From Natrinema caseinilyticum (GTDB lineage Archaea > Halobacteriota > Halobacteria > Halobacteriales > Natrialbaceae), in contig NZ_CP100445.1 in the NCBI RefSeq assembly GCF_024227435.1, forward strand, positions 1,485,369-1,549,368: a DNA stretch of 64,000 bases. The letters are read 5' to 3'. Both the position numbers and the translations under genes were made by a program. The notes beneath the pieces were generated by a model. The model did no database searches, was not told where the DNA came from, and saw only the letters and a list, made by a program, of their open reading frames with translations. Numbering within the stretch: position 1 is the first letter of the stretch; each line of letters starts with the position of its first letter. Below, piece after piece: positions 1-64,000 of the stretch.

Positions 1-1
1 C

Positions 2-712
2 GCGGACTACGTCGCGGAGTCGGTCGTCCTCGCGACGGGCTTCGACGACGTTCGCCCCCAGCCGCCGCTCCCGCGAACCGGACGCGGACTCCACTACTGC
101 CTCCACTGTGACGCGTACATGTTCGTCGACCAACCGGTCTACGTGATGGGCCACGGCGACAGCGCGGCCACCGTCGCGGCGATCATGCTGAACTTCACCG
201 ACGAGGTGGATCTGCTGACGCGCGGCGACGAGCCGACGTGGAGCGACGACACCGCGGCGATGCTCGAGGGCCACCCGATCGACGTGATCCGCCAGGACGT
301 CGCGGGCGTCCGAAACGGCGAGGACGGCTGGCTCGAGGCCCTGGAGTTCGCCGACGGGAGCGTTCGCGAGTACCGCGGCGGGTTCGCGATGTACGGCTCC
401 GAGTACAACAACGGGCTGGCCGCCGACCTGGGCTGTGACGTAAACGACGACGGGACGGTCGCCGTCGACGACCACGGGCGGACGAGCGTCGAGAACGTCT
501 ACGCGGTCGGCGATCTCACGCCGGGGCACAACCAGGTCCCGGTCGCGCTCGGCGAGGGCGCGAAAGCCGGTATCTCGATCCACTGGTCCCTGCGGGAGTT
601 CCCGCGCGAACTCGAGGAGACCGAGACGACCGCGGCCGTCCGCGACGAGGAAGTGCCCGGGATTCCGGACGAATTGCTCGAGCAGGCCGTCTCCTTTCAC
701 ACCTACGACTAG
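2..712 (+). CDS. NAD(P)/FAD-dependent oxidoreductase, thioredoxin reductase-like (5' truncated by window)
   Basis: The reading frame is open from the first bases, so the N-terminal FAD-binding half lies before the window. About 236 residues remain. Near residue 33 there is a redox-type C-L-H-C pair, followed by a pyridine-nucleotide motif G-H-G-D-S-A, where classical thioredoxin reductases have GGGDSA. Near the end E-N-V-Y-A-V-G-D matches the second FAD-binding motif. By family it would use NAD(P)H and FAD to reduce a thioredoxin-like or small-molecule disulfide in the cytoplasm. Its substrate cannot be told from this sequence. It ends with an acidic tail and is followed, convergently, by an AI-2E family gene. 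Confidence 0.88.
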   Translation, partial: ADYVAESVVLATGFDDVRPQPPLPRTGRGLHYCLHCDAYMFVDQPVYVMGHGDSAATVAAIMLNFTDEVDLLTRGDEPTWSDDTAAMLEGHPIDVIRQDVAGVRNGEDGWLEALEFADGSVREYRGGFAMYGSEYNNGLAADLGCDVNDDGTVAVDDHGRTSVENVYAVGDLTPGHNQVPVALGEGAKAGISIHWSLREFPRELEETETTAAVRDEEVPGIPDELLEQAVSFHTYD

Positions 713-782
713 GCGGACCCGAGACGAGCCGTGCGAGCCGCACCGATCGACGTGTCGTGGGACGTGCCGGGCGATCCGGCGA

Positions 783-1880
783 TCAGCCGTCGAGCAGATC
801 GCTCGCGAGGTCGGGAAAGACGTCGTGGGCGAAGTGGACCGCGAGGACGACGACGATCGGCCCGAGGAACAGTCCGTACCAGCCGAACGCGAGGGTGCCG
901 AGGAAATAGCCGAGGAGGACCAGCCCCATGTGGACGCCGCTGCGCGCGGACAGGAACGATCGCGCGAAGAAGTCGGGAATCGTATCGACGACCACGAACG
1001 TGAGGACGAGAAACGCGATCGGATGCCAGAACGGCGTCGGCGTCGCCACCGCGAGTCCGAACAGAATCAGCCCGTAGGGGACGTACACGATCTTCATCCC
1101 GACGGCCGGTATGAGCGTCCCGATGCCGATGAGCAGCGAGAGCAACACCGGCGTTCCGACGACGGGGCCGCTCGAGGCCAGCACGTTGAGGCCGTAGTAC
1201 GTGACGGCCGCGACGGTGGCTGCGACCAGAATAACCGCGAGGTTGCTAACGAAGACGGTCTCGAGGTCGTCGTCGACGGCGGTCGCGTACTCGACGATCC
1301 CCTGTCGGTCGTCGATACTGTCGTCGAACCACCGACGGAGCTTGTGGTCGTCTCGCAGGAGATAAAAGAGCATCGTGAGCATGAGGAAGAATCGAGCGAG
1401 GACCGAGAAGACGAAGCCGGCGGCAGCGGTCACCTGCTGGAGGGTGCTCGGGAGGCCCTGACGGACGACCGTCGCGACCGAGCCGCCGGAGCTGGATCGC
1501 AGCGATTCGATCAATCGACCCACATTTCCTTGGCGGGCCAGTCGCAGGTAGGGCTGGAAGAACGACCGATACGCGTGGAGGTCGCTCGCGGCGAGGAACT
1601 GATTGAGTTCCTGGAGGGCGACGAAGCCGGCGTACGCGACGACGGCGACCATGGGAAGAACGGCGAACAGAATCGTGGCCGTCGCCGTCACGTTCGGATA
1701 CTCGATGTACTGATCGAGCCAGCGGTACAGCGGCCGCGTCGCGTAGTAGACGAAGATCGCAAAGAGGAGCGTTCCCACGTACCTGAAGAGCGCAAGTGCG
1801 ATCAGCGCCGTAATGAGAACCCCGAGTGCGATCCAGACGAGGCGCACACCGTCGCGCCCACGGAAATCGCCCATACTCAC
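783..1880 (-). CDS. AI-2E family transporter (PerM/YdiK-type membrane protein)
   Basis: A 365-residue integral membrane protein with about eight hydrophobic segments. Two adjacent helices open the protein, a hydrophilic loop sits near residues 95-150, and the C-terminal half contains the family hallmark of glycine/proline-rich helices ending F-G-W-Y-G-L-F-L-G-P. Members of this family export or import small molecules; a few act as sodium/proton antiporters, so the AI-2 name should not be read as quorum sensing here. The start is M1 at 1880; M3 at 1874 is equally possible. The gene is convergent with the flavoprotein on its left. Confidence 0.88.
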   Translation of the reverse strand: MSMGDFRGRDGVRLVWIALGVLITALIALALFRYVGTLLFAIFVYYATRPLYRWLDQYIEYPNVTATATILFAVLPMVAVVAYAGFVALQELNQFLAASDLHAYRSFFQPYLRLARQGNVGRLIESLRSSSGGSVATVVRQGLPSTLQQVTAAAGFVFSVLARFFLMLTMLFYLLRDDHKLRRWFDDSIDDRQGIVEYATAVDDDLETVFVSNLAVILVAATVAAVTYYGLNVLASSGPVVGTPVLLSLLIGIGTLIPAVGMKIVYVPYGLILFGLAVATPTPFWHPIAFLVLTFVVVDTIPDFFARSFLSARSGVHMGLVLLGYFLGTLAFGWYGLFLGPIVVVLAVHFAHDVFPDLASDLLDG

Positions 1881-2160
1881 TTCGATGGGTCTGAGGGGGA
1901 AAAGTGCCCGTCTTGAGAACTAATGCGCCGGTCGACAGTGACGACGAAATCGGCGTCGGCGAGGGACGTCGCAACCTCGAGCGTGGTCGCGGCCCGCCAG
2001 TCCGCTTGGAGCCTGGAGTTACGTGTGTCGGGCCGCCACGCTCGTCCGGAGCGCGACCTCGTACGTGTCGGACGATCGGTGTCCGACGTCGATCCCGACG
2101 ACGGTCCGTGGGGACGGACTCGAGGCCTGCGGGGTGGACCTGCCAGCGGCCGGCGTGAGA
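1877..2160 (-). pseudogene. possible decayed small gene, two frames
   Basis: Between the AI-2E gene and the SDR gene the minus strand gives two protein-like stretches in different frames. The upstream one contains G-I-D-V-G-H-R-S-S-D-T-Y-E-V-A-L and stops at 2019-2021; the downstream one contains A-T-T-L-E-V-A-T-S-L-A-D-A-D-F and stops at 1877. Read together they would make one short protein with one frameshift. I do not recognise the family. The alternative is chance open frames in high-GC sequence. Confidence 0.25.
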
Positions 2161-2286
2161 GCACCGGCGACCGACTTCCGACCAGCAGACCGATTAACGG
2201 GATGCTCGTCACCGAAACCGACGAACGCGGGCCCCGACCCGGCGGCTCACGAACACGGTTTAGTTACTCGCCCCCGTCCGGACGGT

Positions 2287-2994
2287 ATGACACGAACGGC
2301 CGTCATCGCCGGCGTCGGTCCCGGACTCGGTGCGTCGATCGCGCGAAGATTCGTCGCGGAAGGCTGTCGCGTCGGACTGTTCGCCCGCTCGGCCGACTAC
2401 CTCGAGGAACTGGCGACCGAACTGGGCGAGGACGCGCTCGCGGTTCCGACGGACGTCACCGATCCCGAGCAGGTAGCGGCGGGATTCCGCGAGGTTCGAG
2501 ACGCGTTCGGTCCCGTCGATGTCCTCGTCAACAACGCGAGCGGTGGCGCGTGGTCTGGCCTTCGGGACATTACGCCCGACGAGTTCGAACGCGCGTGGCG
2601 CGTCTCCGCCTACGGTGCGCTCCTGTGCTCGCGAGCGGCCGTCGACGACATGCTCGCGGACGACGGCGACGGCGGGACGATCATCTTCACCGGTGCGACG
2701 TCGTCGGTTCGCGGCCGCGGCGGCGCGCTGGGCTTTACCGGGGCCAAGTTTGCCGTCCGAGGGATGGCCGAATCCATGGCCAGGGAACTCGGGCCGGACG
2801 GGATTCACGTCGCCCACGTCGTCATCGACGGCCAGATCGAGACGCCGTCGGTTCGCGAGGCTCACCCAGACCGCGACAGCGAGGAGTACCTCGATCCGGA
2901 CGCCATCGCCGACACGTACTGGCATCTCGTCACGCAGGACCGATCCGCGTGGACGCTCGAGGCGGACGTCCGGCCCCACGTCGAAGCGTTCTGA
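2287..2994 (+). CDS. SDR family oxidoreductase, catalytic Tyr position replaced by Phe
   Basis: A 235-residue Rossmann-fold protein of the usual short-chain dehydrogenase length. The nucleotide-binding motif G-V-G-P-G-L-G is at residues 9-15, D-V-T follows strand 4, and N-N-A-S is near residue 82. The active-site region has the expected serines (T-G-A-T-S-S), but the YxxxK motif reads F-T-G-A-K, so the catalytic tyrosine is a phenylalanine while the lysine is kept. Several homologous groups share this F...AKFA pattern, so it may be a family trait rather than damage. The start chosen is the ATG at the glycine motif; an upstream in-frame extension is open but arginine-poor and unlike coding sequence. 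Substrate unknown. Confidence 0.85.
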
Positions 2995-3110
2995 CCGTTT
3001 CGCGAGCCGCGTGCCGTGTGGCCCTCGGGTTCCCACCGACGAACGGCACGCACCCGAACCACCGATCGGAGGCGACCGCCGTCCGGAACCGGACAGTTCG
3101 GTCGGACGAG

Positions 3111-3121
3111 GACTTATTTTT
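3111..3121 (+). promoter_or_regulatory. TATA-like box of mgsA, leaderless start
   Basis: An A/T-only run (acttattttt) lies about 27 bp before the ATG at 3143, the distance expected for an archaeal promoter whose transcript begins at or beside the start codon. No Shine-Dalgarno sequence precedes the ATG. Confidence 0.55.
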
Positions 3122-3142
3122 CTCGAGGGACAGTGGCCAATT

Positions 3143-3511
3143 ATGACTCGTATCGCGTTGATCGCCCACGACGAGAAGAAGCCGGACCTCATCGAATTCG
3201 CACGGACGCACCAATCGCAACTGCGGGAATACGAACTGGTCGCAACCGGAACCACCGGAAAACGACTGCTCGAGGGAACGGACCTCGAGGTCGAACGCAA
3301 GGAGTCGGGCCCGCTCGGCGGGGATCTGATGATTGGCGCGGAGGTTGCGGCGGGAACCCTCGACGGAATCGTCTTCCTCCGTGATCCGCTCCGGGCCCAG
3401 CCCCACGAGCCCGATATCTCCGCGCTCCTTCGGATCTGTGACGTCCACGATACGGCGCTCGCGACGAATCTCGCCTCCGCGACGTTCCTCATCGAGGGGT
3501 TCGCCGAGTGA
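3143..3511 (+). CDS. mgsA: methylglyoxal synthase
   Basis: A 122-residue protein of typical family size. It converts dihydroxyacetone phosphate to methylglyoxal and phosphate in the cytoplasm, a bypass of lower glycolysis. The sequence starts [12 protein letters not shown] as in the family, has T-G-T-T-G for phosphate binding, the S-G-P-L-G-G-D segment carrying the catalytic aspartate, and an F-L-R-D-P stretch. The start is set by the conserved N terminus and by the TATA-like box about 27 bp upstream. It stands alone as a transcription unit. Confidence 0.95.
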
Positions 3512-3544
3512 ACCGGTTCGGCCGAACTGCCCCGCTCGTCAACC

Positions 3545-3567
3545 GCCTCGGGGTCACGCCCCGTGGC
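3545..3567. repeat. PATE-like hairpin copy 1
   Basis: Stem gcctcgggg / ccccgtggc with loop tcacg, one mismatch in nine pairs. The 26 bases beginning at 3539 are identical to the 26 bases beginning at 47154. The hairpin resembles those at the ends of haloarchaeal IS200/IS605-IS1341 elements and PATE miniature elements; no transposase is nearby. Confidence 0.5.
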
Positions 3568-3669
3568 ATCCGCCTCGACAACCTGTGAACGCGAGCGACG
3601 ACCGGCGGACCGGCACACACCGGTCGAAGGGACCAGCCGTTTAATAGCGCGCGCTTCCCTTTCTGACGT

Positions 3670-4167
3670 ATGACCATTTACGAGAGCGACCTCCCCGGCG
3701 TCGGAAAGAAGTTCGAGGTCGAACTCGAGGACGGCGAACGCCTCGTCATCGTGACCCACAACACCGGGAAACGGGAGGTGTTCCTGAAGCCGGACGCGGA
3801 CGCCGACGGCGACAAGTTGTTCGACCTGTCGGATCGACTCGCCCGAACGGTCGGCACGATCCTCGAGGGCGCGTACTTCCAGCCGGTGCAGACCGAACAG
3901 GTCGAAACCATGCTCGGCGACGAGACGTACCTCGAGTGGTACGGCGTGACGGACGAATCCGATTTCGCGGGCCAGAGACTCGCAGAATCGAACATCCGCG
4001 AGCGAACCGGCGTCTCCATCGTCGCCATTCAGCGCGATGACGAACTGATCTCGCCGCCGACTCCGGAGACCGTCATCGAAGTCGGCGACACGCTGGTCGT
4101 GATCGGCGACCGCGAGGACTGCGCCGAGTTCGAGGAGTTGCTCGGTGACGGATACGAGGGAGAGTGA
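3670..4167 (+). CDS. TrkA-C (RCK_C) domain regulatory subunit of cation/proton antiporter (KhtT-like)
   Basis: A 165-residue soluble protein. Residues 1-65 form a small N-terminal domain starting T-I-Y-E-S-D-L-P-G-V-G-K-K-F; residues 75-160 look like a TrkA-C domain ending in V-G-D-T-L-V-V-I-G-D, a typical ligand-binding strand pair. KhtT-type proteins gate a CPA2 antiporter in response to nucleotide or pH. The antiporter gene starts 35 bp downstream on the same strand, which supports an operon and a regulatory role. Confidence 0.88.
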   Translation: MTIYESDLPGVGKKFEVELEDGERLVIVTHNTGKREVFLKPDADADGDKLFDLSDRLARTVGTILEGAYFQPVQTEQVETMLGDETYLEWYGVTDESDFAGQRLAESNIRERTGVSIVAIQRDDELISPPTPETVIEVGDTLVVIGDREDCAEFEELLGDGYEGE

Positions 4168-4202
4168 TCTGAACGGATGCACTACGCACGGGGTGAGGGC
4201 TA

Positions 4203-5534
4203 GTGGCAACTGAAACCGCCCTCGTCGACGTCGGTCTCCTCTTTGCGGCGGTCGCGCTCGCCGGATTCCTCGCCGATCGAATCGATCAGTCGGTGATCCC
4301 GTTTTACATCGTCGTCGGGATGCTTCTCGGCTCGAACGTCCTCGGCGAACTACCCGCGCTCGCCGGCAGCGACGTCACCGTCGGCGGCGCGTCGATCGTC
4401 GTTCCCGAAATCACGGTCGGCGGCACCGACGTCCTGACGGCGCTCGGCGGACTCGCGCTTACGGACACCGACTTCGTCGTCGTCGGCGCTGAGATCGGGA
4501 TCGTCCTGTTGCTGTTCTTTCTCGGCCTCGAGTTCAATCTCGACCGGCTCCTCGCGAGCAAGAATCGGATCGGGAAGGCGGGCACCGTCGATCTCGTCGT
4601 CAACTTCGGGATCGGACTCCTGGTCGGCTATCTCGTCTTCGGGGGCCTGCTGGCCGCCGTTCTGGTCGCCGGAATCGTCTACATCTCCTCGAGTGCGATC
4701 ATCACCAAGTCGCTGATCGATCTCGGCTGGATCGCGAACGACGAGGCCGAGCCGCTGTTAGGGACGCTCGTCTACGAAGACCTGTTCATCGCGGTCTACC
4801 TCGCGATCGTTTCCGCGCTCGTTCTCGGCGGCGACGACCTCGGCGCGGCCGCTGGCGAGGTCGCGATCGCGGTCGGCTTCATCGTCGCGTTGCTCGGGCT
4901 CGTTACCGTCGGAAGCGGGTTCTTCCAGCGCGTTCTCGCGGGGGCCACCACCGAGTTCGTCGTCGTTCGATCCCTCGGGGTCACGATCCTCGTCGCCGGC
5001 ATCGCGCTCGCGCTGGGCGTCAGCGAGGCCGTCGCCGCGTTCTTCGTCGGCATGGCCTTCTCGTCGACCGATCACGTCCACGACCTCGAGCGGTTGCTCG
5101 AGCCGCTCAGAGATGCGTTCGCCGCGATCTTCTTCTTCTGGATCGGGCTCGTCACGGACCCGGCGCTGTTCTCGCTGTCGGTTCTCGGGACCATCCTCGC
5201 GGCCGCGATCGTAACGACGCCGGCGAAGGCCGTTAGCGGCTACCTCGGCGGGCGAATTTACGATCTCGACACTCGCCGTTCGATCCGCGTCGGGCTCGGA
5301 ATGACCACTCGCGGGGAATTCTCGCTGATTATCGCGAGTCTCGCGTTGTCGGGTGCCGGAACCGGTCTCGAGACGCCCGTTGCCGATCAGATCTACGCCT
5401 TCTCGGTCGGCTACGTCCTCGTCATGAGCGTTCTCGGGACGTCGCTCATGCAGCACTCGAGCCGAATCGAACCCGTCGCCGTTCCGCTGCTCGAAGGGCG
5501 ATTCGGGGATTCGCCCCGGGCGTCCGACGATTGA
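4203..5534 (+). CDS. cation:proton antiporter, CPA2 family (KhtU-like)
   Basis: A 443-residue membrane protein with about twelve helices, starting at a GTG codon. The segment I-V-L-L-L-F-F-L-G-L-E-F-N and the later S-S-A-I-I-T-K-S-L motif are typical of the Kef/CPA2 transporter core, as is the late R-G-E-F-S-L-I-I-A helix. No cytoplasmic RCK domain is attached; that function is supplied by the preceding gene. It probably exchanges K+ or Na+ for protons across the cytoplasmic membrane. There is a 35-bp gap after the regulatory subunit. Confidence 0.9.
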   Translation: MATETALVDVGLLFAAVALAGFLADRIDQSVIPFYIVVGMLLGSNVLGELPALAGSDVTVGGASIVVPEITVGGTDVLTALGGLALTDTDFVVVGAEIGIVLLLFFLGLEFNLDRLLASKNRIGKAGTVDLVVNFGIGLLVGYLVFGGLLAAVLVAGIVYISSSAIITKSLIDLGWIANDEAEPLLGTLVYEDLFIAVYLAIVSALVLGGDDLGAAAGEVAIAVGFIVALLGLVTVGSGFFQRVLAGATTEFVVVRSLGVTILVAGIALALGVSEAVAAFFVGMAFSSTDHVHDLERLLEPLRDAFAAIFFFWIGLVTDPALFSLSVLGTILAAAIVTTPAKAVSGYLGGRIYDLDTRRSIRVGLGMTTRGEFSLIIASLALSGAGTGLETPVADQIYAFSVGYVLVMSVLGTSLMQHSSRIEPVAVPLLEGRFGDSPRASDD

Positions 5535-5673
5535 TACGGACTACTGTACGTCATTGCCGGTGCAACCGCAGGTCGGTCGCGGTTGCACCGGTACATCGGT
5601 ACCGCAGACCGTGTGAGTCCCACGCTCGACCGGAAGGGATAGCTTCAACCCGTTCGAGCCCTCTGTCACGTCT

Positions 5674-6327
5674 ATGCCACGGGCGGTCGTCTTCGATCTC
5701 GATTACACTCTCGCCGTCCCTCGACGCGATCGGGCGACCATACTCGCGGAGGCCACGGCCGTCACGGGAGCGCCGACGCTCACGCGCGACGAGTATCTCG
5801 CCGCTCATCGCCGGAACCTCACCACCGAAACGCGCGAGCCGATCTTCGCCGACCTGCTCGCCGGAAGCGACGCCGATCCGGCCGCCGTCGCGACGGCGTA
5901 CCGGGAAACGATCGCCGACGATCTCGAGCCGGTTACGGGCGTCGAAGCCATGCTTTCGGAGATCCGTGGGGACTACCGGGTCGGCCTGCTGACGAACGGC
6001 CCCGTCCGGGCTCAGAGGGACAAACTCGAGACGCTGGGGTGGGAAGACGCCTTCGACGCCGCGCTGGTCACCGGCGAACTCGAGGCCGGAAAACCCGATC
6101 CGCGCGCGTTCGAGGCGATCGTCGGCGAACTCGACGTCGCACCCGCCGACGCGGTCTACGTCGGTGACGAGGTCGAGGCCGACGTTGTGGGCGCGACCGG
6201 AGCCGGTCTGCATGCGGTGCAGGTTCTGCTCGAAGACGGGCCTGGGCCGGACCCGCGCGCGATCGACCACCTGGAACAAACGGAGCTCGCGACCGCACTG
6301 CCCGAGATCGTCGCCGCACTCGAGTGA
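5674..6327 (+). CDS. HAD family hydrolase
   Basis: A 217-residue haloacid-dehalogenase-type phosphatase. Motif I is F-D-L-D-Y-T at residues 7-12 with the nucleophilic first aspartate, motif II is in L-L-T-N-G-P, motif III has the lysine of G-K-P-D-P, and motif IV is Y-V-G-D-E-V-E-A-D. The four-helix cap lies between motifs I and II. It presumably removes phosphate from a small metabolite; the substrate cannot be named. The short gap before it follows the antiporter on the same strand. Confidence 0.88.
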   Translation: MPRAVVFDLDYTLAVPRRDRATILAEATAVTGAPTLTRDEYLAAHRRNLTTETREPIFADLLAGSDADPAAVATAYRETIADDLEPVTGVEAMLSEIRGDYRVGLLTNGPVRAQRDKLETLGWEDAFDAALVTGELEAGKPDPRAFEAIVGELDVAPADAVYVGDEVEADVVGATGAGLHAVQVLLEDGPGPDPRAIDHLEQTELATALPEIVAALE

Positions 6328-6401
6328 GCGGCGTCCGCCGTCGACGCGAGCGATCGCGACCGAACCCTCGACCCGACGGCGTTCCTATTCTGACGGTGTT
6401 C

Positions 6402-6815
6402 CTATCCTGACGGCGACTGATCCGACGAGTCGGTGTCGGCGAGTCGACGACTCACGACTTGCAATACGTCGGTCGCCCGCTTGACTTCCGCCCCGCTTTC
6501 GACGAAAACGAGCGTGCGCGGCGGCGTCGACGCCTTCGGACGCACCCGGAGGCCGACGTCGGGTGCTGTCGCAGCCGCCACGTCCCGTCCTGCCTCGAAC
6601 TCGAGGTGGACCCGGTCCTCGTGGATGAACACGCGGGCGATACGGTCGCCACTCCGGACGACGTCGTAGGCGCGAGCGCCGTCGACGGCCGGTTCGACGT
6701 CTCGATCGGCGTTTGCCACCGCGAAGTACTCGAGTTCGCCGTCCGATCGACCGTCGATCTCGCTCGCGAGGAGTTCGGCGATCCGGCGACCGTCGGTGAT
6801 TCGATCCTCGACCAT
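6402..6815 (-). CDS. conserved haloarchaeal protein of unknown function
   Basis: A 137-residue acidic protein from the ATG at 6815. It has no signal peptide or membrane segment and no motif I recognise. The C-terminal half alternates strands (A-R-V-F-I-H-E-D-R-V-H-L-E-F-E-A-G) in a way that suggests a small beta-rich fold. A GTG 15 bp further upstream is in frame. It sits 23 bp downstream of the DUF2240 gene on the same strand and is probably co-transcribed. A 17-bp near-duplication of the bases at 6385-6415 overlaps its stop codon. Confidence 0.65.
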   Translation of the reverse strand: MVEDRITDGRRIAELLASEIDGRSDGELEYFAVANADRDVEPAVDGARAYDVVRSGDRIARVFIHEDRVHLEFEAGRDVAAATAPDVGLRVRPKASTPPRTLVFVESGAEVKRATDVLQVVSRRLADTDSSDQSPSG

Positions 6816-6838
6816 ACCCGTCGTCGGCACGCCTGGGA

Positions 6839-7297
6839 TTAACCGTCTTCGGCTTCGAGGATGGCCGCTCGAGCGATCGGCACGAGGTCCCCGACCGCGA
6901 TCCCCTCGCGGCGAGCGTAGACGACGGCAGCGGCCTCGATCGTCAGCCCGAGGTCCCGCTGGAGGGAGTTGATCGCGCCGACCGCCTCGTGTTTCTCCAT
7001 CCCGTCCGCGACCAGCGAATCGAGGACGCGTTCGAACGCCGACCGCTCTCGAAGGAGGTCTTCGTCGGGGACGAACGTCTCCGGCACCGTCGTCTCCGTC
7101 GGGTCGAACGTGACCGTGAGACCGTCGTCGTCGCGTACGAGCAGCCCTTCCTGGGTCGCGACGTCGATCAGCCGCTTCGACTGGTCGGGAGAGAACCAGT
7201 CTCGGTCGAGCGAGAGGGCGACGACGAACTCGTTTTCCTCGAGGCGACGGGTTCCGTTCTGGATGAACGGGGCGGCAACCGCGACGCGAAGGCTCAT
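6839..7297 (-). CDS. DUF2240 family protein
   Basis: A 152-residue cytoplasmic protein whose opening S-L-R-V-A-V-A-A-P-F and following F-V-V-A-L-S-L-D-R-D-W-F-S-P match the archaeal DUF2240 family. Residues 15-60 look like a winged-helix-type domain, and the second half is a helical domain ending near A-V-V-Y-A-R-R-E-G. Function is unknown; family members have been suggested to act as replication-linked or transcription-linked factors, which I cannot test here. It leads a two-gene unit with the next small gene. Confidence 0.82.
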   Translation of the reverse strand: MSLRVAVAAPFIQNGTRRLEENEFVVALSLDRDWFSPDQSKRLIDVATQEGLLVRDDDGLTVTFDPTETTVPETFVPDEDLLRERSAFERVLDSLVADGMEKHEAVGAINSLQRDLGLTIEAAAVVYARREGIAVGDLVPIARAAILEAEDG

Positions 7298-7377
7298 CGG
7301 AGACGACTCTCTCGAGGGGTGAAATAACGATGACGGTTCCGTCCGACTGGCGGGAGACGACGGCCGGACGCGGTCGA

Positions 7378-8013
7378 TCAGTCCGAGGCACGGCCACCGC
7401 CGTTCCGATCGGCTCGGGACGGCGGTGGGAACTCCGTTGGGGTCGGATCGGGCGTTTCGGGGAGGACACAGCGGTCGGGTTCGCGGTTGACGTGGCGGTA
7501 CTGATCCGGTGCGTTCGCGAGCGGGTGAGCGGGGTTCTGGTCGCTGTCGATGCGGGCGGCGCGCACCTCGTTGAATCCGTTGAGACGGGCCTGGATCCCG
7601 CGCCAGTGATACCGTGTCGCGGTCGGGACCGAAACCGGACGGGGCGATTTGCCGTCGGGGTGTTGCGTCGCCAGAATCGCGTTGTTGACGTTGCTGGCGA
7701 GCGCGTCGTGGTCGATGAGGACGCCGACGGAGGCGTCTGTCGGCGCGCGCGCAGCGAGGACGTCCAGACCGAGGTGCAACGCTCGATACTCGGCGACGTT
7801 GTTATCCGGTGGCGTATCTGCGGTCGAAACGCGTGCGACACGGGTGCCATCGCGCGTCTCGATTACGGCACCCAACCCGCCGCCCGAGTCCCTGAAAGAC
7901 CCATCGGTGGCGACGTAGAAATCACGATGATGAGTCCGAGGGGGATGGGCGATATGGGGTGTGGGCGACTCGTCGAACAGATCTCGCAGTGCGGGCCGGC
8001 CGTGGGCGGCCAT
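7378..8013 (-). CDS. rnhA: ribonuclease HI, haloarchaeal type
   Basis: A 211-residue protein that cuts the RNA strand of RNA:DNA hybrids. The RNase H core begins at A-T-D-G-S-F, giving the first catalytic aspartate, then A-E-Y-R-A-L gives the glutamate and D-H-D-A-L the next aspartate. The end, N-P-A-H-P-L-A-N, is the signature of the haloarchaeal class. The start M-A-A-H-G-R-P at 8013 is preferred over a 29-residue upstream extension because a TATA-like box (tatacttaag, 8037-8047 on the complementary strand) lies about 28 bp upstream, consistent with leaderless transcription. Confidence 0.9.
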   Translation of the reverse strand: MAAHGRPALRDLFDESPTPHIAHPPRTHHRDFYVATDGSFRDSGGGLGAVIETRDGTRVARVSTADTPPDNNVAEYRALHLGLDVLAARAPTDASVGVLIDHDALASNVNNAILATQHPDGKSPRPVSVPTATRYHWRGIQARLNGFNEVRAARIDSDQNPAHPLANAPDQYRHVNREPDRCVLPETPDPTPTEFPPPSRADRNGGGRASD

Positions 8014-8288
8014 GTAAGGAAGTAGGCCAGTCGCGCACTTAAGTATATCGTCCGTGATAACAAATAACAATAATGAGCGAGGAACCGATCCGTTCACCAC
8101 TATAGTGTTCCATAGTCGTTCACGGGAAATAAAACGTTCCTCGATCGAACCAAAGCGGTACGTCTCCCCGCTATTAGGGCTGAAAATTCCACATTCGGGC
8201 GCGCTTCGAAATCGATCGTTCGCTCGACGGATTCGGCCCCAATCTGTGTTGGCGGTAGGTGTAATACCACGGGATACGTGGAGGCAAT

Positions 8289-8654
8289 ATGAACGAGACG
8301 AACGCCAGTCGGATGGAAGCAGCTTGCTCCCTTCTCGCGAAATCCGAGCGGCGGTTTCTCCTGTACCAGCTCGTCGACGACCGACGGGCGAACCTGGAGG
8401 ACCTCGTCACCCAGGTCGCAGTCTGGGAACTCGACATCCACAGGACGGCGATCGACAAAGAGACCAGACAGCGCGTCTACGTCTCGTTGGTCCACAACCA
8501 CCTACCGCGACTCGCCGATTACGACATCATCGACTACGATCTGCGAAGCGGCGACGTCGTCCTCGCGGACGGGTTCGAAGACGTCAAACCCCTGCTCGAG
8601 CAGTTCAGGCAGACCGAAGACGAGCCCGAAATCCGCGAACTGCCACCGCTCTGA
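8289..8654 (+). CDS. small HTH protein of the haloarchaeal DUF7344 type
   Basis: A 121-residue protein with an N-terminal winged-helix pattern: E-A-A-C-S-L-L-A-K-S-E-R-R-F-L-L-Y-Q-L forms helix 1, and V-Y-V-S-L-V-H-N-H-L-P-R-L-A gives a recognition-type helix followed by a short wing D-Y-D-I-I-D-Y-D. Such proteins are plentiful in haloarchaea and are presumed DNA-binding regulators, with targets unknown. A GGAGG sequence lies 6 bp before the ATG, unusual in this mostly leaderless genome. The gene is transcribed away from rnhA, across a 275-bp gap with no other gene. Confidence 0.75.
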   Translation: MNETNASRMEAACSLLAKSERRFLLYQLVDDRRANLEDLVTQVAVWELDIHRTAIDKETRQRVYVSLVHNHLPRLADYDIIDYDLRSGDVVLADGFEDVKPLLEQFRQTEDEPEIRELPPL

Positions 8655-9557
8655 GAGGAGTTCGACGTCGGGAGTTCGAAACCGAAACCGCCGACCACGG
8701 ACTGCGTCGTTCTCGGCTGGCCACTCTCGTCGCCCCTACTCCGTTCTCGTCGCCCCTACTCCGTTCTCGTCGCCCCTACCCTATCGAGGAGCTCACCGTT
8801 GGACGGCTCCCTGGTTCGAGCCGGATCGACGGTCGTAGGAGTTCCGTACTGGAACACCGATCGTGAGCCGGTATCGAAACGCGTCACTGATTCCGTCGCT
8901 CGCTCCGCTGTGGACGCCGCGTTCGCCGCATCGGTGCCGAACGTCCGTCTTTCTCGCCGGTTCCGCGTGGGGCCCGCAGGCACTCACTGCGCGACGAGGC
9001 ACGACCCAGCGGTCTGCGCCGTCGGTCCCCGGTCGTCTCGAGGAGACGGACGGAGTGATTCCGGATGGCCGTCGGCCCGTGCTCGAACTCGGCCGTGCCC
9101 GTAAGAACTAATTACCGGGCTTTCGGTCCGTCAAACGGCAGAACACGACGGCTGCGCCAGCGTCGATTACGACCGGCACTCGTCGATCCGACGGCGCGGT
9201 CCGTGCGCGTCGCGGGCCTCCCGGTCGGTGACGCCCTCGAGCCGACTGCGAGGATCGTCCCCCAGCCATCGGCGCGCCGGTCACCCGCTCACTCGGCGGG
9301 GGCGCAATCGGGTGTCTCGTCTACTTCGACTGCTCGAGCGCCGGGTGCCGCGGAGCGCACACCGATTTCGTCCGTCGCACTGATCGGGACCGCCGCGGTC
9401 GGCTGGCGCTCCCGGCGACGGAGCCGACCGTCGGATTCGAACCCGCTCCGAACCCGCTACCCGCTCTGAGGGGGTTTCCACTCTTCGAGCGACCCGCGAT
9501 TCGGCCCCGTTCCTCGGGAAACTCGCACGAGGGAGCGATCGAGCGGAGACGGGGCGG
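8655..9557. other. gene-poor interval with tandem repeat
   Basis: About 900 bp between the HTH gene and the small membrane protein gene. Open frames on both strands are arginine- or serine-rich and look like shadows of GC bias. Positions 8726-8779 hold 2.7 copies of a 20-bp unit (ctcgtcgcccctactccgtt). I see no RNA gene or convincing protein gene. Confidence 0.6.
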
Positions 9558-9833
9558 TCACCGACGATGCGCGTGACCGACGTACAAGGCGAGGAGATGT
9601 CCGACAACCAGGCAGAGGAACAGAACGCCGTCGACGGACGACGACAATCCGGTCGCGAGCAGCGGAAAGTACAGGATCGGCATGGCGATCGCGGACCAGA
9701 ACCCGGCCGCGCGAATCGTCGTCGCGAGCCGCGGCGCCGCTCGCTCGAGTACCCCGTGCTGGCTATTGCGACGATCTCTGGGCGGGCTCGAACTGCCTGA
9801 TCGCTGGCCGGAGATGGAGGGTGGTTTTGCCAT
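9558..9833 (-). CDS. small membrane protein, unknown function
   Basis: A 91-residue protein from the ATG at 9833. The first 35 residues are polar and basic; two hydrophobic helices follow (around F-W-S-A-I-A-M-P-I-L-Y-F-P-L-L and V-L-F-L-C-L-V-V-G-H-L-L-A-L-Y-V-G), ending in a His/Arg tail. The family is not one I can name. The in-frame extension upstream of 9833 is less protein-like. Probably monocistronic. Confidence 0.6.
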   Translation of the reverse strand: MAKPPSISGQRSGSSSPPRDRRNSQHGVLERAAPRLATTIRAAGFWSAIAMPILYFPLLATGLSSSVDGVLFLCLVVGHLLALYVGHAHRR

Positions 9834-10076
9834 CGGAGGTCCGTTTGCCGAATCCTTCGCGACAGCGACCCAAATACCGGCCCGACCGTTTCGGACGGTT
9901 ATCACGGATTCAACGGAATCCGGTCGCCTGAACGATTCATTTACAGTGAAAAGATCCTGTTCCGTTCGCGGAACGGCGACGGTACTGTCCAGCGACCACG
10001 AGAATGAGTAGCATACCGATGCCGAACATCGGTGACGGACCGAGTCGCGAAGACGCCGCCAGGCCCGCGAAACGCG

Positions 10077-10877
10077 TTATTCGTCTCGGCCGTCGACGCC
10101 GGTACCGAGGTCGAACTCACCGCCGGACGTCGCGGGTGGTGACTCGAGAACCACGGTTTCCCCTGCGGTCATCGAATCGCCGATATCGACCGCGACGTCC
10201 GCCACTTCGACCGACTTCGGAAAGAGGAGATCCACGCGACTGCCGAACGCGATGTGGCCGATGCGGTCGCCGCGTTCGACGTCGTCATCGCGTTCGACGT
10301 ACGGATGGATGCGCCGGGCGAACGCACCGGCGATCAGCGTCACCGCTGCGTCGGGCGCCGGTTCGGTCGGCGAGGCACCTCGCGTGGTGCTATCGGTATG
10401 GTCCTCGTCCGATTCCTCGCCGTCGACCGCGCTTGCGTTCGACTTCCCGTCCGAGACCGACACCGCCCCCCCATCGCCGTCGGCCGGGAGGTTCGATGAC
10501 TCGGTCGCAAAGCGGACGTGGACTCGCTCGTTGCGGTCGGACTCCTTCGAGAAGGCGGGCCGATTCGCCCCAGAAACGTGCTCGACGTCGGTGATGCGTC
10601 CCGCGAACGGCGAACGGACGACGTGAACGTGCCAGACGTTCATGAAAACGCCGAGCCGAACCCGATCGCCTTCCTCGCGGAGAACGGAAACGGTTCCATC
10701 GGCCGGTGAGACGACACCGGTCGGCGGGGGAGAACGGTCGGGGTCGCGGAAAAACGCGAGCGTTCCGACGCCGATCGCGAGCGCCACGAGACTCGCCGTG
10801 ACGCTGATGAGGAGTGCAAACGGGGCGGCGAGCAGGGGGAGGACGGCGTACTTCCACCCCCCCGGCGCGATGTTCAT
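10077..10877 (-). CDS. phosphatidylserine decarboxylase, archaeal type
   Basis: A 266-residue enzyme that decarboxylates archaetidylserine to archaetidylethanolamine at the membrane. An N-terminal pair of hydrophobic helices (residues 10-45) is followed by the S-P-A-D-G-T-V motif and the catalytic histidines in N-V-W-H-V-H. The self-cleavage and pyruvoyl-forming site is G-S in A-F-G-S-R-V-D-L-L-F, about residue 218. An insertion of roughly 45 acidic and serine-rich residues (about 128-172) separates the two halves and is longer than in usual relatives. No synthase partner gene is adjacent. Confidence 0.9.
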   Translation of the reverse strand: MNIAPGGWKYAVLPLLAAPFALLISVTASLVALAIGVGTLAFFRDPDRSPPPTGVVSPADGTVSVLREEGDRVRLGVFMNVWHVHVVRSPFAGRITDVEHVSGANRPAFSKESDRNERVHVRFATESSNLPADGDGGAVSVSDGKSNASAVDGEESDEDHTDSTTRGASPTEPAPDAAVTLIAGAFARRIHPYVERDDDVERGDRIGHIAFGSRVDLLFPKSVEVADVAVDIGDSMTAGETVVLESPPATSGGEFDLGTGVDGRDE

Positions 10878-11279
10878 GGACCGACTGAGGGAATCGAATC
10901 GTATGGCCGTTACGATCGGAAAGCCCTCACGGATCGATACCTCCGAGACAGCGACGCTTCGAGGCTATCGCAGCGGCTTCTGACTCGACGAGGTGTGCCA
11001 ATCACACCCTGCCAAGCGTCGATACGTACTGGATTACGGCGGTAACGGACGCGACCCGGTGTCGCTAGGCGGTCACAAACGAAATCCGTGTCACGGCGGA
11101 TCGAATATTCTGCGGCTACAACCGTCCCACCGCGTCCTCGTTCCATTTCGAAGGAAAATCCACGTTTCCGAAGAGTAGGCCGTCTCGAGAAGGTGTTTTA
11201 TCGAACCTGGTGGTGGTAACATATTGTTGATACTCGAGAATAACAATATGCTGTTCCGTGGCGCAAGCGGTCGCCTGCC
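10878..11279. other. intergenic region with divergent promoters
   Basis: About 400 bp between the divergent decarboxylase and deacetylase genes. I see no gene. It contains the TATA-like sequence gtgttttatcg at 11194-11204 and the inverted repeat annotated separately. Confidence 0.55.
11220..11250. promoter_or_regulatory. 9-bp perfect inverted repeat upstream of deacetylase gene
   Basis: Arms catattgtt (11220-11228) and aacaatatg (11242-11250) are exact complements separated by 13 bp, just downstream of a TATA-like box and 29 bp before the ATG at 11280. The position suits a repressor operator or a leader hairpin of the deacetylase transcript. Confidence 0.5.
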
Positions 11280-12485
11280 ATGAAACGACGAACGTATCTC
11301 AGCGCCGCCATCGCGACCGCTCTCGCCGGGTGTTCGAGTTCCGAAGAATCGGGTAACGAGGGGCCGAACGACGAGCAAGAGGGATCGGACAAAAACGGGG
11401 AATCAATCGCGTTCGACGACTTCGAAAATCTCGAGGCGTGGTCCGCGCCGCTCGGAACGCTTTCTGCGGACGAGTCGCGAACGTACGCGGGATCGCAATC
11501 GGCGAAACTCGAGTCGGGTTCCGACAACCAGTTCAGGATCGTTCGAGAGCTGTCCGAACCGACAGATCTCTCCGGAATGCGTCCCAGCCTGGCGATGTCG
11601 ACGGAACACGAGGCGGACGTGGTCGTCCAGTTGCTCGACGACGACGAAAATCGAATGGTCTTCAGACAGCAGGTTCACAGCGGAACGCCGCTCGTACAGA
11701 CCAATTTCGGCGTCGCCACGGTCGACGGTGACCCCGACCTGAGCGCGATACGCGAGGTACAACTCCTCCGTTGGACCGGCGACGACGACAAGGGTGCGGT
11801 GTGGGTCGACGACCTGCGATTCGTCTCGGCGCCGGATACTGGCAAGGTCATGCTCCAGTTCGACGGTGGCTACGAAAGCGACTACACGCACGCACTCCCC
11901 GTCCTTCGGGAACACGACTATCCGGCCGTCTCGTTTATCACACCGAGCCGGATTCGCGACGACGAACGCGCTACGGGCGACCACCTCCTCCGCGGACAAC
12001 TCGACGAACTCGCCGACGCCGGCTGGACGATCGCGAGCCACTCGATGCACGGGCTCGATCTCACCAGTCTGTCGGGTCGCGACCCGGAGGCGGAGATTCT
12101 CGACGCGAAGGAGTGGCTCGAAGAGGAGGGATTCGAGGACGGAGCGCAGTATTTCGCCTACCCACTGGGAATGTACAACGGAGACACGCTGGAACTCGTC
12201 TCGGAGCATCACGATCTCGCGTTCGCCGGGCTCTATCCGTCCCAGGGGATCGCGACGAACCCGCACCTCTGCTCGCGGGTCAGCGGTCCGGACGCCGGTG
12301 CCGCAAAATCCATGCTCGATCTGACCGCCGAGGTGGGCGGCATCACGTCGCTGGCCTTCGGCCGACTCGACGAGGGATCCCGATCCACGCTGGCTGAGGT
12401 GATCGGTCACCTGAGCGAACTCGAGTCCGCGGGCGATCTCGAGGTCATCGGGCCGTCGGACATGGTCGAATCGTACGTTCGCTGA
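11280..12485 (+). CDS. polysaccharide deacetylase family lipoprotein, Tat substrate
   Basis: A 401-residue secreted protein. The N terminus M-K-R-R-T-Y-L has a twin-arginine motif and L-A-G-C at residues 15-18 is a lipobox, so it should be exported folded and lipid-anchored. A serine/glutamate-rich linker precedes a beta-sandwich-like domain (about 40-180). The NodB-type deacetylase domain runs from about 185 to 400: F-D-G-G-Y replaces the usual TFDDG metal motif, S-H-S-M-H supplies the two metal histidines, and A-Y-P-L-G-M-Y is the later motif. It probably removes acetyl groups from a cell-surface or extracellular glycan; the variant metal motif leaves activity uncertain. Confidence 0.85.
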   Translation: MKRRTYLSAAIATALAGCSSSEESGNEGPNDEQEGSDKNGESIAFDDFENLEAWSAPLGTLSADESRTYAGSQSAKLESGSDNQFRIVRELSEPTDLSGMRPSLAMSTEHEADVVVQLLDDDENRMVFRQQVHSGTPLVQTNFGVATVDGDPDLSAIREVQLLRWTGDDDKGAVWVDDLRFVSAPDTGKVMLQFDGGYESDYTHALPVLREHDYPAVSFITPSRIRDDERATGDHLLRGQLDELADAGWTIASHSMHGLDLTSLSGRDPEAEILDAKEWLEEEGFEDGAQYFAYPLGMYNGDTLELVSEHHDLAFAGLYPSQGIATNPHLCSRVSGPDAGAAKSMLDLTAEVGGITSLAFGRLDEGSRSTLAEVIGHLSELESAGDLEVIGPSDMVESYVR

Positions 12486-12578
12486 CTCGTCGGATTCGAT
12501 TCTCGAGTCGACGGATTACTCGCAGCCGTCGACGAGGAGACGCCGAAGGCGGAGCGATGGTACCGGATGGCGCTCGTC

Positions 12579-12641
12579 GTGCTTGTCGTGGCGTTTCCGG
12601 TGCTGGCCGTGACGTTTCTGGTGCTGGTCGTGGCGTTTTCG
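12579..12641. repeat. three tandem copies of a 21-bp unit
   Basis: Three adjacent 21-bp units of the form gtgctgg-c-gt-g-cgttt-g, differing at a few positions, lie in the 256-bp gap between the convergent deacetylase and helicase genes. A hydrophobic open frame crosses it but lacks any start context; I treat it as a repeat, not a gene. Confidence 0.5.
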
Positions 12642-12741
12642 GTGCTTGATCGGTGTGATCGTACCGCTCGCGCTGGTCGGTGTGTCGCGCCGCCCGTACT
12701 GGGCGGATGCCGGTGGCAGAAAACCGCGTCGCCGACCGCCG

Positions 12742-15579
12742 TCAGTCCCAGAACGCCTGAGTCCGGGCGTACTCGCGTTCTTTCGTGAGAATATCCCGGT
12801 AAAAGTCGTCTTCGTTCTCCCGAAGTTTGTTGATGATCCGCGCGGCGTTGTGTGGCCCGACGCCGCGGGCCGCCATCGCGATCACGGCCTGCTTGCCGTG
12901 GCTCTGGACGAGGCTCGCGCTGCGAAACGCGCGTTCGGTCATCGTCCGTTGGTCGTCGTCTTTCTCCTGTGCGCGGACCGCCTGTACGACCTCGTCGGCC
13001 CACGGGTTCAGCGATGCGATGCGGGTCGACCCACACTCCGGACACTCCGGCTGATCGGGAACCCGCTTGACCACCGTCTTCACCTTCCAGTCCTCGCAGT
13101 GCGTACAGAGCAGGATGACGCGATCGTTCCGAATTCGCTCCCGGACCGTCTTGATGACGCTCGCGTCGGCGTTCTCCGGTGCGAGCAACTCCTGGCCCGA
13201 CGAGCGACCACCGGCGCCGACCGGCGTGCGACCGCGGTGCGTGACGAGTTCCAGATCGCCAGCCTGTACCGATTCGAGGATCGCGCCGGCGCGCTCGACG
13301 TCTAAATCCTCGTGGAACACCTCACGGATCGCCTCCTCGTACATGGGAGTTTCCTCGAGCGCCGACAGCAATCGGTCGTTCGAGATGCGGCCCGATCCCT
13401 GCCCCTGCCAGCGCTTGAGCGCGCCGAATTTCGCAGACACCTGCGCGAGTCGGAAGGCGAGTGCGTCCGAGCGCTTGAGTCCGAGTTCGACGATCGCCTC
13501 GACGTGGTCGGGATCGGTCTCCTCGACGACCTCGATCACGTCGCTGGTCGCGATCGAGTTCGGAACCTCGAGTTCGATCCGATAGGGATCGGTCTCGAGG
13601 CCGACCGAGGAACCGGCTCGCTGACCCAGTAGCGCAGAGAGGATTCGACCGAGCGTCTCGTTGGCCGTGTGACCGAACGGGGCGTTCAAGACGATCGTTC
13701 GGCCCTGGCGCTCTACGACGAGCCGATCGGCCGTCGGCATCGGCGCGTCGGCGTCGACCTGCCGTTCGAGTTGGGTACACGCTTCCGTGAGCGTGTGCTC
13801 GTCGGCCGGGTACCGGCGTGTGAGGTCGCGACCGACCACGGCGGCGTCGGCGCCGGCGGTGAGCTGCGGTTCCGCGACGGCCCGTATGTCGCCGACTTCG
13901 CCCGCGACTGCGGCGGGGACGGGTATCTCCTGGCCGATCCAGGAGGGGACCTCGCCGGCGGGGTCCTCGATCGGGCTGACTTTGACCCGGCCCTCGTCGT
14001 CGTCGATCTCGGCGATCCGCCACATTTCGCCGCGCTGGATGAACACCTCACCGGGCTGGGCGAAGTTGACGACGAACCGTTCGTCGAGCGTTCCGATCTG
14101 ACTCCCCGAGGCGATGTCGTGGACCTCGTACGTCTCCTCGTCGGGGATCATCGAGAGGTTCGCGTAGACGTACTGCCAGGTGCCGCCCGTGGTTTCGACG
14201 CGGTCTTCCCCCTCGTCGAACCAGACGACCCGGTTCCGGTGGAGTTCCGAGAGTATCTCGCGGACGGTCGCCGCGGGAACGTTTCGGAACGGGTACGCAC
14301 GCGTGACGGTTTCGATAGCGTCGTCGACGGGCGTGTCACCGCGGCTCTGAACGATGGCCGGCAGCTGGTTCGCGACCACGTCCAGGCTCCCCTCGTGAAT
14401 GGCCGCCGGTTCGACCTCGCCGTCGCGGGCGCGGCGGGCGATCGCCAGCGCCTCGAACGTGTCGTCGGGGCGCGTCGTCACGATCGTCCCGCTCGAGACC
14501 TCGTCCTGGCGGTGGCCCGCGCGACCGATCCGCTGGAGGAGCCGCGTGACCTGGCGGGGACTCTTGTACTGGACCACGTGATCGACCTGTCCGACGTCTA
14601 TTCCGAGCTCCATAGACGACGTACACAGCAGCCCGTCCAGCTCGCCGTCTTTGAACCGATCCTCGACGTCGATCCGGGCCTCCTTCGAGAGCGACCCGTG
14701 ATGGACGCCGATCGGCGCGTCGAGTTCCGTGAATCGCGATCCCAGCGCCTCGGCGGTCTGACGGGTGTTGACGAAAATCAGCGTCGACTCGTGGTCGTCG
14801 ACCAGATCCCGGATCAACCGCACGTGGCTGGCCGTGTCGGGTTCGGTCATGAGTTCGCCGGCCAGGCGCTCGTCCGCGTCGGTGACCTCGGGCTCGCGGA
14901 CCGTCACGTCGACGTTGCTTCCCACGTCGATTTCGCGGATCTCGCAGGGGCGTCCGCCCGTGAGGAACCGCCCGACTTCCGACGGGTCGCCGACGGTCGC
15001 CGAGAGCCCGACCCGCTGAAACGGCCCGGACAGATCGCGGAGTCGCTCGAGGCCGATCGCCAACTGCGCGCCTCGTTTCGACGCCGCGAGTTCGTGGACT
15101 TCGTCGACTACCACGTGCGAGACGTCCGCGAGCGCCTCCCGAAGCCGGTCGCCGGTGAGCATCGCCTGCAGCGTCTCGGGCGTCGTGATCAGGACGTCCG
15201 GCGGATTCTCGGCCTGTTTCCCGCGCTGATACCGAGTCGTGTCGCCGTGGCGGACGTCGACCGTGAGATCGAGGTAGTCGCCCCACCACTCGAGGCGATC
15301 GCGCATGTCGCGGTTGAGCGCCCGCAGCGGGGTGACGTAGAGCGCGCCGAACCCCGCCGGCGGGCCGTCGTCGTCGATCAGGTGATCGAAAACGGGTAAC
15401 ATCGCCGTCTCGGTCTTGCCGCTCCCGGTGGGCGCGATCACGAGCGTGTTCTCCCCGGCCGACAGCGGCGGAATCGCCAGTCGCTGCGGTGCCGTCGGCC
15501 GCGAAAAGCCGCGTTCGGAGAGCGCCCCGCGAACCGTCGCGCCGAGGTGCGTAAAGGCCGCGACGTCACCCTCTGTCAT
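12742..15579 (-). CDS. DEAD/DEAH-box helicase, Lhr family
   Basis: A 945-residue superfamily 2 helicase. Walker A is A-P-T-G-S-G-K-T near residue 42, motif II is D-E-V-H, motif III S-A-T, and motif VI Q-R-I-G-R-A-G-H-R. After the two RecA domains come the Lhr-type winged-helix and core domains, and near residue 850 a zinc-binding pair of C-x2-C motifs (C-T-H-C and C-P-E-C). Archaeal Lhr proteins unwind DNA and RNA:DNA hybrids in repair or replication restart. The start is the ATG at 15579; an upstream extension to 15672 does not resemble the family. Monocistronic, convergent with the deacetylase. Confidence 0.93.
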   Translation of the reverse strand: MTEGDVAAFTHLGATVRGALSERGFSRPTAPQRLAIPPLSAGENTLVIAPTGSGKTETAMLPVFDHLIDDDGPPAGFGALYVTPLRALNRDMRDRLEWWGDYLDLTVDVRHGDTTRYQRGKQAENPPDVLITTPETLQAMLTGDRLREALADVSHVVVDEVHELAASKRGAQLAIGLERLRDLSGPFQRVGLSATVGDPSEVGRFLTGGRPCEIREIDVGSNVDVTVREPEVTDADERLAGELMTEPDTASHVRLIRDLVDDHESTLIFVNTRQTAEALGSRFTELDAPIGVHHGSLSKEARIDVEDRFKDGELDGLLCTSSMELGIDVGQVDHVVQYKSPRQVTRLLQRIGRAGHRQDEVSSGTIVTTRPDDTFEALAIARRARDGEVEPAAIHEGSLDVVANQLPAIVQSRGDTPVDDAIETVTRAYPFRNVPAATVREILSELHRNRVVWFDEGEDRVETTGGTWQYVYANLSMIPDEETYEVHDIASGSQIGTLDERFVVNFAQPGEVFIQRGEMWRIAEIDDDEGRVKVSPIEDPAGEVPSWIGQEIPVPAAVAGEVGDIRAVAEPQLTAGADAAVVGRDLTRRYPADEHTLTEACTQLERQVDADAPMPTADRLVVERQGRTIVLNAPFGHTANETLGRILSALLGQRAGSSVGLETDPYRIELEVPNSIATSDVIEVVEETDPDHVEAIVELGLKRSDALAFRLAQVSAKFGALKRWQGQGSGRISNDRLLSALEETPMYEEAIREVFHEDLDVERAGAILESVQAGDLELVTHRGRTPVGAGGRSSGQELLAPENADASVIKTVRERIRNDRVILLCTHCEDWKVKTVVKRVPDQPECPECGSTRIASLNPWADEVVQAVRAQEKDDDQRTMTERAFRSASLVQSHGKQAVIAMAARGVGPHNAARIINKLRENEDDFYRDILTKEREYARTQAFWD

Positions 15580-15706
15580 CGACCGGTCGTACGGGCGAAC
15601 GGCGGATAAGGGCCACGTTTTCGGTGAACTCGAGCAGCCGAATGCGATCCGGGATGGCGGGCGGCCGGTCACTCACTCGTCGGGTCCGCGACGGTCCGCT
15701 CGTCGC

Positions 15707-16447
15707 TCACTCGCCACCGTCGCCTTCGCGTTCGATGTCCGCTTCCGTGTCGGTATCGTCGTCGGTGATCGCGTCACTCGTCGTATCCGCGTCGGCATCC
15801 GCTCCCGTCTCGGTGTCGGCATCCGCTCCCGTCTCTGTGTCGGCATCCGCTCCCGTCTCTGTGTCGGCATCCGCTCCCGTCTCTGTGTCGGCATCCGCTC
15901 CCGTCTCGGTGTCGGCCTCCCCCTCGGTGCCAGTGCTGCCATCGCTCTCGAGTAGTTCCTCGGCGACGTCTTCCGCGACCGCCATCTCGCCCGGCTCCGC
16001 CGGCTCCGTCCGAACGTTCGATTCCGCGCGCTCGGCGATCTCCTCGTCCGAGCGTTCGTCGGTGTACTCGGCATTCGCCGTCTCTTCTCGGCCCTCCGCG
16101 TCGGTCCGGTCCGCGACTGCTTCGTCGCCGGCGTCGCGTTCATCGTCCGCGCGCCCCCCGATCGGGATCGAGACGGCGGGCTCCGACAGTTCGTCGGGCA
16201 CGGCGTCCGCCGCCCGGTCACGAAACTCGTCGACGGGCTCGCTTCCGTCCTCGCGCGAGCCGCGGAGTCGACGCACGAGATAGCCGAGCCCGATGACGAC
16301 GCCCGCGACGAGCAGAACTCTTGCGAGCCGACTCCCGAACGAGGAGTCCGCCGTCGCGGCCGATTTCGCGGTCGGGTCCCGGCCGCGGGTCCGGCCCGTC
16401 CGTGACGCCGAATTCGCTCGATCGGGATCGGGTGTTCGAATTCGCAT
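15707..16447 (-). CDS. acidic repeat-containing membrane-anchored protein
   Basis: A 246-residue protein with one hydrophobic helix near residues 42-62 (R-V-L-L-V-A-G-V-V-I-G-L-G-Y-L-V) after a basic N terminus, then a long, extremely acidic, probably disordered tail. The tail includes five exact 8-residue repeats D-T-E-T-G-A-D-A encoded by a 24-bp tandem repeat. The topology suggests a membrane-tethered polyanion, but I recognise no function. The start at 16447 is the ATG nearest the hydrophobic segment. Repeat number is likely to vary between strains. Confidence 0.7.
   Translation of the reverse strand: MRIRTPDPDRANSASRTGRTRGRDPTAKSAATADSSFGSRLARVLLVAGVVIGLGYLVRRLRGSREDGSEPVDEFRDRAADAVPDELSEPAVSIPIGGRADDERDAGDEAVADRTDAEGREETANAEYTDERSDEEIAERAESNVRTEPAEPGEMAVAEDVAEELLESDGSTGTEGEADTETGADADTETGADADTETGADADTETGADADTETGADADADTTSDAITDDDTDTEADIEREGDGGE
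15791..15910. repeat. five 24-bp tandem repeats inside the acidic protein gene
   Basis: Five units beginning gtcggcatccgctcccgtct lie head to tail, differing only at one base near the end of the unit, followed by a degenerate sixth. The unit length is a multiple of three, so the reading frame is kept. Confidence 0.9.
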
Positions 16448-16578
16448 CGCGGTTCCTACGGGCCCGGACGGCAAGTGGGTTCGGGATGAGCAAGCCGGGG
16501 CCGACCGTAACGAGGGTTCGAAACGACCAGCGCTCGACGCCCGTCCGGAAACGCGGCCCTCGAACGTCGGCCGGGATC

Positions 16579-17811
16579 TCACCCCTCGAGGTGGGTGATT
16601 CGCGCGTACCGACCGGCTCGCCATCCCGCGACCAGCGCGACCACGGTGCCGACACAGATCGCCAGGGCGAAGCCGCCGGCGTAGACCTCCGGCGGCGTCC
16701 GGAGGAGGTGTTCGAAGCCGAGAACCGAAGTCGAGAACCGGTTCAATCCGACCACCGCGGGCGGCGTCGCGGCGAGCCCGACGAGTCCACCGAGGAGACC
16801 GATTATCAGCCCCTGTGCGCCGACCGTCCCGGCGAGGATGCGCCGGGAGAGTCCGATCGCTCGAAGGGCCGCCAGTTGCTCTCGTTGCTGGTGTGCCACG
16901 AGTGCGAACAGATTCGCCGTCAGGATGATACCGCCGACGATCGCGAGCCCGACGAGCGTCACGCCGCTCGCGAGGACGACCGTCCGTTCTCCGATCATGC
17001 CTTCGACCTGCTCCTCGCTGGTTCGGACCGTGTATTCGGGATACTGGTCGCGGAGTTCGTCCCGGACGGCATCGTGGTCGGCGTCGTCCGCCACGTCGGC
17101 GGTGAGGAACGTGGCCCGATCGGTCCCCGACGTGCCGGCGACCGCCTGGAGGTCACCCAGCGGGACCGTCATCGCCGGCGAGCCGAGATACTGGGAGTAG
17201 TAGTCGGACGTCCCGATGACGGTAAACTCGTGTTCGGAGGCCGTGTGCCTGCTCGTCCCGACGTACACCGTGTCCCCGACCGAAACGTCGAGTTCGTCGG
17301 CGGTCCGCGGATCGATCACGATCGTCCCGGTCCTCGGCTCGTCTGACGGCGGAGTCGCGGCCATCTCGGCGCTGAGTTCGAATCCGTGCCCCGCCTCGAA
17401 ATCGAACCCCTCGTGGGTCTCCTGGACGCCGACCGCGGGTCTTCGCCGCACGTTCGACGGATTCGAACCGATGTACACGTCGTACATCGCGATCGGGGAG
17501 GCGCTTTTGATGTCCTCTCGCTGGGTGAGAGCGACCGCCATCCCGTGGGCGCCCACGATCGGATTTTCGGTCCCGCTCGCCGCCGGATTGACCGGATCCC
17601 GCGAGATCCAGATATCTCGGTCCGCCTTGTCCAGTCCCCGCTCGCCCTTCTCGACAACGCCGATCCCGAGGCTCGCGAGGATCGTCACCGAGAGGACGGC
17701 CAGGGTGACCGCGAGGACTGTCAGTACGGTCCGACCCGGTGACCGCCGGAGCTGTGCGAGCGCGAGCCCGGCGACGGCTCGCGTCCGCACCGCCTCCCGT
17801 CGCACGGTCAT
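16579..17811 (-). CDS. ABC transporter permease, FtsX/MacB type
   Basis: A 410-residue membrane protein. It has one N-terminal helix (L-T-V-L-A-V-T-L-A-V-L-S-V-T-I-L-A), a large extracytoplasmic domain (about 60-270) and three C-terminal helices with the FtsX pattern, including L-A-A-L-R-A-I-G-L-S just inside the membrane. This is the architecture of MacB/LolC-type permeases, which couple ATP hydrolysis to extrusion of, or signalling to, extracellular substrates rather than to classical channel transport. Its ATG overlaps the stop of the preceding permease gene by four bases, so the two are translationally coupled. Confidence 0.9.
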   Translation of the reverse strand: MTVRREAVRTRAVAGLALAQLRRSPGRTVLTVLAVTLAVLSVTILASLGIGVVEKGERGLDKADRDIWISRDPVNPAASGTENPIVGAHGMAVALTQREDIKSASPIAMYDVYIGSNPSNVRRRPAVGVQETHEGFDFEAGHGFELSAEMAATPPSDEPRTGTIVIDPRTADELDVSVGDTVYVGTSRHTASEHEFTVIGTSDYYSQYLGSPAMTVPLGDLQAVAGTSGTDRATFLTADVADDADHDAVRDELRDQYPEYTVRTSEEQVEGMIGERTVVLASGVTLVGLAIVGGIILTANLFALVAHQQREQLAALRAIGLSRRILAGTVGAQGLIIGLLGGLVGLAATPPAVVGLNRFSTSVLGFEHLLRTPPEVYAGGFALAICVGTVVALVAGWRAGRYARITHLEG

Positions 17812-19088
17812 CGTCCCACCTCGTCGAGGACCGTCGTTCGCGCGGCCACGGCAAGCGGATACGGAACGGCCACCAGCCCCGACAGGACGCCAACGACGAT
17901 CGCGTACGGGACGAACACCGGGTGAAAGTGCGCGACAGCACCCGGTGCGACGGTCGCGCCGGCGACGGCATTGACACCGACGATACCCAGCGCACCGAGA
18001 CAGATTCCCGCGAGCGAACCCACGAGCGTCGTGATCCCCGTCGATACCGTAATGACAGCGAGTCGGCCGCTGGTGGGAAAGCCGACCGACTCGAGGACGG
18101 CGAGCGTGCGACGGTCCTCGTCGACGGTCATTCCCATGGTCGTCGCGACGAACGAGGCGCAGATCGTGACGCCGACTAACAGCGCGATGACGCTCGTCGC
18201 AAACGCCAGTCCGTCGTCGAACAGCGACGACGGGTCGGTACTTCCGGCGACGTCGACCGCCGCGTCGGGGTACGTGTCGATCGCTGCCGCCCGCGCTGCG
18301 TCCGGATCGCCCCAGATCAGCACTCTGTCGGCGAGTTCGCCGTCGTCGGCACCGGCGACCGACTGGAGTTCGCTCAAATGGACGAGGCCGACCGGCGCGT
18401 TCGTCCCACCCCCACCAGTCCCGCCTTTCGCGACGGCCGCGACCGAAAGCGACCGCGCGCTGGTGTTCGTCCACCCGACCGAGACGGTGAGTTCGTCGCC
18501 TCGCGACGCGTTGAGGCGCTCCGCTGCGACGGGCGAAAGGACGATTCCCCCCGCCGGCGAGCCGTTGTACGTCCCGTTTGCGTACTGTGGATCACCCGGT
18601 TCGAGAGCGGTGGTCGGCAGTCCCGCAACCGTCCGCGATTCGGAATCTGGGACGATACCGACGAGACGGACCGTTCGTCGGTCACCGCCTGCGGCCTCGA
18701 GCCGAACCGTTTCGACCAGCACCGGGGATGCGTGAGCCACACCGTCGCGCGATCGGATCGTCCCAGCCCGTTCGTTGGTCGCACCGAGGCGCGGTCCCTC
18801 GACGCCGTCGACAGACGACAACGTGTTACTCTCCGCCGCGGAGATGCGAACCGCCGCGTCGTCCTCGCTCATCACACCGCCGTCGGCGAGCGCCAGCGCG
18901 ACGCCCGTTACAACCAGCAACAGCGCGATGGTAAGCGCGACTGCGGCGATCGTCGACGTGATTCGACCCGTCGTCGTTCGCGTCGCTCGCTTCCACCACC
19001 TGACGAGCGAAAAGCGAACGAGCCCCGCCCACCGAGTTCGCCACCGGTCGTCGTCCCCGTCGGGTCCCCCCTCGCCGTCACCGGTCAT
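17808..19088 (-). CDS. ABC transporter permease, FtsX/MacB type, second subunit
   Basis: A 426-residue membrane protein with the same layout as its neighbour: N-terminal helix (I-A-A-V-A-L-T-I-A-L-L-L-V-V-T-G), a large periplasm-like domain with G-T-x-G-G-G turns, and three C-terminal helices following the L-A-V-L-E-S-V-G-F-P motif. It ends in a four-base overlap with the next permease and begins inside the last 11 bases of the ATPase gene, giving an ATPase-permease-permease operon. The start at 19088 is favoured by that overlap; 15 further in-frame residues upstream lie within the ATPase gene. Confidence 0.9.
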   Translation of the reverse strand: MTGDGEGGPDGDDDRWRTRWAGLVRFSLVRWWKRATRTTTGRITSTIAAVALTIALLLVVTGVALALADGGVMSEDDAAVRISAAESNTLSSVDGVEGPRLGATNERAGTIRSRDGVAHASPVLVETVRLEAAGGDRRTVRLVGIVPDSESRTVAGLPTTALEPGDPQYANGTYNGSPAGGIVLSPVAAERLNASRGDELTVSVGWTNTSARSLSVAAVAKGGTGGGGTNAPVGLVHLSELQSVAGADDGELADRVLIWGDPDAARAAAIDTYPDAAVDVAGSTDPSSLFDDGLAFATSVIALLVGVTICASFVATTMGMTVDEDRRTLAVLESVGFPTSGRLAVITVSTGITTLVGSLAGICLGALGIVGVNAVAGATVAPGAVAHFHPVFVPYAIVVGVLSGLVAVPYPLAVAARTTVLDEVGR

Positions 19089-19845
19089 CGTCGACCACCT
19101 GTCCGTCGCACAGCGTGACGACCCGGTCGGCAACGGACAGTGTGGATTCGTCGTGTGATGCGACCAAAACCGCCCGTTCGCGCCCGATGTCGGTCAACAA
19201 CTCGAGGACGTCCGCACCCGTTGCCGTATCGAGTTCCCCCGTGGGTTCGTCCGCGACGATCACGTCCGGATCGGCCGCCAGGGCCCGCGCGATCGCGACC
19301 CGCTGGCGCTCCCCACCGCTGAGTTCCCCCGGGAGGTGAGTGACGCGGTCGGCGAGACCGACCGCCTCGAGCAGTTCCGTCGCACGGGCGCGCCGGTCGG
19401 ATCGCGGAACGCCCGTCTGAACGAGTGGCAACGCGACGTTCGCTCGCGCGGACAGCGACGGCAACAGATGGAACCGCTGAAAGACGATCCCGATGTGCTG
19501 TCGACGGAGCCGCGTTCGCTGTGCGTCTGACAGCGCAGCGAGGTCGGTACCGCGCAATTCGACGCTGCCGGCCGTCGGGACCAGCAACCCCGAAACCACG
19601 TGCAGTATAGTCGACTTACCGCTCCCGCTCGGCCCCTCGAGCCCGACGATCGTTCCCATCGGCACCTCGAAAGAGACGTCGCGAAGCGCTGTCACCGTCC
19701 GCTCGGTGGTCGATCGAAATCGGCCACTAGTCGACCCGTACTGGTGGCTGATTCCGTCGAGCCGAACGGCCGGCGTCGATTCGCGATCACCGTCGCCGTC
19801 GTCCCCCACCGAGGAACGCGAATCGCTAACTGAGTGGTCAAACAT
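19078..19845 (-). CDS. ABC transporter ATP-binding protein, MacB/LolD type
   Basis: A 255-residue ATPase. Walker A is G-P-S-G-S-G-K-S-T, the Q-loop reads G-I-V-F-Q-R-F, the signature is L-S-G-G-E-R-Q-R and Walker B is V-I-V-A-D-E-P-T-G-E-L-D. This combination is typical of the MacB/LolD group that works with FtsX-type permeases, encoded directly downstream. The ATG at 19845 is chosen; a GTG six bases upstream is also possible. The acidic 30-residue N-terminal tail is an addition to the usual domain. Confidence 0.93.
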   Translation of the reverse strand: MFDHSVSDSRSSVGDDGDGDRESTPAVRLDGISHQYGSTSGRFRSTTERTVTALRDVSFEVPMGTIVGLEGPSGSGKSTILHVVSGLLVPTAGSVELRGTDLAALSDAQRTRLRRQHIGIVFQRFHLLPSLSARANVALPLVQTGVPRSDRRARATELLEAVGLADRVTHLPGELSGGERQRVAIARALAADPDVIVADEPTGELDTATGADVLELLTDIGRERAVLVASHDESTLSVADRVVTLCDGQVVDDDR

Positions 19846-21112
19846 ACTCACAGGGATCTCACTTCCATTGAACGGCCCACCGAAACATTGTTTCGACCCG
19901 CATACCCTTACAAGATGCCTGTTAACCGGGTTTCGACTGGCGCAACTATTTCGAGTGTATCGGCTAAATCCGCCGCTCAGCGGCTGAGGGCTCCGTCACC
20001 GACCGGCCCAAATTCGACGCGGCGACGCGGTCTGACTCGATCAGTCGCCGAACGGTAGGGGCGAGTTGCCCATCGAACGCCGTCTGAAACGAACCCGTAC
20101 AGGACGGTGAGAGGGACCGTAGTGTGAGTCTGTCGTCGATCGGTTCACTGAATCGCCGCTCCGGTTCGATGGTTCCACACCGACCACCCGCGTCCGGTTC
20201 GATGGTTCCGCACCGAACAGCGGCGTTCTCGGTTTCGGTCCGTCGTGCCCTCGATGCCGTTCGAGACGGTTCGGGTCGCTCTCGACTCGAGAATGTGTGA
20301 GAACCGGTTCTCGCGGGAACCTGCCCGCAGGCCGGCGACCGACGGTACATCCGGAACGACCGCTCGCGGTGTACGACGACGGATGTCACCACTCCTCGGT
20401 GTCGAGAATATCGTTGGCCGCCGCTTCGTAGACGTGGCTCGCGCTGACGGTGGAAACCGATCGTGTCACGGAACGGTGTCCACGTGCGGTCGATCTCGAA
20501 CGATTGCGGTCGGTTCCGGTGCGACGAACACCGGGATACTTCGTCGGCGTCGCGCCACCGGCTCTGAGACGTACTGGAGTCGGAGGCCCAGGGACCCGAA
20601 CGCACCCGTCGCGAGCCCACCTCGGTTCACGACGGATCGCCGCGGAGACGCTCGAGGCCGGTCGGATAGACTGTGTAACGCGTCTACCGGAAGCGTCTCC
20701 CTCCAGCGAGCGTCGGGACCGACGCGGTGACGAAAGCACCTTCGCGCGAACCGGACAGGTCGTCCAGAATGCGGGACGGTGGCGTGTGGTTCGCAACCGC
20801 TTATCGACCGCATAAACGTCGCCGCAGGCAACTGAGACTGCGTTCCCCAGTAGATGGGTGTCGCTTCGGACAGGACCTCACGTCGATATCGAACTCGGTG
20901 ACGTGAGGGTGACAGAATCGAAGGGGCCGGGGCAACACCGAGTCGCTCGCCGAACCGAGGCGACCCCACAAAAGCGCGTTCGGCGAACTCCCTCGCGGAA
21001 ATCGAATCCGCCAGAACGAACCGCCCCCGACGATGACGGCACGGCGACGGAAAGCGGGCGGGAACGCGTCGCGTGATGCCGACGATGGCGTACGATAGCT
21101 CTCGAAATCGGC
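19846..21112. other. 1.27-kb gene-poor interval
   Basis: Apart from the promoter of the ABC operon, I see no intact gene. Open frames are arginine-rich on both strands. Two 24-bp copies of tccggttcgatggttcc followed by (a/g)caccga start at 20160 and 20193, a 33-bp period. A short stretch at 20386-20620 may be gene debris and is listed separately. Confidence 0.55.
20386..20620 (-). pseudogene. possible 3' remnant of a protein gene
   Basis: One minus-strand frame contains P-V-F-V-A-P-E-P-T-A-I-V-R-D-R-P-H-V-D-T-V and stops at 20466; another contains S-H-V-Y-E-A-A-A-N-D-I-L and ends D-T-E-E-W at 20386. Joined by one frameshift they make a plausible protein C terminus. No start or family can be assigned, and chance is possible. 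Confidence 0.2.
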
Positions 21113-22576
21113 CTACTCGTCCACTTCAGGCGCCGTCTCGCGTGACGTGTCCTCGACAGATCCGATGCCCGTGAGTTCGAACCGAGCGCCACCATCCGTG
21201 CCGTTCCCCGCGGTGATCCCCCAGCCGTGAGCGCGGACGATGTCGGTCACGATCGACAGACCGAGTCCCGTTCCCTGCTCGGCCGTCGAGTAGCCGTGCT
21301 CGAGCACCTCGTCGAGGCGGTCCGCTCGTATTCCCGACCCGTCGTCTTCGACGTACAGGCCGTTCCCATCCGGGAGGCGGCCGACCTCGACGGTCACGTC
21401 CTCCCCGCCGTGCTCGATCGCGTTCCGAAAGAGGTTTTCGAAGACGTTCAACAACCGATCGCGATCAGCGTCGAAGGCGACGTCGGCCGTACACCGGAGG
21501 GTCGCATCCGTCGTCTCCACGTTTTCCCAGGCGCTCGTCGCGATCGCCGCCAACGTCACCGTCTCGGTTGCCGTGATCGCTTTTCCCTGCCGGGCTAGCA
21601 ACAGGGCGTCTTCGATGATCGATTCGATTCGCTGGTGCGAGTGAGAGACCTCCGCGAAGTAGGAATCGTCGATGGGCGCGTCGTCGGGGAGTTCGTTCGC
21701 CTGTTGCTCGAGAACGTCGAGGTACCCCTGGGCGACGGTAAGCGGGTTCCGAAGGTCGTGAGAGACGATGCTCGCGAACTGATCGAGGCGTTCGTTCTGG
21801 TACGCGAGTTGTTCCGTCTGCTGTTCGAGTTCGGCTTTCTGCTTCTCTAATTCGCGTTCCCGTTCCTCGAGCCGTTGCTCGCGGTATTTCTGTTCGGTGA
21901 TGTCGTGTAACAGGATCACGTGTCCGGCACGTTCGTCACCCTCGGTGAGCACGGAGATCCACACGTCGTAGCATCGACGACCGTTGTCCGTCTGAACCCA
22001 GGCGGTCTCTTTGAGTTCGTGTACCGGTTTCTCGCCGGTGATGATGGGCTCGAGAGCGCCAGGGTCCTCGATCGGACCCACAGTCGTAACCTCGGCGAGC
22101 GTCTTTCCGACCGGCCGATCCAGGCCCAGCATCTTCTTTGCCGTCCGATTCACGTCGACGATTCGACCGCTTTCGTCGAGGACGATGAAGCCGTTGTCGA
22201 CTTCTTCGACGACGAAATCACGGGCGAGCGTGACGAGACCGCCAAACCGCGAACTGAAGAGAGAGACGGCACGGTCGATCGGTAACAGATGGGCGAACCT
22301 GGCGCTCGTCGCGATTAGCAGTTGCGCTCCACCCAGGACCAGATGAACGTGTGGGACGATCAAAAAATATGGCAGGGGACTCCGCTGAAGGACCGACGGG
22401 ACGGTAGCGAGCACTGTTGCGATGTGTACCAGAAAAAACGTGAAACTCAGCTTTCGATACACGTTTCGCGAGTGAAGAACCTTCTTGAGTAACAACCAGT
22501 TGTTAGCGCTGGTTAGCACGTAGCCGACCCCGAAGATGAGTTTCACCACTTTTTCCGGTGGTTGCCATCGTTCCAC
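21113..22576 (-). CDS. PAS-domain sensor histidine kinase with truncated 7TM input region
   Basis: A 487-residue open frame. Residues 10-105 hold about three membrane helices that match the last helices of the histidine-kinase 7TM sensor module. A PAS domain (about 118-230, N-G-F-I-V-L-D-E-S-G-R-I-V-D-V-N) and a coiled coil (230-262) follow. The kinase core has the phospho-acceptor H-D-L-R-N-P, an N box N-L-F-R-N-A-I-E-H, and the ATP-lid glycines G-T-G-L-G-L. The first four helices expected upstream are missing: the bases before 22545 belong to an unrelated Pro/Asp-rich frame. The apparent ATG therefore lies in fused sequence and the gene may be non-functional. No response regulator gene is adjacent. 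Confidence 0.75.
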   Translation of the reverse strand: MERWQPPEKVVKLIFGVGYVLTSANNWLLLKKVLHSRNVYRKLSFTFFLVHIATVLATVPSVLQRSPLPYFLIVPHVHLVLGGAQLLIATSARFAHLLPIDRAVSLFSSRFGGLVTLARDFVVEEVDNGFIVLDESGRIVDVNRTAKKMLGLDRPVGKTLAEVTTVGPIEDPGALEPIITGEKPVHELKETAWVQTDNGRRCYDVWISVLTEGDERAGHVILLHDITEQKYREQRLEERERELEKQKAELEQQTEQLAYQNERLDQFASIVSHDLRNPLTVAQGYLDVLEQQANELPDDAPIDDSYFAEVSHSHQRIESIIEDALLLARQGKAITATETVTLAAIATSAWENVETTDATLRCTADVAFDADRDRLLNVFENLFRNAIEHGGEDVTVEVGRLPDGNGLYVEDDGSGIRADRLDEVLEHGYSTAEQGTGLGLSIVTDIVRAHGWGITAGNGTDGGARFELTGIGSVEDTSRETAPEVDE

Positions 22577-23035
22577 GGGCAGTCAGTATCGTCGCCAGGC
22601 GTGTCTCTGTCCGGTGGATTCCGGACGGGTGGGCAGTCGTCACCTGGGGGGTTTCTCGGCGGATTTTCGGGCGGATTTCGGACCGGGGGGCAATCGTCGC
22701 CTGGGGGATTCTTCGGCGGGTTTTCGGGCGGGTTCTCGGGTGGATTTTCGGGCGGGTTCTCGGGTGGATTTTCGGGTGGGTTCTCGGGTGAATTTCCCTC
22801 TCCAGGGCAGTCGTCGGGTTCGTCACCCGGTGGATTGTCGTTACCCAGGGTGTCATCCCCTGGCGGATCTTCGTCGTCGGGACAATCATCATCCGGGGGA
22901 GTCTCGTCGCCGGGGTTGTCGTCCGGACAGTCCTCGCCCGGATTATCCTCATCCGGTGGGTTTTCGTTACCGGGGGTTTCCTCGTCGGGACAATCTCCGT
23001 CCGAAGTATTCCCCGAAGACGTAGATCTCGCTCGC
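22543..23035 (-). pseudogene. Pro/Asn/Asp-rich repeat frame (3' part of a secreted-type protein)
   Basis: The minus strand carries an open frame without its own start, full of P-P-D-D-D-C-P-D-D-E-D-P-P-G type sequence and at least six E-N-P-P repeats, ending N-H-R-K-K-W at 22543. Paired cysteines in D-C-P contexts and low complexity are typical of the C-terminal parts of haloarchaeal cell-surface proteins. The 5' end runs directly into the FkbM frame, and its stop lies inside the apparent start of the sensor kinase, so this is a fragment trapped between two rearrangement points. Confidence 0.55.
22715..22786. repeat. six 12-bp tandem repeats
   Basis: Six head-to-tail units of the form gg(c/t)gg(g/a)tt(t/c)tcg. 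On the minus strand each encodes Glu-Asn-Pro-Pro. A larger near-duplication of about 60 bp (near 22612-22668 and 22673-22727) lies beside it. Confidence 0.85.
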
Positions 23036-23380
23036 GCGATCAGCGAAAGCCATCGAATAGTATCCGCAGTACGCGCCGACTTCCCAAAAGACAGTATCGC
23101 TGTCGATATGAGACGACACTACGTCTACGACCGGAGATTCATACTCTCCGGTGACTTTCGCTCGGTTGGCGGGGGCACCATTATCGATTATAATTTTGAA
23201 TGGATCCACGGGTTGGTCTCGAATAGTCACCGTGTGAGTGCCGGCGGGCGAGAACGTTCCCACTTCGAGATACGAGAACAGGGGACGGCTTACTCTCCGA
23301 TACAACTCGAATAAATACGATAAAAAGGGGATTTTTTGAACACGGGGGGCGTGACGACGAACCTGGTAGTCGATATCCAT
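22967..23380 (-). pseudogene. FkbM family methyltransferase, truncated after the SAM-binding start
   Basis: The first about 115 residues look genuine: an N-terminal region and then D-S-D-T-V-F-W-E-V-G-A-Y-C-G-Y-Y-S, the glycine-rich SAM-binding loop of FkbM-type O-methyltransferases, followed by E-I-Y-V-F. The family continues with an E-P motif and about 120 more residues, but here the frame breaks near 23035 and runs into Pro/Asp-rich repeat sequence. A TATA-like box (cttttatagag on the minus strand, near 23407-23415) lies about 27 bp before the ATG at 23380, so a truncated transcript could still be made. Confidence 0.65.
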
Positions 23381-23834
23381 TTGCAGAATTTTCCAGGTTC
23401 GTCTCTATAAAAGCGCGAGTCATTTCGTAAAGAGTGAAATGAGAAACGGCGATGAATCAGACGAGAACCTGTATTGAATTTCGATACCATCGGGGATGTG
23501 ATTACCGACGTCCCCATTGGCATCCCGTCGGACGTCCGGATCCGTCCTTCGATAGCCACGGTTCGTTTCTGCTCGCACACTCCCACTGCAATCGGGCGAG
23601 TTCCAAACGGAGGTTTCCGGAACCCTCCTCGCTACGGACCTGCGCGGACCACCGATTGCCGATGGCCGGGGTGCAGGGTGTGGACAGTCTCAGGCCGGAA
23701 CGGTCGCCGTCGATGGCTTGAACTCGCTCGTGACTTCCTCCCCACCTTACTCGCTCACGGCTCACACCGTTCGCTCCGTGAGGGGACTTCCTGTTTCCAC
23801 GACGTTGTCAGACAACGTCTGACAGCCCGTGAGA
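23381..23834. other. intergenic region with right end of a decayed IS1341-type element
   Basis: The left part holds the promoter of the FkbM fragment and no gene. From about 23712 to 23834, directly downstream of the dead tnpB, there are short palindromes (for example ttgtcagacaa near 23805-23815 and cgtgagattacgtctcacg near 23827-23845), as expected for the tnpB-associated guide-RNA scaffold and right end of IS200/IS605-family elements. The exact end cannot be fixed by eye. Confidence 0.45.
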
Positions 23835-24602
23835 TTACGTCTCACGAACGCGCTTTGCAGGAACCGAATGGGTTCCCGTAGGGAGCGCAGTCTCCGCAGG
23901 CGCAGATTCGGGACAGCCCGTCCCGACGTGCTTCAGGCCGCGTACCAAGATGTTGTAGGCCGCGTTCCAGTCCCTGTCCGCCGTGAAGCCACAGGAAGGA
24001 CACGAGTGTTCGCGGACCCACAACGGCTTGTCGGTCGAGACACCTCAGGCTGCACACTCTTTGGTCGTCCCTGCCGGATCGACGGCGACGAAATGCGTTC
24101 CTTCGCGGTCGCACTTGTACTCGAGCATCCGGAGGAACGTTCCCCACGCCGCTCCGGCACGGTTGCGGCTGTTCGACGGGAGTTCCATCAACCCCTTGGC
24201 GTCGAGATCTTCGACTGCCACGAGGTCGTACTCGCGAGCGTCGTGGTTCGAGCGTTTGTGCAAGAAGTCCCGACGCTTCCGTTGCAGGTCGGCGTGGCGT
24301 TTGGCGACGACCCGCTGTTGCTTGCGGTAGTTCGACGAGCCGTGTTCTTTCTGCGAGAGTTTACATTGCTCGCATTCCAGCCGCTTCCGTTCGTCGGAAA
24401 GGTCCGGCGACTCGACGGCTGTTCCGTCGCTGTCGTGAGCATACTTGAGGATGCCCACGTCGATCCCGACACAGTCCTCGAGTTTCTTGGGCTTCGACGG
24501 CACGTCGTCTTCGGTTTCGATTCCGAGAACGGCGAACCACTCGCCGGTCGGCTCCTGCTTCACGACGACTTCTTTGATCGTGGAGTCGTCCCCAGAAATC
24601 GG
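23835..24602 (-). pseudogene. IS200/IS605-family TnpB (IS1341 type), N-terminally deleted with in-frame TGA
   Basis: The surviving frame covers the RuvC-like core and zinc finger of TnpB. G-I-D-V-G-I-L-K-Y-A carries the first catalytic aspartate, V-A-V-E-D-L the glutamate, and near the end T-K-E-C-A-A then a stop, then W-V-R-E-H-S-C-P-S-C-G-F-T-A-D-R-D-W-N-A. The TGA at 24045-24047 sits exactly where the second cysteine of the first C-x2-C pair (TGC) should be. The N-terminal third of the usual 400-odd residues is absent; upstream bases are unrelated. TnpB is an RNA-guided DNA nuclease; this copy cannot make a whole protein. No TnpA gene is present. Confidence 0.85.
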
Positions 24603-24975
24603 AGATTTCTGATGGGCTGTACAAGAGCTGTCGCTCTTGTAAACGCTGTATCCCCTCCCTGCTCGCGTCTTCGACGCTCGCTGAGGATAGCGCGGGACCT
24701 TCGGTCCCGCTGACCATGCGAACGGCGGAGCCGTGAGCAGAAGGGGGCATTAGCGCCTCGATTTAGGTAAAACGGACGGCAGGCAAGGCCTGGACGATCG
24801 ATCGAGAACAGAACCCGTCATCGGACCGAACAGTGCTGGCAGCTCCCACACGTCCGACTGTGCGCGAACGGACGGACGGCGAACACTCGAGTCAGGTAAT
24901 CCGTTGAACTCACACGGAGAGATGGAAGGCCACGACAACGCGACTCCGCTCTATTCTGGTTCGACAGGGAGCTAC

Positions 24976-24998
24976 GTCCGTCCTCCCCGATTTGAACG
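24976..24998. repeat. candidate attachment site, copy of the tRNA-Tyr 3' end
   Basis: This 23-bp stretch matches 29501-29523, the 3' end of the tRNA-Tyr gene from one base beyond the discriminator through part of the T loop, at 22 of 23 positions. The core is cctccccgatttgaacg (17 bp exact). The tRNA reads leftwards, so an element inserted at its 3' end would lie exactly between these two copies. Confidence 0.6.
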
Positions 24999-25070
24999 CC
25001 GTGAGACGTGCTCGCTCCGCTGCGCGCGACTCACAAGCTCGAATCGTCTCGGTCGGATTTGTAAAACGAA

Positions 25071-25083
25071 TCCGCCCTCCCCG
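25071..25083. repeat. second partial copy of the tRNA-Tyr 3' end
   Basis: tccgccctccccg is identical to 29502-29514, the acceptor and outer T-stem end of tRNA-Tyr. It lies 73 bp inside the longer copy and could mark a nested or earlier insertion; at 13 bp chance cannot be dismissed. Confidence 0.35.
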
Positions 25084-25330
25084 TATGGAGGACCGTCGCG
25101 GTCGATGCCTCTCGTCGGTCAAGGTGATAGCGTCCGTTCATAGTTCGAAAGACTTCCGTCGCTGCTCCGCTTTCTGTCGCTCGCTGCGTCTGTCGTAGTG
25201 TTTGCCCAGGATCTCCTCGCTCGCGTTCATCCGATCGGACACGAGCGAACCTTTGAAATCGAAGGCAGAAACGCAAGCAAACTACTCCGGTGAAGAACCT
25301 GCTAAACTGGACCATTTGGCGGCACGGCCG

Positions 25331-25632
25331 ATGAATCAACTTCTCGAACTCGGACCGAGCACAGCACAGATGGATCAGCGTCCGAAGAACCCTTTCTCTC
25401 CTGGCGATCGAGTGCAGAAACGGGATGGAACGGGCGACGAGGCGATCGTCATTGAGCGGGTCCCTCCGGAAAACTTGATTATGAAGCAGTCGCTGTCGCG
25501 TTCATTCCCCAACTCGAAGGTGGACCCGGCGATTGGGAGGAAATCCATCCAGCGAAGTTAACATCATACTGTGATGAGCAGAACATCAGAACGTACCCGT
25601 ACAAGTATTCGAATATAGAACTCACCGAATAA
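25331..25632 (+). pseudogene. small conserved haloarchaeal protein, frameshifted
   Basis: The first frame (ATG 25331, or more likely ATG 25370) reads N-P-F-S-P-G-D-R-V-Q-K-R-D-G-T-G-D-E-A through V-I-E-R, and stops making sense near 25478. From there another frame reads D-Y-E-A-V-A-V-A-F-I-P-Q-L-E-G-G-P-G and ends Y-S-N-I-E-L-T-E at 25632. Together they form one acidic protein of about 85-100 residues with a one-base deletion near 25478. I believe it belongs to a small haloarchaeal family of unknown function (SH3-like strand pattern), but cannot name it. Confidence 0.6.
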
Positions 25633-25681
25633 CGCGGCTATTCAACTGCCTCTGTTGAAACCCTCGGCAATTGAGACAAAT

Positions 25682-25716
25682 GGCCTGCTAAATACAGAGC
25701 ATGTATTCAGCAGGCC
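25682..25716. repeat. hairpin repeat left of the FAD oxidoreductase gene
   Basis: Arms ggcctgctaaatac and gtattcagcaggcc pair at 13 of 14 positions around a 7-base loop. A closely similar hairpin in the same orientation lies at 27202-27232, and gctattcaact occurs outside each hairpin, at 25636 and 27269. The layout suggests insertion-sequence ends or a duplicated terminator-like element. Confidence 0.6.
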
Positions 25717-25767
25717 TTGTGCTGCGATAACAGCTAACGTGATTCGTGTGGTAGGGGAACGTAGGTC

Positions 25768-27153
25768 ATGGAACCAGTATCCGACTTCCGGGAAACGCTT
25801 CGGGGCACCCTGATCCGACCCCACGACGAGAGCTACCACGAGGCCCGTGCGGTCTGGAACGGGACGATCGACCGCTATCCTGCGGTCATCAGTAAGTGTA
25901 CAGGCACCGCGGACGTGATCGCGGCTGTGAACTTCGCGCGGGAGTGCAACCTCGAAATCGCGGTCCGCGGCGGCGGCCACAATGTCGCGGGAACCGCCGT
26001 CTGCGACGACGGGATCGTCATCGACCTCTCAGACATGCGAGCCGTATGGGTCGACCCTCACGCGCGGATCGCCCGGGTTCAGGGCGGTGCCCTGTGGGGT
26101 GATGTCGACCACGAGACCCAGGCCCACGGCCTGGCAACCACGGGCGGTATCGTCAGCCACACCGGCGTCGCCGGACTCACACTCGGTGGTGGAATCGGCT
26201 GGCTGATGCGCAAGCACGGCCTCACCGCCGACGACTTGCACTCCGCCGACGTGGTGACCGCCGGTGGCGAGTTCATCCGAGCCTCGGACGACGAGCACTC
26301 GGACCTGTTCTGGGCGCTCCGAGGCGGCGGCGGAAACTTCGGAATCGTGACTTCTTTCGAGTTCGACCTCCACCCTGTCGGTCCCACTGTCCTCGCCGGT
26401 CCCGTGTTCTGGGCGGCGGACGACACTGCCGACGTGTTACGCTTCTATCGCGACTTCGCGCGGGATGCTCCCGACGAGCTTGGCACCGTCATCAGGTTCG
26501 GGACTATTCCTCCCCTCCCAGCCGTCCCCGAGGAACTTCACTGGCGACCCGCCATGGCCATCAACGTCTGCTACGCCGGGTCAGTTGAGGAGGGTAAAGA
26601 CGTCCTCCGACCGTTGCGTGAGCAGGGCACACCGCTTCTCGATCTGGTCTGCCCCAAGCCCTATTTGGTGCACCAGAGTGGGTTCGACAGCACCGTTCTC
26701 CATGGATGGCACTACTACTGGAAGTCGACCGATCTGCCGGAGCTGTCCGACGACCTGATCGACGTGTTCGTCGACCACGCCTTCTCGGCGGCGTCACCTC
26801 GCTCGTACTCGGTGCTATTCCATCTCGGCGGAGCGGTGAGCCGCGTCGACGATGATGCCACCGCCTACACCGGTCGGAACTCGCCTCACAACATCAACAT
26901 CAACGGCGTGTGGCGTCCCGACGAGGAGGAGAAGTACGCCGAGTCGGAGACGACGTGGACCCGTCGGTTCTTCGACGCCCTCGAACCCCATCGAGAGGGA
27001 GTCTACGTGAATTTCCTCGACGCCGATGACAGCATCCCACGGGTTCGCGAATCATATGGTGAGGACACCTACCGGCGTCTCGCCGAGATTAAGACCGAAT
27101 ACGATCCCGAGAACGTATTCCACCGCAACCAGAATATTGAGCCTACCGTCTGA
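25768..27153 (+). CDS. FAD-binding oxidoreductase, berberine-bridge-enzyme-like
   Basis: A 461-residue flavoprotein of usual family length. R-G-G-G-H-N-V-A-G near residue 71 carries the histidine expected to bind FAD covalently. The second, cysteine link of bicovalent members is not seen: that region reads T-G-V-A-G-L-T-L-G-G-G-I-G-W. The PCMH FAD domain covers about 30-215 and the C-terminal berberine domain ends N-V-F-H-R-N-Q-N-I. Such enzymes oxidise sugars, alcohols or secondary metabolites with O2; no signal peptide is present. It is a lone gene bracketed by two matching hairpin repeats, and its codon choice looks less CTC/GAG-biased than core genes, pointing to transfer. Confidence 0.92.
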   Translation: MEPVSDFRETLRGTLIRPHDESYHEARAVWNGTIDRYPAVISKCTGTADVIAAVNFARECNLEIAVRGGGHNVAGTAVCDDGIVIDLSDMRAVWVDPHARIARVQGGALWGDVDHETQAHGLATTGGIVSHTGVAGLTLGGGIGWLMRKHGLTADDLHSADVVTAGGEFIRASDDEHSDLFWALRGGGGNFGIVTSFEFDLHPVGPTVLAGPVFWAADDTADVLRFYRDFARDAPDELGTVIRFGTIPPLPAVPEELHWRPAMAINVCYAGSVEEGKDVLRPLREQGTPLLDLVCPKPYLVHQSGFDSTVLHGWHYYWKSTDLPELSDDLIDVFVDHAFSAASPRSYSVLFHLGGAVSRVDDDATAYTGRNSPHNININGVWRPDEEEKYAESETTWTRRFFDALEPHREGVYVNFLDADDSIPRVRESYGEDTYRRLAEIKTEYDPENVFHRNQNIEPTV

Positions 27154-27201
27154 GAAGTTCTCTCCTCGACATTTCTTCGAAGTACCGGTTGATCTGACAA
27201 C

Positions 27202-27232
27202 CTTGCTGAATACGCGCTGTGTATTCAGCAGG
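27202..27232. repeat. hairpin repeat right of the FAD oxidoreductase gene
   Basis: Arms c-ttgctgaatac and gtattcagcagg pair over about twelve positions around a 7-base loop, the same design and orientation as the hairpin at 25682-25716. It lies 49 bp after the stop codon, so a terminator role is an alternative to an insertion end. Confidence 0.6.
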
Positions 27233-27275
27233 ACTCCTGAGACATATCACCGACTAAGTATTCCAACAGAGCTAT

Positions 27276-28280
27276 TCAACTCTCTTTTGGACTAGACTCC
27301 TCGAGGAGATCGAGCAGTTCGTGCCAATCGACGTCCTTCTGAAAGAGTCCGGATTCAAGATTCCATGCCCACGGTGCTGAGTCGTCAGGGTCATAGCCGT
27401 CGTACTTTTCGAATTTCTTCACCGAATCAGGGAACAACGGATCGGACGGTCGATCAGCATCAGCACCCCATTCCTGGAAGAACTCCGCTTCAGATTTCTC
27501 TTCCTTCCAGAACGCCAGCGTCGTGAGGCGCTTTCCTTCTGGGTGATAGTCTCGGCCGGAATGGGAGATGTTCCCGCAGGCGTAGACGCCGATCTTCGCG
27601 AAGCGCTTTGCCAACGGAGTCCACTGATTCGCAACCTCGTAGTTGTACGTACGCGTGTCGAAGTGCGTCGACGACTCGTCGATGACGATGAACTTCGGTT
27701 TCGTTCGATGGCGAAGGCAGGTAACAGCGAGATCGTGAGCCGAGGTACAGACCTCATCGGTTCGTTCCCACGATCGAGAGTTCGAGATCACCATGAGTTC
27801 GTCAGGGAAATCATCGATCAACTCGAACGCGCGATCGGTCAGTTCGACGAGCTTGTACATCGTGTTCGTCTTCCCCGTCTCCGGATTACCTGCACCGGCC
27901 ACGAACGCCGGAGCACCGTTGTTGTGGAGTTCTTCGAGGAGCCGCAGCGCGACAGTCATGTTCGAACCGTCGAACTCCTGTTCGGTCACACCGACGAGAT
28001 AGCTCGCGAGCGACGCATCGCCAGTGTCAACCGCTCGAGATGCTGCGTCAGTGAGGAAATTCGGATACAGAACGCCACCGAGATCGGTATCGGCGAACGC
28101 GGTTCCGTCGAGATCGTCACGCTCGGAAACCACGTCGTCGACGAAACTGAGCGAGCGACGATCGCGACCGCTCTCGACGATACCAGCATGGGACTTGATC
28201 CGATTTTCGCCCTCGAGGTCGCCGGTGATCTGTTCGCGAAGCTTCGCCAGTGTCAGAAGGTTCTCGTCAATATCAGTCAT
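27276..28280 (-). CDS. P-loop ATPase of a mobile element (virus/plasmid type)
   Basis: A 334-residue acidic protein. Walker A is G-N-P-E-T-G-K-T near residue 136, and Walker B is K-F-I-V-I-D-E-S near 197. The N-terminal 120 residues have no recognised domain. The layout resembles single-domain NTPases of haloarchaeal viruses and plasmids, such as packaging or pleolipovirus-type ATPases, but I cannot assign a family. It is the third gene of a leftward unit after the HNH gene and the unknown gene, and lies inside the interval bounded by the tRNA-Tyr 3'-end copies. Confidence 0.75.
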   Translation of the reverse strand: MTDIDENLLTLAKLREQITGDLEGENRIKSHAGIVESGRDRRSLSFVDDVVSERDDLDGTAFADTDLGGVLYPNFLTDAASRAVDTGDASLASYLVGVTEQEFDGSNMTVALRLLEELHNNGAPAFVAGAGNPETGKTNTMYKLVELTDRAFELIDDFPDELMVISNSRSWERTDEVCTSAHDLAVTCLRHRTKPKFIVIDESSTHFDTRTYNYEVANQWTPLAKRFAKIGVYACGNISHSGRDYHPEGKRLTTLAFWKEEKSEAEFFQEWGADADRPSDPLFPDSVKKFEKYDGYDPDDSAPWAWNLESGLFQKDVDWHELLDLLEESSPKES

Positions 28281-28350
28281 CGTCAGCTGTCAGCGCGGGG
28301 AGTCCGCTCCGATCGGACCGCCCCTCGGGTTGTTCACCGCTCGGTTCGTC

Positions 28351-28977
28351 CTAGTCGTCGAGATCGTGATCGGCCGCCTCGAGGACGTCGCCGAGTTCCT
28401 CCAGGTCAACGTCCAGCTCCTCGAGCGCATCACCGTCGGAGCTGTACCGTCGCTCGAGGCCGAACTGATCGAGCGCATTGTTGATCGAGTCGTCCAGTCC
28501 GTCGCCCTCGTCGGGGAGCGATCCTTTCTCGAACGTTTTGATGACGGACGCGACAGCATCCTTCGAGGCCGTGCGGACGATGGACCAGAGAGTATTCTCT
28601 ATCGCGAAGGCTTTCTTCGCATCCTCCTCGAGCATGTTGCGGCACTCGTACACTGCCTGAAGCGAGGCGATCAACTGCCGGTCGTCCATCGTTCCGCGCC
28701 ACGTCCCTTCGACGGTCATCGTCTCGAGATCGACGTTACTGCCGGCGTAGAGGATCGGTCCCCACTGCTCGAGCGAGCCGTCGGTCACCTCGAGTTCCGA
28801 CCAGTCCGTCTGTGGGAATCGGTAAACCGCGCCGTCGACGATCCGTGCGTCGACGTCGACGAGCCAGATGTGCGTCGGTTCGGGAACCCACGACATGAGG
28901 CGATCGCCGACGATCGACGCCACGGGTAGGGAGGTCGACGTGATCTTTGCAAACACCGGCCCAGGTCGCCAGCTCAT
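28351..28977 (-). CDS. hypothetical protein of the integrated element
   Basis: A 208-residue acidic protein with no membrane segment and no motif I recognise. The middle (about 95-150) is helical and leucine/alanine-rich; the last 50 residues are very acidic. Its ATG overlaps the stop of the upstream HNH gene by four bases, which supports the start and a common transcript. The P-loop ATPase gene follows 70 bp downstream. Function unknown; perhaps a partner of the ATPase. Confidence 0.7.
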   Translation of the reverse strand: MSWRPGPVFAKITSTSLPVASIVGDRLMSWVPEPTHIWLVDVDARIVDGAVYRFPQTDWSELEVTDGSLEQWGPILYAGSNVDLETMTVEGTWRGTMDDRQLIASLQAVYECRNMLEEDAKKAFAIENTLWSIVRTASKDAVASVIKTFEKGSLPDEGDGLDDSINNALDQFGLERRYSSDGDALEELDVDLEELGDVLEAADHDLDD

Positions 28978-29333
28978 CGGACCGATTGATACACTGTGTC
29001 CGACACCACGGGTGACGACACCGATAGCTGAAGTAGCGAGTGTAGTACGTCCTCTCGAACGGATTCACGAGAGAACACCCAGTTGAGGTGGTAATCTGCG
29101 TGTTCAGGGGGCTTTCGTCTCTCGAGGTTGTCGGGCGAGTTGTTCCATCGATCCTCGTCGACGTGATGGACGTGGTACTCAGACCACAGAGAATCGATTT
29201 CTCCGTGCGCGAATGCCGTCAGCCGGTGGAGGTAGACATACCTATCGTGGCCGGCTCGCGAATCCCAGACGCGAATGCGGGGGTAGTGATCGGGATCGAA
29301 CTCGATCCGCGGGCCGACGATCACGCCGACCAC
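28974..29333 (-). CDS. HNH endonuclease family protein
   Basis: A short nuclease-like protein. The HNH motif is Y-H-V-H-H-V-D-E-D-R-W-N-N-S-P-D-N-L-E, with R-Y-V-Y-L-H-R-L upstream, as in phage-type homing or packaging HNH proteins. The GTG at 29333 gives 119 residues and fits the family; the frame is open up to an ATG at 29483, but that extension is unlike relatives. The gene starts the element next to the tRNA-Tyr gene and overlaps the next gene by four bases. Whether it acts in mobility, packaging or defence is not clear. Confidence 0.72.
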   Translation of the reverse strand: MVGVIVGPRIEFDPDHYPRIRVWDSRAGHDRYVYLHRLTAFAHGEIDSLWSEYHVHHVDEDRWNNSPDNLERRKPPEHADYHLNWVFSRESVREDVLHSLLQLSVSSPVVSDTVYQSVR

Positions 29334-29500
29334 CCCACCATTCGCTACGAAATTCGCGCGCGAGCGTGGGCCCGGCACTGGAAACCAGTTCCACACCAGA
29401 TTTTGCGCCCCAATTCGAAAAACCAAAATCGGCAGTAGAGTGCCCCTTAGTGGCGAATGCGCCACCATCCGATTCAACTGCACTTCGGCGAGAATCCAGG

Positions 29501-29523
29501 TCCGCCCTCCCCGATTTGAACGG
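29501..29523. repeat. attR-like 3' end of tRNA-Tyr
   Basis: This is the partner of the 24976-24998 copy; the two agree at 22 of 23 bases. It contains the 3' acceptor strand and T-stem of the intact tRNA gene, as expected for an integration that rebuilds the tRNA. Confidence 0.6.
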
Positions 29524-29575
29524 GGGACAAGTCGATCTACAGTCGACTGCTCTACCAGTCTGAGCTAAGGGCGGG
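29502..29575 (-). tRNA. tRNA-Tyr(GTA)
   Basis: A 74-base gene with the acceptor stem CCGCCCT paired to AGGGCGG and discriminator A. The C1-G72 pair is the identity element of archaeal tRNA-Tyr. The D arm contains TAGCTCAGACTGGTAGAGC, the anticodon stem is GTCGA/TCGAC around loop CTGTAGA with anticodon GTA, and the T arm is CCCCG-TTCAAAT-CGGGG. No intron and no encoded CCA. It is transcribed away from cdrL and abuts the integrated element at its 3' end. Confidence 0.97.
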
Positions 29576-29699
29576 CAATAAATCGTAGCCCCCGAAGGGG
29601 ACATAAGGGTTATTATTCGAATTGGGCGAAACGTGTAAGCGATCGCGAACGGCAGAATGATTGATATAGGTGGGCTTATAACACGGAAGTACTCCGGCT

Positions 29700-30341
29700 A
29701 TGAGCAAGATCACGTTCCGCGCCGATGACGACCTCGTCGAACAACTCGAGGCCCTCGACGCTTCCAAGAGCGAAGCGATGCGAGACGCCCTCCGATCGTA
29801 TCTCGAGGAGGACGGAACCGGAAACGACGAGACGAATTCGGGGCTGGATCGTGATCGGGAGAGCGAGATAGAGAAACTGGTTCGAGAACTGGTCGACGAA
29901 CGGTTGGCAGAGCAACTGCGCGGAACCGCGCTTGGACCAGAGCGCGCGAACGCGGGCGGACGCGATGCGGTTTCGTCGCCCGAACCCCAGGACGTAAACG
30001 TCACGGTTTCGCTCGAGGGGGCAGCCGTCCGATCGGCAGAGCGTGCAGAGAGTTCCCGTGTCAGCGCCGGTGAATCGGCGGACGGTGACCGACCGGCGGC
30101 CCGACCACGGGACCAGACGGGGACGCAGATCCGCGACCGCGAAGGAGACCGGCAGTGTAATCAGTGTGGCGACCACCTCAGCGGGAACCACGTATACTGT
30201 CCCAACTGCGGTGAAAAAGCCTCGCGGCGGCTGTTCTGTGACTGCGGCGACGAGATTCGCTCCGACTGGTCTTTCTGTCCAGGCTGTGGCCGACGAACGC
30301 CAGCAGCGGACGTTCTCGAGTCTGACGGGACGCAGTACTGA
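29700..30341 (+). CDS. cdrL: CdrL-like ribbon-helix-helix and zinc-ribbon regulator
   Basis: A 213-residue protein. Residues 3-40 are a ribbon-helix-helix domain (K-I-T-F-R-A-D-D-D-L then S-K-S-E-A-M-R-D-A-L-R). A disordered, charged linker follows, then two zinc ribbons near 150-200: C-N-Q-C...C-P-N-C and C-D-C...C-P-G-C. The domain set and the position immediately upstream of cdrS-ftsZ2 match CdrL, reported with CdrS as a haloarchaeal cell-division regulator. A TATA-like box (gcttataac, near 29669-29678) lies about 26 bp before the ATG, so the mRNA should be leaderless. Confidence 0.82.
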   Translation: MSKITFRADDDLVEQLEALDASKSEAMRDALRSYLEEDGTGNDETNSGLDRDRESEIEKLVRELVDERLAEQLRGTALGPERANAGGRDAVSSPEPQDVNVTVSLEGAAVRSAERAESSRVSAGESADGDRPAARPRDQTGTQIRDREGDRQCNQCGDHLSGNHVYCPNCGEKASRRLFCDCGDEIRSDWSFCPGCGRRTPAADVLESDGTQY

Positions 30342-30346
30342 CCAGT

Positions 30347-30518
30347 GTAAGACGCGGAAAGTCACTTTGGACGAAAGTTTTATTATCTAAGCCAAACATC
30401 GCCTTAGTCGCGTAAGACGGATTGTCTTACACCCGTCGACAGGACGGGAAATCGCCCGACGTCGGGTGGTTCGGACGTAAGACACGCCGCGTCTGACAGG
30501 GGCGCGCCTCCGTCTTAC
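30347..30518. promoter_or_regulatory. five GTAAGAC/GTCTTAC elements upstream of cdrS-ftsZ2
   Basis: GTAAGAC occurs at 30347-30353, 30412-30418 and 30477-30483, and its complement GTCTTAC at 30424-30430 and 30512-30518. The middle pair forms a palindrome GTAAGAC-N5-GTCTTAC. The AT-rich sequence ttttattatctaag (30378-30391) lies among them and could hold the TATA box. The three forward copies are 65 bp apart each. Such a cluster fits binding by a ribbon-helix-helix dimer, possibly CdrS or CdrL itself. Confidence 0.65.
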
Positions 30519-30538
30519 CCCCAACGGGGAATACAACA

Positions 30539-30718
30539 ATGGAGCGTGTGACACTGCGAATCCCGAAACAGCAGATCGAAGAAGTCGAACAGTTAGTCGA
30601 CTCGGGCGAGTTCCCGAACCGGAGCGAAGCGATCCGGTCGGCCGTCCGTGAGATGGTCAACGATCAACAGGACGGACCGAACGAGCAGTCCGGCAAACGT
30701 AACTGGGCCAAGGTATAA
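30539..30718 (+). CDS. cdrS: CdrS, short ribbon-helix-helix cell-division regulator
   Basis: A 59-residue protein. M-E-R-V-T-L-R-I-P is the DNA-contacting strand, and Q-I-E-E-V-E-Q-L and [12 protein letters not shown] are the two helices of a MetJ/Arc-type domain, with a short polar tail. In Halobacterium and Haloferax CdrS is encoded just before ftsZ2 and controls its expression. Here the stop codon ends two bases before the ftsZ ATG, so the two genes form one unit. The GTAAGAC cluster lies directly upstream. Confidence 0.93.
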
Positions 30719-30720
30719 CG

Positions 30721-31908
30721 ATGCAGGATATCGTTCAAGATGCCTTAGACAACGCGGAGGAAGAGGCCCGGGAGATGGACGTCTCGATGGACGGCGACGA
30801 GTTCGGGGACCCCCGAATCGTCATCGTCGGTTGCGGCGGCGCCGGAAACAATACGATCAATCGACTGTACAACATCGGCGTCGACGGCGCCGACACCGTG
30901 GCGATCAACACGGACAAGCAGCACCTCAAGATGATCGAGGCCAACACGAAGATCCTCGTGGGCAAATCGCTCACGAACGGGCTCGGTGCTGGCGGCGACC
31001 CGTCGATGGGCGAGCGCGCCACCGAGATGGCCCAGAGCACGATCAAAGAGGTACTCGGCGACGCAGACCTCGTGTTCGTGACCGCCGGAATGGGCGGTGG
31101 CACCGGGACGGGTGCAGCCCCCGTCGTCTCGAAAATCGCTAAAGAGCAGGGTGCCATCGTCGTCGGCATGGTCTCGACGCCGTTTAACGTCGAACGTGCC
31201 CGCACGGTCAAAGCCGAGGAAGGCCTCGAGAAGTTGCGCGAGCAGGCCGACTCGATCATCGTGTTGGACAACAACCGACTGCTCGATTACGTCCCGAATC
31301 TGCCAATCGGAAAGGCGTTCTCGGTGATGGACCAGATCATCGCCGAAACCGTCAAGGGGATCTCGGAGACGATCACCCAGCCGTCGCTAATCAACCTGGA
31401 CTACGCCGACATGTCCACCATTATGAACCAGGGCGGCGTCGCCGTCATGTTGGTCGGCGAGACCCAGGACAAGAACAAGACAGACGAAGTCGTCAAGGAC
31501 GCGATGAACCACCCGCTTCTAGACGTCGATTACCGCGGCGCCTCGGGCGGGCTCGTCCACATCACCGGCGGCCCCGACCTCACGCTGAAAGAGGCCGAGG
31601 GCATCGCCGACAACATCACCGAGCGTCTCGAGGCCAGTGCAAACGTGATCTGGGGCGCCCGGATTCAGGAGAACTACAAGGGCAAAGTCCGCGTCATGGC
31701 GATCATGACCGGCGTCCAGAGTGCCCAGGTCCTCGGGCCGACGACGCAGAAGCAAGCGGACAAGTCCCGCGCGAGCATCGAAGGGCTGAACGATGCCGAC
31801 TTCGACGCGAGCAACAACGTCGAAGGTCAGCGGTCCGGGTTCGGCGCACAGAGTGACGGCGGTCGCGACAAAGTCGAACAACAGAACGGCGTCGACGTCA
31901 TCCGATAA
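30721..31908 (+). CDS. ftsZ2: cell division protein FtsZ2
   Basis: A 395-residue tubulin-family GTPase that forms part of the division ring and is needed for constriction. The N terminus contains [10 protein letters not shown]; the tubulin signature is [10 protein letters not shown] near residue 125, and the T7 loop N-L-D-Y-A-D contains the catalytic aspartate. The C-terminal about 50 residues are an acidic, variable tail ending G-V-D-V-I-R. Assignment to FtsZ2 rather than FtsZ1 rests on the cdrS gene before it and ncsA beyond it, an arrangement known from other haloarchaea. Confidence 0.94.
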
Positions 31909-32108
31909 CCGCGGAGGCACTCGAGCGAACTGCTCGAACAACCCGCTTTTCTGCCGCTGACGAGGAACAACCGATACAGCGGGTGCCGCAGGGAGACGGT
32001 CCGAAAAAAGGCACAGCCGTCGCGTCGGACGGCGACGGTATCGAAATGCACCAGCGTGCGAAAACGGCGCGTAAACGCACTCTAATCGGAGATATTCCGA
32101 ACGGTAAT

Positions 32109-33068
32109 TCAGACGAGTGACTCGAGTAGCGAACACTTTCGACAGACGTCTCGAGTAGTGGTCGAACCGCACTCGACGCACTCTCTGAGGTCGGCGCCGT
32201 CGTCGCCGGCGTAGCGTTCGGCCGCAATTTCGGCCAGTTCTTCGTACCCCGAAAGGATCGAGTGGCGCGTTCCGGGGTGGTTTTCCTCCAGTCCGTAGAG
32301 GAGTTGCTGTATCTCGCCGCGATACGCCTCGCTCGCGTGGGGGCACTCGGTGATGTGTGCGGGGAGATCGTTAACGTGGGCGTAGAGGGCGACTTCTTTC
32401 TCGGGGACGTCGCGCAGCGGTTTCGCGCGCGGGACGAACTCGTCCTGGTCCTCGCGGGCCGAAAGCGGCCCGAGACTGGCGTCGAAGTGTTTCGCGATCT
32501 GTTCGACGTCGCCCTCGAGGACGTTCATCAGCGCGGTCTGGGCTTCGTCGTCCAGGTTGTGGCCCGTCAGCAGGAGGTCGGCGTCGAGTTCGGTGGCGTA
32601 GTTCGAAAGCAGATCCCGCCGAAAGACGCCGCAGTAGGCGCAGGCGGCCATGTTTTCCGGGTCGTCCTCGACGACGTCGTCCATTCGGACGCCGAACTCG
32701 TCCTCGTAGCTGACGAGTTCGTGGCGGATTCCCAACTCCTCGCTGAGTTCGACGCACGCGTCGACCGATTTGTCCCGGTATCCCTCGATGCCTTCGTGGA
32801 TCGTCAGGCCGACGAGTTCGATGCGGGGATCCTCGGCGAAGGTCTCGTGGAGAATCTGGGTGAGGACGACGCTATCCTTGCCCCCCGAGAGGCCGATCAC
32901 CCACGTCTGGGGGTCCTCTGGAGTCGCGTCGTGCGGGACGAGATCGTCCCGTCGGATCCGGCGGCGAACACGCTTTTCGACCGACTCGCGGAAGTGATCG
33001 CCACAGAGGTGTGCCCCCGAGTAGGCGGCGTGCATAATCGCCTCCTCGTCGCACCGGTTGCAGTCCAT
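32109..33068 (-). CDS. ncsA: tRNA 2-thiolation protein NcsA (TtuA/Ncs6 family)
   Basis: A 319-residue adenylating enzyme that, with a ubiquitin-like SAMP sulfur carrier, thiolates wobble uridine in tRNAs. C-N-R-C at the N terminus and L-C-G-D-H form the first zinc site. The PP-loop S-G-G-K-D-S is near residue 60, and C-A-Y-C-G with a downstream cysteine (T-E-C-P-H) supplies active-site cysteines or an iron-sulfur site. The C-terminal C-V-E-C-G...C-R-K-C is the second zinc finger. It is convergent with ftsZ2 across a 200-bp gap with no other gene. Confidence 0.93.
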   Translation of the reverse strand: MDCNRCDEEAIMHAAYSGAHLCGDHFRESVEKRVRRRIRRDDLVPHDATPEDPQTWVIGLSGGKDSVVLTQILHETFAEDPRIELVGLTIHEGIEGYRDKSVDACVELSEELGIRHELVSYEDEFGVRMDDVVEDDPENMAACAYCGVFRRDLLSNYATELDADLLLTGHNLDDEAQTALMNVLEGDVEQIAKHFDASLGPLSAREDQDEFVPRAKPLRDVPEKEVALYAHVNDLPAHITECPHASEAYRGEIQQLLYGLEENHPGTRHSILSGYEELAEIAAERYAGDDGADLRECVECGSTTTRDVCRKCSLLESLV

Positions 33069-33129
33069 CGCGGTGACGTTGCGGTCGAACGCGTATGTCC
33101 GTTTCGTCTTTTTACCCCCTGATCGTCGT

Positions 33130-33520
33130 CACACCGTCGCTCGGAACTGGCGTGGCAGGCCCCGGGATCCCATCGATTGGGACGTCTACCGGCCCGCAGA
33201 ACGACGACACGCGACGTCCTTCGAGCGGTCGCGGGCGTCGGAGTTTCGGCTCGACGACTTCGGCGACGGTGTCGACCGGGTGGCCCACCCGAACGAGACG
33301 GGACGTCGCGCCAGCCGCGCTTTCTCGGTGACGAAGGTGACGTCTGGCAGTTCGCCCCGCTCGAGCCCACGGAGAGAACGGCGGAGACCGAGGACGTCGG
33401 CGACGAGCGACTCGCGGTATATCTACTCGATCGGACCGTGGACCCGGCTGGCGTCTTCGAGGGCGTCGGGACCGAATCGATACTCGTCGACCCCGGCGCA
33501 ACGCCTCAAGCCGGGACTGT
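33130..33520 (+). pseudogene. decayed haloarchaeal gene of unknown family
   Basis: Two plus-strand frames carry protein-like sequence. The first contains P-R-D-P-I-D-W-D-V-Y-R-P-A-E-R-R and F-R-L-D-D-F-G-D-G-V-D-R-V-A-H-P; the second, from about 33325, contains F-L-G-D-E-G-D-V-W-Q-F-A-P-L-E-P and A-V-Y-L-L-D-R-T-V-D-P-A-G-V. Together they would form one acidic protein of about 125 residues with one frameshift near 33325 and no clear start codon. I do not recognise the family. The 3' end overlaps the end of the opposing hydrolase gene. Confidence 0.4.
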
Positions 33521-34225
33521 CGGACGCTCCTCGACGGCGTCAGACCCCTCTTCGATAGCGGCTAGCAGGAGGTCCACGTACCGGTCGCGATCCGCGGCGG
33601 AGAACAGTTCGTGACCGCCGTCGTACAGGACGACGTGTTCCGCGGGGACCCGCTCGCCGATGGGACGGAGGCTAACGACCGGATCGCGAAGCGAGCAGAA
33701 GACGACGGCGTCGTGATCGATCGTCAGCAGCTCGCGCTGTGCGCGGCGAGTTTCCCGGATGAACGCCGGCGAGATCCACGACGGCGTCGTCTCTATCTGG
33801 TGGTCAGTCGCCCGCGGGCCGAGTGCATCTCTGTCCAGATCGCCGAGCGGAACCCACGGGAACGTGGTCGGAATCGTCGACACCGCGTCCAGAATCGGCC
33901 CGGGGTAGGCGTCGCTGTACCCCCACCACGGACTCAGGTACACGTGGTTGTCCGCACCGTCGAGGGCCTGCCCCACGAGGGAGCCGGCGCTGTGGCCCAG
34001 CAACTGGTACTCATCGAGGTCCCGGACGTACTCCGCGATCGGCTCGAGCCAGTCGGCTTTGAAGTCGTCGATGTTCGTCGGCAGTTCGAACGCGTGGACA
34101 CGGTAGTCGGCACCCGTCAGCTGTCCGATGAGCCAGCTGACGTTCTCGTGGGTCCAGCGGTTTCCCCAGCCCATGACGAACACGAGTTCCTCGTCGCCGT
34201 CCTCGTTGAAGATCCGGTGTCGCAT
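33506..34225 (-). CDS. alpha/beta fold hydrolase
   Basis: A 239-residue protein with the alpha/beta-hydrolase layout. An early V-M-G-W-G-N-R-W-T strand-turn forms the oxyanion-side loop, the nucleophile elbow is G-H-S-A-G-S near residue 79, an acid is expected in C-S-L-R-D-P, and the histidine is in D-G-G-H-E-L near the end. Cytoplasmic; substrate unknown (esterase or peptidase-like). A TATA-like stretch (ggataaaaacc) lies about 20-28 bp upstream of the ATG. Confidence 0.83.
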   Translation of the reverse strand: MRHRIFNEDGDEELVFVMGWGNRWTHENVSWLIGQLTGADYRVHAFELPTNIDDFKADWLEPIAEYVRDLDEYQLLGHSAGSLVGQALDGADNHVYLSPWWGYSDAYPGPILDAVSTIPTTFPWVPLGDLDRDALGPRATDHQIETTPSWISPAFIRETRRAQRELLTIDHDAVVFCSLRDPVVSLRPIGERVPAEHVVLYDGGHELFSAADRDRYVDLLLAAIEEGSDAVEERPTVPA

Positions 34226-34413
34226 AGGATTCCGTTCGCCGGGAACGGATAAAAACCTGATCTCCCGACAGTGGCGCCGACACCAGCGTCTCCGTGCGGT
34301 CGATCCCGCGAACCGATCCCGCTCGAGCGGGTCCGGGCGCGGTCGAAGGGGGTCGGTCCGCGACTCGGGTGAGCTGAGAAACGACTTTGCGCGTCGAGTC
34401 CCAAGTCGGACCG

Positions 34414-35109
34414 ATGAGTGGAATCGACCGGACCGACGCGGTCGACCGTCTCGAGCAGCTCGTGGACACCGTCGAGGACGAGCGAATGCCGGTGCCCGTC
34501 CGCGAGGTGTGGGCCGTCGGTGACGTCGCGCTCGGGCTCGATCCGGTCGAGCGGCTGGACGTGTACCTCACCAAGGACGTTCTCGTACGCGACGATAGCG
34601 AATCGACCCCCTCGCGCACCGACGGTGACCGGGACGAAGCCGACCCGGACGCTCGCTTCCGCGAGTCTCACGGTGTTCGGGGCGTCGGCAAGTCCGTCAG
34701 GGCGGACTGGGCAGCCGAATATCCACACCACCTCAGGGCCAACGAAAACGGCCACGCCGCCCCCGAACGGTGTCTCGCGGCCCACCTCCTGGGGAACGAC
34801 GAACCGATCCATCTCGAAGTCTGTAACTCGTCGTTCGAAGACAACGTCACACAGCGGCTCCGCGGCGCGCGAGCGCGCGAGGACTACACCCAGTTGCTCG
34901 ACCCGCGCGGGGTCTGTCTCTGGGCGGACGGTATCAGAAGCGACGAGGCGTTTCGCAAGCTCCGGGAGAGCGAACTCGCCCTCCCGACGCTGTCTGCGGC
35001 CCTCGAGATGCTTGGGATGGACGACGACGAGGCCGAAACGGCGGCCCGGGAACTACACGCCTGGCGCGAGCGCCAGGACGGTGTGACGGTGCGCGGCGAC
35101 GTCGTCTAG
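34414..35109 (+). CDS. conserved haloarchaeal protein (DUF7095-like)
   Basis: A 231-residue acidic cytoplasmic protein. Conserved-looking segments are M-P-V-P-V-R-E-V-W-A-V-G-D-V-A-L-G-L-D-P near the N terminus, A-E-R-C-L-A-A-H-L-L in the middle and an L-P-T-L-S-A-A-L-E-M-L-G-M end. It looks like a haloarchaeal family of unknown function that I recall as DUF7095; the number should be checked. The start at 34414 fits that family better than an ATG nine codons upstream. Confidence 0.72.
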   Translation: MSGIDRTDAVDRLEQLVDTVEDERMPVPVREVWAVGDVALGLDPVERLDVYLTKDVLVRDDSESTPSRTDGDRDEADPDARFRESHGVRGVGKSVRADWAAEYPHHLRANENGHAAPERCLAAHLLGNDEPIHLEVCNSSFEDNVTQRLRGARAREDYTQLLDPRGVCLWADGIRSDEAFRKLRESELALPTLSAALEMLGMDDDEAETAARELHAWRERQDGVTVRGDVV

Positions 35110-35316
35110 GGCCGATCGGTTGTGGGATCCGTCGAGCCGATTCTGTCTCGTTCATCGCTACCCGCCTCCCCTGCGTCTTCGATTCCCGCCACGAGCGTCG
35201 TGGGATCCTCGCCGCGAGCGTCGTGGTATCGACCGCAAGAGACGGTCCTCGAGAACTCGATATATCGCGACGACGAGGCGGCGAGAAACGGCGGTTCTCG
35301 ACCGAAACCGCATCGA

Positions 35317-36105
35317 TCAGTCGATGTCGATTCGTGCGAACCACAGCTGCGCAGCGACGAGGAACACGAGGGTCATCGCGACGAGGATCCCCGCACCGGC
35401 GAAATCGTAACTTCCCTCGAGCAGGACCGCGTTTGGATCGTAGTACCGCATCGGAGCCACGGCGCCGACGATCTCGGCGTCGGTTCCGGTCAGGAGCGAT
35501 TCGGACAGAAACAGTGCGAACGTGACGCCGAGGGCGACTCGCTGGGCGACCCCCGCCCGGTCGAATGCGACCGATGCGAGCAGGCCGATTCCCGCACAGG
35601 CAAAGAGGTACGGGATCGAAAATAGGTGGACCGCGAGGACGTCCGCCGCGGCCAGCGGCTCGTTGATGAGTTCGGCACCGACGTAGACGACGATCGGCGG
35701 GAGGATGTTCGCGACGACGACCGTGACGGACACCGCGGCGAACCGCTCGCCGATGAGGCGTTTTCGAGAGATCGGCATCGCCAGGAGGACGTCCATTCGG
35801 CCGCGGTCGACGTCCTCGGCGATCGTCCCCGCGGTGCTGTAGGCCAGGTAGAGTCCGAGCAGGATCACCCAACCGAACGTATAGAGTTCGAAGGAGAGAA
35901 ACCCGCCCAGACTCGCCATCGTCTGAATGCCCATCACCTGCAGGATCGGCTCGGGATAGGCCGAGATCAACTGTTCCAGATCGATTTCGGTCCGAAACGA
36001 CGGGTAGACCCAAATGACCATCGCCGCGAGCAAGGAGAGCCCGATCGAGAGATAGACACTTCCCCGGACCCGACGGCGACCGTCGTATCGAGTCAGCTCA
36101 AACAT
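35317..36105 (-). CDS. ABC-2 type transporter permease
   Basis: A 262-residue membrane protein with six predicted helices: one near the N terminus, a long loop to about residue 60, then five packed helices. The R-M-D-V-L-L-A-M-P-I-S-R motif after the second helix is typical of ABC-2 permeases. The start M-F-E-L-T-R-Y at 36105 overlaps the end of the ATPase gene by eight bases, which supports coupling; an ATG at 36123 is in frame. The substrate is not evident (drug, polysaccharide or bacteriocin-like exporters share this fold). Confidence 0.87.
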   Translation of the reverse strand: MFELTRYDGRRRVRGSVYLSIGLSLLAAMVIWVYPSFRTEIDLEQLISAYPEPILQVMGIQTMASLGGFLSFELYTFGWVILLGLYLAYSTAGTIAEDVDRGRMDVLLAMPISRKRLIGERFAAVSVTVVVANILPPIVVYVGAELINEPLAAADVLAVHLFSIPYLFACAGIGLLASVAFDRAGVAQRVALGVTFALFLSESLLTGTDAEIVGAVAPMRYYDPNAVLLEGSYDFAGAGILVAMTLVFLVAAQLWFARIDID

Positions 36106-37132
36106 CGTCGCCACCCCCGACACTGGTGCCGGCAGCGACGGGATCCGATCCCGTCGATTCGCCCACCGAATCGTTCTCGCCGTAGAACCGCATGAAAACG
36201 TCCTCGAGCGGCGCTTCCTCGATCGAGAGATCGTGTAGCCGATGCTCCCGAAGCTGCTCGAGGAGGACGTTCACGTCGCCGGTGAACGTGAACGTAACCG
36301 TGTATTCGGTCTCCGGCGTCCCAGGCTCGCCACTCCCCGTTCCGTCCCGTTCGGATTCACCATCCGCCGTCGCGTCCGATCCGGAAGCGGCGTGGCGCTC
36401 GACATCGTGAACACCAGCGATCGCGAGGTCGTCGGGGGAAATCGGCTCGGCGGCGTCCAGGCGGACGACCTTTCCGCTTCGATCCAGCAGCGACTCGACG
36501 GGTTCGACCGTGACGAGTCGGCCGTTCCGGATGATTCCGACCCTGTCGCACAGTCGACGCACCTCGCTCAGAATGTGCGAAGAGAAGAACACGGTCACGC
36601 CCGCTTCTCGTTCGGCGCGAACGAACTCCATAAAACGCTGTTGTAACAGCGGATCCAGCCCGCTCGTCGGCTCGTCTAAGATCACCAGCTCGGGATCGTG
36701 CATGAACGTCGTCACGAGTCCGAGTTTCTGGACGTTCCCCGAGGAGTAATCCCGAATTTCGCGATCCAACGGCGGCTCGAACAGTTCGAGCAGTTCCTCG
36801 CTTCGTTCGTCACCCTTGATCGACGCGTGGAGGTCGAGGATCTCACGGCCGGTCGCCGTTTCGTCGAACGCCAGATTATCGGGCAGATACCCGAGGTCGC
36901 GTTTGGCTTCGAGGAGTTGGCGCTCGTCGGTTATCTCGTGTCCCAACAGCCGCGCGGTCCCGGCGGTCGGCGAGATTAACCCGAGCAGCGTACGGATCGT
37001 CGTCGTCTTCCCGGCTCCGTTCGGTCCGAGATACCCGAAGATTTCGCCGCGTTCTACGTCGAACGAAATTCCGTCGTTGGCGAGGACCTCGCCGTAATCT
37101 TTCGTGAGTCCCTCGAGTTCGATCGCACCCAT
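36098..37132 (-). CDS. ABC transporter ATP-binding protein, ABC-2 type
   Basis: A 344-residue ATPase. Walker A is G-P-N-G-A-G-K-T-T near residue 39, the signature is Y-S-S-G-N-V-Q-K-L (a variant of LSGGQ), Walker B is L-V-I-L-D-E-P-T-S-G-L-D and the switch is S-S-H-I-L. After the core, from about residue 230, there is an added domain with a serine/acid-rich linker and a D-V-N-V-L-L-E-Q-L regulatory part. It pairs with the overlapping permease gene. A TATA-like sequence (gtaaaaacc on the minus strand) lies about 45 bp upstream. Confidence 0.92.
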   Translation of the reverse strand: MGAIELEGLTKDYGEVLANDGISFDVERGEIFGYLGPNGAGKTTTIRTLLGLISPTAGTARLLGHEITDERQLLEAKRDLGYLPDNLAFDETATGREILDLHASIKGDERSEELLELFEPPLDREIRDYSSGNVQKLGLVTTFMHDPELVILDEPTSGLDPLLQQRFMEFVRAEREAGVTVFFSSHILSEVRRLCDRVGIIRNGRLVTVEPVESLLDRSGKVVRLDAAEPISPDDLAIAGVHDVERHAASGSDATADGESERDGTGSGEPGTPETEYTVTFTFTGDVNVLLEQLREHRLHDLSIEEAPLEDVFMRFYGENDSVGESTGSDPVAAGTSVGGGDDV

Positions 37133-37403
37133 ACGTCGTATTGACGGCGTGATACCTTTGATGTGATGGTTTTTACCACGGCGTGGGAGCCGGAGCCGAC
37201 GAGTTCCCCGGGAGAGAACGAACCGGGCGAAGCCGTCCGACAGGGGTCACGCGGGCGGAGTCCGTGTTCCGACCGACGATAGTATTTCAGTCACCGACCC
37301 GTGAGCGTCCGGCCTGGAACGCGGACAGCCACACGAGAGCGACGGTGGCAAGCGACACGATGCCGCTCGAGGCGAAGGCCGATGTCGACGGACTGCTATC
37401 TAT

Positions 37404-37640
37404 TTATCGTCCACCTTCCCCGCGCGGATCTTCGACGAGCCGCCACAGTGCTGTCGGCTCGTGTACGTACTCGATCTTTTCGGCGGCGTAGAGCCGGTCG
37501 AGGCGCTTCGTGACGGTCGGTCTCGAGTAGCCCGTTTCATCAACGAGCATCCCCGTCGTTGCGTACCCGTGTTGTGCCAATACATCGAGAACGTCGTCCG
37601 TCGTCTCGTCGATCCGCAGTCCCATTTCTTGGTGTTCCAT
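37404..37640 (-). CDS. winged-helix repressor-like protein
   Basis: A 78-residue protein that is almost only a winged-helix domain. T-D-D-V-L-D-V-L forms helix 1, G-Y-A-T-T-G-M-L-V-D-E-T helix 2, S-R-P-T-V-T-K-R-L-D-R-L the recognition helix, and I-E-Y-V-H-E-P-T-A-L-W-R-L the wing. It is transcribed divergently from the operon beginning at 37826. The four 13-bp repeats between the two starts are the obvious candidate operator. Small size and setting fit a plasmid- or virus-type regulator. Confidence 0.8.
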   Translation of the reverse strand: MEHQEMGLRIDETTDDVLDVLAQHGYATTGMLVDETGYSRPTVTKRLDRLYAAEKIEYVHEPTALWRLVEDPRGEGGR

Positions 37641-37693
37641 TCATAGTCCCCGTGTTTAGTTTCTCGCGCTACCACCCATCTTTATTGGTAGTT

Positions 37694-37745
37694 GTACGAA
37701 TAGCATTTACGAATAGTTAAGATTAATAGGCTGGCGAATAGAGGT
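37694..37745. promoter_or_regulatory. four 13-bp direct repeats (iteron- or operator-like)
   Basis: Four consecutive 13-bp units starting at 37694, 37707, 37720 and 37733 share the core GAATAG or its variant TAATAG: gtacgaatagcat, ttacgaatagtta, agattaataggct, ggcgaatagaggt. The third unit also provides the best TATA-like box (ttaagattaata) for the rightward operon. The repeats lie between the divergent repressor gene and the operon. Confidence 0.7.
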
Positions 37746-37752
37746 GTAACTG

Positions 37753-37823
37753 AGCACGGGACGCCTCGGAAAATCTGAGGCCGGTGTTAGTGCACCGACC
37801 TCCCGTGCTGGCAGGAAACCAGC
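37753..37823 (+). promoter_or_regulatory. cloverleaf-like structured leader with a competing hairpin
   Basis: An outer 9-bp perfect stem agcacggga/tcccgtgct (37753-37761 with 37801-37809) encloses two hairpins: gcctcgga/tctgaggc with loop aaa (37763-37781) and cggtg/caccg with a 6-base loop (37782-37797 core). A further hairpin, gctgg/ccagc (37807-37811 with 37819-37823), uses bases of the outer stem, so the two folds exclude one another. The ATG follows three bases later at 37826. With the TATA-like box around 37717-37728, transcription should start very near 37750, at the foot of the outer stem. Confidence 0.65.
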
Positions 37824-37825
37824 GT

Positions 37826-38206
37826 ATGAGTGTACAACACCCAACAGATGAAACCGTTTCGACTGAACGTGCACAGACCGACGATGTCGTCCTCGAGCGC
37901 CGCTCGTGGAACTACGGCTACATCGGCGAAGACACCAACGGCCGACACCACCACGTCGACCGAAAACACGAACGCATCGTCGTCACGAACTCTCGAGCCG
38001 ACCGTGACGATTCCGGTGCCGTCCCAGTGTTCTCATTCCAGAACCCAATCCTGCACACCGAGGCCATCGAGCTCGGCCCACTGGGTGAAGGTGGCGAGGA
38101 CCTCCGACGATGGATTCAGTTCATCGACCAGGAGTGTGGCGGCTGGACCGACCGACCAGTCTCCGCAGCTGACCACGCACAGAACATCCTCGAGGAGGTG
38201 CGCTGA
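37826..38206 (+). CDS. mobile-element small protein, unknown
   Basis: A 126-residue acidic protein with no signal or membrane segment. The N-terminal 20 residues are polar. A strand-rich core contains W-N-Y-G-Y-I-G-E-D-T-N-G-R-H-H-H-V-D and V-F-S-F-Q-N-P-I, and a helical end contains R-R-W-I-Q-F-I-D-Q-E-C-G-G-W. I do not recognise the fold. The ATG at 37826 directly follows the structured leader; an in-frame ATG at 37784 lies inside the leader and is rejected. First gene of a tightly packed rightward operon. Confidence 0.7.
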   Translation: MSVQHPTDETVSTERAQTDDVVLERRSWNYGYIGEDTNGRHHHVDRKHERIVVTNSRADRDDSGAVPVFSFQNPILHTEAIELGPLGEGGEDLRRWIQFIDQECGGWTDRPVSAADHAQNILEEVR

Positions 38207-38208
38207 GC

Positions 38209-38388
38209 ATGTCAGCCGCCAGAGACCGCCACCGGAGCCTCCGCAGCGAGCAACTCGAGCACAAAGCTGCACGCCAAACCCACCTCTTAGCAGACGCGAA
38301 AGCAGTCGCCGATCCAGAGACAAACGATTCCACTCCCTCATTCAACGAGAACAGCACTGCTGAATCGAACCCGGAGGTCGAAGCATGA
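38209..38388 (+). CDS. 59-residue operon protein, unknown
   Basis: Starts two bases after the previous stop codon and overlaps the next ATG by four bases. The N-terminal two-thirds is basic and helical (H-R-S-L-R-S-E-Q-L-E-H-K-A-A-R-Q), the rest polar and acidic. The spacing makes it a credible translated gene despite its size. No family is recognised. Confidence 0.65.
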   Translation: MSAARDRHRSLRSEQLEHKAARQTHLLADAKAVADPETNDSTPSFNENSTAESNPEVEA

Positions 38389-38573
38389 CGTCAGGACCAG
38401 AGCATCCGATCCGCGTCCGTCTCGAGGAGGTCCTCGCAGACGTGTGGATGCTCGAGGGGGAGATAATCGAGCCGCTGTCGCTCGAGCCGGCGATGAAGAA
38501 TATCGAGGAGACGATCGAGGTGTACAAGCGCCTCGAAGCTGACGACTCCTATTCTACGGAGGACGACCAATGA
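38385..38573 (+). CDS. 62-residue acidic operon protein, unknown
   Basis: Four-base overlaps join it to the gene before (38385-38388) and after (38570-38573). The sequence is strongly acidic and mostly helical, with E-E-V-L-A-D-V-W-M-L-E-G-E-I-I-E-P-L in the middle. It resembles small proteins found in plasmid and virus modules of haloarchaea; no function can be given. Confidence 0.68.
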   Translation: MTSGPEHPIRVRLEEVLADVWMLEGEIIEPLSLEPAMKNIEETIEVYKRLEADDSYSTEDDQ

Positions 38574-38967
38574 CGGACTCCTCCGGCTGGCTGGCGTCGG
38601 TCTGTGACGATCCCGACCGGCGGCCGACCGACCATCTACAGCAGACGTCGACCGAGACCCACCATCAGTATCTCATAGAGCAACAGTTCGAGGGCGCCCG
38701 CATCGCTGCAGGCGAGACCGTCCCCTGCGACGACTGCGGTGACTGCCTCTACGAAGGTCGTCCGGTAAGCGCTCGAGCCTGCCGGTACTCCGACGAGCCC
38801 ACCTACACGATCGCGGCCGTCTACTGTGCCGGCTGCGCTCCCACTGATCTAACGGAGACGGCACCAGGTCGAGACGACGTCCTCCTCGAGGCCGACTCGG
38901 GCTCGCGATGGCCAGGCAGACACACTGGACGATCCTCGTCGAGCCGACGGTCGTGGCCACCGCCTGA
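38570..38967 (+). pseudogene. zinc-binding operon protein, probable frameshift near its end
   Basis: The frame opens with a four-base overlap and reads through two cysteine pairs, C-D-D-C-G-D-C near residue 53 and C-A-G-C near residue 87, suggesting a zinc finger. After D-D-V-L-L-E-A (about 38890) the open frame becomes Ser/Arg/Pro-rich and runs on to 39106. The alternative frame reads L-A-M-A-R-Q-T-H-W-T-I-L-V-E-P-T-V-V-A and stops at 38967, which looks like the true C terminus. A single-base indel near 38900 would explain this. If real, the encoded product has a scrambled tail of about 70 residues. Confidence 0.6.
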
Positions 38968-39185
38968 GCACCACTCTCTCCTCTCGCATCGCCTCCCGGA
39001 ATGGTGCTCCCTTCACGAACGGCCAGCCACCGGTGGCAACGCCGGCGGCAATCGCCGTGCGCTCGAGACGGACAGTCCACCCGTCACGATAGCGGGAGCG
39101 CTGTAGCTTCTGGTTGGCCGCCGAACTCGAGCTCCGTTCTGGCGACCAATCCCCACGTCTTCCACTTCCCAATTCCCGATTCCCG

Positions 39186-40034
39186 ATGACACCACCCAGT
39201 TCCAACAGCGACGCATCGATTCACGACCAACTTGCACAGTTCGAGGCTCGTATCGACGATCTCGAAAATGAGAACGATGCCCTTCGAGAGACCGTCTCCC
39301 ACCAGACTGACCAGATCGACGCACAGAACGAACAGATCGACGCTCTCGAGGAAGAGAACAGTCGCCTGGAGACAGTCGCACAGGCAGCCCTGAAGAAAGC
39401 AGGTGCGAACAAAGACCGCATTGCAGAACTCCAGACACGGGAACTCGAGAAAGGCGCGCATTTCCTCGCCGATCACGTCGACCCCGACTCGCTCGTGGAC
39501 CGTGTCGAGCGTCTCGAGCGATTCTCCAAGGAGGACGATACCTACATGCGGATCCCCAACTCGGATGATCCACTCGACCGGGGTGGATCGGTCGCGCTCG
39601 CCCACGGCGACCTCCTGCCGATCCAGCAACTGGCACAGATGGACGACGATATGCTTCGCTCGTCGACGAACTCACTCCCAGCTCGATTAGCCGCGAAACT
39701 CTGGCGGGCACGGACTGATCCCAGTGTCGGCGATAATCCCTGGCAGAAGGGGTGCAAGAGTGTCTGTGAATACGTGAAAGCGGGCGAGATGAAACACTGG
39801 ATCCGACGGCAAGAGAGCGGTGTCAGCGACGCCGACGCGAAGAAACTCGTCTCGAGGACGATCGACGCGCTGCTCGAATTGTCGAAGAACCGGCTGGCCA
39901 TTCGAAGGCAAACCGAACGAAAGAACGGACTGCCATACACCGAGCGACGAGTACTGTTGAAGACGGATGCTTCGATACCCGGTGAGACCACTGAAACGAT
40001 GGTCTCAACAGAGACGCCTGGTGTCCACGGATAG
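39186..40034 (+). CDS. coiled-coil protein of plasmid/virus type
   Basis: A 282-residue protein. Residues 10-75 form a strong coiled coil with heptad-like I-D-D-L-E-N-E-N-D-A-L-R-E-T. The C-terminal part (about 130-245) is helical with a probable helix-turn-helix in the V-S-D-A-D-A-K-K-L-V-S-R-T-I-D region. Proteins of this design are common beside replication genes on haloarchaeal plasmids and may act in DNA binding or partition; that is inference. It follows the small-gene operon by about 80-220 bp on the same strand and ends the module. Confidence 0.7.
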   Translation: MTPPSSNSDASIHDQLAQFEARIDDLENENDALRETVSHQTDQIDAQNEQIDALEEENSRLETVAQAALKKAGANKDRIAELQTRELEKGAHFLADHVDPDSLVDRVERLERFSKEDDTYMRIPNSDDPLDRGGSVALAHGDLLPIQQLAQMDDDMLRSSTNSLPARLAAKLWRARTDPSVGDNPWQKGCKSVCEYVKAGEMKHWIRRQESGVSDADAKKLVSRTIDALLELSKNRLAIRRQTERKNGLPYTERRVLLKTDASIPGETTETMVSTETPGVHG

Positions 40035-40249
40035 GTGTAGCCATAGGGATAGAACATCGCCCAACCGGGCTCATTCAGGTCCACGAAACGACTGACCCAC
40101 TGCGATCGCGGTTGTACGTGTGGGTTCGTTACTAGCTGGTCTCTCGTTCGATCGGTCGACGACGGTCCGAACTCGAGACGGGGTTTAGCATGTTCCCCGA
40201 GGACATCAGGTGTCTCTCGACTCAAACATGACTATCAGGATGTCACAGC

Positions 40250-41172
40250 ATGAACGCTGTCGTCCTCGCGGGTGGGTTTGCTACGCGAATGTGGCCGCTG
40301 ACGAAGGAGTTGCCGAAGATGTTCCTTCCAATTGGCGAGTCGACCGTCATCGATCGTATCTTCACGGAACTCGAGGCAGACGATCGGATCGACGACGTCT
40401 ACGTCAGTACAAACGAGCGGTTCGCCCCCGACTTCGAGGCGCACCTCGCCGACAGCGAGTTCGACAAGCCGAGTCTCTCGATCGAGGAGACAGTCGACGA
40501 AGACGAAAAATTCGGCGTCGTCGGTGCGCTCGCACAGCTCGTCGACCGAGAGGGAATCGACGACGATCTGCTCGTCATCGCCGGCGATAACTTGATCAGC
40601 TTCGACGTCTCGGAGTTCATCGATACCTTCGAGGAGCGCGACGCTCCGACGCTCGCCGCCTACGACGTCGGCTCACGCGAAAAGGCGAAATCCTACGGCC
40701 TCGTCGAACTCGAGGGTGACCGCGTCGTCGACTTCCAGGAGAAACCCGACGATCCCAAGAGCACGCTCGTCTCGATCGCCTGCTATGCCTTCCCGCAGGG
40801 TTCGTCCAGTGGCTGCAGGACCGCGAACCGACCTACGCCTATACGTTCGAAGGTGCGTGGTTCGACATCGGAACGCCGGCGAGTTACCTCGATGCCGTCG
40901 CCTGGCATCTAGACGGTGAGTCACACATTGGGGATGGTGTAACGCTCGAGAACACCTCGGTTGGTAAGAACGTCCACGTGATGAACGGCGCGACGCTCGT
41001 TGATGCGTCGGTTGCGGATATGGTTGTCTTTCCTGGTGTGACACTCGAAGGCGCGGACCTAGAGCGGACGATCGTCGGCGAGGACACGCAACTCGACGAC
41101 GACTCGCTCGACGGAGTACTACTCGGGCCAGAACTCGAGATCACGACCAGTTCTGCGTTGTCATCGGACTAA
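40250..41172 (+). pseudogene. sugar nucleotidyltransferase (glucose-1-phosphate thymidylyltransferase-like), internal deletion
   Basis: The first 185 residues are a clear nucleotidyltransferase: M-N-A-V-V-L-A-G-G-F-A-T-R-M-W-P-L-T-K and the I-A-G-D-N-L metal motif. After A-F-P-Q (about 40800) the frame is lost. Another frame resumes at F-V-Q-W-L-Q-D-R-E-P-T-Y-A-Y and continues through F-E-G-A-W-F-D-I-G-T-P and a left-handed beta-helix tail to the stop at 41170-41172. Relatives have about 20-30 residues between these parts, so a short deletion that breaks the frame has occurred. The intact enzyme would make NDP-sugars for S-layer glycosylation or exopolysaccharide. Confidence 0.8.
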
Positions 41173-41460
41173 CGTACGGATAGTCTGATACTTTTCTTGG
41201 CGTTTTCTTAGTGACGTTTCACCCTTCGACTGGTGAGTATCAGCATCTGTGCAGTAGCAGATTTGAACTGTGAACTGACAGTAACGGCGTGCAATACTTA
41301 GAGCATCAATGCAGCACCACGACTTCGTTTGTTTCACGTCGAAACCAGTGAACCATCTGCTCACTACACCTGCGAATCTATCGTCATATGACGGAACAGG
41401 TGAATTCGAGTAAGAAGGCAAATCAACCGATTTTTGAGAGCGGTATGGATAGTGATACAT

Positions 41461-41664
41461 ATGCCCTCTGAAAAGACGTGTCCGGACTGTCAGGAGCCGT
41501 TAGAGCAAATGGAACTGCAAGGAACTGACGCCTTAGGATCGCTCTCTATCGTCTCTCCGGCTTCAGACGACAAGTTTCTTAGCAGCATCCGCGCAGATGA
41601 AACCTTCACACCAGTTCCATACGTCTGTCCCGAGTGCCGACGAACTCTCGTGTATGCGGAATAG
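41461..41664 (+). CDS. small zinc-ribbon protein, unknown
   Basis: A 67-residue protein with C-P-D-C near the N terminus and C-P-E-C near the C terminus, spaced as in a single zinc ribbon. The middle is polar. An upstream AT-rich region supports a promoter, and the ATG at 41461 is chosen over one nine codons earlier. Common small zinc proteins of this kind in haloarchaea have mostly unknown function; small zinc-finger proteins are often regulators. Confidence 0.65.
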   Translation: MPSEKTCPDCQEPLEQMELQGTDALGSLSIVSPASDDKFLSSIRADETFTPVPYVCPECRRTLVYAE

Positions 41665-41988
41665 TGACCGAGATCCAGACTCAAGACACCCATGAGCAGC
41701 ATCATATGAGAGAATTGTGGCCCATTTGCTGTAATATCACTGTGACTACGTGATTAGTGGATATTCTGTACTTACCGATCAGTAGTCTCGTAGATCGCTT
41801 CTCACCAAGTGGCACATTCGCGCTATCTATTCAGCAGAAGCATCGTGAACTACCGAAATGCTGTCAAGTGGTGCCTGCGAGATACAGAGCGCGAGTGTCG
41901 CGCAGGATCTGGCTCGATTGGCGAAGGCGATGATCGCTCACTGCAGGAGAAAATGACCGCGGTGCTTACAATCGTGTCGACGGTCAGT
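41665..41988. other. AT-richer intergenic interval
   Basis: About 320 bp with no convincing gene on either strand. Base composition drops in GC compared with the core chromosome, as at 41173-41460, marking the left edge of the copper/sulfur island. Confidence 0.5.
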
Positions 41989-42375
41989 TCACAGGTTTTC
42001 GAGTACCCGCTCGAATCGGTCAGCAACTTCCTCGGAGATTGAGTCAAGTTCGGAGTTATCCGTGATGCCGACGAGCTGTTGCGGATCGACTGCACTTACC
42101 ATAGTTTCGCCGTCATCAGTTTCGTAGACGATTACGTTACACGGGAGGAGTGCGCCGAGTTCAATCTCTTCGTTCAGCCCCTCGTGTGCGAGCGCTGGAT
42201 TGCACGCACCGAGGATGCGGTACTGTCGAAACTCTTCACCGAGTTTCTCCTCGAGCGTCGCCTGCACGTCGATGTCGCAAAGGACGCCGAATCCCTCGTC
42301 TTTGAGCGCGTCGGTCGTGGTCTCAACCACCTGATCGAACTCACCGGATACGGACGTTTGTATTGTATAGCTCAC
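41989..42375 (-). CDS. DUF302 family protein
   Basis: A 128-residue protein of the DUF302 family, seen in V-S-G-E-F-D-Q-V-V-E-T-T-T-D-A-L-K-D-E-G-F-G-V-L and the later I-L-G-A-C-N-P-A-L-A-H, where the cysteine and histidine are conserved. DUF302 proteins are often found with copper or sulfur metabolism genes and may bind metal or cofactor; the role is not proven. The start is a GTG at 42375, supported by a TATA-like ctattaagt about 28-34 bp upstream, giving a leaderless transcript. Confidence 0.83.
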   Translation of the reverse strand: MSYTIQTSVSGEFDQVVETTTDALKDEGFGVLCDIDVQATLEEKLGEEFRQYRILGACNPALAHEGLNEEIELGALLPCNVIVYETDDGETMVSAVDPQQLVGITDNSELDSISEEVADRFERVLENL

Positions 42376-42473
42376 CCAAAATAATACACTGCTGGAGGAC
42401 TTAATAGTGGGGATCCAAGATGGCCGTTGCAGAATAACATATCTCATCTGTGTTAAAAAATGGATCAGTGGGG

Positions 42474-42824
42474 TCATCCGGCACGTTCCAGCTGTTCACG
42501 CCGCCGTTCGAATTCCTCGTCAGAGAGTTCTCCGCGTGCATAGCGTTCTCGAAGGACCGACAGCGGCCGTTCGTCGGTTTTTCCTCCTCGACGCCTCGCG
42601 AGCGCGAAGATTAGATAGAGCGGAACCGTGAGCAGTAGCCCCATCCAGAGGAGCCCCCAGAGGCTCATCGTTCCTCCGAAGAGTCCCCAGCCGCCGCCCA
42701 TCATGCCGCCGGAGCTCCTGCCACCGTGGGCAGCAGCCGTGCCAGTCGCCGCGACCAGCAGCGGGACAGCGAGTATCGTGAGTTGACGAACAGTGCGTCC
42801 GATATGAGCGGTGAGTTGTGTCAT
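42474..42824 (-). CDS. SHOCT-domain membrane protein
   Basis: A 116-residue protein. A cleavable-looking signal or first helix (L-T-I-L-A-V-P-L-L-V-A-A-T-G-T-A-A-A-H) is followed by a Gly/Met-rich stretch (G-G-M-M-G-G-G-W-G), a second helix (L-L-W-M-G-L-L-L-T-V-P-L-Y-L-I) and a C-terminal SHOCT motif (L-R-E-R-Y-A-R-G-E-L-S-D-E-E-F). The Met/His-rich loop could bind copper. It precedes another small Met/His-rich exported protein gene on the same strand, suggesting a metal-handling pair. Confidence 0.8.
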   Translation of the reverse strand: MTQLTAHIGRTVRQLTILAVPLLVAATGTAAAHGGRSSGGMMGGGWGLFGGTMSLWGLLWMGLLLTVPLYLIFALARRRGGKTDERPLSVLRERYARGELSDEEFERRREQLERAG

Positions 42825-42881
42825 TGTCGTGGTTTGGTGAGTGGGGTGTTTGGTTGAAGCGATCGAAACGGTCAGGGGCCG

Positions 42882-43178
42882 TCAGCAGTGGCCCTGCCCG
42901 CCCATTCCGCCGTTGTAGTTGTCGTGGGTCATGTCCTGAGCCATCTCGCCGACGGTCACACCCGTGTGGTCCTCCATCCAGTCGACGCCATCAGGGCCCA
43001 TGTGCTCGGTCATGTGCGTCCCCATCCAGTCCGCCCAATCGTCGGCGGTCCCGTCGAACGGAGGCACATCGTCAGCGGCCGGTTCGGTGCCGTGTGCGCT
43101 AACCACGGGGGCGGCGACCGCGAATCCGACGATTGCGAGCGCCACGAGCAGCCAGCGGCCGAGTTTGAAGTTGGTCAT
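42882..43178 (-). CDS. small exported Met/His-rich protein
   Basis: A 98-residue protein with an N-terminal signal helix (L-L-V-A-L-A-I-V-G-F-A-V-A-A-P-V-V-S-A-H-G). The mature part is acidic and rich in Met, His and Trp (W-M-G-T-H-M-T-E-H-M-G, then M-T-H-D-N-Y-N-G-G-M-G-G-Q-G-H-C at the end). Such composition suggests copper or silver binding outside the cell. A good Shine-Dalgarno-like gaggag lies 6 bp before the ATG and a TATA-like ctctataaac lies about 85 bp upstream, so this transcript has a leader, unlike most here. Confidence 0.72.
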   Translation of the reverse strand: MTNFKLGRWLLVALAIVGFAVAAPVVSAHGTEPAADDVPPFDGTADDWADWMGTHMTEHMGPDGVDWMEDHTGVTVGEMAQDMTHDNYNGGMGGQGHC

Positions 43179-43407
43179 TGTCCTTCTCCTCGGTTACTCG
43201 TAGGACGGGCCGGAAGTTATCACGATGGGTGTGAACTCGCCCAGGAGAACGTCCGAGAACGTTTATAGAGCGATCTAATCGTTTTTCAGAGAACGGACCG
43301 TTCATTTGGCTTGAATTCGGCAGGTTGGCGCTCAACCCTTTCTCTCCCGTGACAGGACCAAGACCACACGACGGTGTGAATCGTCCCGAACCGGGGTTTC
43401 AACCCGG

Positions 43408-43605
43408 TCACTCGACGTATTTCACGACGCGCGCCATCCCTACGTCGAGATGGTACAGGGTATGACAGTGGAACAACCATCGGCCGGGATTACCCGCGTG
43501 GAAATTTAATGGTACCTGCCCTCTGTGTCCAGGGACCATGACGGTGTCTTTGATAGCGTTCGCAACTTGGAAGAGGTGGCCGTGGAGGTGCCTCGACGTT
43601 CGAAG
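43408..43605 (-). pseudogene. 3' fragment of a multicopper oxidase
   Basis: The minus strand encodes R-H-L-H-G-H-L-F-Q-V-A-N-A-I-K-D-T-V, then W-L-F-H-C-H-T-L-Y-H-L-D-V-G-M-A-R, ending V-K-Y-V-E at a stop at 43408. These are the last copper-binding motifs of a multicopper oxidase, very like the intact enzyme at 47382-48986. Only about 65 residues survive, fused at about 43605 to a SoxB-like pseudogene. A hairpin (ccggg-N7-cccgg, 43391-43407) follows the stop. Confidence 0.8.
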
Positions 43606-45040
43606 AGTTCTGGACTCGACCGTCTTCCTTGTCGTAGGACGGGGTGAAGTTGTCCTCGAGGAACTCCTCCATGTGGCTCGTGAGTTGCTGGCCGTACGCG
43701 ACGCCCATCACCCGCGGTGTCGCCATCGGGAAGAACGTGTACAGTTGGCCGAGCGTGAACTCGCCAGGCGGGATGGCGGTCCCATACCGGAATCCGTGCG
43801 AGACGGCGAGGTCGGTGTCGAAGTGCGTCCGGAATGCGTCGTTGAACAGCATGTTCCACGCACTCTCGAGGAACGACTGCCGGTAGAGCGGCGTTTTCGT
43901 CTCCTCGACGATCGTATCGAGGGGACAGTCGAGTGTTCCGGCTTCCCGCTCGGACCAGGGGTCGTCAGCAAAGAACGGCTCGCGAACGGCTTCGACCGTC
44001 TCCTGTCCATCGGCGTCCGGTTCGGCGTGTGCTCGCCGTCCTCGGTGAGACAGTAGAGGTGGTGTCGGAACTGCACGTCACCGTCGACCACGCGGAGGTC
44101 GACACGGCCGAGTGCCTCGCCCATCCCCGACTCGACGACCACCGTCTCGGTCTCCTCGACGACGATAGAGTCGTATGTGTATTCGTGGGTGTGCGCGCTG
44201 AACATCGCGTCGACGCTCGGGCAGTCCTTGGCGGCCTGTTCCATCCACGGGAAGCCGATCTCGGTGACGGCGACCACGACATCCGCGCCGTCTTCATGGG
44301 CGGCATGCGCTGACTCTTCGAGCAACGCGGGGCGTTTGCCGAAGCGGTATTTCCACTCGTGAACCACCTCGGGGTCAAGCCCCGAGGCACTCGGCCTGCT
44401 CCGCCTGTAGACCGCGGGTGGCATTCGGTCGACGTAGACGTTCGTCATCCCGACGACGCCCACGGAGAGACCGCCGACCTCGAGGCGTTCGTCGGCGTCG
44501 TACAGTCGGTCGTCGGTCTCCCAGTCGTAGAGGTTGTTCGGCGAGGACAGGGGCGTCGAGTTCGTCCATCAGTTCCACGAAATTGCCGTCCTCGGCGGCC
44601 TCATTCGAGTAATCCCAGTTCCCTGGGACGTAGACGTCGGGGTCGATGTACTCGTTGATGGGATCGAGCATCGCCCGACTGTCGGTGTAGGACGTCACGG
44701 CGGAGCCATGGAACGTGTCGTCGCTCACCAGAGTACAGATGTCGTGGTCCGTGCGGAGTTCGTCGAGTTTGGCTGCGAGGAGCGGAATACCGCCCCCGTG
44801 CTTGATGACACAGTCGTCGTCTCTGAACTCGAAGTTCGGTTTCGACGTCGGGTTCTCGTAGTATACCTGGTAGCGTGGCGTGAGCTGCCCATGGAGGTCG
44901 CTTACGTGCGCGAAGATGATGTCTGGGTCGCCCGCGCCAACACTGGTCAGATTGCCGCTGAGAGATTGCCACTCGCTGACGGGTGTCTCGTTCCCGTTTA
45001 TCGTGGCGCGACTGCAGATACGACCTCTGGCTGTTCATGA
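43606..45040 (-). pseudogene. SoxB-like 5'-nucleotidase family protein, multiply frameshifted
   Basis: Fragments in three frames read in order as one metallophosphoesterase. First comes H-V-S-D-L-H-G-Q-L-T-P-R-Y-Q-V-Y, V-I-K-H-G-G-G-I-P-L-L-A-A-K and N-W-D-Y; then after about 44530 V-G-V-V-G-M-T-N and F-S-A-H-T-H-E-Y-T-Y-D; then after about 44030 L-F-N-D-A-F-R-T-H-F and S-H-G-F-R-Y-G-T-A-I-P-P-G. The motifs and length resemble SoxB, the thiosulfohydrolase of sulfur oxidation. A PATE-like hairpin interrupts the middle. The 5' end near 45040 is also damaged. A sulfite-exporter gene starts next to it on the other strand. Confidence 0.8.
44367..44387. repeat. PATE-like hairpin copy 2, inside the SoxB-like pseudogene
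   Basis: cctcgggg-tcaag-ccccgagg, a perfect 8-bp stem. About 60 bp around it (near 44355-44420) has no counterpart in the expected protein (extra residues between M-P-P-A and K-Y-R-F-G-K), as if a miniature element had inserted. Confidence 0.55.
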
Positions 45041-45287
45041 GTTGTGATTGGAATTCGAAATGCCGTGCAAGACTAGCTACGAGTCCCAGATCTGCCATAT
45101 GTCTGATTAGACTGTGAGAATTGTCGAGTATAGCTTTCAAAACAAATTCATCGCGCGTTCTAGCGGTGGGTGCGAAATGTGAGGGGAAATTGGCCTTACG
45201 CTTCTTAGGGAGAATTCGCCTAAGTCAGGAAGCCATAGTCTTGGTTGGACAGATGCGAACACTGACTCGCTCGTGGAGGCGGTACCG

Positions 45288-46073
45288 ATGACGAGTAACT
45301 GGGTAATGACGGGGTTGTCTGCGGTCGTCATTCTGGTCGCGTCCGTCATTCACGGGATCGCTGGGTTCGGCTTCGCGCAGGTATCGATGGGTCTGATGCC
45401 GCTGTTCCGGTCGCCTTCGAGCGCCTCGATCATCTTCACGGCGACGGCGGTCGTGAGTAACGCCCGCGTCTGGTGGAGCGTCCGCGACGCGTTCGACTGG
45501 GAGAAGTGGATCGTCCCTGTCGGCGGCCTCGTCGTCGGGATGCCGCTTGGCATCTACGTGTTCAGCCAGTTCAACAAAGCACAGATGCGCGTCGCCATCG
45601 GCGCAGTTCTCGTGCTGGCGGTCATCATCGTCGGCGCGACCCAGCAACTCGATACCGTCACGGACTGGATCGAGGACAAGGACTACAGACCGGGGAAGAT
45701 AGTTGGCGCGACGGCTGGTCTCCTCGCGGGGATTTTCGGCGGTGCCGTCGCCGTCCCCGGTCCGCCGATGATCGTCTACGGGGCGTTCATGTCTGCAAGC
45801 GGGTTCTGGAGCGACGAAGAGATGAAGGCTACGTTTACCGCGTTCTTCGGGACGCTCATGCTGTATCGTCTCGGGAGCCTCACGTACACAGGAGCAGTCA
45901 CGACGCCGCTAATAATTGAGGCCGCCATCGCGATCCCGATGGTGTTCCTCGGTGCGTGGGTCGGCGTCTACATCTTCGATAACATCCCCGAGCGGATCTT
46001 CCAGTGGGTCGTGCTGACGCTGCTGACCGTGAACGCGTTCATTCTCCTGTTCACGGCGATTCCGGAGCTCTAA
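45288..46073 (+). CDS. sulfite exporter TauE/SafE family protein (first copy)
   Basis: A 261-residue membrane protein with about eight helices. V-I-H-G-I-A-G-F-G-F-A-Q and the repeated half A-G-I-F-G-G-A-V-A-V-P-G-P-P are the duplicated glycine-rich motifs of TauE/SafE transporters, which export sulfite, sulfoacetate or related anions. An ATG at 45273 is an alternative start. It is divergent from the SoxB-like pseudogene, suggesting the two once served thiosulfate/sulfite metabolism together. Confidence 0.88.
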   Translation: MTSNWVMTGLSAVVILVASVIHGIAGFGFAQVSMGLMPLFRSPSSASIIFTATAVVSNARVWWSVRDAFDWEKWIVPVGGLVVGMPLGIYVFSQFNKAQMRVAIGAVLVLAVIIVGATQQLDTVTDWIEDKDYRPGKIVGATAGLLAGIFGGAVAVPGPPMIVYGAFMSASGFWSDEEMKATFTAFFGTLMLYRLGSLTYTGAVTTPLIIEAAIAIPMVFLGAWVGVYIFDNIPERIFQWVVLTLLTVNAFILLFTAIPEL

Positions 46074-46175
46074 CCACATCCAGCTGTCACCAGTTCGGGG
46101 AGGGGGTTCCGTCGCCTCGCCCTCATCGTCGATGGCTCTTTGCTGGTGTTGATGGCGATAACTATCTCGCAGTTC

Positions 46176-46415
46176 GGGGCTTTTCCGGAGCGTTCTCGGT
46201 CAACCGCTCGACAAACGCTTCGCGGTCGAGCCTGAGAAGGTTGAGGACCTCACGCAGGTCGTGCTCTCCTTCGAGCTGCCGTTCGTCTTCATTCTGCTTC
46301 TCTAGTTCACTCGTGCGGAGGGTCTCATGGGGTCGTTCGTCAACTGCACGAGCGTCTTTGCGGTCATCATTGTCGGTGCGACCCAGCAGCTCGAGATCTG
46401 CGGTAACAATTGCTA
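46176..46415 (+). pseudogene. chimeric fragment: NRAMP-like end joined to TauE-like piece
   Basis: One plus-strand frame reads P-E-K-V-E-D-L-T-Q-V-V-L-S-F-E-L-P-F-V-F-I-L-L-L, then an in-frame TAG, then F-T-R-A-E-G-L-M-G-S-F-V-N, like the last helices of NRAMP metal transporters. It continues as S-V-F-A-V-I-I-V-G-A-T-Q-Q-L-E, nearly identical to a helix of the TauE gene just upstream (A-V-I-I-V-G-A-T-Q-Q-L-D). It stops at 46413-46415. No start is visible. This looks like a deletion scar joining two transporter genes. Confidence 0.5.
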
Positions 46416-47006
46416 GTGTGCCTGATTCTGCTGCAAGTCGTCGCTCGGATAGATGCGATACGTCCGTCCTTGACGCTCGCGGTACAGTAAACCGCGCTTC
46501 TCGAGGGCGCTAACTGTTTGGCTCACCTTGCTCTTCGAAAAGTCCGAGCGATCCCGAAGTTCGATCTGTGTGATTCCAGGCGAGGAGAGGACTGGTTCGA
46601 GAATCCGGCTTTCATCGTCCGGCAAGAGATCAAGGACACGGGCTCGAGGCTGTTCTTCCGGATCCATCGCGCCATCCGATTGAACGTCACCTTCCGGCGA
46701 GCCGTTGACCTCCATGTTGGCCGCGCTTGGTGACTCGTTCAGCGGTTGGTCACTTGCATCAGCTACTGAGAGATCGTCACGGACGGCAAAATATAGCCCA
46801 CCGACGATAGCGGCGACGAGCAGTGTCCCGAGGACGTACCAGAGCGGATTCGTCCCGTGGACCGCTCCCATCGATGTCCCCATCATCGATCCCATCTGGT
46901 CGAAGGCCCGCTGCTGCTGGTACGCTTGCCAGCTGAGCGCTCCACCGATGATAACGATGGCAGCGACGAGGAGCCCGACTACTGCATCGACTTGCCGTCG
47001 ATTCAT
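46413..47006 (-). CDS. membrane-anchored winged-helix regulator
   Basis: A 197-residue protein. Two N-terminal helices (about 8-27 and 56-75) flank a Met-rich loop (M-G-S-M-M-G-T-S-M-G-A). A polar linker follows, then a winged-helix domain (about 130-190): I-L-E-P-V-L-S-S-P-G-I-T-Q-I-E-L-R-D-R-S-D-F then S-K-S-K-V-S-Q-T-V-S-A-L-E-K-R-G, and a wing. The Met-rich extracellular loop suggests it senses copper and relays this to DNA, a reasonable inference given the surrounding copper genes. Start M-N-R-R at 47006; ATG at 47015 is possible. Confidence 0.78.
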   Translation of the reverse strand: MNRRQVDAVVGLLVAAIVIIGGALSWQAYQQQRAFDQMGSMMGTSMGAVHGTNPLWYVLGTLLVAAIVGGLYFAVRDDLSVADASDQPLNESPSAANMEVNGSPEGDVQSDGAMDPEEQPRARVLDLLPDDESRILEPVLSSPGITQIELRDRSDFSKSKVSQTVSALEKRGLLYRERQGRTYRIYPSDDLQQNQAH

Positions 47007-47015
47007 CCATTCCAC

Positions 47016-47381
47016 CTCGATTTACCGGAGTACTTGTTCATACCTGAGAGTAAGCAAGACATCACTGTACCAGTTGTGATTGGTCGAAGCAAAAATCGAG
47101 GTCGCCTGGTACGATACCCGGTATCGCGATACAGAGTTCGACAGAATTCGAGGTCAACCGCCTCGGGGTCACGCCCCGAGGCTTGTCAGTGAATTCCCGT
47201 TCTCCCCGAGTAACTCGGTAGGCGTGTACTCGCCGTTCACGTTCAGCGTCCCCGACTTGAGGGCCAGGTGACTGGTAGTTCATCCATCGTGAGACGTCTG
47301 CCCGCGATAGATAGCCCGCGACAGACGGTCTACGACGTGATCGTGGTCCGGTAACTGTACTCCTGATCGTGGCGGTGCCGG
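47016..47381. other. intergenic interval with PATE-like hairpin
   Basis: No gene is seen. On the minus strand, from about 47270 to the hairpin, the frame S-H-L-A-L-K-S-G-T-L-N-V-N-G-E-Y-T ends inside the hairpin and could be the tail of a lost transposase-type gene. The hairpin is listed separately. Confidence 0.4.
47160..47182. repeat. PATE-like hairpin copy 3
   Basis: gcctcgggg-tcacg-ccccgaggc, a perfect 9-bp stem. The 26 bases from 47154 are identical to those from 3539. Confidence 0.6.
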
Positions 47382-48986
47382 TCAGTCGTATTCGAACACG
47401 CGAGCCATCCCCCGCTCAAGGTGGTAGACATTGTGGCAGTGGAACAGCCAGTCGCCGGGGTTGTCCGCCAGGAAGTCGAACGTCACCTGGTCGCCGTGAG
47501 GCGCGACGAGAACAGTGTCCTTGATCGCATCGCCGACCTGAAAGAAGTGACCGTGGAGGTGCATCGGGTGGATTGCCGGGCTGCGGTTTACCATCCGTAC
47601 GCGGACGTGGTCGCCCTCACTGATTTCGAACGGGTCAGCGTCGGGATATATTTCGCCGTTGATGGTCCATGCGTCAGAATCGGCACCTCCCATCATCCCG
47701 CCCGACAACGTGAGGTCGAACGTTCGATCCGGGTCCCCGTCGAGAGCCAGCGGTTCAAGCGTCTCGAGATCCTCATACTCGAGTTCATTGCCGTCGAACT
47801 GCGGCCCTTCGGCGGACTCGTCCCCGGACGCGTCTTCATACCGCAGTCTCGCCTCCGCGGGATCCTCTTCGCCGACGACGGGTTCTGCGACGACAGCCCA
47901 CTCGCCGGGGGAGTCGGCCTCAAGGATTGCGTCGTAGCGCTCGCCCATGCTCATCACGAACGAGTCCACATCGACGGGTTCGACCGGACGACCGTCGGCA
48001 TGCGTGACCGTCAGCGAGTGGCCGCCGACGCCGACGCGATAGGTAGTGGCGCTGCTCGGGTTGATGAACCGCAGTCGAACGTGCTCGCCCTCCTCAACCT
48101 CGAACACCGGTGGATCCGATGGAAGGCGGCCGTTGACGAGCAGTCCCTCGTACGGCGGTCGCTGACTCATCATCTGACTTCCCGGTCCCATGCCGTCACC
48201 GGGTCCCATCCCATCGCCAGGTCTGCGGTCGCCGTCAGACCCACCGTTGCCGGGATCCATTCCATCGCTGTCACCACCATGACCCATTCCGTTACCTGGT
48301 CTGCGACCGCCGCCCCCTCTGTCGCCATCGCCGGGATCTGTCCTATTTCCGTCTCCGTCCGGTCCCCCGCCGGGGCCCATTTCATCACTCCCGCTCGGCG
48401 GAGCTTCGATCGAATCGAGTGTCGGCTCTTCCCCAAGGTGATCGTCGAGCTGCAGCGTGTACTCATGGTCGTACTCGACGTGCGGCGACTCCTCCTCGAC
48501 GATCAGTGGTCCGTAGAGCCCCCTGTCGAGTTGCAACCCGACGTGGCTATGATAGACGTACGTCCCCGCCGGTGACGCCTCGTACTCATACTCGAACGTC
48601 TCCTCCGACGAGACGGGTTCTTGCGTGACGTCCGGAACGCCGTCCATCGGATTCGGCACGGGAACACCATGCCAGTGAATCGTCGTCTCCTCGGGCAACC
48701 CGTTCTCGAGCGAGACGCGAAGCGTCTCTCCCTCGCTCACGCGAAGTTCCGGCCCGGGGAACTGCTCCTCGTACAGCCACGTCTCGACGCTCTCGTCCGC
48801 TCCGATGTCGACTTCCTCGCTCGAGGCGGCCAGCGTTTCCTGCTGCGTGGCGCCGTCGTCCTCCTGTGCAGGCCGCTCAAGGGTCGCCGATCCGATTCCG
48901 CTCGCGAGTCCCGAAATTCCGACCAGCGTCGCGCCGCCGATGCGAACCACCTGTCGGCGCGGGACGGTTCGATTGTTGTCGGCCAT
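47382..48986 (-). CDS. multicopper oxidase, Tat-exported
   Basis: A 534-residue copper enzyme. The N terminus P-R-R-Q-V-V-R-I-G-G is a twin-arginine signal. The copper ligands are all present: H-W-H-G, Y-H-S-H-V-G, H-P-M-H-L-H-G-H-F-F and W-L-F-H-C-H-N-V-Y-H-L-E-R-G-M. Between the first two cupredoxin domains lies a long Gly/Asp/Met-rich insertion (about 205-280, with G-D-G-M-G-P-G repeats), which may bind extra copper as in CueO-type enzymes. It probably oxidises Cu(I) or phenolics outside the membrane. The start at 48986 is set by the Tat motif. Confidence 0.92.
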   Translation of the reverse strand: MADNNRTVPRRQVVRIGGATLVGISGLASGIGSATLERPAQEDDGATQQETLAASSEEVDIGADESVETWLYEEQFPGPELRVSEGETLRVSLENGLPEETTIHWHGVPVPNPMDGVPDVTQEPVSSEETFEYEYEASPAGTYVYHSHVGLQLDRGLYGPLIVEEESPHVEYDHEYTLQLDDHLGEEPTLDSIEAPPSGSDEMGPGGGPDGDGNRTDPGDGDRGGGGRRPGNGMGHGGDSDGMDPGNGGSDGDRRPGDGMGPGDGMGPGSQMMSQRPPYEGLLVNGRLPSDPPVFEVEEGEHVRLRFINPSSATTYRVGVGGHSLTVTHADGRPVEPVDVDSFVMSMGERYDAILEADSPGEWAVVAEPVVGEEDPAEARLRYEDASGDESAEGPQFDGNELEYEDLETLEPLALDGDPDRTFDLTLSGGMMGGADSDAWTINGEIYPDADPFEISEGDHVRVRMVNRSPAIHPMHLHGHFFQVGDAIKDTVLVAPHGDQVTFDFLADNPGDWLFHCHNVYHLERGMARVFEYD

Positions 48987-49269
48987 CACAGAATCGCCCA
49001 CAACTGCAGTGAAAAATGACGGGCATTTCAGTTCATGGCAGCCTCGATTGACGTCTGAGAAACGCAGCCTCGGCCCGGCCGAAAACTGCGTTCGAGCAGG
49101 CTGCCGGACCGTCACTCGAGCATTGCAATCAGCAGGACCGTCTCTGGTCGGGCGGCCTCGTGTTCGCTCGCCAATCCAACGTCGTGGAGGGCGTTCAACG
49201 CCTCGTCGGTGCTGTATCATTCATCGGCCGGCGGCCCGTCCGCACCGGTGCCGGGCAGTGCCCAGTTCA

Positions 49270-49767
49270 CGACAGGCTCGGATTCGATATTGTAGAGCTT
49301 TCGAGCGGATTCCTCGCAATTGGGACCGACGACATGGTACGGATGACTGAAGTCGTGGCGAGTGACTACGAACTCGATCCGAAACCGGAGATCAACGTCC
49401 AGTTCTGAGCAGGTGGCGCTACCGACCCCGAGGTTCTCGAGGAGCAGGGCCAACAGGACTCCTTGCAGACCATCGAGGAGAGCCGTCGCCACTTAGATGC
49501 CGGCGCCGAGTTACTGATGCTCGAGGCCGAGGGCATCACTGAGGAGGTGACTGAGCGACGAACCGACGTCGCCTACCAGGTCGCGAACGAACCGGAATCG
49601 AGAATCTCGTGTTCGAGGTGCCGGGCCCCAAGATGTTCGAGTGAGACATCAAGAACTTCAGCTCTGAGATCAACCTGTTTGTGGACAACTCCCAGATCGT
49701 CGAACTGGAATGTATGCGCTCTGGCCGCTGGGGAAAGGCAACCACCTGGGGGCGGGCCGTTACCTGA
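49270..49767 (+). pseudogene. phosphosulfolactate synthase-like (ComA family), decayed
   Basis: Several pieces in two frames line up as one TIM-barrel protein: R-L-G-F-D-I-V-E-L-S-S-G-F-L-A-I, then an in-frame TGA near 49406, then D-A-G-A-E-L-L-M-L-E-A-E-G-I-T, then after a frameshift near 49600 E-N-L-V-F-E-V-P-G-P-K-M-F-E, another TGA, and E-I-N-L-F-V-D-N-S-Q-I-V-E-L-E-C-M-R-S-G. This matches the ComA family, whose founding member adds sulfite to phosphoenolpyruvate on the way to coenzyme M. At least three lesions and no start codon make it a pseudogene. Confidence 0.75.
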
Positions 49768-50232
49768 AAGGGTAATGACTAGTTGCCAGACTCTATATTT
49801 GTCGGGCAACAGCAATCAGCACTCACTACGATAGTTTCGGTACGAACCTTCATTCTACACATTGTGTCAATCAGCAGAACGGGTTAGGTTACGTGACGTT
49901 CCGACCGGAGTCTCTTGTCGATTCGGTGTGACGGGAGACAAATTAATTGCTCTTAAAAATTTAAGGTCGTTCCCACTCTTCACTGTGGATTCCAAGATAC
50001 AGTCGATTCTCGACTATGGACTATTCTTCGGAGACCGCACCTCTGGATATCGATCTCTGACGGTCACTGGTTCCCGTTGTTGATCGCTGCTAACTCATCT
50101 GAGAAAAGGAGAACACAGACACGGATGTCGTGTCGTCCTTATTCCACTCGATTCCCGCGCATCGGTCGAAATTGACCCTGCTTTCGAATAGTAAGAGAAA
50201 GTCGATTAAATGAGTTGAGCGTATCTCGAACC
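49768..50232. other. AT-richer intergenic interval
   Basis: About 460 bp without a credible gene. It includes runs such as cttaaaaatttaagg (49953-49967, a near-palindrome) and the promoter region of the next operon (cgattaaatg near 50203-50212). Confidence 0.5.
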
Positions 50233-50532
50233 ATGAGTACTACTACCACAAACCAAGACGTATACGAGATGGACTCGACTAGTCGTGTGATGTACCTCGA
50301 TGCACTGGCACTCGCCGGAGCGGCGGCTGTGGTCTCTGCGGTCGTAATGCTCCTACTCGGCGTGTTCGGTGCGATCGGTGTCTATGAGGGCGCGGTCGAG
50401 ATGATGGAACAGTGGCATCTGTTCTTCGAGCCGACCGTCGTCGGGACCGTTGCGGGTATGGTCGAGGCAGCGGTGATCAGCTTCGTCCTCGCGTACCCCT
50501 TCGCGTGGCTGTACAACGTCTTCGCGCGCTAG
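50233..50532 (+). CDS. small two-helix membrane protein, unknown
   Basis: A 99-residue protein with a polar N-terminal 20 residues and two hydrophobic helices (about 25-48 and 65-92). No motif is recognised. It is followed 17 bp later by an SRPBCC-domain gene on the same strand, so the two probably form a unit. A TTG codon 18 bp upstream is in frame but unnecessary; the ATG at 50233 suits a leaderless mRNA from the AT-rich box near 50205. Confidence 0.68.
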   Translation: MSTTTTNQDVYEMDSTSRVMYLDALALAGAAAVVSAVVMLLLGVFGAIGVYEGAVEMMEQWHLFFEPTVVGTVAGMVEAAVISFVLAYPFAWLYNVFAR

Positions 50533-50549
50533 GGGAGACGGAGACACCC

Positions 50550-51065
50550 ATGTACGTCACCGACAAAGCCAAAATCGTCATCGAAGCCACTCCCGAGGAA
50601 ATCTGGGAGTACGTGACCGACCCAGTCCACTGGACGGCGTCGAATCCCGAGGAACACTACGGGCTCGAGTACGACACGCCTGACAATCGCCCACGCGAGG
50701 GCGCGACGTTTCACCAGCACGAAGAGGTCGCCGGCATATACGCCGACCTGCACGGTCGGTTCTCCTACATCGATTATCCGAACGTGGCGGTTTGGACGGG
50801 GATGGCGTACTATCCTTTCCTTCGCGGCCTCGTCACAGTTCGAATTCCCGAGGGCGGCACCATTCGGCTCGAAGAGACCGAGGATGGAACCCGGATGTCA
50901 CACGCCGTCTGGATGGATTTCCCGAACAACCGTCGTGGTCGTTTCCTGAAGTGGTTGTTCACCACTTTCCTCGACGGGAAGGCGAAGCTTTACGACCACA
51001 CCAACAAGGAACTCGTCTTCTTCAAAGAGCGGCTCGATTCCGACGCTACCACGCCGACGTCGTAA
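50550..51065 (+). CDS. SRPBCC family protein
   Basis: A 171-residue protein with the START/SRPBCC layout: an opening strand A-K-I-V-I-E-A-T-P-E-E-I-W-E-Y-V-T-D-P then a mixed sheet, and a long C-terminal helix (F-L-K-W-L-F-T-T-F-L). These proteins bind hydrophobic ligands in a deep pocket; the ligand here is unknown. A GGGAGACGG purine stretch sits just before the ATG. It follows the two-helix membrane protein gene closely. Confidence 0.8.
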   Translation: MYVTDKAKIVIEATPEEIWEYVTDPVHWTASNPEEHYGLEYDTPDNRPREGATFHQHEEVAGIYADLHGRFSYIDYPNVAVWTGMAYYPFLRGLVTVRIPEGGTIRLEETEDGTRMSHAVWMDFPNNRRGRFLKWLFTTFLDGKAKLYDHTNKELVFFKERLDSDATTPTS

Positions 51066-51188
51066 TTGCCACTAATAGGTCGATCTCCCGATTGTGAACC
51101 GGAAGCTGATCGATGGATCGACAGAGAAGACGATTTTCAACGCCAGATCGAAGCAATCGGTAAATCCGTAGCAACCCATTGCTAGTCT

Positions 51189-51956
51189 ATGGCGAATCAC
51201 TCCGAACACGGGAGCCACAGTCCACCTGAGGGATATAATCCTAGTGGACACGCTACATTGGGCGGACTCTCGGTCGACGCAGATGGACTCCGCTTCGTCC
51301 CGACGGACACGCGCCTTACTCCAGGTGACCCGCTCAACTGGAGCTTCCAGGTCGTCACGTCGAATGGCAACATCGTGACCGAGTTCGACGAGGCTCACGG
51401 GCAGCGTGGCCACTTGATCGTCGTTCGTCGCGACCTGACTCGATTCCAGCATCTCCATCCGACGCTTGACGCCGATGGAACGTGGCGTGTTGAGGCGTTC
51501 TCCCTCCCTGATCCCGGTGTTTACCGAGCGTTCATCGACCTCGTAGTCGACGGTCGACCGACGACACTTGGATTTGACCTCTTCGTCTCGGGAGAAATGG
51601 AGGTTGCCCCGCGCTCAGATACGTCACGACGTGCGACGGCAGATGGATACGTCGTTGACCTCCAGACCAACGAGGTCCTCGCCGGTGAGCCGGTTGAGCT
51701 AGCGTTCGAAATCAGTCGTGATGGTGAGCCCGTGTCGCGTCTAGACCCGTATCTGGGAGCGCTCGGCCATCTCGTTACGCTCCGTGAAGGCGATCTCGCC
51801 TATCTGCACGTCCACCCCAAAGAGACGAGTCCCGACAGCGGGCGTGTCGAATTCGGCGCGCAGTTTCCTACGCCCGGGAGATACCGGCTGTTCCTTCAAT
51901 CGAAACCGGACGGGACACTCATCACAACTCGGCACGATATTCGGATCGACCGCTGA
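51189..51956 (+). CDS. His-rich beta-sandwich protein, putative metal-associated
   Basis: A 255-residue protein with two similar beta-rich halves. Each half ends in a H-L-H-P or H-V-H-P motif: Q-R-G-H-L-I-V-V-R-R-D-L-T-R-F-Q-H-L-H-P in the first, and G-H-L-V-T-L-R-E-G-D-L-A-Y-L-H-V-H-P in the second. The conserved histidines suggest metal binding, as in YtkA/FixH-like domains near copper transporters. The N terminus (S-E-H-G-S-H-S) is also His-rich. There is no obvious signal peptide, so it may be cytoplasmic or exported by an unrecognised route. Confidence 0.72.
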   Translation: MANHSEHGSHSPPEGYNPSGHATLGGLSVDADGLRFVPTDTRLTPGDPLNWSFQVVTSNGNIVTEFDEAHGQRGHLIVVRRDLTRFQHLHPTLDADGTWRVEAFSLPDPGVYRAFIDLVVDGRPTTLGFDLFVSGEMEVAPRSDTSRRATADGYVVDLQTNEVLAGEPVELAFEISRDGEPVSRLDPYLGALGHLVTLREGDLAYLHVHPKETSPDSGRVEFGAQFPTPGRYRLFLQSKPDGTLITTRHDIRIDR

Positions 51957-52088
51957 CGGTACGACGAACGACAATCCCCTAGAACCGTTCACCGAAGCCA
52001 TTCGATCGGTTGCAGGACGGTTCTATCGTTCCCAGACATCACTCGCCAAGGTGACTTCTTAATATATACTCGTGAACTATTCTACAAT

Positions 52089-52643
52089 ATGGCATCACAC
52101 GAGGTAACGCTGGAGAGCACCATCTGGGGCTTCACCGCGACCGGAAAACTCCACACGTTGAGTGTCTGGTTCATCTTGGCACTTCGATTGATGATGGGCA
52201 TCGCCTTCTTCCAAAGCGGCCTCGACAAAGTCCTCTCCGGAAAATTCAGTGCCGGAGGGTATTTGACTGGAGCCGTCCCGAACAGCGGAAGTCCACTCGC
52301 AGATCTGTTCGTCGCAATAGGGAACACGCCATGGTTCGTCGACTTCGTGAACGTCGCTGTCCCGTGGGGGGAAGTGTTCATCGGGCTTGGACTACTATTC
52401 GGTGTACTCACTCGCCTCGCCGCGTTCTGGGGGGCGTTCATGATGCTTCTGTTTTATTTCGGGAACTGGGACGTTTCGCACGGCTACATCAACGGAGATT
52501 TTGCGTACATGCTCGTGTTCCTCTCTGTCGCCGCGTTCGGGGCAGGCCGAATACTCGGCCTGGACGCGTATATCGAACAGTACGAAATCCGCGGCGAACC
52601 ACTCATCGAACGATACCCGTGGACGGGATACTTTCTTGGCTGA
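52089..52643 (+). CDS. DoxX family membrane protein
   Basis: A 184-residue protein with four helices. R-L-M-M-G-I-A-F-F-Q-S-G-L-D-K-V opens the DoxX/DoxD module, and W-G-E-V-F-I-G-L-G-L-L-F-G-V-L-T-R-L is the third helix. DoxD is a subunit of thiosulfate:quinone oxidoreductase, while other DoxX proteins help redox homeostasis; context with TauE and a SoxB-like gene makes sulfur metabolism plausible. A TATA-like ttaatatata (52060-52069) lies about 25 bp before the ATG, so the transcript should be leaderless. Confidence 0.85.
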   Translation: MASHEVTLESTIWGFTATGKLHTLSVWFILALRLMMGIAFFQSGLDKVLSGKFSAGGYLTGAVPNSGSPLADLFVAIGNTPWFVDFVNVAVPWGEVFIGLGLLFGVLTRLAAFWGAFMMLLFYFGNWDVSHGYINGDFAYMLVFLSVAAFGAGRILGLDAYIEQYEIRGEPLIERYPWTGYFLG

Positions 52644-52710
52644 TCTCGAGCACCGTTCGTAGCCACTTGGGGCAGATCAACAACGAACGAGGAAGCTGTG
52701 GCCAGCGGAG

Positions 52711-54005
52711 TCATCCGAGCAGTTCGTAGTCGTGATCAGGGATGTACCGCCGGAACAGCAGGCTGTTCGACAGCACTGACACGCTGGAGAACGCCATCGC
52801 GCCGGCGACGACGGGGCCGCCCGCGACGAGCCCCCACAGCGGGAGCAACTCGACGAATTCGGCGAGGGTGCCGGGGAAGAAGTACCAGATGACGCCCCAG
52901 AAGAGGGCGTTCACGATGACCGCGGGCACGAAGACGCCGAGATGCGGTCGGCGAGGTTCTGGATGTCAGGCCGGCGAGACTGCGCTTCCTTGACGGTCTG
53001 GATGATCTGCTGGAGGACAGTGTTTTTCCCGATCTTCGTCGCTTCGACGACGAGCACGCCGTTCTCATTGATCGTGGAGCCGACCACCTCGTCATCATCG
53101 CTCTTCTCGACGGGGTCAGACTCGCCGGTGACCATCGGCTCGTCGACAGCGCTCTGCCCATCGACGACGACGCCGTCGGTTGGAATCTGTTCGCCGGGTC
53201 GGACCTTCATCCGGTCACCAACCTCGACATCTTCGAGAGGAATTTCTTCCTCGTTACCCTCTTCGTCGATGACGGTAGCCGTCTCGGCCTCCATCTCCAG
53301 CAGTTTCCGAAGCGCCTCGTCGGCTTACCCCTTCGAACGGGCCTCGCCTCGAGGTCATTCCCGAGCGTGATGGACACGAGGATGAGCACTGCCGTATCGA
53401 AGTACAGTCCCCCGGCGATCACCTCGAGCAATACTGCGACGGAGTAGACGTACGCGGTGGTCGACCCCAGCGCGATGAGCACGTCCATGTTGGCGCGGCC
53501 GCTCTTGACGAGCGCCTTATAGGAGTTCTTGTGGAATGGCCAGCCGAGCACCAGCTGGACGGGCGTCGCCAATAGGAACTCGTCCCAACCGAATTCGATG
53601 CCGGAGGCCGTCTCCGGAAGAACGCTACCGCCGAGCAGGAACTTCTCGACGAGGAAGAACAGCAGGGGGCAGAAAGCGCTGCTCCGAACAAGGTCAACCG
53701 CAATTGTCGTCCGATCTCCTCTTGTCTGGCAGCCTCTTGGGCCTCACCTCCCGGCCCATCTTCGGTCTCAGCGTCCTCGTGGACGGGCGAATAGCCAGCG
53801 TCCTTGATGGCGTCGTAGAGGTCTGTGAGACCCGCCTCGGCTGGGTTGTACGTATCCGGCGTGACCGATGCAACCGCCGATCGTGAGGTGGAGTAAGCGA
53901 ATGTAGATGGTGACGCTGACGTCACGGCACTCGTACAGGCTGTTGAGGACACTGGGTACACCGCCCATGCCTGAGAGAAACCAGAACATTCGTAGACGAA
54001 CGCCA
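52711..54005 (-). pseudogene. copper-translocating P1B ATPase, frameshifted and lacking the P and N domains
   Basis: Pieces in several frames read as an HMA domain remnant (D-L-Y-D-A-I-K-D-A-G-Y), TM helices with W-P-F-H-K-N-S-Y, the actuator domain with V-T-G-E-S-D-P-V, then N-L-A-D-R-I-S-A, a TM pair F-W-G-V-I-W-Y-F-F-P, and directly the C terminus S-N-S-L-L-F-R-R-Y. The CPC helix, the D-K-T-G-T phosphorylation site and the nucleotide-binding domain are absent, so about 300 residues were deleted. At least three frameshifts are also needed. It would have been a CopA-type exporter. Confidence 0.85.
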
Positions 54006-54218
54006 TGCTCTTCTCCTCCAATTCTGTCTCCCCAACAGGCGGACTACGATCTGTCTCGAGTCGCCCAAGCTTCGTTGGCAGCTGCATCCTATTTCAGGTT
54101 CCAGCCCGTACCTACACTAATGATGGCGCAGCATTCGTGTTTCTATAGTTGCGATCTGCAGATGCATCGAGCCCTATTGAGCGACCTATTCCGGATCTAT
54201 TAGAAGTAAGTAAAACCA

Positions 54219-55193
54219 ATGGTAGTTATCGAGTCAGAAGCGTTATTCTTTGTTGGGTTTGGATTTCTAGTCGGCATTCTCTTCGGCTTCTTCGGACTGG
54301 GTGGGAGCTTCTTCGTCACCCCTGCACTCCTCGTGCTCGGGCACCCCACCGAAGCTGCTGTTGGCTCTGGTCTCGTATTTGTCTTCGGAACGTCCATCGC
54401 TGCGGCGGTTACCCACCGGTCAGCTGGACACATCAACTACACTCTCGGAACGCTTCTCATCGTCGGGATGGCAGTTGGCATTGAGGCCGGCAGGCGAGTG
54501 CTGTTCTGGCTCGCCAGGAGAGGGATATCGGATCTCGTCATTAGCATTGCCTACGTTGTTCTGTTGGCAGTAGTTGGTGTCCTCATTCTCCGTCGAGTTC
54601 ACACTGACCTCACCGCGATTTCCGGTGAACGACGCGGTCAACCAGCTTTCGAGCAGTTTCCCCTTACCCAATTCCCACCGGCAATCAAGGTGCATCCTGG
54701 TGTGCAGGTGTCCGTTTGGCTCATCCTCTTCGTCGGTGTCGCTATCGGAACTCTGTCTGGATTCCTCGGGGTTGGAGGTGGCTTCCTGATGGTCCCCAGT
54801 CTCGTCTATGGAGTAGGAATCGCGAAAACGATAGCCGTCGGCACCGATATCTTTCAAATCGCAGGGTCGAGCGCGTTCGGATCGGTTCGCTACTTTCAGG
54901 AAGGAGCCGTCCATTTCTCGGTCGTACTCCCACTGCTCGGTGGGAGTGTCTTTGGATCCTTTGTCGGATCTCGATTGACTGATATTGTCGACGAAAGCGC
55001 ACTGATGAGCTACTTTGCTGTGATGCTACTCCTCGACAGCATCGCAGTAGCGAGTAAGACGATCAGCCACGCCTATGATATCCGAATCCTCCACTACCTC
55101 AGTATCACGATTCTTTTCGGGACTGCGTTCGTCCTCGCAGCGATAATCGTCTATCGGGGAGGGCGAACAGCCTACCGCGACTTGGGTGGATGA
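54219..55193 (+). CDS. sulfite exporter TauE/SafE family protein (second copy)
   Basis: A 324-residue membrane protein with about nine helices. G-F-F-G-L-G-G-S-F-F-V-T-P and the second-half G-F-L-G-V-G-G-G-F-L-M-V-P are the duplicated family motifs. It is longer than the first TauE copy because of a central polar loop (about 130-165). It probably exports sulfite or an organosulfonate. It lies directly before the copper ATPase gene on the same strand, with about 100 bp between. Confidence 0.9.
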   Translation: MVVIESEALFFVGFGFLVGILFGFFGLGGSFFVTPALLVLGHPTEAAVGSGLVFVFGTSIAAAVTHRSAGHINYTLGTLLIVGMAVGIEAGRRVLFWLARRGISDLVISIAYVVLLAVVGVLILRRVHTDLTAISGERRGQPAFEQFPLTQFPPAIKVHPGVQVSVWLILFVGVAIGTLSGFLGVGGGFLMVPSLVYGVGIAKTIAVGTDIFQIAGSSAFGSVRYFQEGAVHFSVVLPLLGGSVFGSFVGSRLTDIVDESALMSYFAVMLLLDSIAVASKTISHAYDIRILHYLSITILFGTAFVLAAIIVYRGGRTAYRDLGG

Positions 55194-55295
55194 GACTCCT
55201 CGTTTGTTTCCGATTAGAAATTGTGAGATTTATCCGCCAGGCAAGCCACACACCTATTTTCTGTGAGATCCTACTCGCGCTAACGAGGGCATCTT

Positions 55296-57566
55296 ATGGA
55301 CGATCACGGGAAGACACCTGACGACGGTGATGCCTCGACTCACCACGGTGGCCACCACGATGCCAAAGACGAGCCACAGCCACCTGCTGGCGAAGAGGAA
55401 TCGCGCGTCGAACAGTCGATACTAGAGGAAGAAGCCGAAGACGCAGACGAGGGCGAGCGCGAGGTCGACGAACAGTACGAACATAGGGCGAGCCATGGTT
55501 CAGGGGGTTCTGACCACGGCGGTCATGACGGTCATGAAGGAGACGGTGGTATGCACGAGGGCCACGAGCAGATGTTCCGACGGCGCTTTTTCATCTCGAC
55601 GTTACTCTCGATTCCCGTCCTCCTGTACAGCGAGACACTACAGGCGTGGCTTGGTTTTTCAGTACCGGCGTTCCCCGGGAGTGAATTGATCAACCCTGTG
55701 TTCGCGGTGATCGTCTTCGCGTACGGTGGTGTCCCGTTCCTCCGGATGGCCCGTCCGGAACTCGAGGACCAAGCACCAGGAATGATGACGCTCATCTCAA
55801 TGGCGATCACGGTCGCGTTCGTCTACAGTCTCGCGAGCGTCGTCTTCCCAACGGCATCGACGTTCTTCTGGGAGCTGGTTACGCTGATCGACATCATGCT
55901 GCTCGGACACTGGATCGAAATGCGTTCCGTTCGACGGGCCTCCAGTGCGCTCGACGAACTCGCAAAACTTCTCCCAGACACCGCCGAGCGAATCACAGAA
56001 AACGGTGATACCGAAAAGGTGCCTGTGAGTGACCTTTCCGAAGGTGATCTCGTTCTCGTCCGGCCCGGTGCGAGCGTTCCTGCCGACGGCATCGTCGAAG
56101 AGGGAGACTCCGACGTCAACGAATCGATGATTACTGGTGAATCGAGGCCAGTTTCGAAGGAACCAGGCGACGAGGTGATCGGTGGTACCATCAACGGTGA
56201 CGGGAGCCTTCGGGTCCAGATCAGTGCGACGGGTGACGAGACGACGCTGGCAGGAATCATGCGCCTCGTCGAGGAAGCTCAAGAGAGCAAGTCCCAAACG
56301 CAGATGCTCGCCGACAGAGCGGCAGGCTGGCTCTTCTATGTCGCTCTCTCAGTAGCGATCGTGACCGCAATCGCCTGGACCGTCGCCGTTTCGTTTAACG
56401 CCACAGTCATCGAACGGGTCGTGACCGTCCTTGTGATTGCTTGTCCGCACGCACTCGGACTCGCCATACCACTCGTCGTTGCGATCAACACGTCGCTCGC
56501 AGCGCGAAATGGAATGCTGATCCGCGATCGGATCGCCATGGAACAGGCCCGAGAACTTGACACGGTTATCTTCGACAAAACGGGGACGCTCACGAAGGGC
56601 GAGCAGGGTATCGTCGACGTCGAAACCGTCAGCGATCTCGAGGAGGACGAAGCACTTGCACTCGCGGCAGCAGTCGAGAGTGATTCGGAACACATGATCG
56701 CCCAGGCGATTCGCGAGGCCGCTGACGAGCGGGGCGTCACGCCAGAAACCGCAACCAGCTTTGAGGCAGTCAAAGGCCGCGGTGTTCGCGCGACGGTCGA
56801 CGGTGAAACAGTGTACGTTGGCGGACCAAACCTCCTCCCACACCTCGAGATAGACATTCCGCCCAAACTGGCGTCGTTCGCAGATCGAGCTGGTGAAAGT
56901 GCCCAAACAGTCGTGTATCTCGTTCGTGAGGATGAACCGGTCGCCGCATTTGCGCTCGCGGACGTCGTTCGCGACGAGAGCTATCAGGTCGTGGACGCGC
57001 TTCACGAACTCGGTCTCGAAGTCGCGATGCTGACCGGGGACTCCGAGGACGTCGCTCGCGCCGTCGCCGACGACCTCGGTATCGACACGGTTTTCGCAGA
57101 GGTGCTGCCCGAGGACAAGGACAAGAAGGTGACCGAACTGCAGGATCAGGGTAAGTTCGTGGCGATGGTCGGCGACGGCGTCAACGACGCACCGGCACTG
57201 ACGCGGTCCGACATCGGGATCGCTATTGGCTCCGGGACGGACGTCGCCGTCCAGTCGGCTGACATCATCCTCGTCCAGAACAACCCGATGGACGTCGTCC
57301 GCCTCGTAAAGCTGAGCAAAGCGAGTTATCGGAAGATGCAGCAGAACCTCGTCTGGGCCGCCGGCTACAACGTCTTTGCACTGCCACTTGCGGCGGGTAT
57401 TCTTGCCCCGATCGGCATCCTCCTCTCTCCCGCAGTCGGCGCCTTACTCATGTCGCTCAGTACCGTGATCGTCGCGATCAATGCGCAGTTCCTCCGTCGC
57501 GTTGATCTCGACCTCCCAAGCCTGCCGGGCGTGTCTGCGCCACAGAAGTCACAGCTAGCAGACTGA
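55296..57566 (+). CDS. copper-translocating P-type ATPase, CopB type (P1B-3)
   Basis: A 756-residue ion pump. The N terminus (about 1-90) is a His/Asp/Glu-rich metal-binding tail with H-H-G-G-H-H and G-G-H-D-G-H clusters, not HMA domains. The actuator motif T-G-E-S is at residue 280, the intramembrane motif is C-P-H at 383, and phosphorylation occurs at the aspartate of D-K-T-G-T at 427; G-D-G-V-N-D-A-P is the hinge. C-P-H with a His-rich tail marks the CopB subgroup, which exports Cu+ or Cu2+ (or Ag+). It is the only intact copper pump in the island. Confidence 0.95.
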
Positions 57567-57928
57567 AAAAGCCGACGAATCTGGCAACTGAGACGTTTGT
57601 CGATCCCGCCGACAACACTCCACCACTGCCTCAGATAGATCTTCTCCGGGACCGGGATATGCCAACCGTTTCCGATGACGAATTCGCCTCGTCTCTCGAG
57701 GAGTTAAGTGATCGTCGTACAATGTTGCTCGGACTTGTCAACGCCGATAGGCGGCAATGGCCCGCTCAAGAATGATGTAGATATTTGATCTTCCGAACGA
57801 TATCAGAGAGTGACAAAAGAGTTCTCAAATCGGTAGGTACTCGTCTCTATTCAAATCACTTTTCTCCTAGCGGTCTCATAGGTAGTAGTACGATTGTCCG
57901 GAGATCTCAAATCTGAGATTCCTATCTC
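57567..57928. other. intergenic interval with a possible tiny gene
   Basis: About 360 bp. A 38-codon frame with ATG at 57659 and stop at 57773-57775 reads M-P-T-V-S-D-D-E-F-A-S-S-L-E-E-L and ends in W-P-A-Q-E. It is open upstream to 57567 in the same frame and looks like the tail or a fragment of a small regulator; support is thin. The rest is AT-richer promoter DNA for the next gene. Confidence 0.35.
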
Positions 57929-58630
57929 ATGATGAAAACCGCATCCAACAGTGACCACAGGAGACGTCTTCTCACGAGAGGTACTCGGTTTAATCTTCTA
58001 TTCGCGATCCAACTGTTCGCCGGCCTCGCTTTCGCATACAGGACGGGTGACATGGGGAGTCGACTCACTTACTTCTTCATTCCGTTCATTTGGACCACGG
58101 TCTCTATCTGGGTCATCTGGCATACACGACCTGCACAGGCCCGACGTCTCTTCCAGATCCTTGCAGCCGTGATTTCTTTTGCTTATCTCCTGATATTGCT
58201 GTATCTCACGGGTATCCTTGGATCCAGCGTACAGCACCTTTCGCAATTAACGGGACCACACGGAGTCGGATTGACTTGGGGCCGATCGCTCGGGTGGAGT
58301 CCCGTCCTCATCTACACTGGAGAATGGATCACGTTGACCCTCGTTCCGTATCAGACAATCGGTCTCATAGCACTCTCATACCTCGTCTACGATGCATTGC
58401 TCGATTTCGCTCGATCGGCGATCGGCGGTATCGTCGGAATTGCGGCCTGTCCAGCCTGTGTCGGTCCATTATTTGCACCTTTGCTGCTTGGTGGCTCTAG
58501 TGGTTCCTCTCTGGTTCTCCTACTGGGAGTCTACGGGTATGAGATTGCGACCGTTTTATTCATTATTACTGTAGGGATACTCTATTACCGACGTTGGATT
58601 TCAAAACTTTTTCTTCATTTGCGACGATGA
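57929..58630 (+). CDS. six-helix membrane protein with C-P-A-C motif
   Basis: A 233-residue protein with about six helices. In the fifth, A-A-C-P-A-C-V-G-P-L suggests a redox-active or copper-binding cysteine pair at the membrane. The N-terminal 15 residues are polar and basic. I recall similar haloarchaeal proteins beside halocyanin and copper genes, but cannot name a family with certainty. It closes the copper/sulfur island. Confidence 0.72.
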   Translation: MMKTASNSDHRRRLLTRGTRFNLLFAIQLFAGLAFAYRTGDMGSRLTYFFIPFIWTTVSIWVIWHTRPAQARRLFQILAAVISFAYLLILLYLTGILGSSVQHLSQLTGPHGVGLTWGRSLGWSPVLIYTGEWITLTLVPYQTIGLIALSYLVYDALLDFARSAIGGIVGIAACPACVGPLFAPLLLGGSSGSSLVLLLGVYGYEIATVLFIITVGILYYRRWISKLFLHLRR

Positions 58631-58702
58631 TGGATTAATTGGACGATTCAGCATCTGATACACGCACAAACGAAAACAATCGCTACGAGCGACTACCAGC
58701 AG

Positions 58703-59159
58703 GTGTCCTTCAACGATTCGGACACCAGGCGTGACGAGATGCAGAGCACGATCGAAGCGTGGGTCGAAGACCTCCGCGCGGACGTCACCGACGCAGTCTC
58801 GAGCGACGAGTTCCAGCGATGGCTCGATACCCAGAGCCGCTTTCACGACTGTTCGCATCGAAATACGTTGCTGATCACCAAGCAGTGTCCGCATGCGACT
58901 CGAGTCGCCGGCTATCGAACCTGGCTGGAGGAACAGGCGATGTCGCCCAGCTGAACGGGCACGAACTCGTCGCAGTCGATGAGTGGCTGCCTGGCAAAGG
59001 CCGCCACCATACGAGATTGATCTCACCGACAGCTACGAATACAAGACGCGCTACTGGTGCTGCCGGAACTGTGGCCAGGAACGGAATCAACGCAACGAGT
59101 TTGTCGAACACTGCGAAACGCCATCGCCACCGACTCCACTCGAGAGCGGTGTGAAATAG
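58703..59159 (+). pseudogene. ArdC-type N-terminal fragment followed by zinc-finger fragment
   Basis: The first frame reads W-L-D-T-Q-S-R-F-H-D-C-S-H-R-N-T-L-L-I and A-T-R-V-A-G-Y-R-T-W, typical of the start of ArdC-like single-strand-DNA-binding (antirestriction) proteins of mobile elements, and stops at 58954. Further on, another frame reads D-S-Y-E-Y-K-T-R-Y-W-C-C-R-N-C-G-Q-E-R and F-V-E-H-C-E, a zinc finger, ending at 59159. These may be two separate remnants or one protein with a large deletion. Neither is complete. Confidence 0.6.
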
Positions 59160-59313
59160 GCCAGACCCGCCAACAAGCGTGGAGGGCGTTACTCCCGAAA
59201 CTCCATCTCAAACTCATCTGCGTGTTCGTCGATGGTTCTCGTAATGTTGTTACGTGGGCGTTCGATAAGCGATTCTCAGCCGGTCAGAAGGGCGCTTATC
59301 TTGCGGTTACATT

Positions 59314-60684
59314 TCATCGTGTATACGAGTGGTTGTCGCGGATCGTATTCCCGGTCGAGTTCGGCCCCTCGAAAATGCCTTGCGAGTTGACGATGACGTT
59401 CTCACTCACCAGGCAGTCGTATCCGTTATCGAGGACGATCGACCCCGAGAGTCCGCTCGTCTCCGACGAGTGCTCGATCCGGTTGTTCTGGATCTGGACG
59501 CCGGTCGCGTCCTCCGTGTTGATCGCCCAGAAATCATAGTCGATGAACTCGTTACCCCGGATCTGGACGTCGGTCGCCCCGCCTGCAACCCGGACCCGCT
59601 CGCCGTCAATAAATGTATTGTTTAGAATCTTGATGTTCTGTGTGTCGTCGTACGTGCGGAGGGCACCATAGTTACCGCCCGACACAGTGTTGTGAGCGAA
59701 CGTGACGTTACTTGCCATATCCTCAAACGAGACAAGGATGGTTGCCGTATCATCGCCCTCGATCGTGTTGTTGACAATTTTGATGTTATCCGTATCGTTG
59801 TAGAGCATCAGTCCCTTCGACCCGACGCCGGTATTGGAGTAGATTTGGTTCCCGTCGACGACCGCATCGTAGACGCCCGAATGGAGCTGGATTCCGAGTT
59901 GCTCCGTATTGATGTGGTTCCCCCGGATCGTAATATCGTCCCCCGTATGGATCGTAATGCCGACGATCGTGTGCTCGCCGCCGACGATTTCGTTATCGCG
60001 GAAGATCGTCCGCTGGGACTCGACGCTGTCGAGTGACGCCCGTGGGTTGTTCGCGTGGCCGTTATCTTCGACGTAGCAGTCGACGATCCGGTTCCCGAAG
60101 CGCCCGGCCTCGGCGGGGAGCGAGGCGTTCGCAACCCCGAGATCGTTGTTCCATCGCCAGACGATGATCGAGTGCGACTGTGCCCGGTAGACGTCCACGT
60201 TGCGGATCGTGCAGTTATCCGCGTAGATACCGATCCCGTCCGCGTGTTGAAGGTCGGATTTGCTGTACACCGAGAGGTCCTGGTTATCCCGATTCCCATC
60301 GATTGTGAGGTCCTTGACGACGACATCGTCGCCGGTAATCGTAAGCACCTGCGACGGCTCGTCCATCCCGTCGGGCAGCGTGAGCGTCGTCGACTTACTC
60401 TGGCCTCGGAGCGTAATGTTGCTCTCGGTGATCGCCCACTCGTCGGCGAACGTGCCGTCGGGGAGGATGATCTCGCCACCATCGTAGTCGGTCGTAAGAT
60501 AGTCGACGGCCGCGTCAATGTCGGCTTGCGTGACTGGCGACTCGAGGTAGACGGTCGTGTCGTTGATTATTTCGGCTTGTAAGCCACCCTCATCACCAAT
60601 ACTTGACATCTCGTTATCGTCACTCGCCACACAGCCTGCAAGTGCCACCACAGCCCCCATACTGAGATACCCCCGTCGTCTCAT
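59314..60684 (-). CDS. right-handed beta-helix lipoprotein
   Basis: A 456-residue exported protein. M-R-R-R-G-Y-L with L-A-G-C at residues 15-18 gives a Tat-like signal with lipobox. From about residue 90 the sequence is a long series of N-N-x-I and G-N-x-I turns (I-K-I-V-N-N-T-I-E-G-D, V-Q-I-R-G-N-E-F), characteristic of parallel beta-helix proteins such as pectate-lyase-like or NosD-like families. It is probably a cell-surface glycan-binding or degrading protein; no catalytic residues can be named. A TATA-like box (ctttatatag on the minus strand, near 60705-60714) lies about 25 bp upstream. Confidence 0.87.
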   Translation of the reverse strand: MRRRGYLSMGAVVALAGCVASDDNEMSSIGDEGGLQAEIINDTTVYLESPVTQADIDAAVDYLTTDYDGGEIILPDGTFADEWAITESNITLRGQSKSTTLTLPDGMDEPSQVLTITGDDVVVKDLTIDGNRDNQDLSVYSKSDLQHADGIGIYADNCTIRNVDVYRAQSHSIIVWRWNNDLGVANASLPAEAGRFGNRIVDCYVEDNGHANNPRASLDSVESQRTIFRDNEIVGGEHTIVGITIHTGDDITIRGNHINTEQLGIQLHSGVYDAVVDGNQIYSNTGVGSKGLMLYNDTDNIKIVNNTIEGDDTATILVSFEDMASNVTFAHNTVSGGNYGALRTYDDTQNIKILNNTFIDGERVRVAGGATDVQIRGNEFIDYDFWAINTEDATGVQIQNNRIEHSSETSGLSGSIVLDNGYDCLVSENVIVNSQGIFEGPNSTGNTIRDNHSYTR

Positions 60685-61142
60685 GCTGGTGAGACATGTT
60701 CAAGTCTATATAAAGATACCTAACTTATCGGATTTTCCAACCCTTGAATGGACAGCGTTGGTATGAACTCTTCTGGTTCATCGGCCTCGAAATTGAGAAT
60801 ATCGCCACTCATAAGAGCGTGAAGCTGTTCGGTCGCTGCTTCAGCCTAATTCAAGGTGGAGCCTCCGACCTCAAGGAGCGACCGAAGGGAGCGAGTAGGG
60901 TGGGGTAGTTCACCCAGTCCGTTCAGTCGTCCTGGTCATCGCTGCCAGCGTGCCACAGTCGTACGGCCCGCGACTATGTTAGGGAGTAGCATGCGCCGGC
61001 GGACGTACATTACCGGTGAGGCAGCGTCGGAGCGACATATATCGGCGGGCTGTAGTTGGTCCGCCGGCAGCTGTCACGCTCGGCAGCCGGACGCGGCCCC
61101 AAATTGCCCGAATTTGTCAGGGTCCACGACTCACCCTGCAGT
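60685..61142. other. intergenic region
   Basis: About 460 bp with the promoter of the beta-helix lipoprotein at its left and no credible gene in the rest. A possible start-like M-R-R-R-T-Y-I near 60991 is followed by poor coding sequence and is not called. Confidence 0.5.
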
Positions 61143-61714
61143 GTGTTTCCGCTCGGCCATCTCGCCTTCGCGTATCTCTGGTACGTCGCGTACGCGGCCC
61201 TCACGCGCCGGCCGTTGCCAGCTCGCTGGGCGCCAGTCCCGGTGGCGATCGGCAGTCAATTCCCCGACCTGATCGATAAACCACTGGCGTATTACGGCGT
61301 CCTCGCGAGCGGCCGGTCGGTCGCCCATTCGCTCCTGATCACCGTACTCATCGCCGGCCTCGTCACCTGGGGCGCCCACGCGCTCCACCGCCGGCGCCCT
61401 GCGCACCGCTGGGTCGGGCGTCTATGTGTCGTCACTCCGGCGGGTTCAGCATCGGCTACCTGTCGCATCTGGTTGGCGATAGTCTCGGGCCGCTGCGCGC
61501 GGGCGCCTACGACGGCCTGACCTATCTGGGCTGGCCGCTGCTCGCCGCGCCCCGGTATGCGGGCGACAGCGTCGCTCCCTGGATTCGCATCCTCGAGCTA
61601 TACCGCCAGTCAGGGTCCCACCCGGAACGTCCCTTGATCGTGACGGCGCTGCTCGTGTTCATCTCGCTGCGCGTCTGGGCCCGGGTCGGCCCGCCACGGC
61701 CCGCCGACGCCTGA
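61143..61714 (+). pseudogene. metal-dependent membrane hydrolase (YdjM/DUF457-like), frameshifted
   Basis: From a GTG at 61143 the frame reads F-P-L-G-H-L-A-F-A-Y-L-W-Y, G-S-Q-F-P-D-L-I-D-K-P and A-H-S-L-L-I-T, with the conserved histidines and aspartates of this family and several membrane helices. Near 61430 the frame is lost; another frame continues F-S-I-G-Y-L-S-H-L-V-G-D and L-T-Y-L-G-W-P-L-L and stops at 61714. One frameshift would restore a protein of about 190 residues. An expressed product would lack the last metal ligands. Confidence 0.78.
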
Positions 61715-62007
61715 CCGCTGGTGGCGTCGGGCTGCGAGGCGCGTCGCCGACCAGCCCGCCACTCTCGAGTGGGCGGCGCTGGCCACGCGGGCGGGCGCTG
61801 GGGGCGGATTCACACGACGGGCTGGGCGACGGAGGGGCCCACCGACTCCACAACCGTTTGGTACCCCTCGGTCGACGGCACGCCCTGCTTCGCAAGCCGC
61901 ACCTGCCACCGGCACTCCTGCCGGCTGGCGTCGGCGAGTGACGACCGGTGGAAGCTCCAGCGGCTGGTCTGGGCGGCGCCCCACTATCCCCGACCACCAT
62001 GGACCGG

Positions 62008-62220
62008 CTACTGCACACGGCTGGCCGACTGCTCGAGCGACCGGATCCCCGCACATTCGAGGGTAGCACTCGTCGCCACCTCCTCGAGTCCGAGCGTCGA
62101 ATGAGCAGTACAGTAATAGAACACACTCGCCGCGCCCGATGTCGTATTGATCACGTCAATCCGGTAGGTTGCGGCATCATCACAGGTCGGCCACCATTCG
62201 CAGGTCATGCAATATGTCAA
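62008..62220 (-). CDS. small cysteine/histidine protein, unknown
   Basis: A 70-residue protein with C-M-T-C, C-D near residue 13 and Y-Y-C-T-A-H-S, an arrangement that could bind zinc. The middle Y-R-I-D-V-I-N-T-T-S-G-A-A-S-V-F is strand-like. It resembles small haloarchaeal proteins of unknown function, but the C-terminal 15 residues are less convincing. It stands alone in a stretch (61715-62489) where nothing else is seen. Confidence 0.5.
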   Translation of the reverse strand: MTYCMTCEWWPTCDDAATYRIDVINTTSGAASVFYYCTAHSTLGLEEVATSATLECAGIRSLEQSASRVQ

Positions 62221-62489
62221 CTATTACCACGACATAGTTGTTTGCTGCCAGTCTCGGGTTAATCGCCTCCTAACAGGTAGTTTCGGCTTGAATGGAGTGC
62301 CTTTCTCGAGCAGCCCTCGACAGTCCACACAGTGAGACGTCCTCGAGTTCATCATCATCGACGACAGGTATCTGCGGTACCAGTAACTGCAAACGCACTC
62401 GAGGAACGCGAGATGACAGATGACTTCTAACCATCCCCGAGAACAGTTCACCTGATACCAAGATTGAAGCGATAGTATCACTGAGAGAC

Positions 62490-63998
62490 TCAATATCCTG
62501 CCGTTTCGAGTTCGTCTAGAAACGCCGGCCGGTTCGAGTGTTTCTCACGGAGATGTTCAATGAGTGGTGCCAGCTCCTTGTCAAATCCGAGGTCCTCTAT
62601 GTCACGCAAATGTTCGATAACGGTCCTGTAGTGGTCGCGTCCGGTATCGGCCGCCAGAGACGGTTCCGGCAGGTCCCGATATGCCTCGAAGTACGCTTCT
62701 GGATCGACCTCGGCGACGGGCTCTCGATACCGCCGAAGCATCTCGAGGTCATCACTCTCCAGAACCTTCTCGAAGGCCGCCTCGAGGTCGTCCTCGCGGA
62801 CGTACAGCTCGATCAGTCGGTCGGGATCGATTCGGCCGAGTTGGGTTCGCAACCCGTGGGAGATCGATTCCCACTCCTCGGCGGAACTGGCCGATCGTAG
62901 ATCATCGTAGGCGTCCCAGTCCTCGAAGCGGACGAACAGGGTCCGGAGCATCTCTCGATAGCGCTCGTCGTCGCGTCCACGGTAGAACTCGGCTGCCAGC
63001 TGATGGACGTCGACAGAGTGTGGAAACTCCTCCAGTCCGTCCTCAACGACCTCATGTGCTCGCTCGTCCTGTCCATCGGCTCGTAGCACGTCGATGTATT
63101 GGCGATAAAACTCGCTCCGTTCAATATAGACGTCCTCGAGAACAGCGGCTAGTTGCTCGCGTTCCTCGAGTTCTGAGAGGATCCACAGATAGGTCGACAG
63201 GAGCTGTTGTTCGTCCACAGAGAGATTCGGTTGTTGCTCAGGACGACCATCGCCACCTCGAGACCCGGTCGTCTCCCCATTCTCGTCCGGTCGCGACTCC
63301 ATCTCCTCGAGGATCGTCGTGAGCGTCTCTCCGACGAAGTCAGTCACCTCAAGCGGGCCGACATCAAGGTGTTCGACATCCAGTTCGCCACCGGTGAACA
63401 ATTCGACCTCGAGTCGCCACTGGGTCGGATCTGGAACTCTCTCATCTGTCTCGACGGCATTGTCGATGTCTGTCTGTGGTGTCCCGCTTTCTGATCCGGA
63501 CCCGGCTGCAACGACCGCTCCCGTCTCGTTACTGGCGATGCCGTCCAGCGCTGGAAGGTCTGATTGCACAAGTGAGAGCAGGTACTCGAGATCATCAGCT
63601 GTGGTACACACTTCACGGAGCGCTGTCGTAGTAGTCCCGGACGAAACGAAACTCGGCAGTTCTGTACTGCTCGTAGAGGTATTCGAGGTGCTCACACACT
63701 GTCTCGAGTCGAAGCCCCCCTCGCAAAGACACGCGGCGTCGGCATCGATAGCAGACTCGAGTTGACGACCGTAGTGGCCACTACTGTCGTCGATCCGTTC
63801 CAAGTTTTCGCGTATCGCCTCCGCCAGAGCCCGGTAGATTTCGAGGGCACGCTCGTACTCGCCGTTCTCCCGGTAGGTCGCTGCGAGGTCGTCGTATTCG
63901 GTAAACTCGAGGTGGGTGTCGTACTCAATGATCCCGCGGCGGTCGGTGGCGTTCCCGAACCGGCGGTCAATATCACGCTTATGACATCCTCCGCGCCG
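62490..63998 (-). CDS. C-terminal part of SWIM-type/TPR-like haloarchaeal protein (5' truncated by window)
   Basis: The frame is open to the window edge: 502 residues are visible and the start lies beyond 64000. Near the edge D-L-A-A-T-Y-R-E-N-G-E-Y-E-R-A-L-E-I-Y-R is a TPR-like helix pair, followed by D-D-S-S-G-H-Y-G-R-Q. The remainder is acidic and helical, with further repeat-like helices (R-S-E-F-Y-R-Q-Y-I-D-V-L-R, D-D-L-E-A-A-F-E-K-V). I recall such C termini in haloarchaeal SWIM zinc-finger proteins of mobile regions, but the diagnostic N terminus is outside the window. Function unknown. Confidence 0.7.
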   Translation of the reverse strand, partial: RRGGCHKRDIDRRFGNATDRRGIIEYDTHLEFTEYDDLAATYRENGEYERALEIYRALAEAIRENLERIDDSSGHYGRQLESAIDADAACLCEGGFDSRQCVSTSNTSTSSTELPSFVSSGTTTTALREVCTTADDLEYLLSLVQSDLPALDGIASNETGAVVAAGSGSESGTPQTDIDNAVETDERVPDPTQWRLEVELFTGGELDVEHLDVGPLEVTDFVGETLTTILEEMESRPDENGETTGSRGGDGRPEQQPNLSVDEQQLLSTYLWILSELEEREQLAAVLEDVYIERSEFYRQYIDVLRADGQDERAHEVVEDGLEEFPHSVDVHQLAAEFYRGRDDERYREMLRTLFVRFEDWDAYDDLRSASSAEEWESISHGLRTQLGRIDPDRLIELYVREDDLEAAFEKVLESDDLEMLRRYREPVAEVDPEAYFEAYRDLPEPSLAADTGRDHYRTVIEHLRDIEDLGFDKELAPLIEHLREKHSNRPAFLDELETAGY

Positions 63999-64000
63999 TA

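Follow-up and report, generated by a model that had tools for sequence, protein, structure and literature searches.

A covarying leader RNA with two alternative folds before the early genes of haloarchaeal mobile elements: a candidate translational switch

Introduction

Haloarchaea are known for leaderless messages. The DNA analyzed here (the window, a 64,000-nt stretch of the Natrinema caseinilyticum genome) raises the question of why an operon in such an organism should be preceded by a structured leader, and what the leader might do so close to the start codon. A preliminary description, made from the letters alone, had proposed a two-state RNA; we compared the leader with its homologues in haloarchaeal genomes, plasmids and viruses. 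No RNA or expression data were used.

Results

The leader in the window

The promoter and the leader consist of the following elements:

37713-37728, plus strand: promoter, an A-rich BRE region and the TATA-like TTAATA at 37723-37728 (sequence; aligned logo of 86 copies)
37752-37825, plus strand: structured leader RNA (5′ UTR), inferred start at 37752-37753 (fold z −4.6; 77.4 bits with model R2, see below)
37753-37761, plus strand: 5′ arm of P1, at the RNA 5′ end (folding, covariation)
37763-37781, plus strand: P2 hairpin with an A-rich loop, arms 37763-37770 and 37774-37781 (folding, conservation, covariation)
37782-37797, plus strand: P3 hairpin, CGGUG-UUAGUG-CACCG, arms 37782-37787 and 37792-37797 (conservation, covariation)
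37798-37800, plus strand: conserved J3/1 junction, ACC (A in 74%, C in 65% and C in 86% of copies)
37801-37809, plus strand: 3′ arm of P1, of which 37807-37809 is also used by P4 (folding, comparison of copies)
37807-37823, plus strand: alternative hairpin P4, GCUGG-CAGGAAA-CCAGC, adjoining the start codon, arms 37807-37811 and 37819-37823 (sequence, comparison of copies, covariation)

P1 is a perfect 9-bp helix, and the 3′ end of P4 lies 2 bases before the ATG at 37826. The 71-nt leader had a minimum free energy of −37.0 kcal/mol, against −22.6 ± 3.1 kcal/mol for 200 dinucleotide shuffles, none of which was as stable (z = −4.6). The preliminary description had claimed an outer stem, two hairpins inside it and a third hairpin overlapping it, and every one of these pairings was found where it had been placed. 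P1 and P4 share 3 nt (37807-37809), or 5 nt if two wobble pairs lengthen P4 to 37825, and in the window the two helices are mutually exclusive only at the foot of P1. P4 of the window was borderline by itself (p ~0.07 against its own shuffles), so that its reality has to be decided by the homologues.

In the aligned logo of the 86 copies the BRE (AA) is located at −37/−36 and the TATA at −32 to −27 relative to the model start. From the position of TTAATA a transcription start at about 37752-37753 can be deduced for the window; the spacing puts the start within ~3 nt of the P1 foot, so that the RNA 5′ end would be the very strand that rivals P4. The sole experimental start that bears on the family here, that of the early-lytic transcript T4 of phiH, was mapped at 34556, at the foot of a P1-like stem. 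Both lines agree with a start at the foot of the outer stem, as had been proposed, and place it not downstream of 37761, a result that would have refuted the proposal. In the window itself the start remains an inference from promoter spacing and phiH.

The leader is one of many copies in haloarchaeal mobile elements

A second copy, with 81% identity, was present in the same genome, and further copies were detected in plasmid and virus records, some of them upstream of quite different genes. Two covariance models were built, R1 from five copies and R2 from 87 copies. R1 matched 112 of 391 haloarchaeal genomes, and R2 at E up to 1e-3 matched 159 of the 391, in 59 of 86 genera. With laxer filters matches were found in 27 of the 29 genomes of the window's genus, with up to 10 copies per genome and 7 in the window's own. 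Of 393 genomes drawn phylum-wide, 29 had matches, all of them haloarchaea, and none outside did. The E-values of both models are rough. The window scored 92.8 bits with R1 and 77.4 bits with R2; since both models were built including it, independent support comes from the second copy and from the covariation described below. It fits the criteria of the family, namely P1-P2-P3, P4 beside the AUG and the promoter spacing.

A tRNA, a tRNA-like structure or a known Rfam family was rejected for lack of a match: the Rfam 15 scan of the window at the gathering threshold returned only tRNA-Tyr and nothing at the leader, five copies chosen for diversity and searched against Rfam 15 as far as E 5 gave chance matches only, and ARAGORN found no tRNA cloverleaf at the leader or in 94 copies. 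A loose pattern (GGCCGGTG..CACCGACC) run over genome and viral contigs mostly gave chance matches in bacteria, whereas with tighter patterns and the covariance model together some nine or ten viral contigs remained as true matches. No description of this leader family was found in Rfam or in the searched literature, which did not include the main papers on SNJ2 regulation and the phiH papers of the 1990s. The leader belongs to a large, apparently undescribed family of cis-acting RNAs carried by haloarchaeal mobile elements, and the former view of it as a rarity in a mostly leaderless haloarchaeon had to be abandoned.

Selection acts on both folds of the RNA

Across 85 non-redundant copies, 95.8% of the cells of P1-P3 were paired, with 234 cells compensated on both sides where shuffles gave 52 ± 12, and the signal collapsed in every version in which the arms were slid by 1-3 columns. 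This alignment was fitted to the structure and is hence biased toward it. For P4 no such bias arises, since neither model paired it: changes on both sides were seen in 69 cells, against 28.7 ± 4.3 in shuffles, with a covariation of 0.297 against 0.138. The P1 foot was paired in 97.8% of the cells and covaried together with the P4 arm. Compensatory changes in homologues, whose absence was to have counted against the leader, are thus abundant in P1-P3 and in P4.

In an alignment-free comparison arms were exchanged between copies; pairing of the middle strand reached z 10.3 with the RNA 5′ end and z 18.0 with the pre-AUG stretch, and none of 5000 permutations of cognate against exchanged arms reached the observed value. 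Matched triples of 5′ end, middle and pre-AUG strands include GAAGC-GCUUC-GAAGC, AGCA-UGCU-AGCA, GACA-UGUC-GACA and UAGCA-UGCUA-UAGCA. Shared descent may inflate figures of this kind, but the triples carry weight.

The same pairs bear on the possibility that the element works as DNA, i.e., as an operator or a hairpin origin recognized in double- or single-stranded form. Divergent repressor genes do adjoin the leader, and hairpin origins are used by archaeal plasmids (PMC13107129). However, P1-P3 contained 97 G-U against 20 A-C oppositions, and this excess shows that selection acts on the plus-strand RNA; the fixed spacing to the promoter and to the AUG is also at odds with a DNA element. This explanation is disfavoured, and we consider it hardly tenable.

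The P3 stem is nearly invariant (GC in 84/85, UA in 77/85 and GC in 85/85 copies), its consensus being GGUG-YUNN(A)(G)-CACC, and the ACC junction is nearly invariant with it. The P2 loop is A-rich, with the family consensus A(A/G)AA. P3 is likely the recognition core.

P4 abuts the start codon and is balanced against P1

The leaders are 59-93 nt long (median 72). P4 ends flush with the ATG in 62 of 86 non-redundant copies and 1 nt before it in 18 (80/86 together), gaps of 2-3 nt being seen in a few copies; the 62 flush copies include 13 whose P4 can be extended through all three bases of the AUG. In copies L053 and L055 the sole nearby AUG lies in the P4 loop, and in L086 it lies in a P4 arm; direct sequestration of the start codon by P4 would follow in these three.

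The P1 foot and P4 overlap by at least 3 nt in 67 of 74 copies. The median difference in free energy between the P1 state and the P4 state was only −0.1 kcal/mol (IQR −1.6 to 1.6), with totals of about −35 kcal/mol (ViennaRNA). In the window the P1 state is favoured by about 4 kcal/mol, so reaching P4 would need a trigger or cotranscriptional folding. These energies hold for 37 °C and 1 M NaCl, unlike the salt of haloarchaea. The strengths of the two helices correlated across copies (r 0.59, with none of 5000 permutations as high), a correlation partly built in by the shared bases.

The leader might also be constitutive, with P1-P3 capping the 5′ end against decay and P4 presenting the start codon, a shortened P1 and P4 coexisting without any switching. 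Hairpins at the 5′ end commonly stabilize mRNAs, and the shared segment is only 3-5 nt, so that P1 could keep its upper part while P4 forms, which is in itself a counterpoint to a switch. A mere cap, however, gives no reason for P3 and the junction to be nearly invariant, nor would it account for a P1 foot so consistently paired and covarying with the P4 arm. We regard a constitutive leader as improbable.

The leader does not meet the criterion of a transcription attenuator, with the AUG directly after P4 (56/74 and 62/86 copies) and no run of U. An RNA thermometer would have its start site paired and melting with temperature; P4 abuts the AUG, but the core is strongly conserved, which a thermometer does not need. 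Shine-Dalgarno-like 4-mers were located at the P4 loop ± 2 nt in 45 of 86 copies, against 17.8 ± 3.6 expected. Sequestration of a Shine-Dalgarno sequence was not adopted, because there are other reasons for GA-rich loops and because Haloferax was reported not to use such sequences at 5′ UTRs (PMC3986360). Two features of a riboswitch are present: a conserved structured domain (P1-P3) and, by computation only, a mutually exclusive platform, as judged from the covariation of P4, the shared strand and the energy balance; direct binding of a small ligand and regulation of the gene in cis would be the others.

Genes around the leader

The features next to the leader are:

37404-37640, minus strand: divergent winged-helix (MarR_2) gene, 78 aa (Pfam MarR_2, E 2.6e-6, above the cut-off)
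37826-38206, plus strand: first gene of the operon, 126 aa, of no known family (ORF, Pfam search, structure prediction)
37850-37862, plus strand: conserved block within the first gene, at +25 to +37 counted from its ATG, GAAACCGTTTCGA in the window, without the final G (aligned logo, codon analysis)
38209-40034, plus strand: small ORFs (38209-38388, 38385-38573, 38570-39106) and a coiled-coil ORF (39114-40034) (ORF list)

The product of the divergent gene is likely a repressor of the leader promoter, although this function is putative; small winged-helix genes are also divergent at some other copies, among them those of HJTV-4, pHLAC01 and BJ1. In general, the leader precedes the opening gene of an operon in a provirus, virus or plasmid, and a divergent repressor gene often adjoins it. 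The divergent neighbours encode MarR, other winged-helix and DnaJ proteins, and most are without a family. The DnaJ domain was found in five of the divergent neighbours (divergent ORFs of 75 copies), an unexpected recurring partner.

A stretch closely related to 38209-40034 occurs in Natrinema plasmids; the ORF at 39114-40034 has a coiled coil only, with no firm family. What had been taken for a packed operon of unknown small proteins is indeed an operon, now identified as the first operon of a mobile element, whose downstream genes vary from copy to copy: the families include Cdc6/Orc ATPases, ParA, HNH and winged-helix proteins. These are not metabolic, so gene context suggested no ligand; that the downstream genes are too varied to name one is a further counterpoint to a switch. 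No direct repeats bounding the element were found. Further along in the window, a nucleotidyltransferase gene (40250-41172) appears interrupted, ORF 40250-40912 seeming to continue in another frame at 40978-41172. In the plasmid of Natrinema sp. SYSU A 869 (3001-3375) a homologue of the window's first gene has a TAG in frame close to its start and is annotated only from a point downstream. The first ORF is often a peptide of 19-40 aa overlapping the next gene (L004, L042, L079-L083, L057-L061), as if coupling translation to the operon.

Unrelated first genes begin alike. The block at +25 to +37, with the consensus S AAAA NNN U N C S G, recurs at the same place in 85 copies. At codon 11 the last base is T in 68% of the copies, against 5-49% (mostly <20%) at other codons, while its amino acid varies widely; the alike starts can thus be attributed to a constraint at the RNA level. 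Residues 1-27 of the window's first gene product are predicted to be disordered in a low-confidence model (pLDDT 61), a prediction that fits a stretch constrained for RNA rather than for a fold. No covariation was found between the leader and the block, and a pairing of the two was rejected. Similar N-termini on unrelated genes would also be expected if promoter, leader and first codons formed a 5′ cassette that recombines onto new genes, its conservation reflecting recent exchange and not function. But the arms diverge while their pairing is kept, and codon 11 encodes many different amino acids despite its final T in 68% of the copies, which speaks against exchange. Already disfavoured by the compensatory changes, this explanation seems to us very improbable.

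Copies in named viruses and the early-lytic leaders of phiH

The leader was found in HJTV-4 (37.6 bits), twice in BJ1 (31.0 and 20.8 bits) and in phiCh1, where it lies between the repressor and the next gene (34057-34127; 27.0 bits, E 6e-4); HRPV-3 had no convincing copy. The leader of the SNJ2 integrase operon, upstream of ORF3 and adjoining the divergent regulator ORF4, is a copy of diverged sequence (R2 23.7 bits, E 7e-4). In BJ1 (AM419438, 3510-3600) the annotated GTG start of ORF7 at 3547 falls inside the leader; its true start is likely the ATG at 3598, flush with P4 (GCUGUC...GACAGC).

The T4 leader of phiH1 resembles the family in that it starts at the foot of a long P1, followed by P2, P3 (CCGUG-CUGGUAU-CACGG) and a three-way junction, in that it adjoins the divergent repressor repR, and in that the coding block is kept at +33, +36 and +37. 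It differs in its P1 of about 18 bp, its extra hairpins and its length of ~174 nt. A targeted search limited to 401 bases gave it only 15.9 bits, and it was absent from the whole-record list, so that the membership of phiH1 rests on phiCh1 and on position. The searched literature, which excludes the 1990s phiH papers, offered no structural description of the T4 leader. The window meets the criteria of an early-lytic leader of the phiH/phiCh1 type (start at the P1 foot, divergent repressor, P1-P2-P3), its start being inferred only. The T1 leader of phiH1 (38582-38733) is likewise a structured early-lytic leader, of 151 nt, whose 5′ GAGCAGG pairs with CCUGCUC and in which GCUC is able to pair with a GAGC directly before the AUG; unlike the family, it has no such three-way junction by the model, and it is regulated by antisense RNA in the literature. 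The T1 leader of phiCh1 (about 38010-38176) also carries GAGC at the 5′ end, GCUC in the middle and GAGC before the AUG, with GAGCAAGC/GCUUGCUC where phiH has GAGCAGG/CCUGCUC.

The phiH transcripts support the most serious rival to a switch, namely processing of the leader. In this view a nuclease, to which an antisense RNA or a bound protein might show the way, would cut at the base of P4 and leave a leaderless mRNA, and the exchange between P1 and P4 would gate the cut site. A cut at the end of P4, 0-1 nt before the AUG, would yield just such an mRNA, and leaderless mRNAs are more efficiently translated (PMC8241225). Moreover, in phiH a start T5 is annotated at 34722, 8 nt upstream of its ORF; T4′ is a product of cleavage, the T1 leader is covered by the antisense RNA T(ant), and antisense-mediated processing was reported by Stolt and Zillig 1993 (cited in PMC6210493). 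On the other hand, processing alone does not explain the matched strengths of P1 and P4, the gaps of 2-3 nt in a few copies do not suit it, and data on antisense promoters are lacking in the family. Hence, we hold processing to be unlikely, but not to be dismissed.

Discussion

The reading that we prefer, and think probable without regarding it as settled, is that the leader acts as a bistable switch governing how the early genes in a haloarchaeal mobile element are translated. Neither the trigger nor the switching has been demonstrated. What the comparison establishes concerns the structure, its covariation, the strand, the position relative to promoter and AUG, the energy balance and the distribution; which state is ON, whether switching occurs and what triggers it are inferred. 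Switching and regulation, as already put forward in the preliminary description, are backed by form and energy balance, and by no experiment.

According to the switch model, transcription would begin at the P1 foot. In state A the RNA 5′ end and the middle strand would form P1, the helix that completes a three-way junction together with P2 and P3, so that the pre-AUG stretch would be single-stranded and ribosomes would be able to start. In state B the middle strand would instead pair with the bases directly before the AUG to form P4, and a stem against the start codon, in some copies including the AUG itself, would hinder initiation. The sensing part, made up of P3 with its nearly constant stem, the A-rich loop of P2 and the ACC junction, would shift the balance. 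A common core in unrelated mobile elements points to a common partner, most likely of the host; the signal might be a protein, an RNA, a metabolite or an ion common to haloarchaeal hosts.

Synthetic theophylline switches that mask the AUG by alternative pairing, as proposed here, control translation in Haloferax (PMC8241225); in contrast to them, the haloarchaeal leader is natural, widespread and without a known ligand. The only verified natural archaeal riboswitch named there is the fluoride riboswitch of Thermococcus (PMC8241225), and no verified natural haloarchaeal riboswitch was found in the searched literature. A broader proposal, which we offer tentatively and would not yet call probable, is that the family represents a natural riboswitch-like class of sensors of haloarchaea, in which one leader, present in unrelated mobile elements, reads a host-wide signal via the invariant P3, and displacement by the RNA 5′ end opens or closes the start codon of early, excision or replication genes. 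It would act as a post-transcriptional induction checkpoint beside the repressor, both binding and cis regulation being inferred.

The carriers span tailed viruses, a pleolipovirus, plasmids and integrated elements. The leader makes post-transcriptional control of the early-lytic transcripts of phiH and its kin testable, some viral genes need to have their start codons annotated anew, and alike N-termini in unrelated proteins may reflect a constraint on the RNA and not protein homology. If the switch reading is true, a covarying two-state leader across 59 genera would represent a major post-transcriptional control of archaeal mobile genes.
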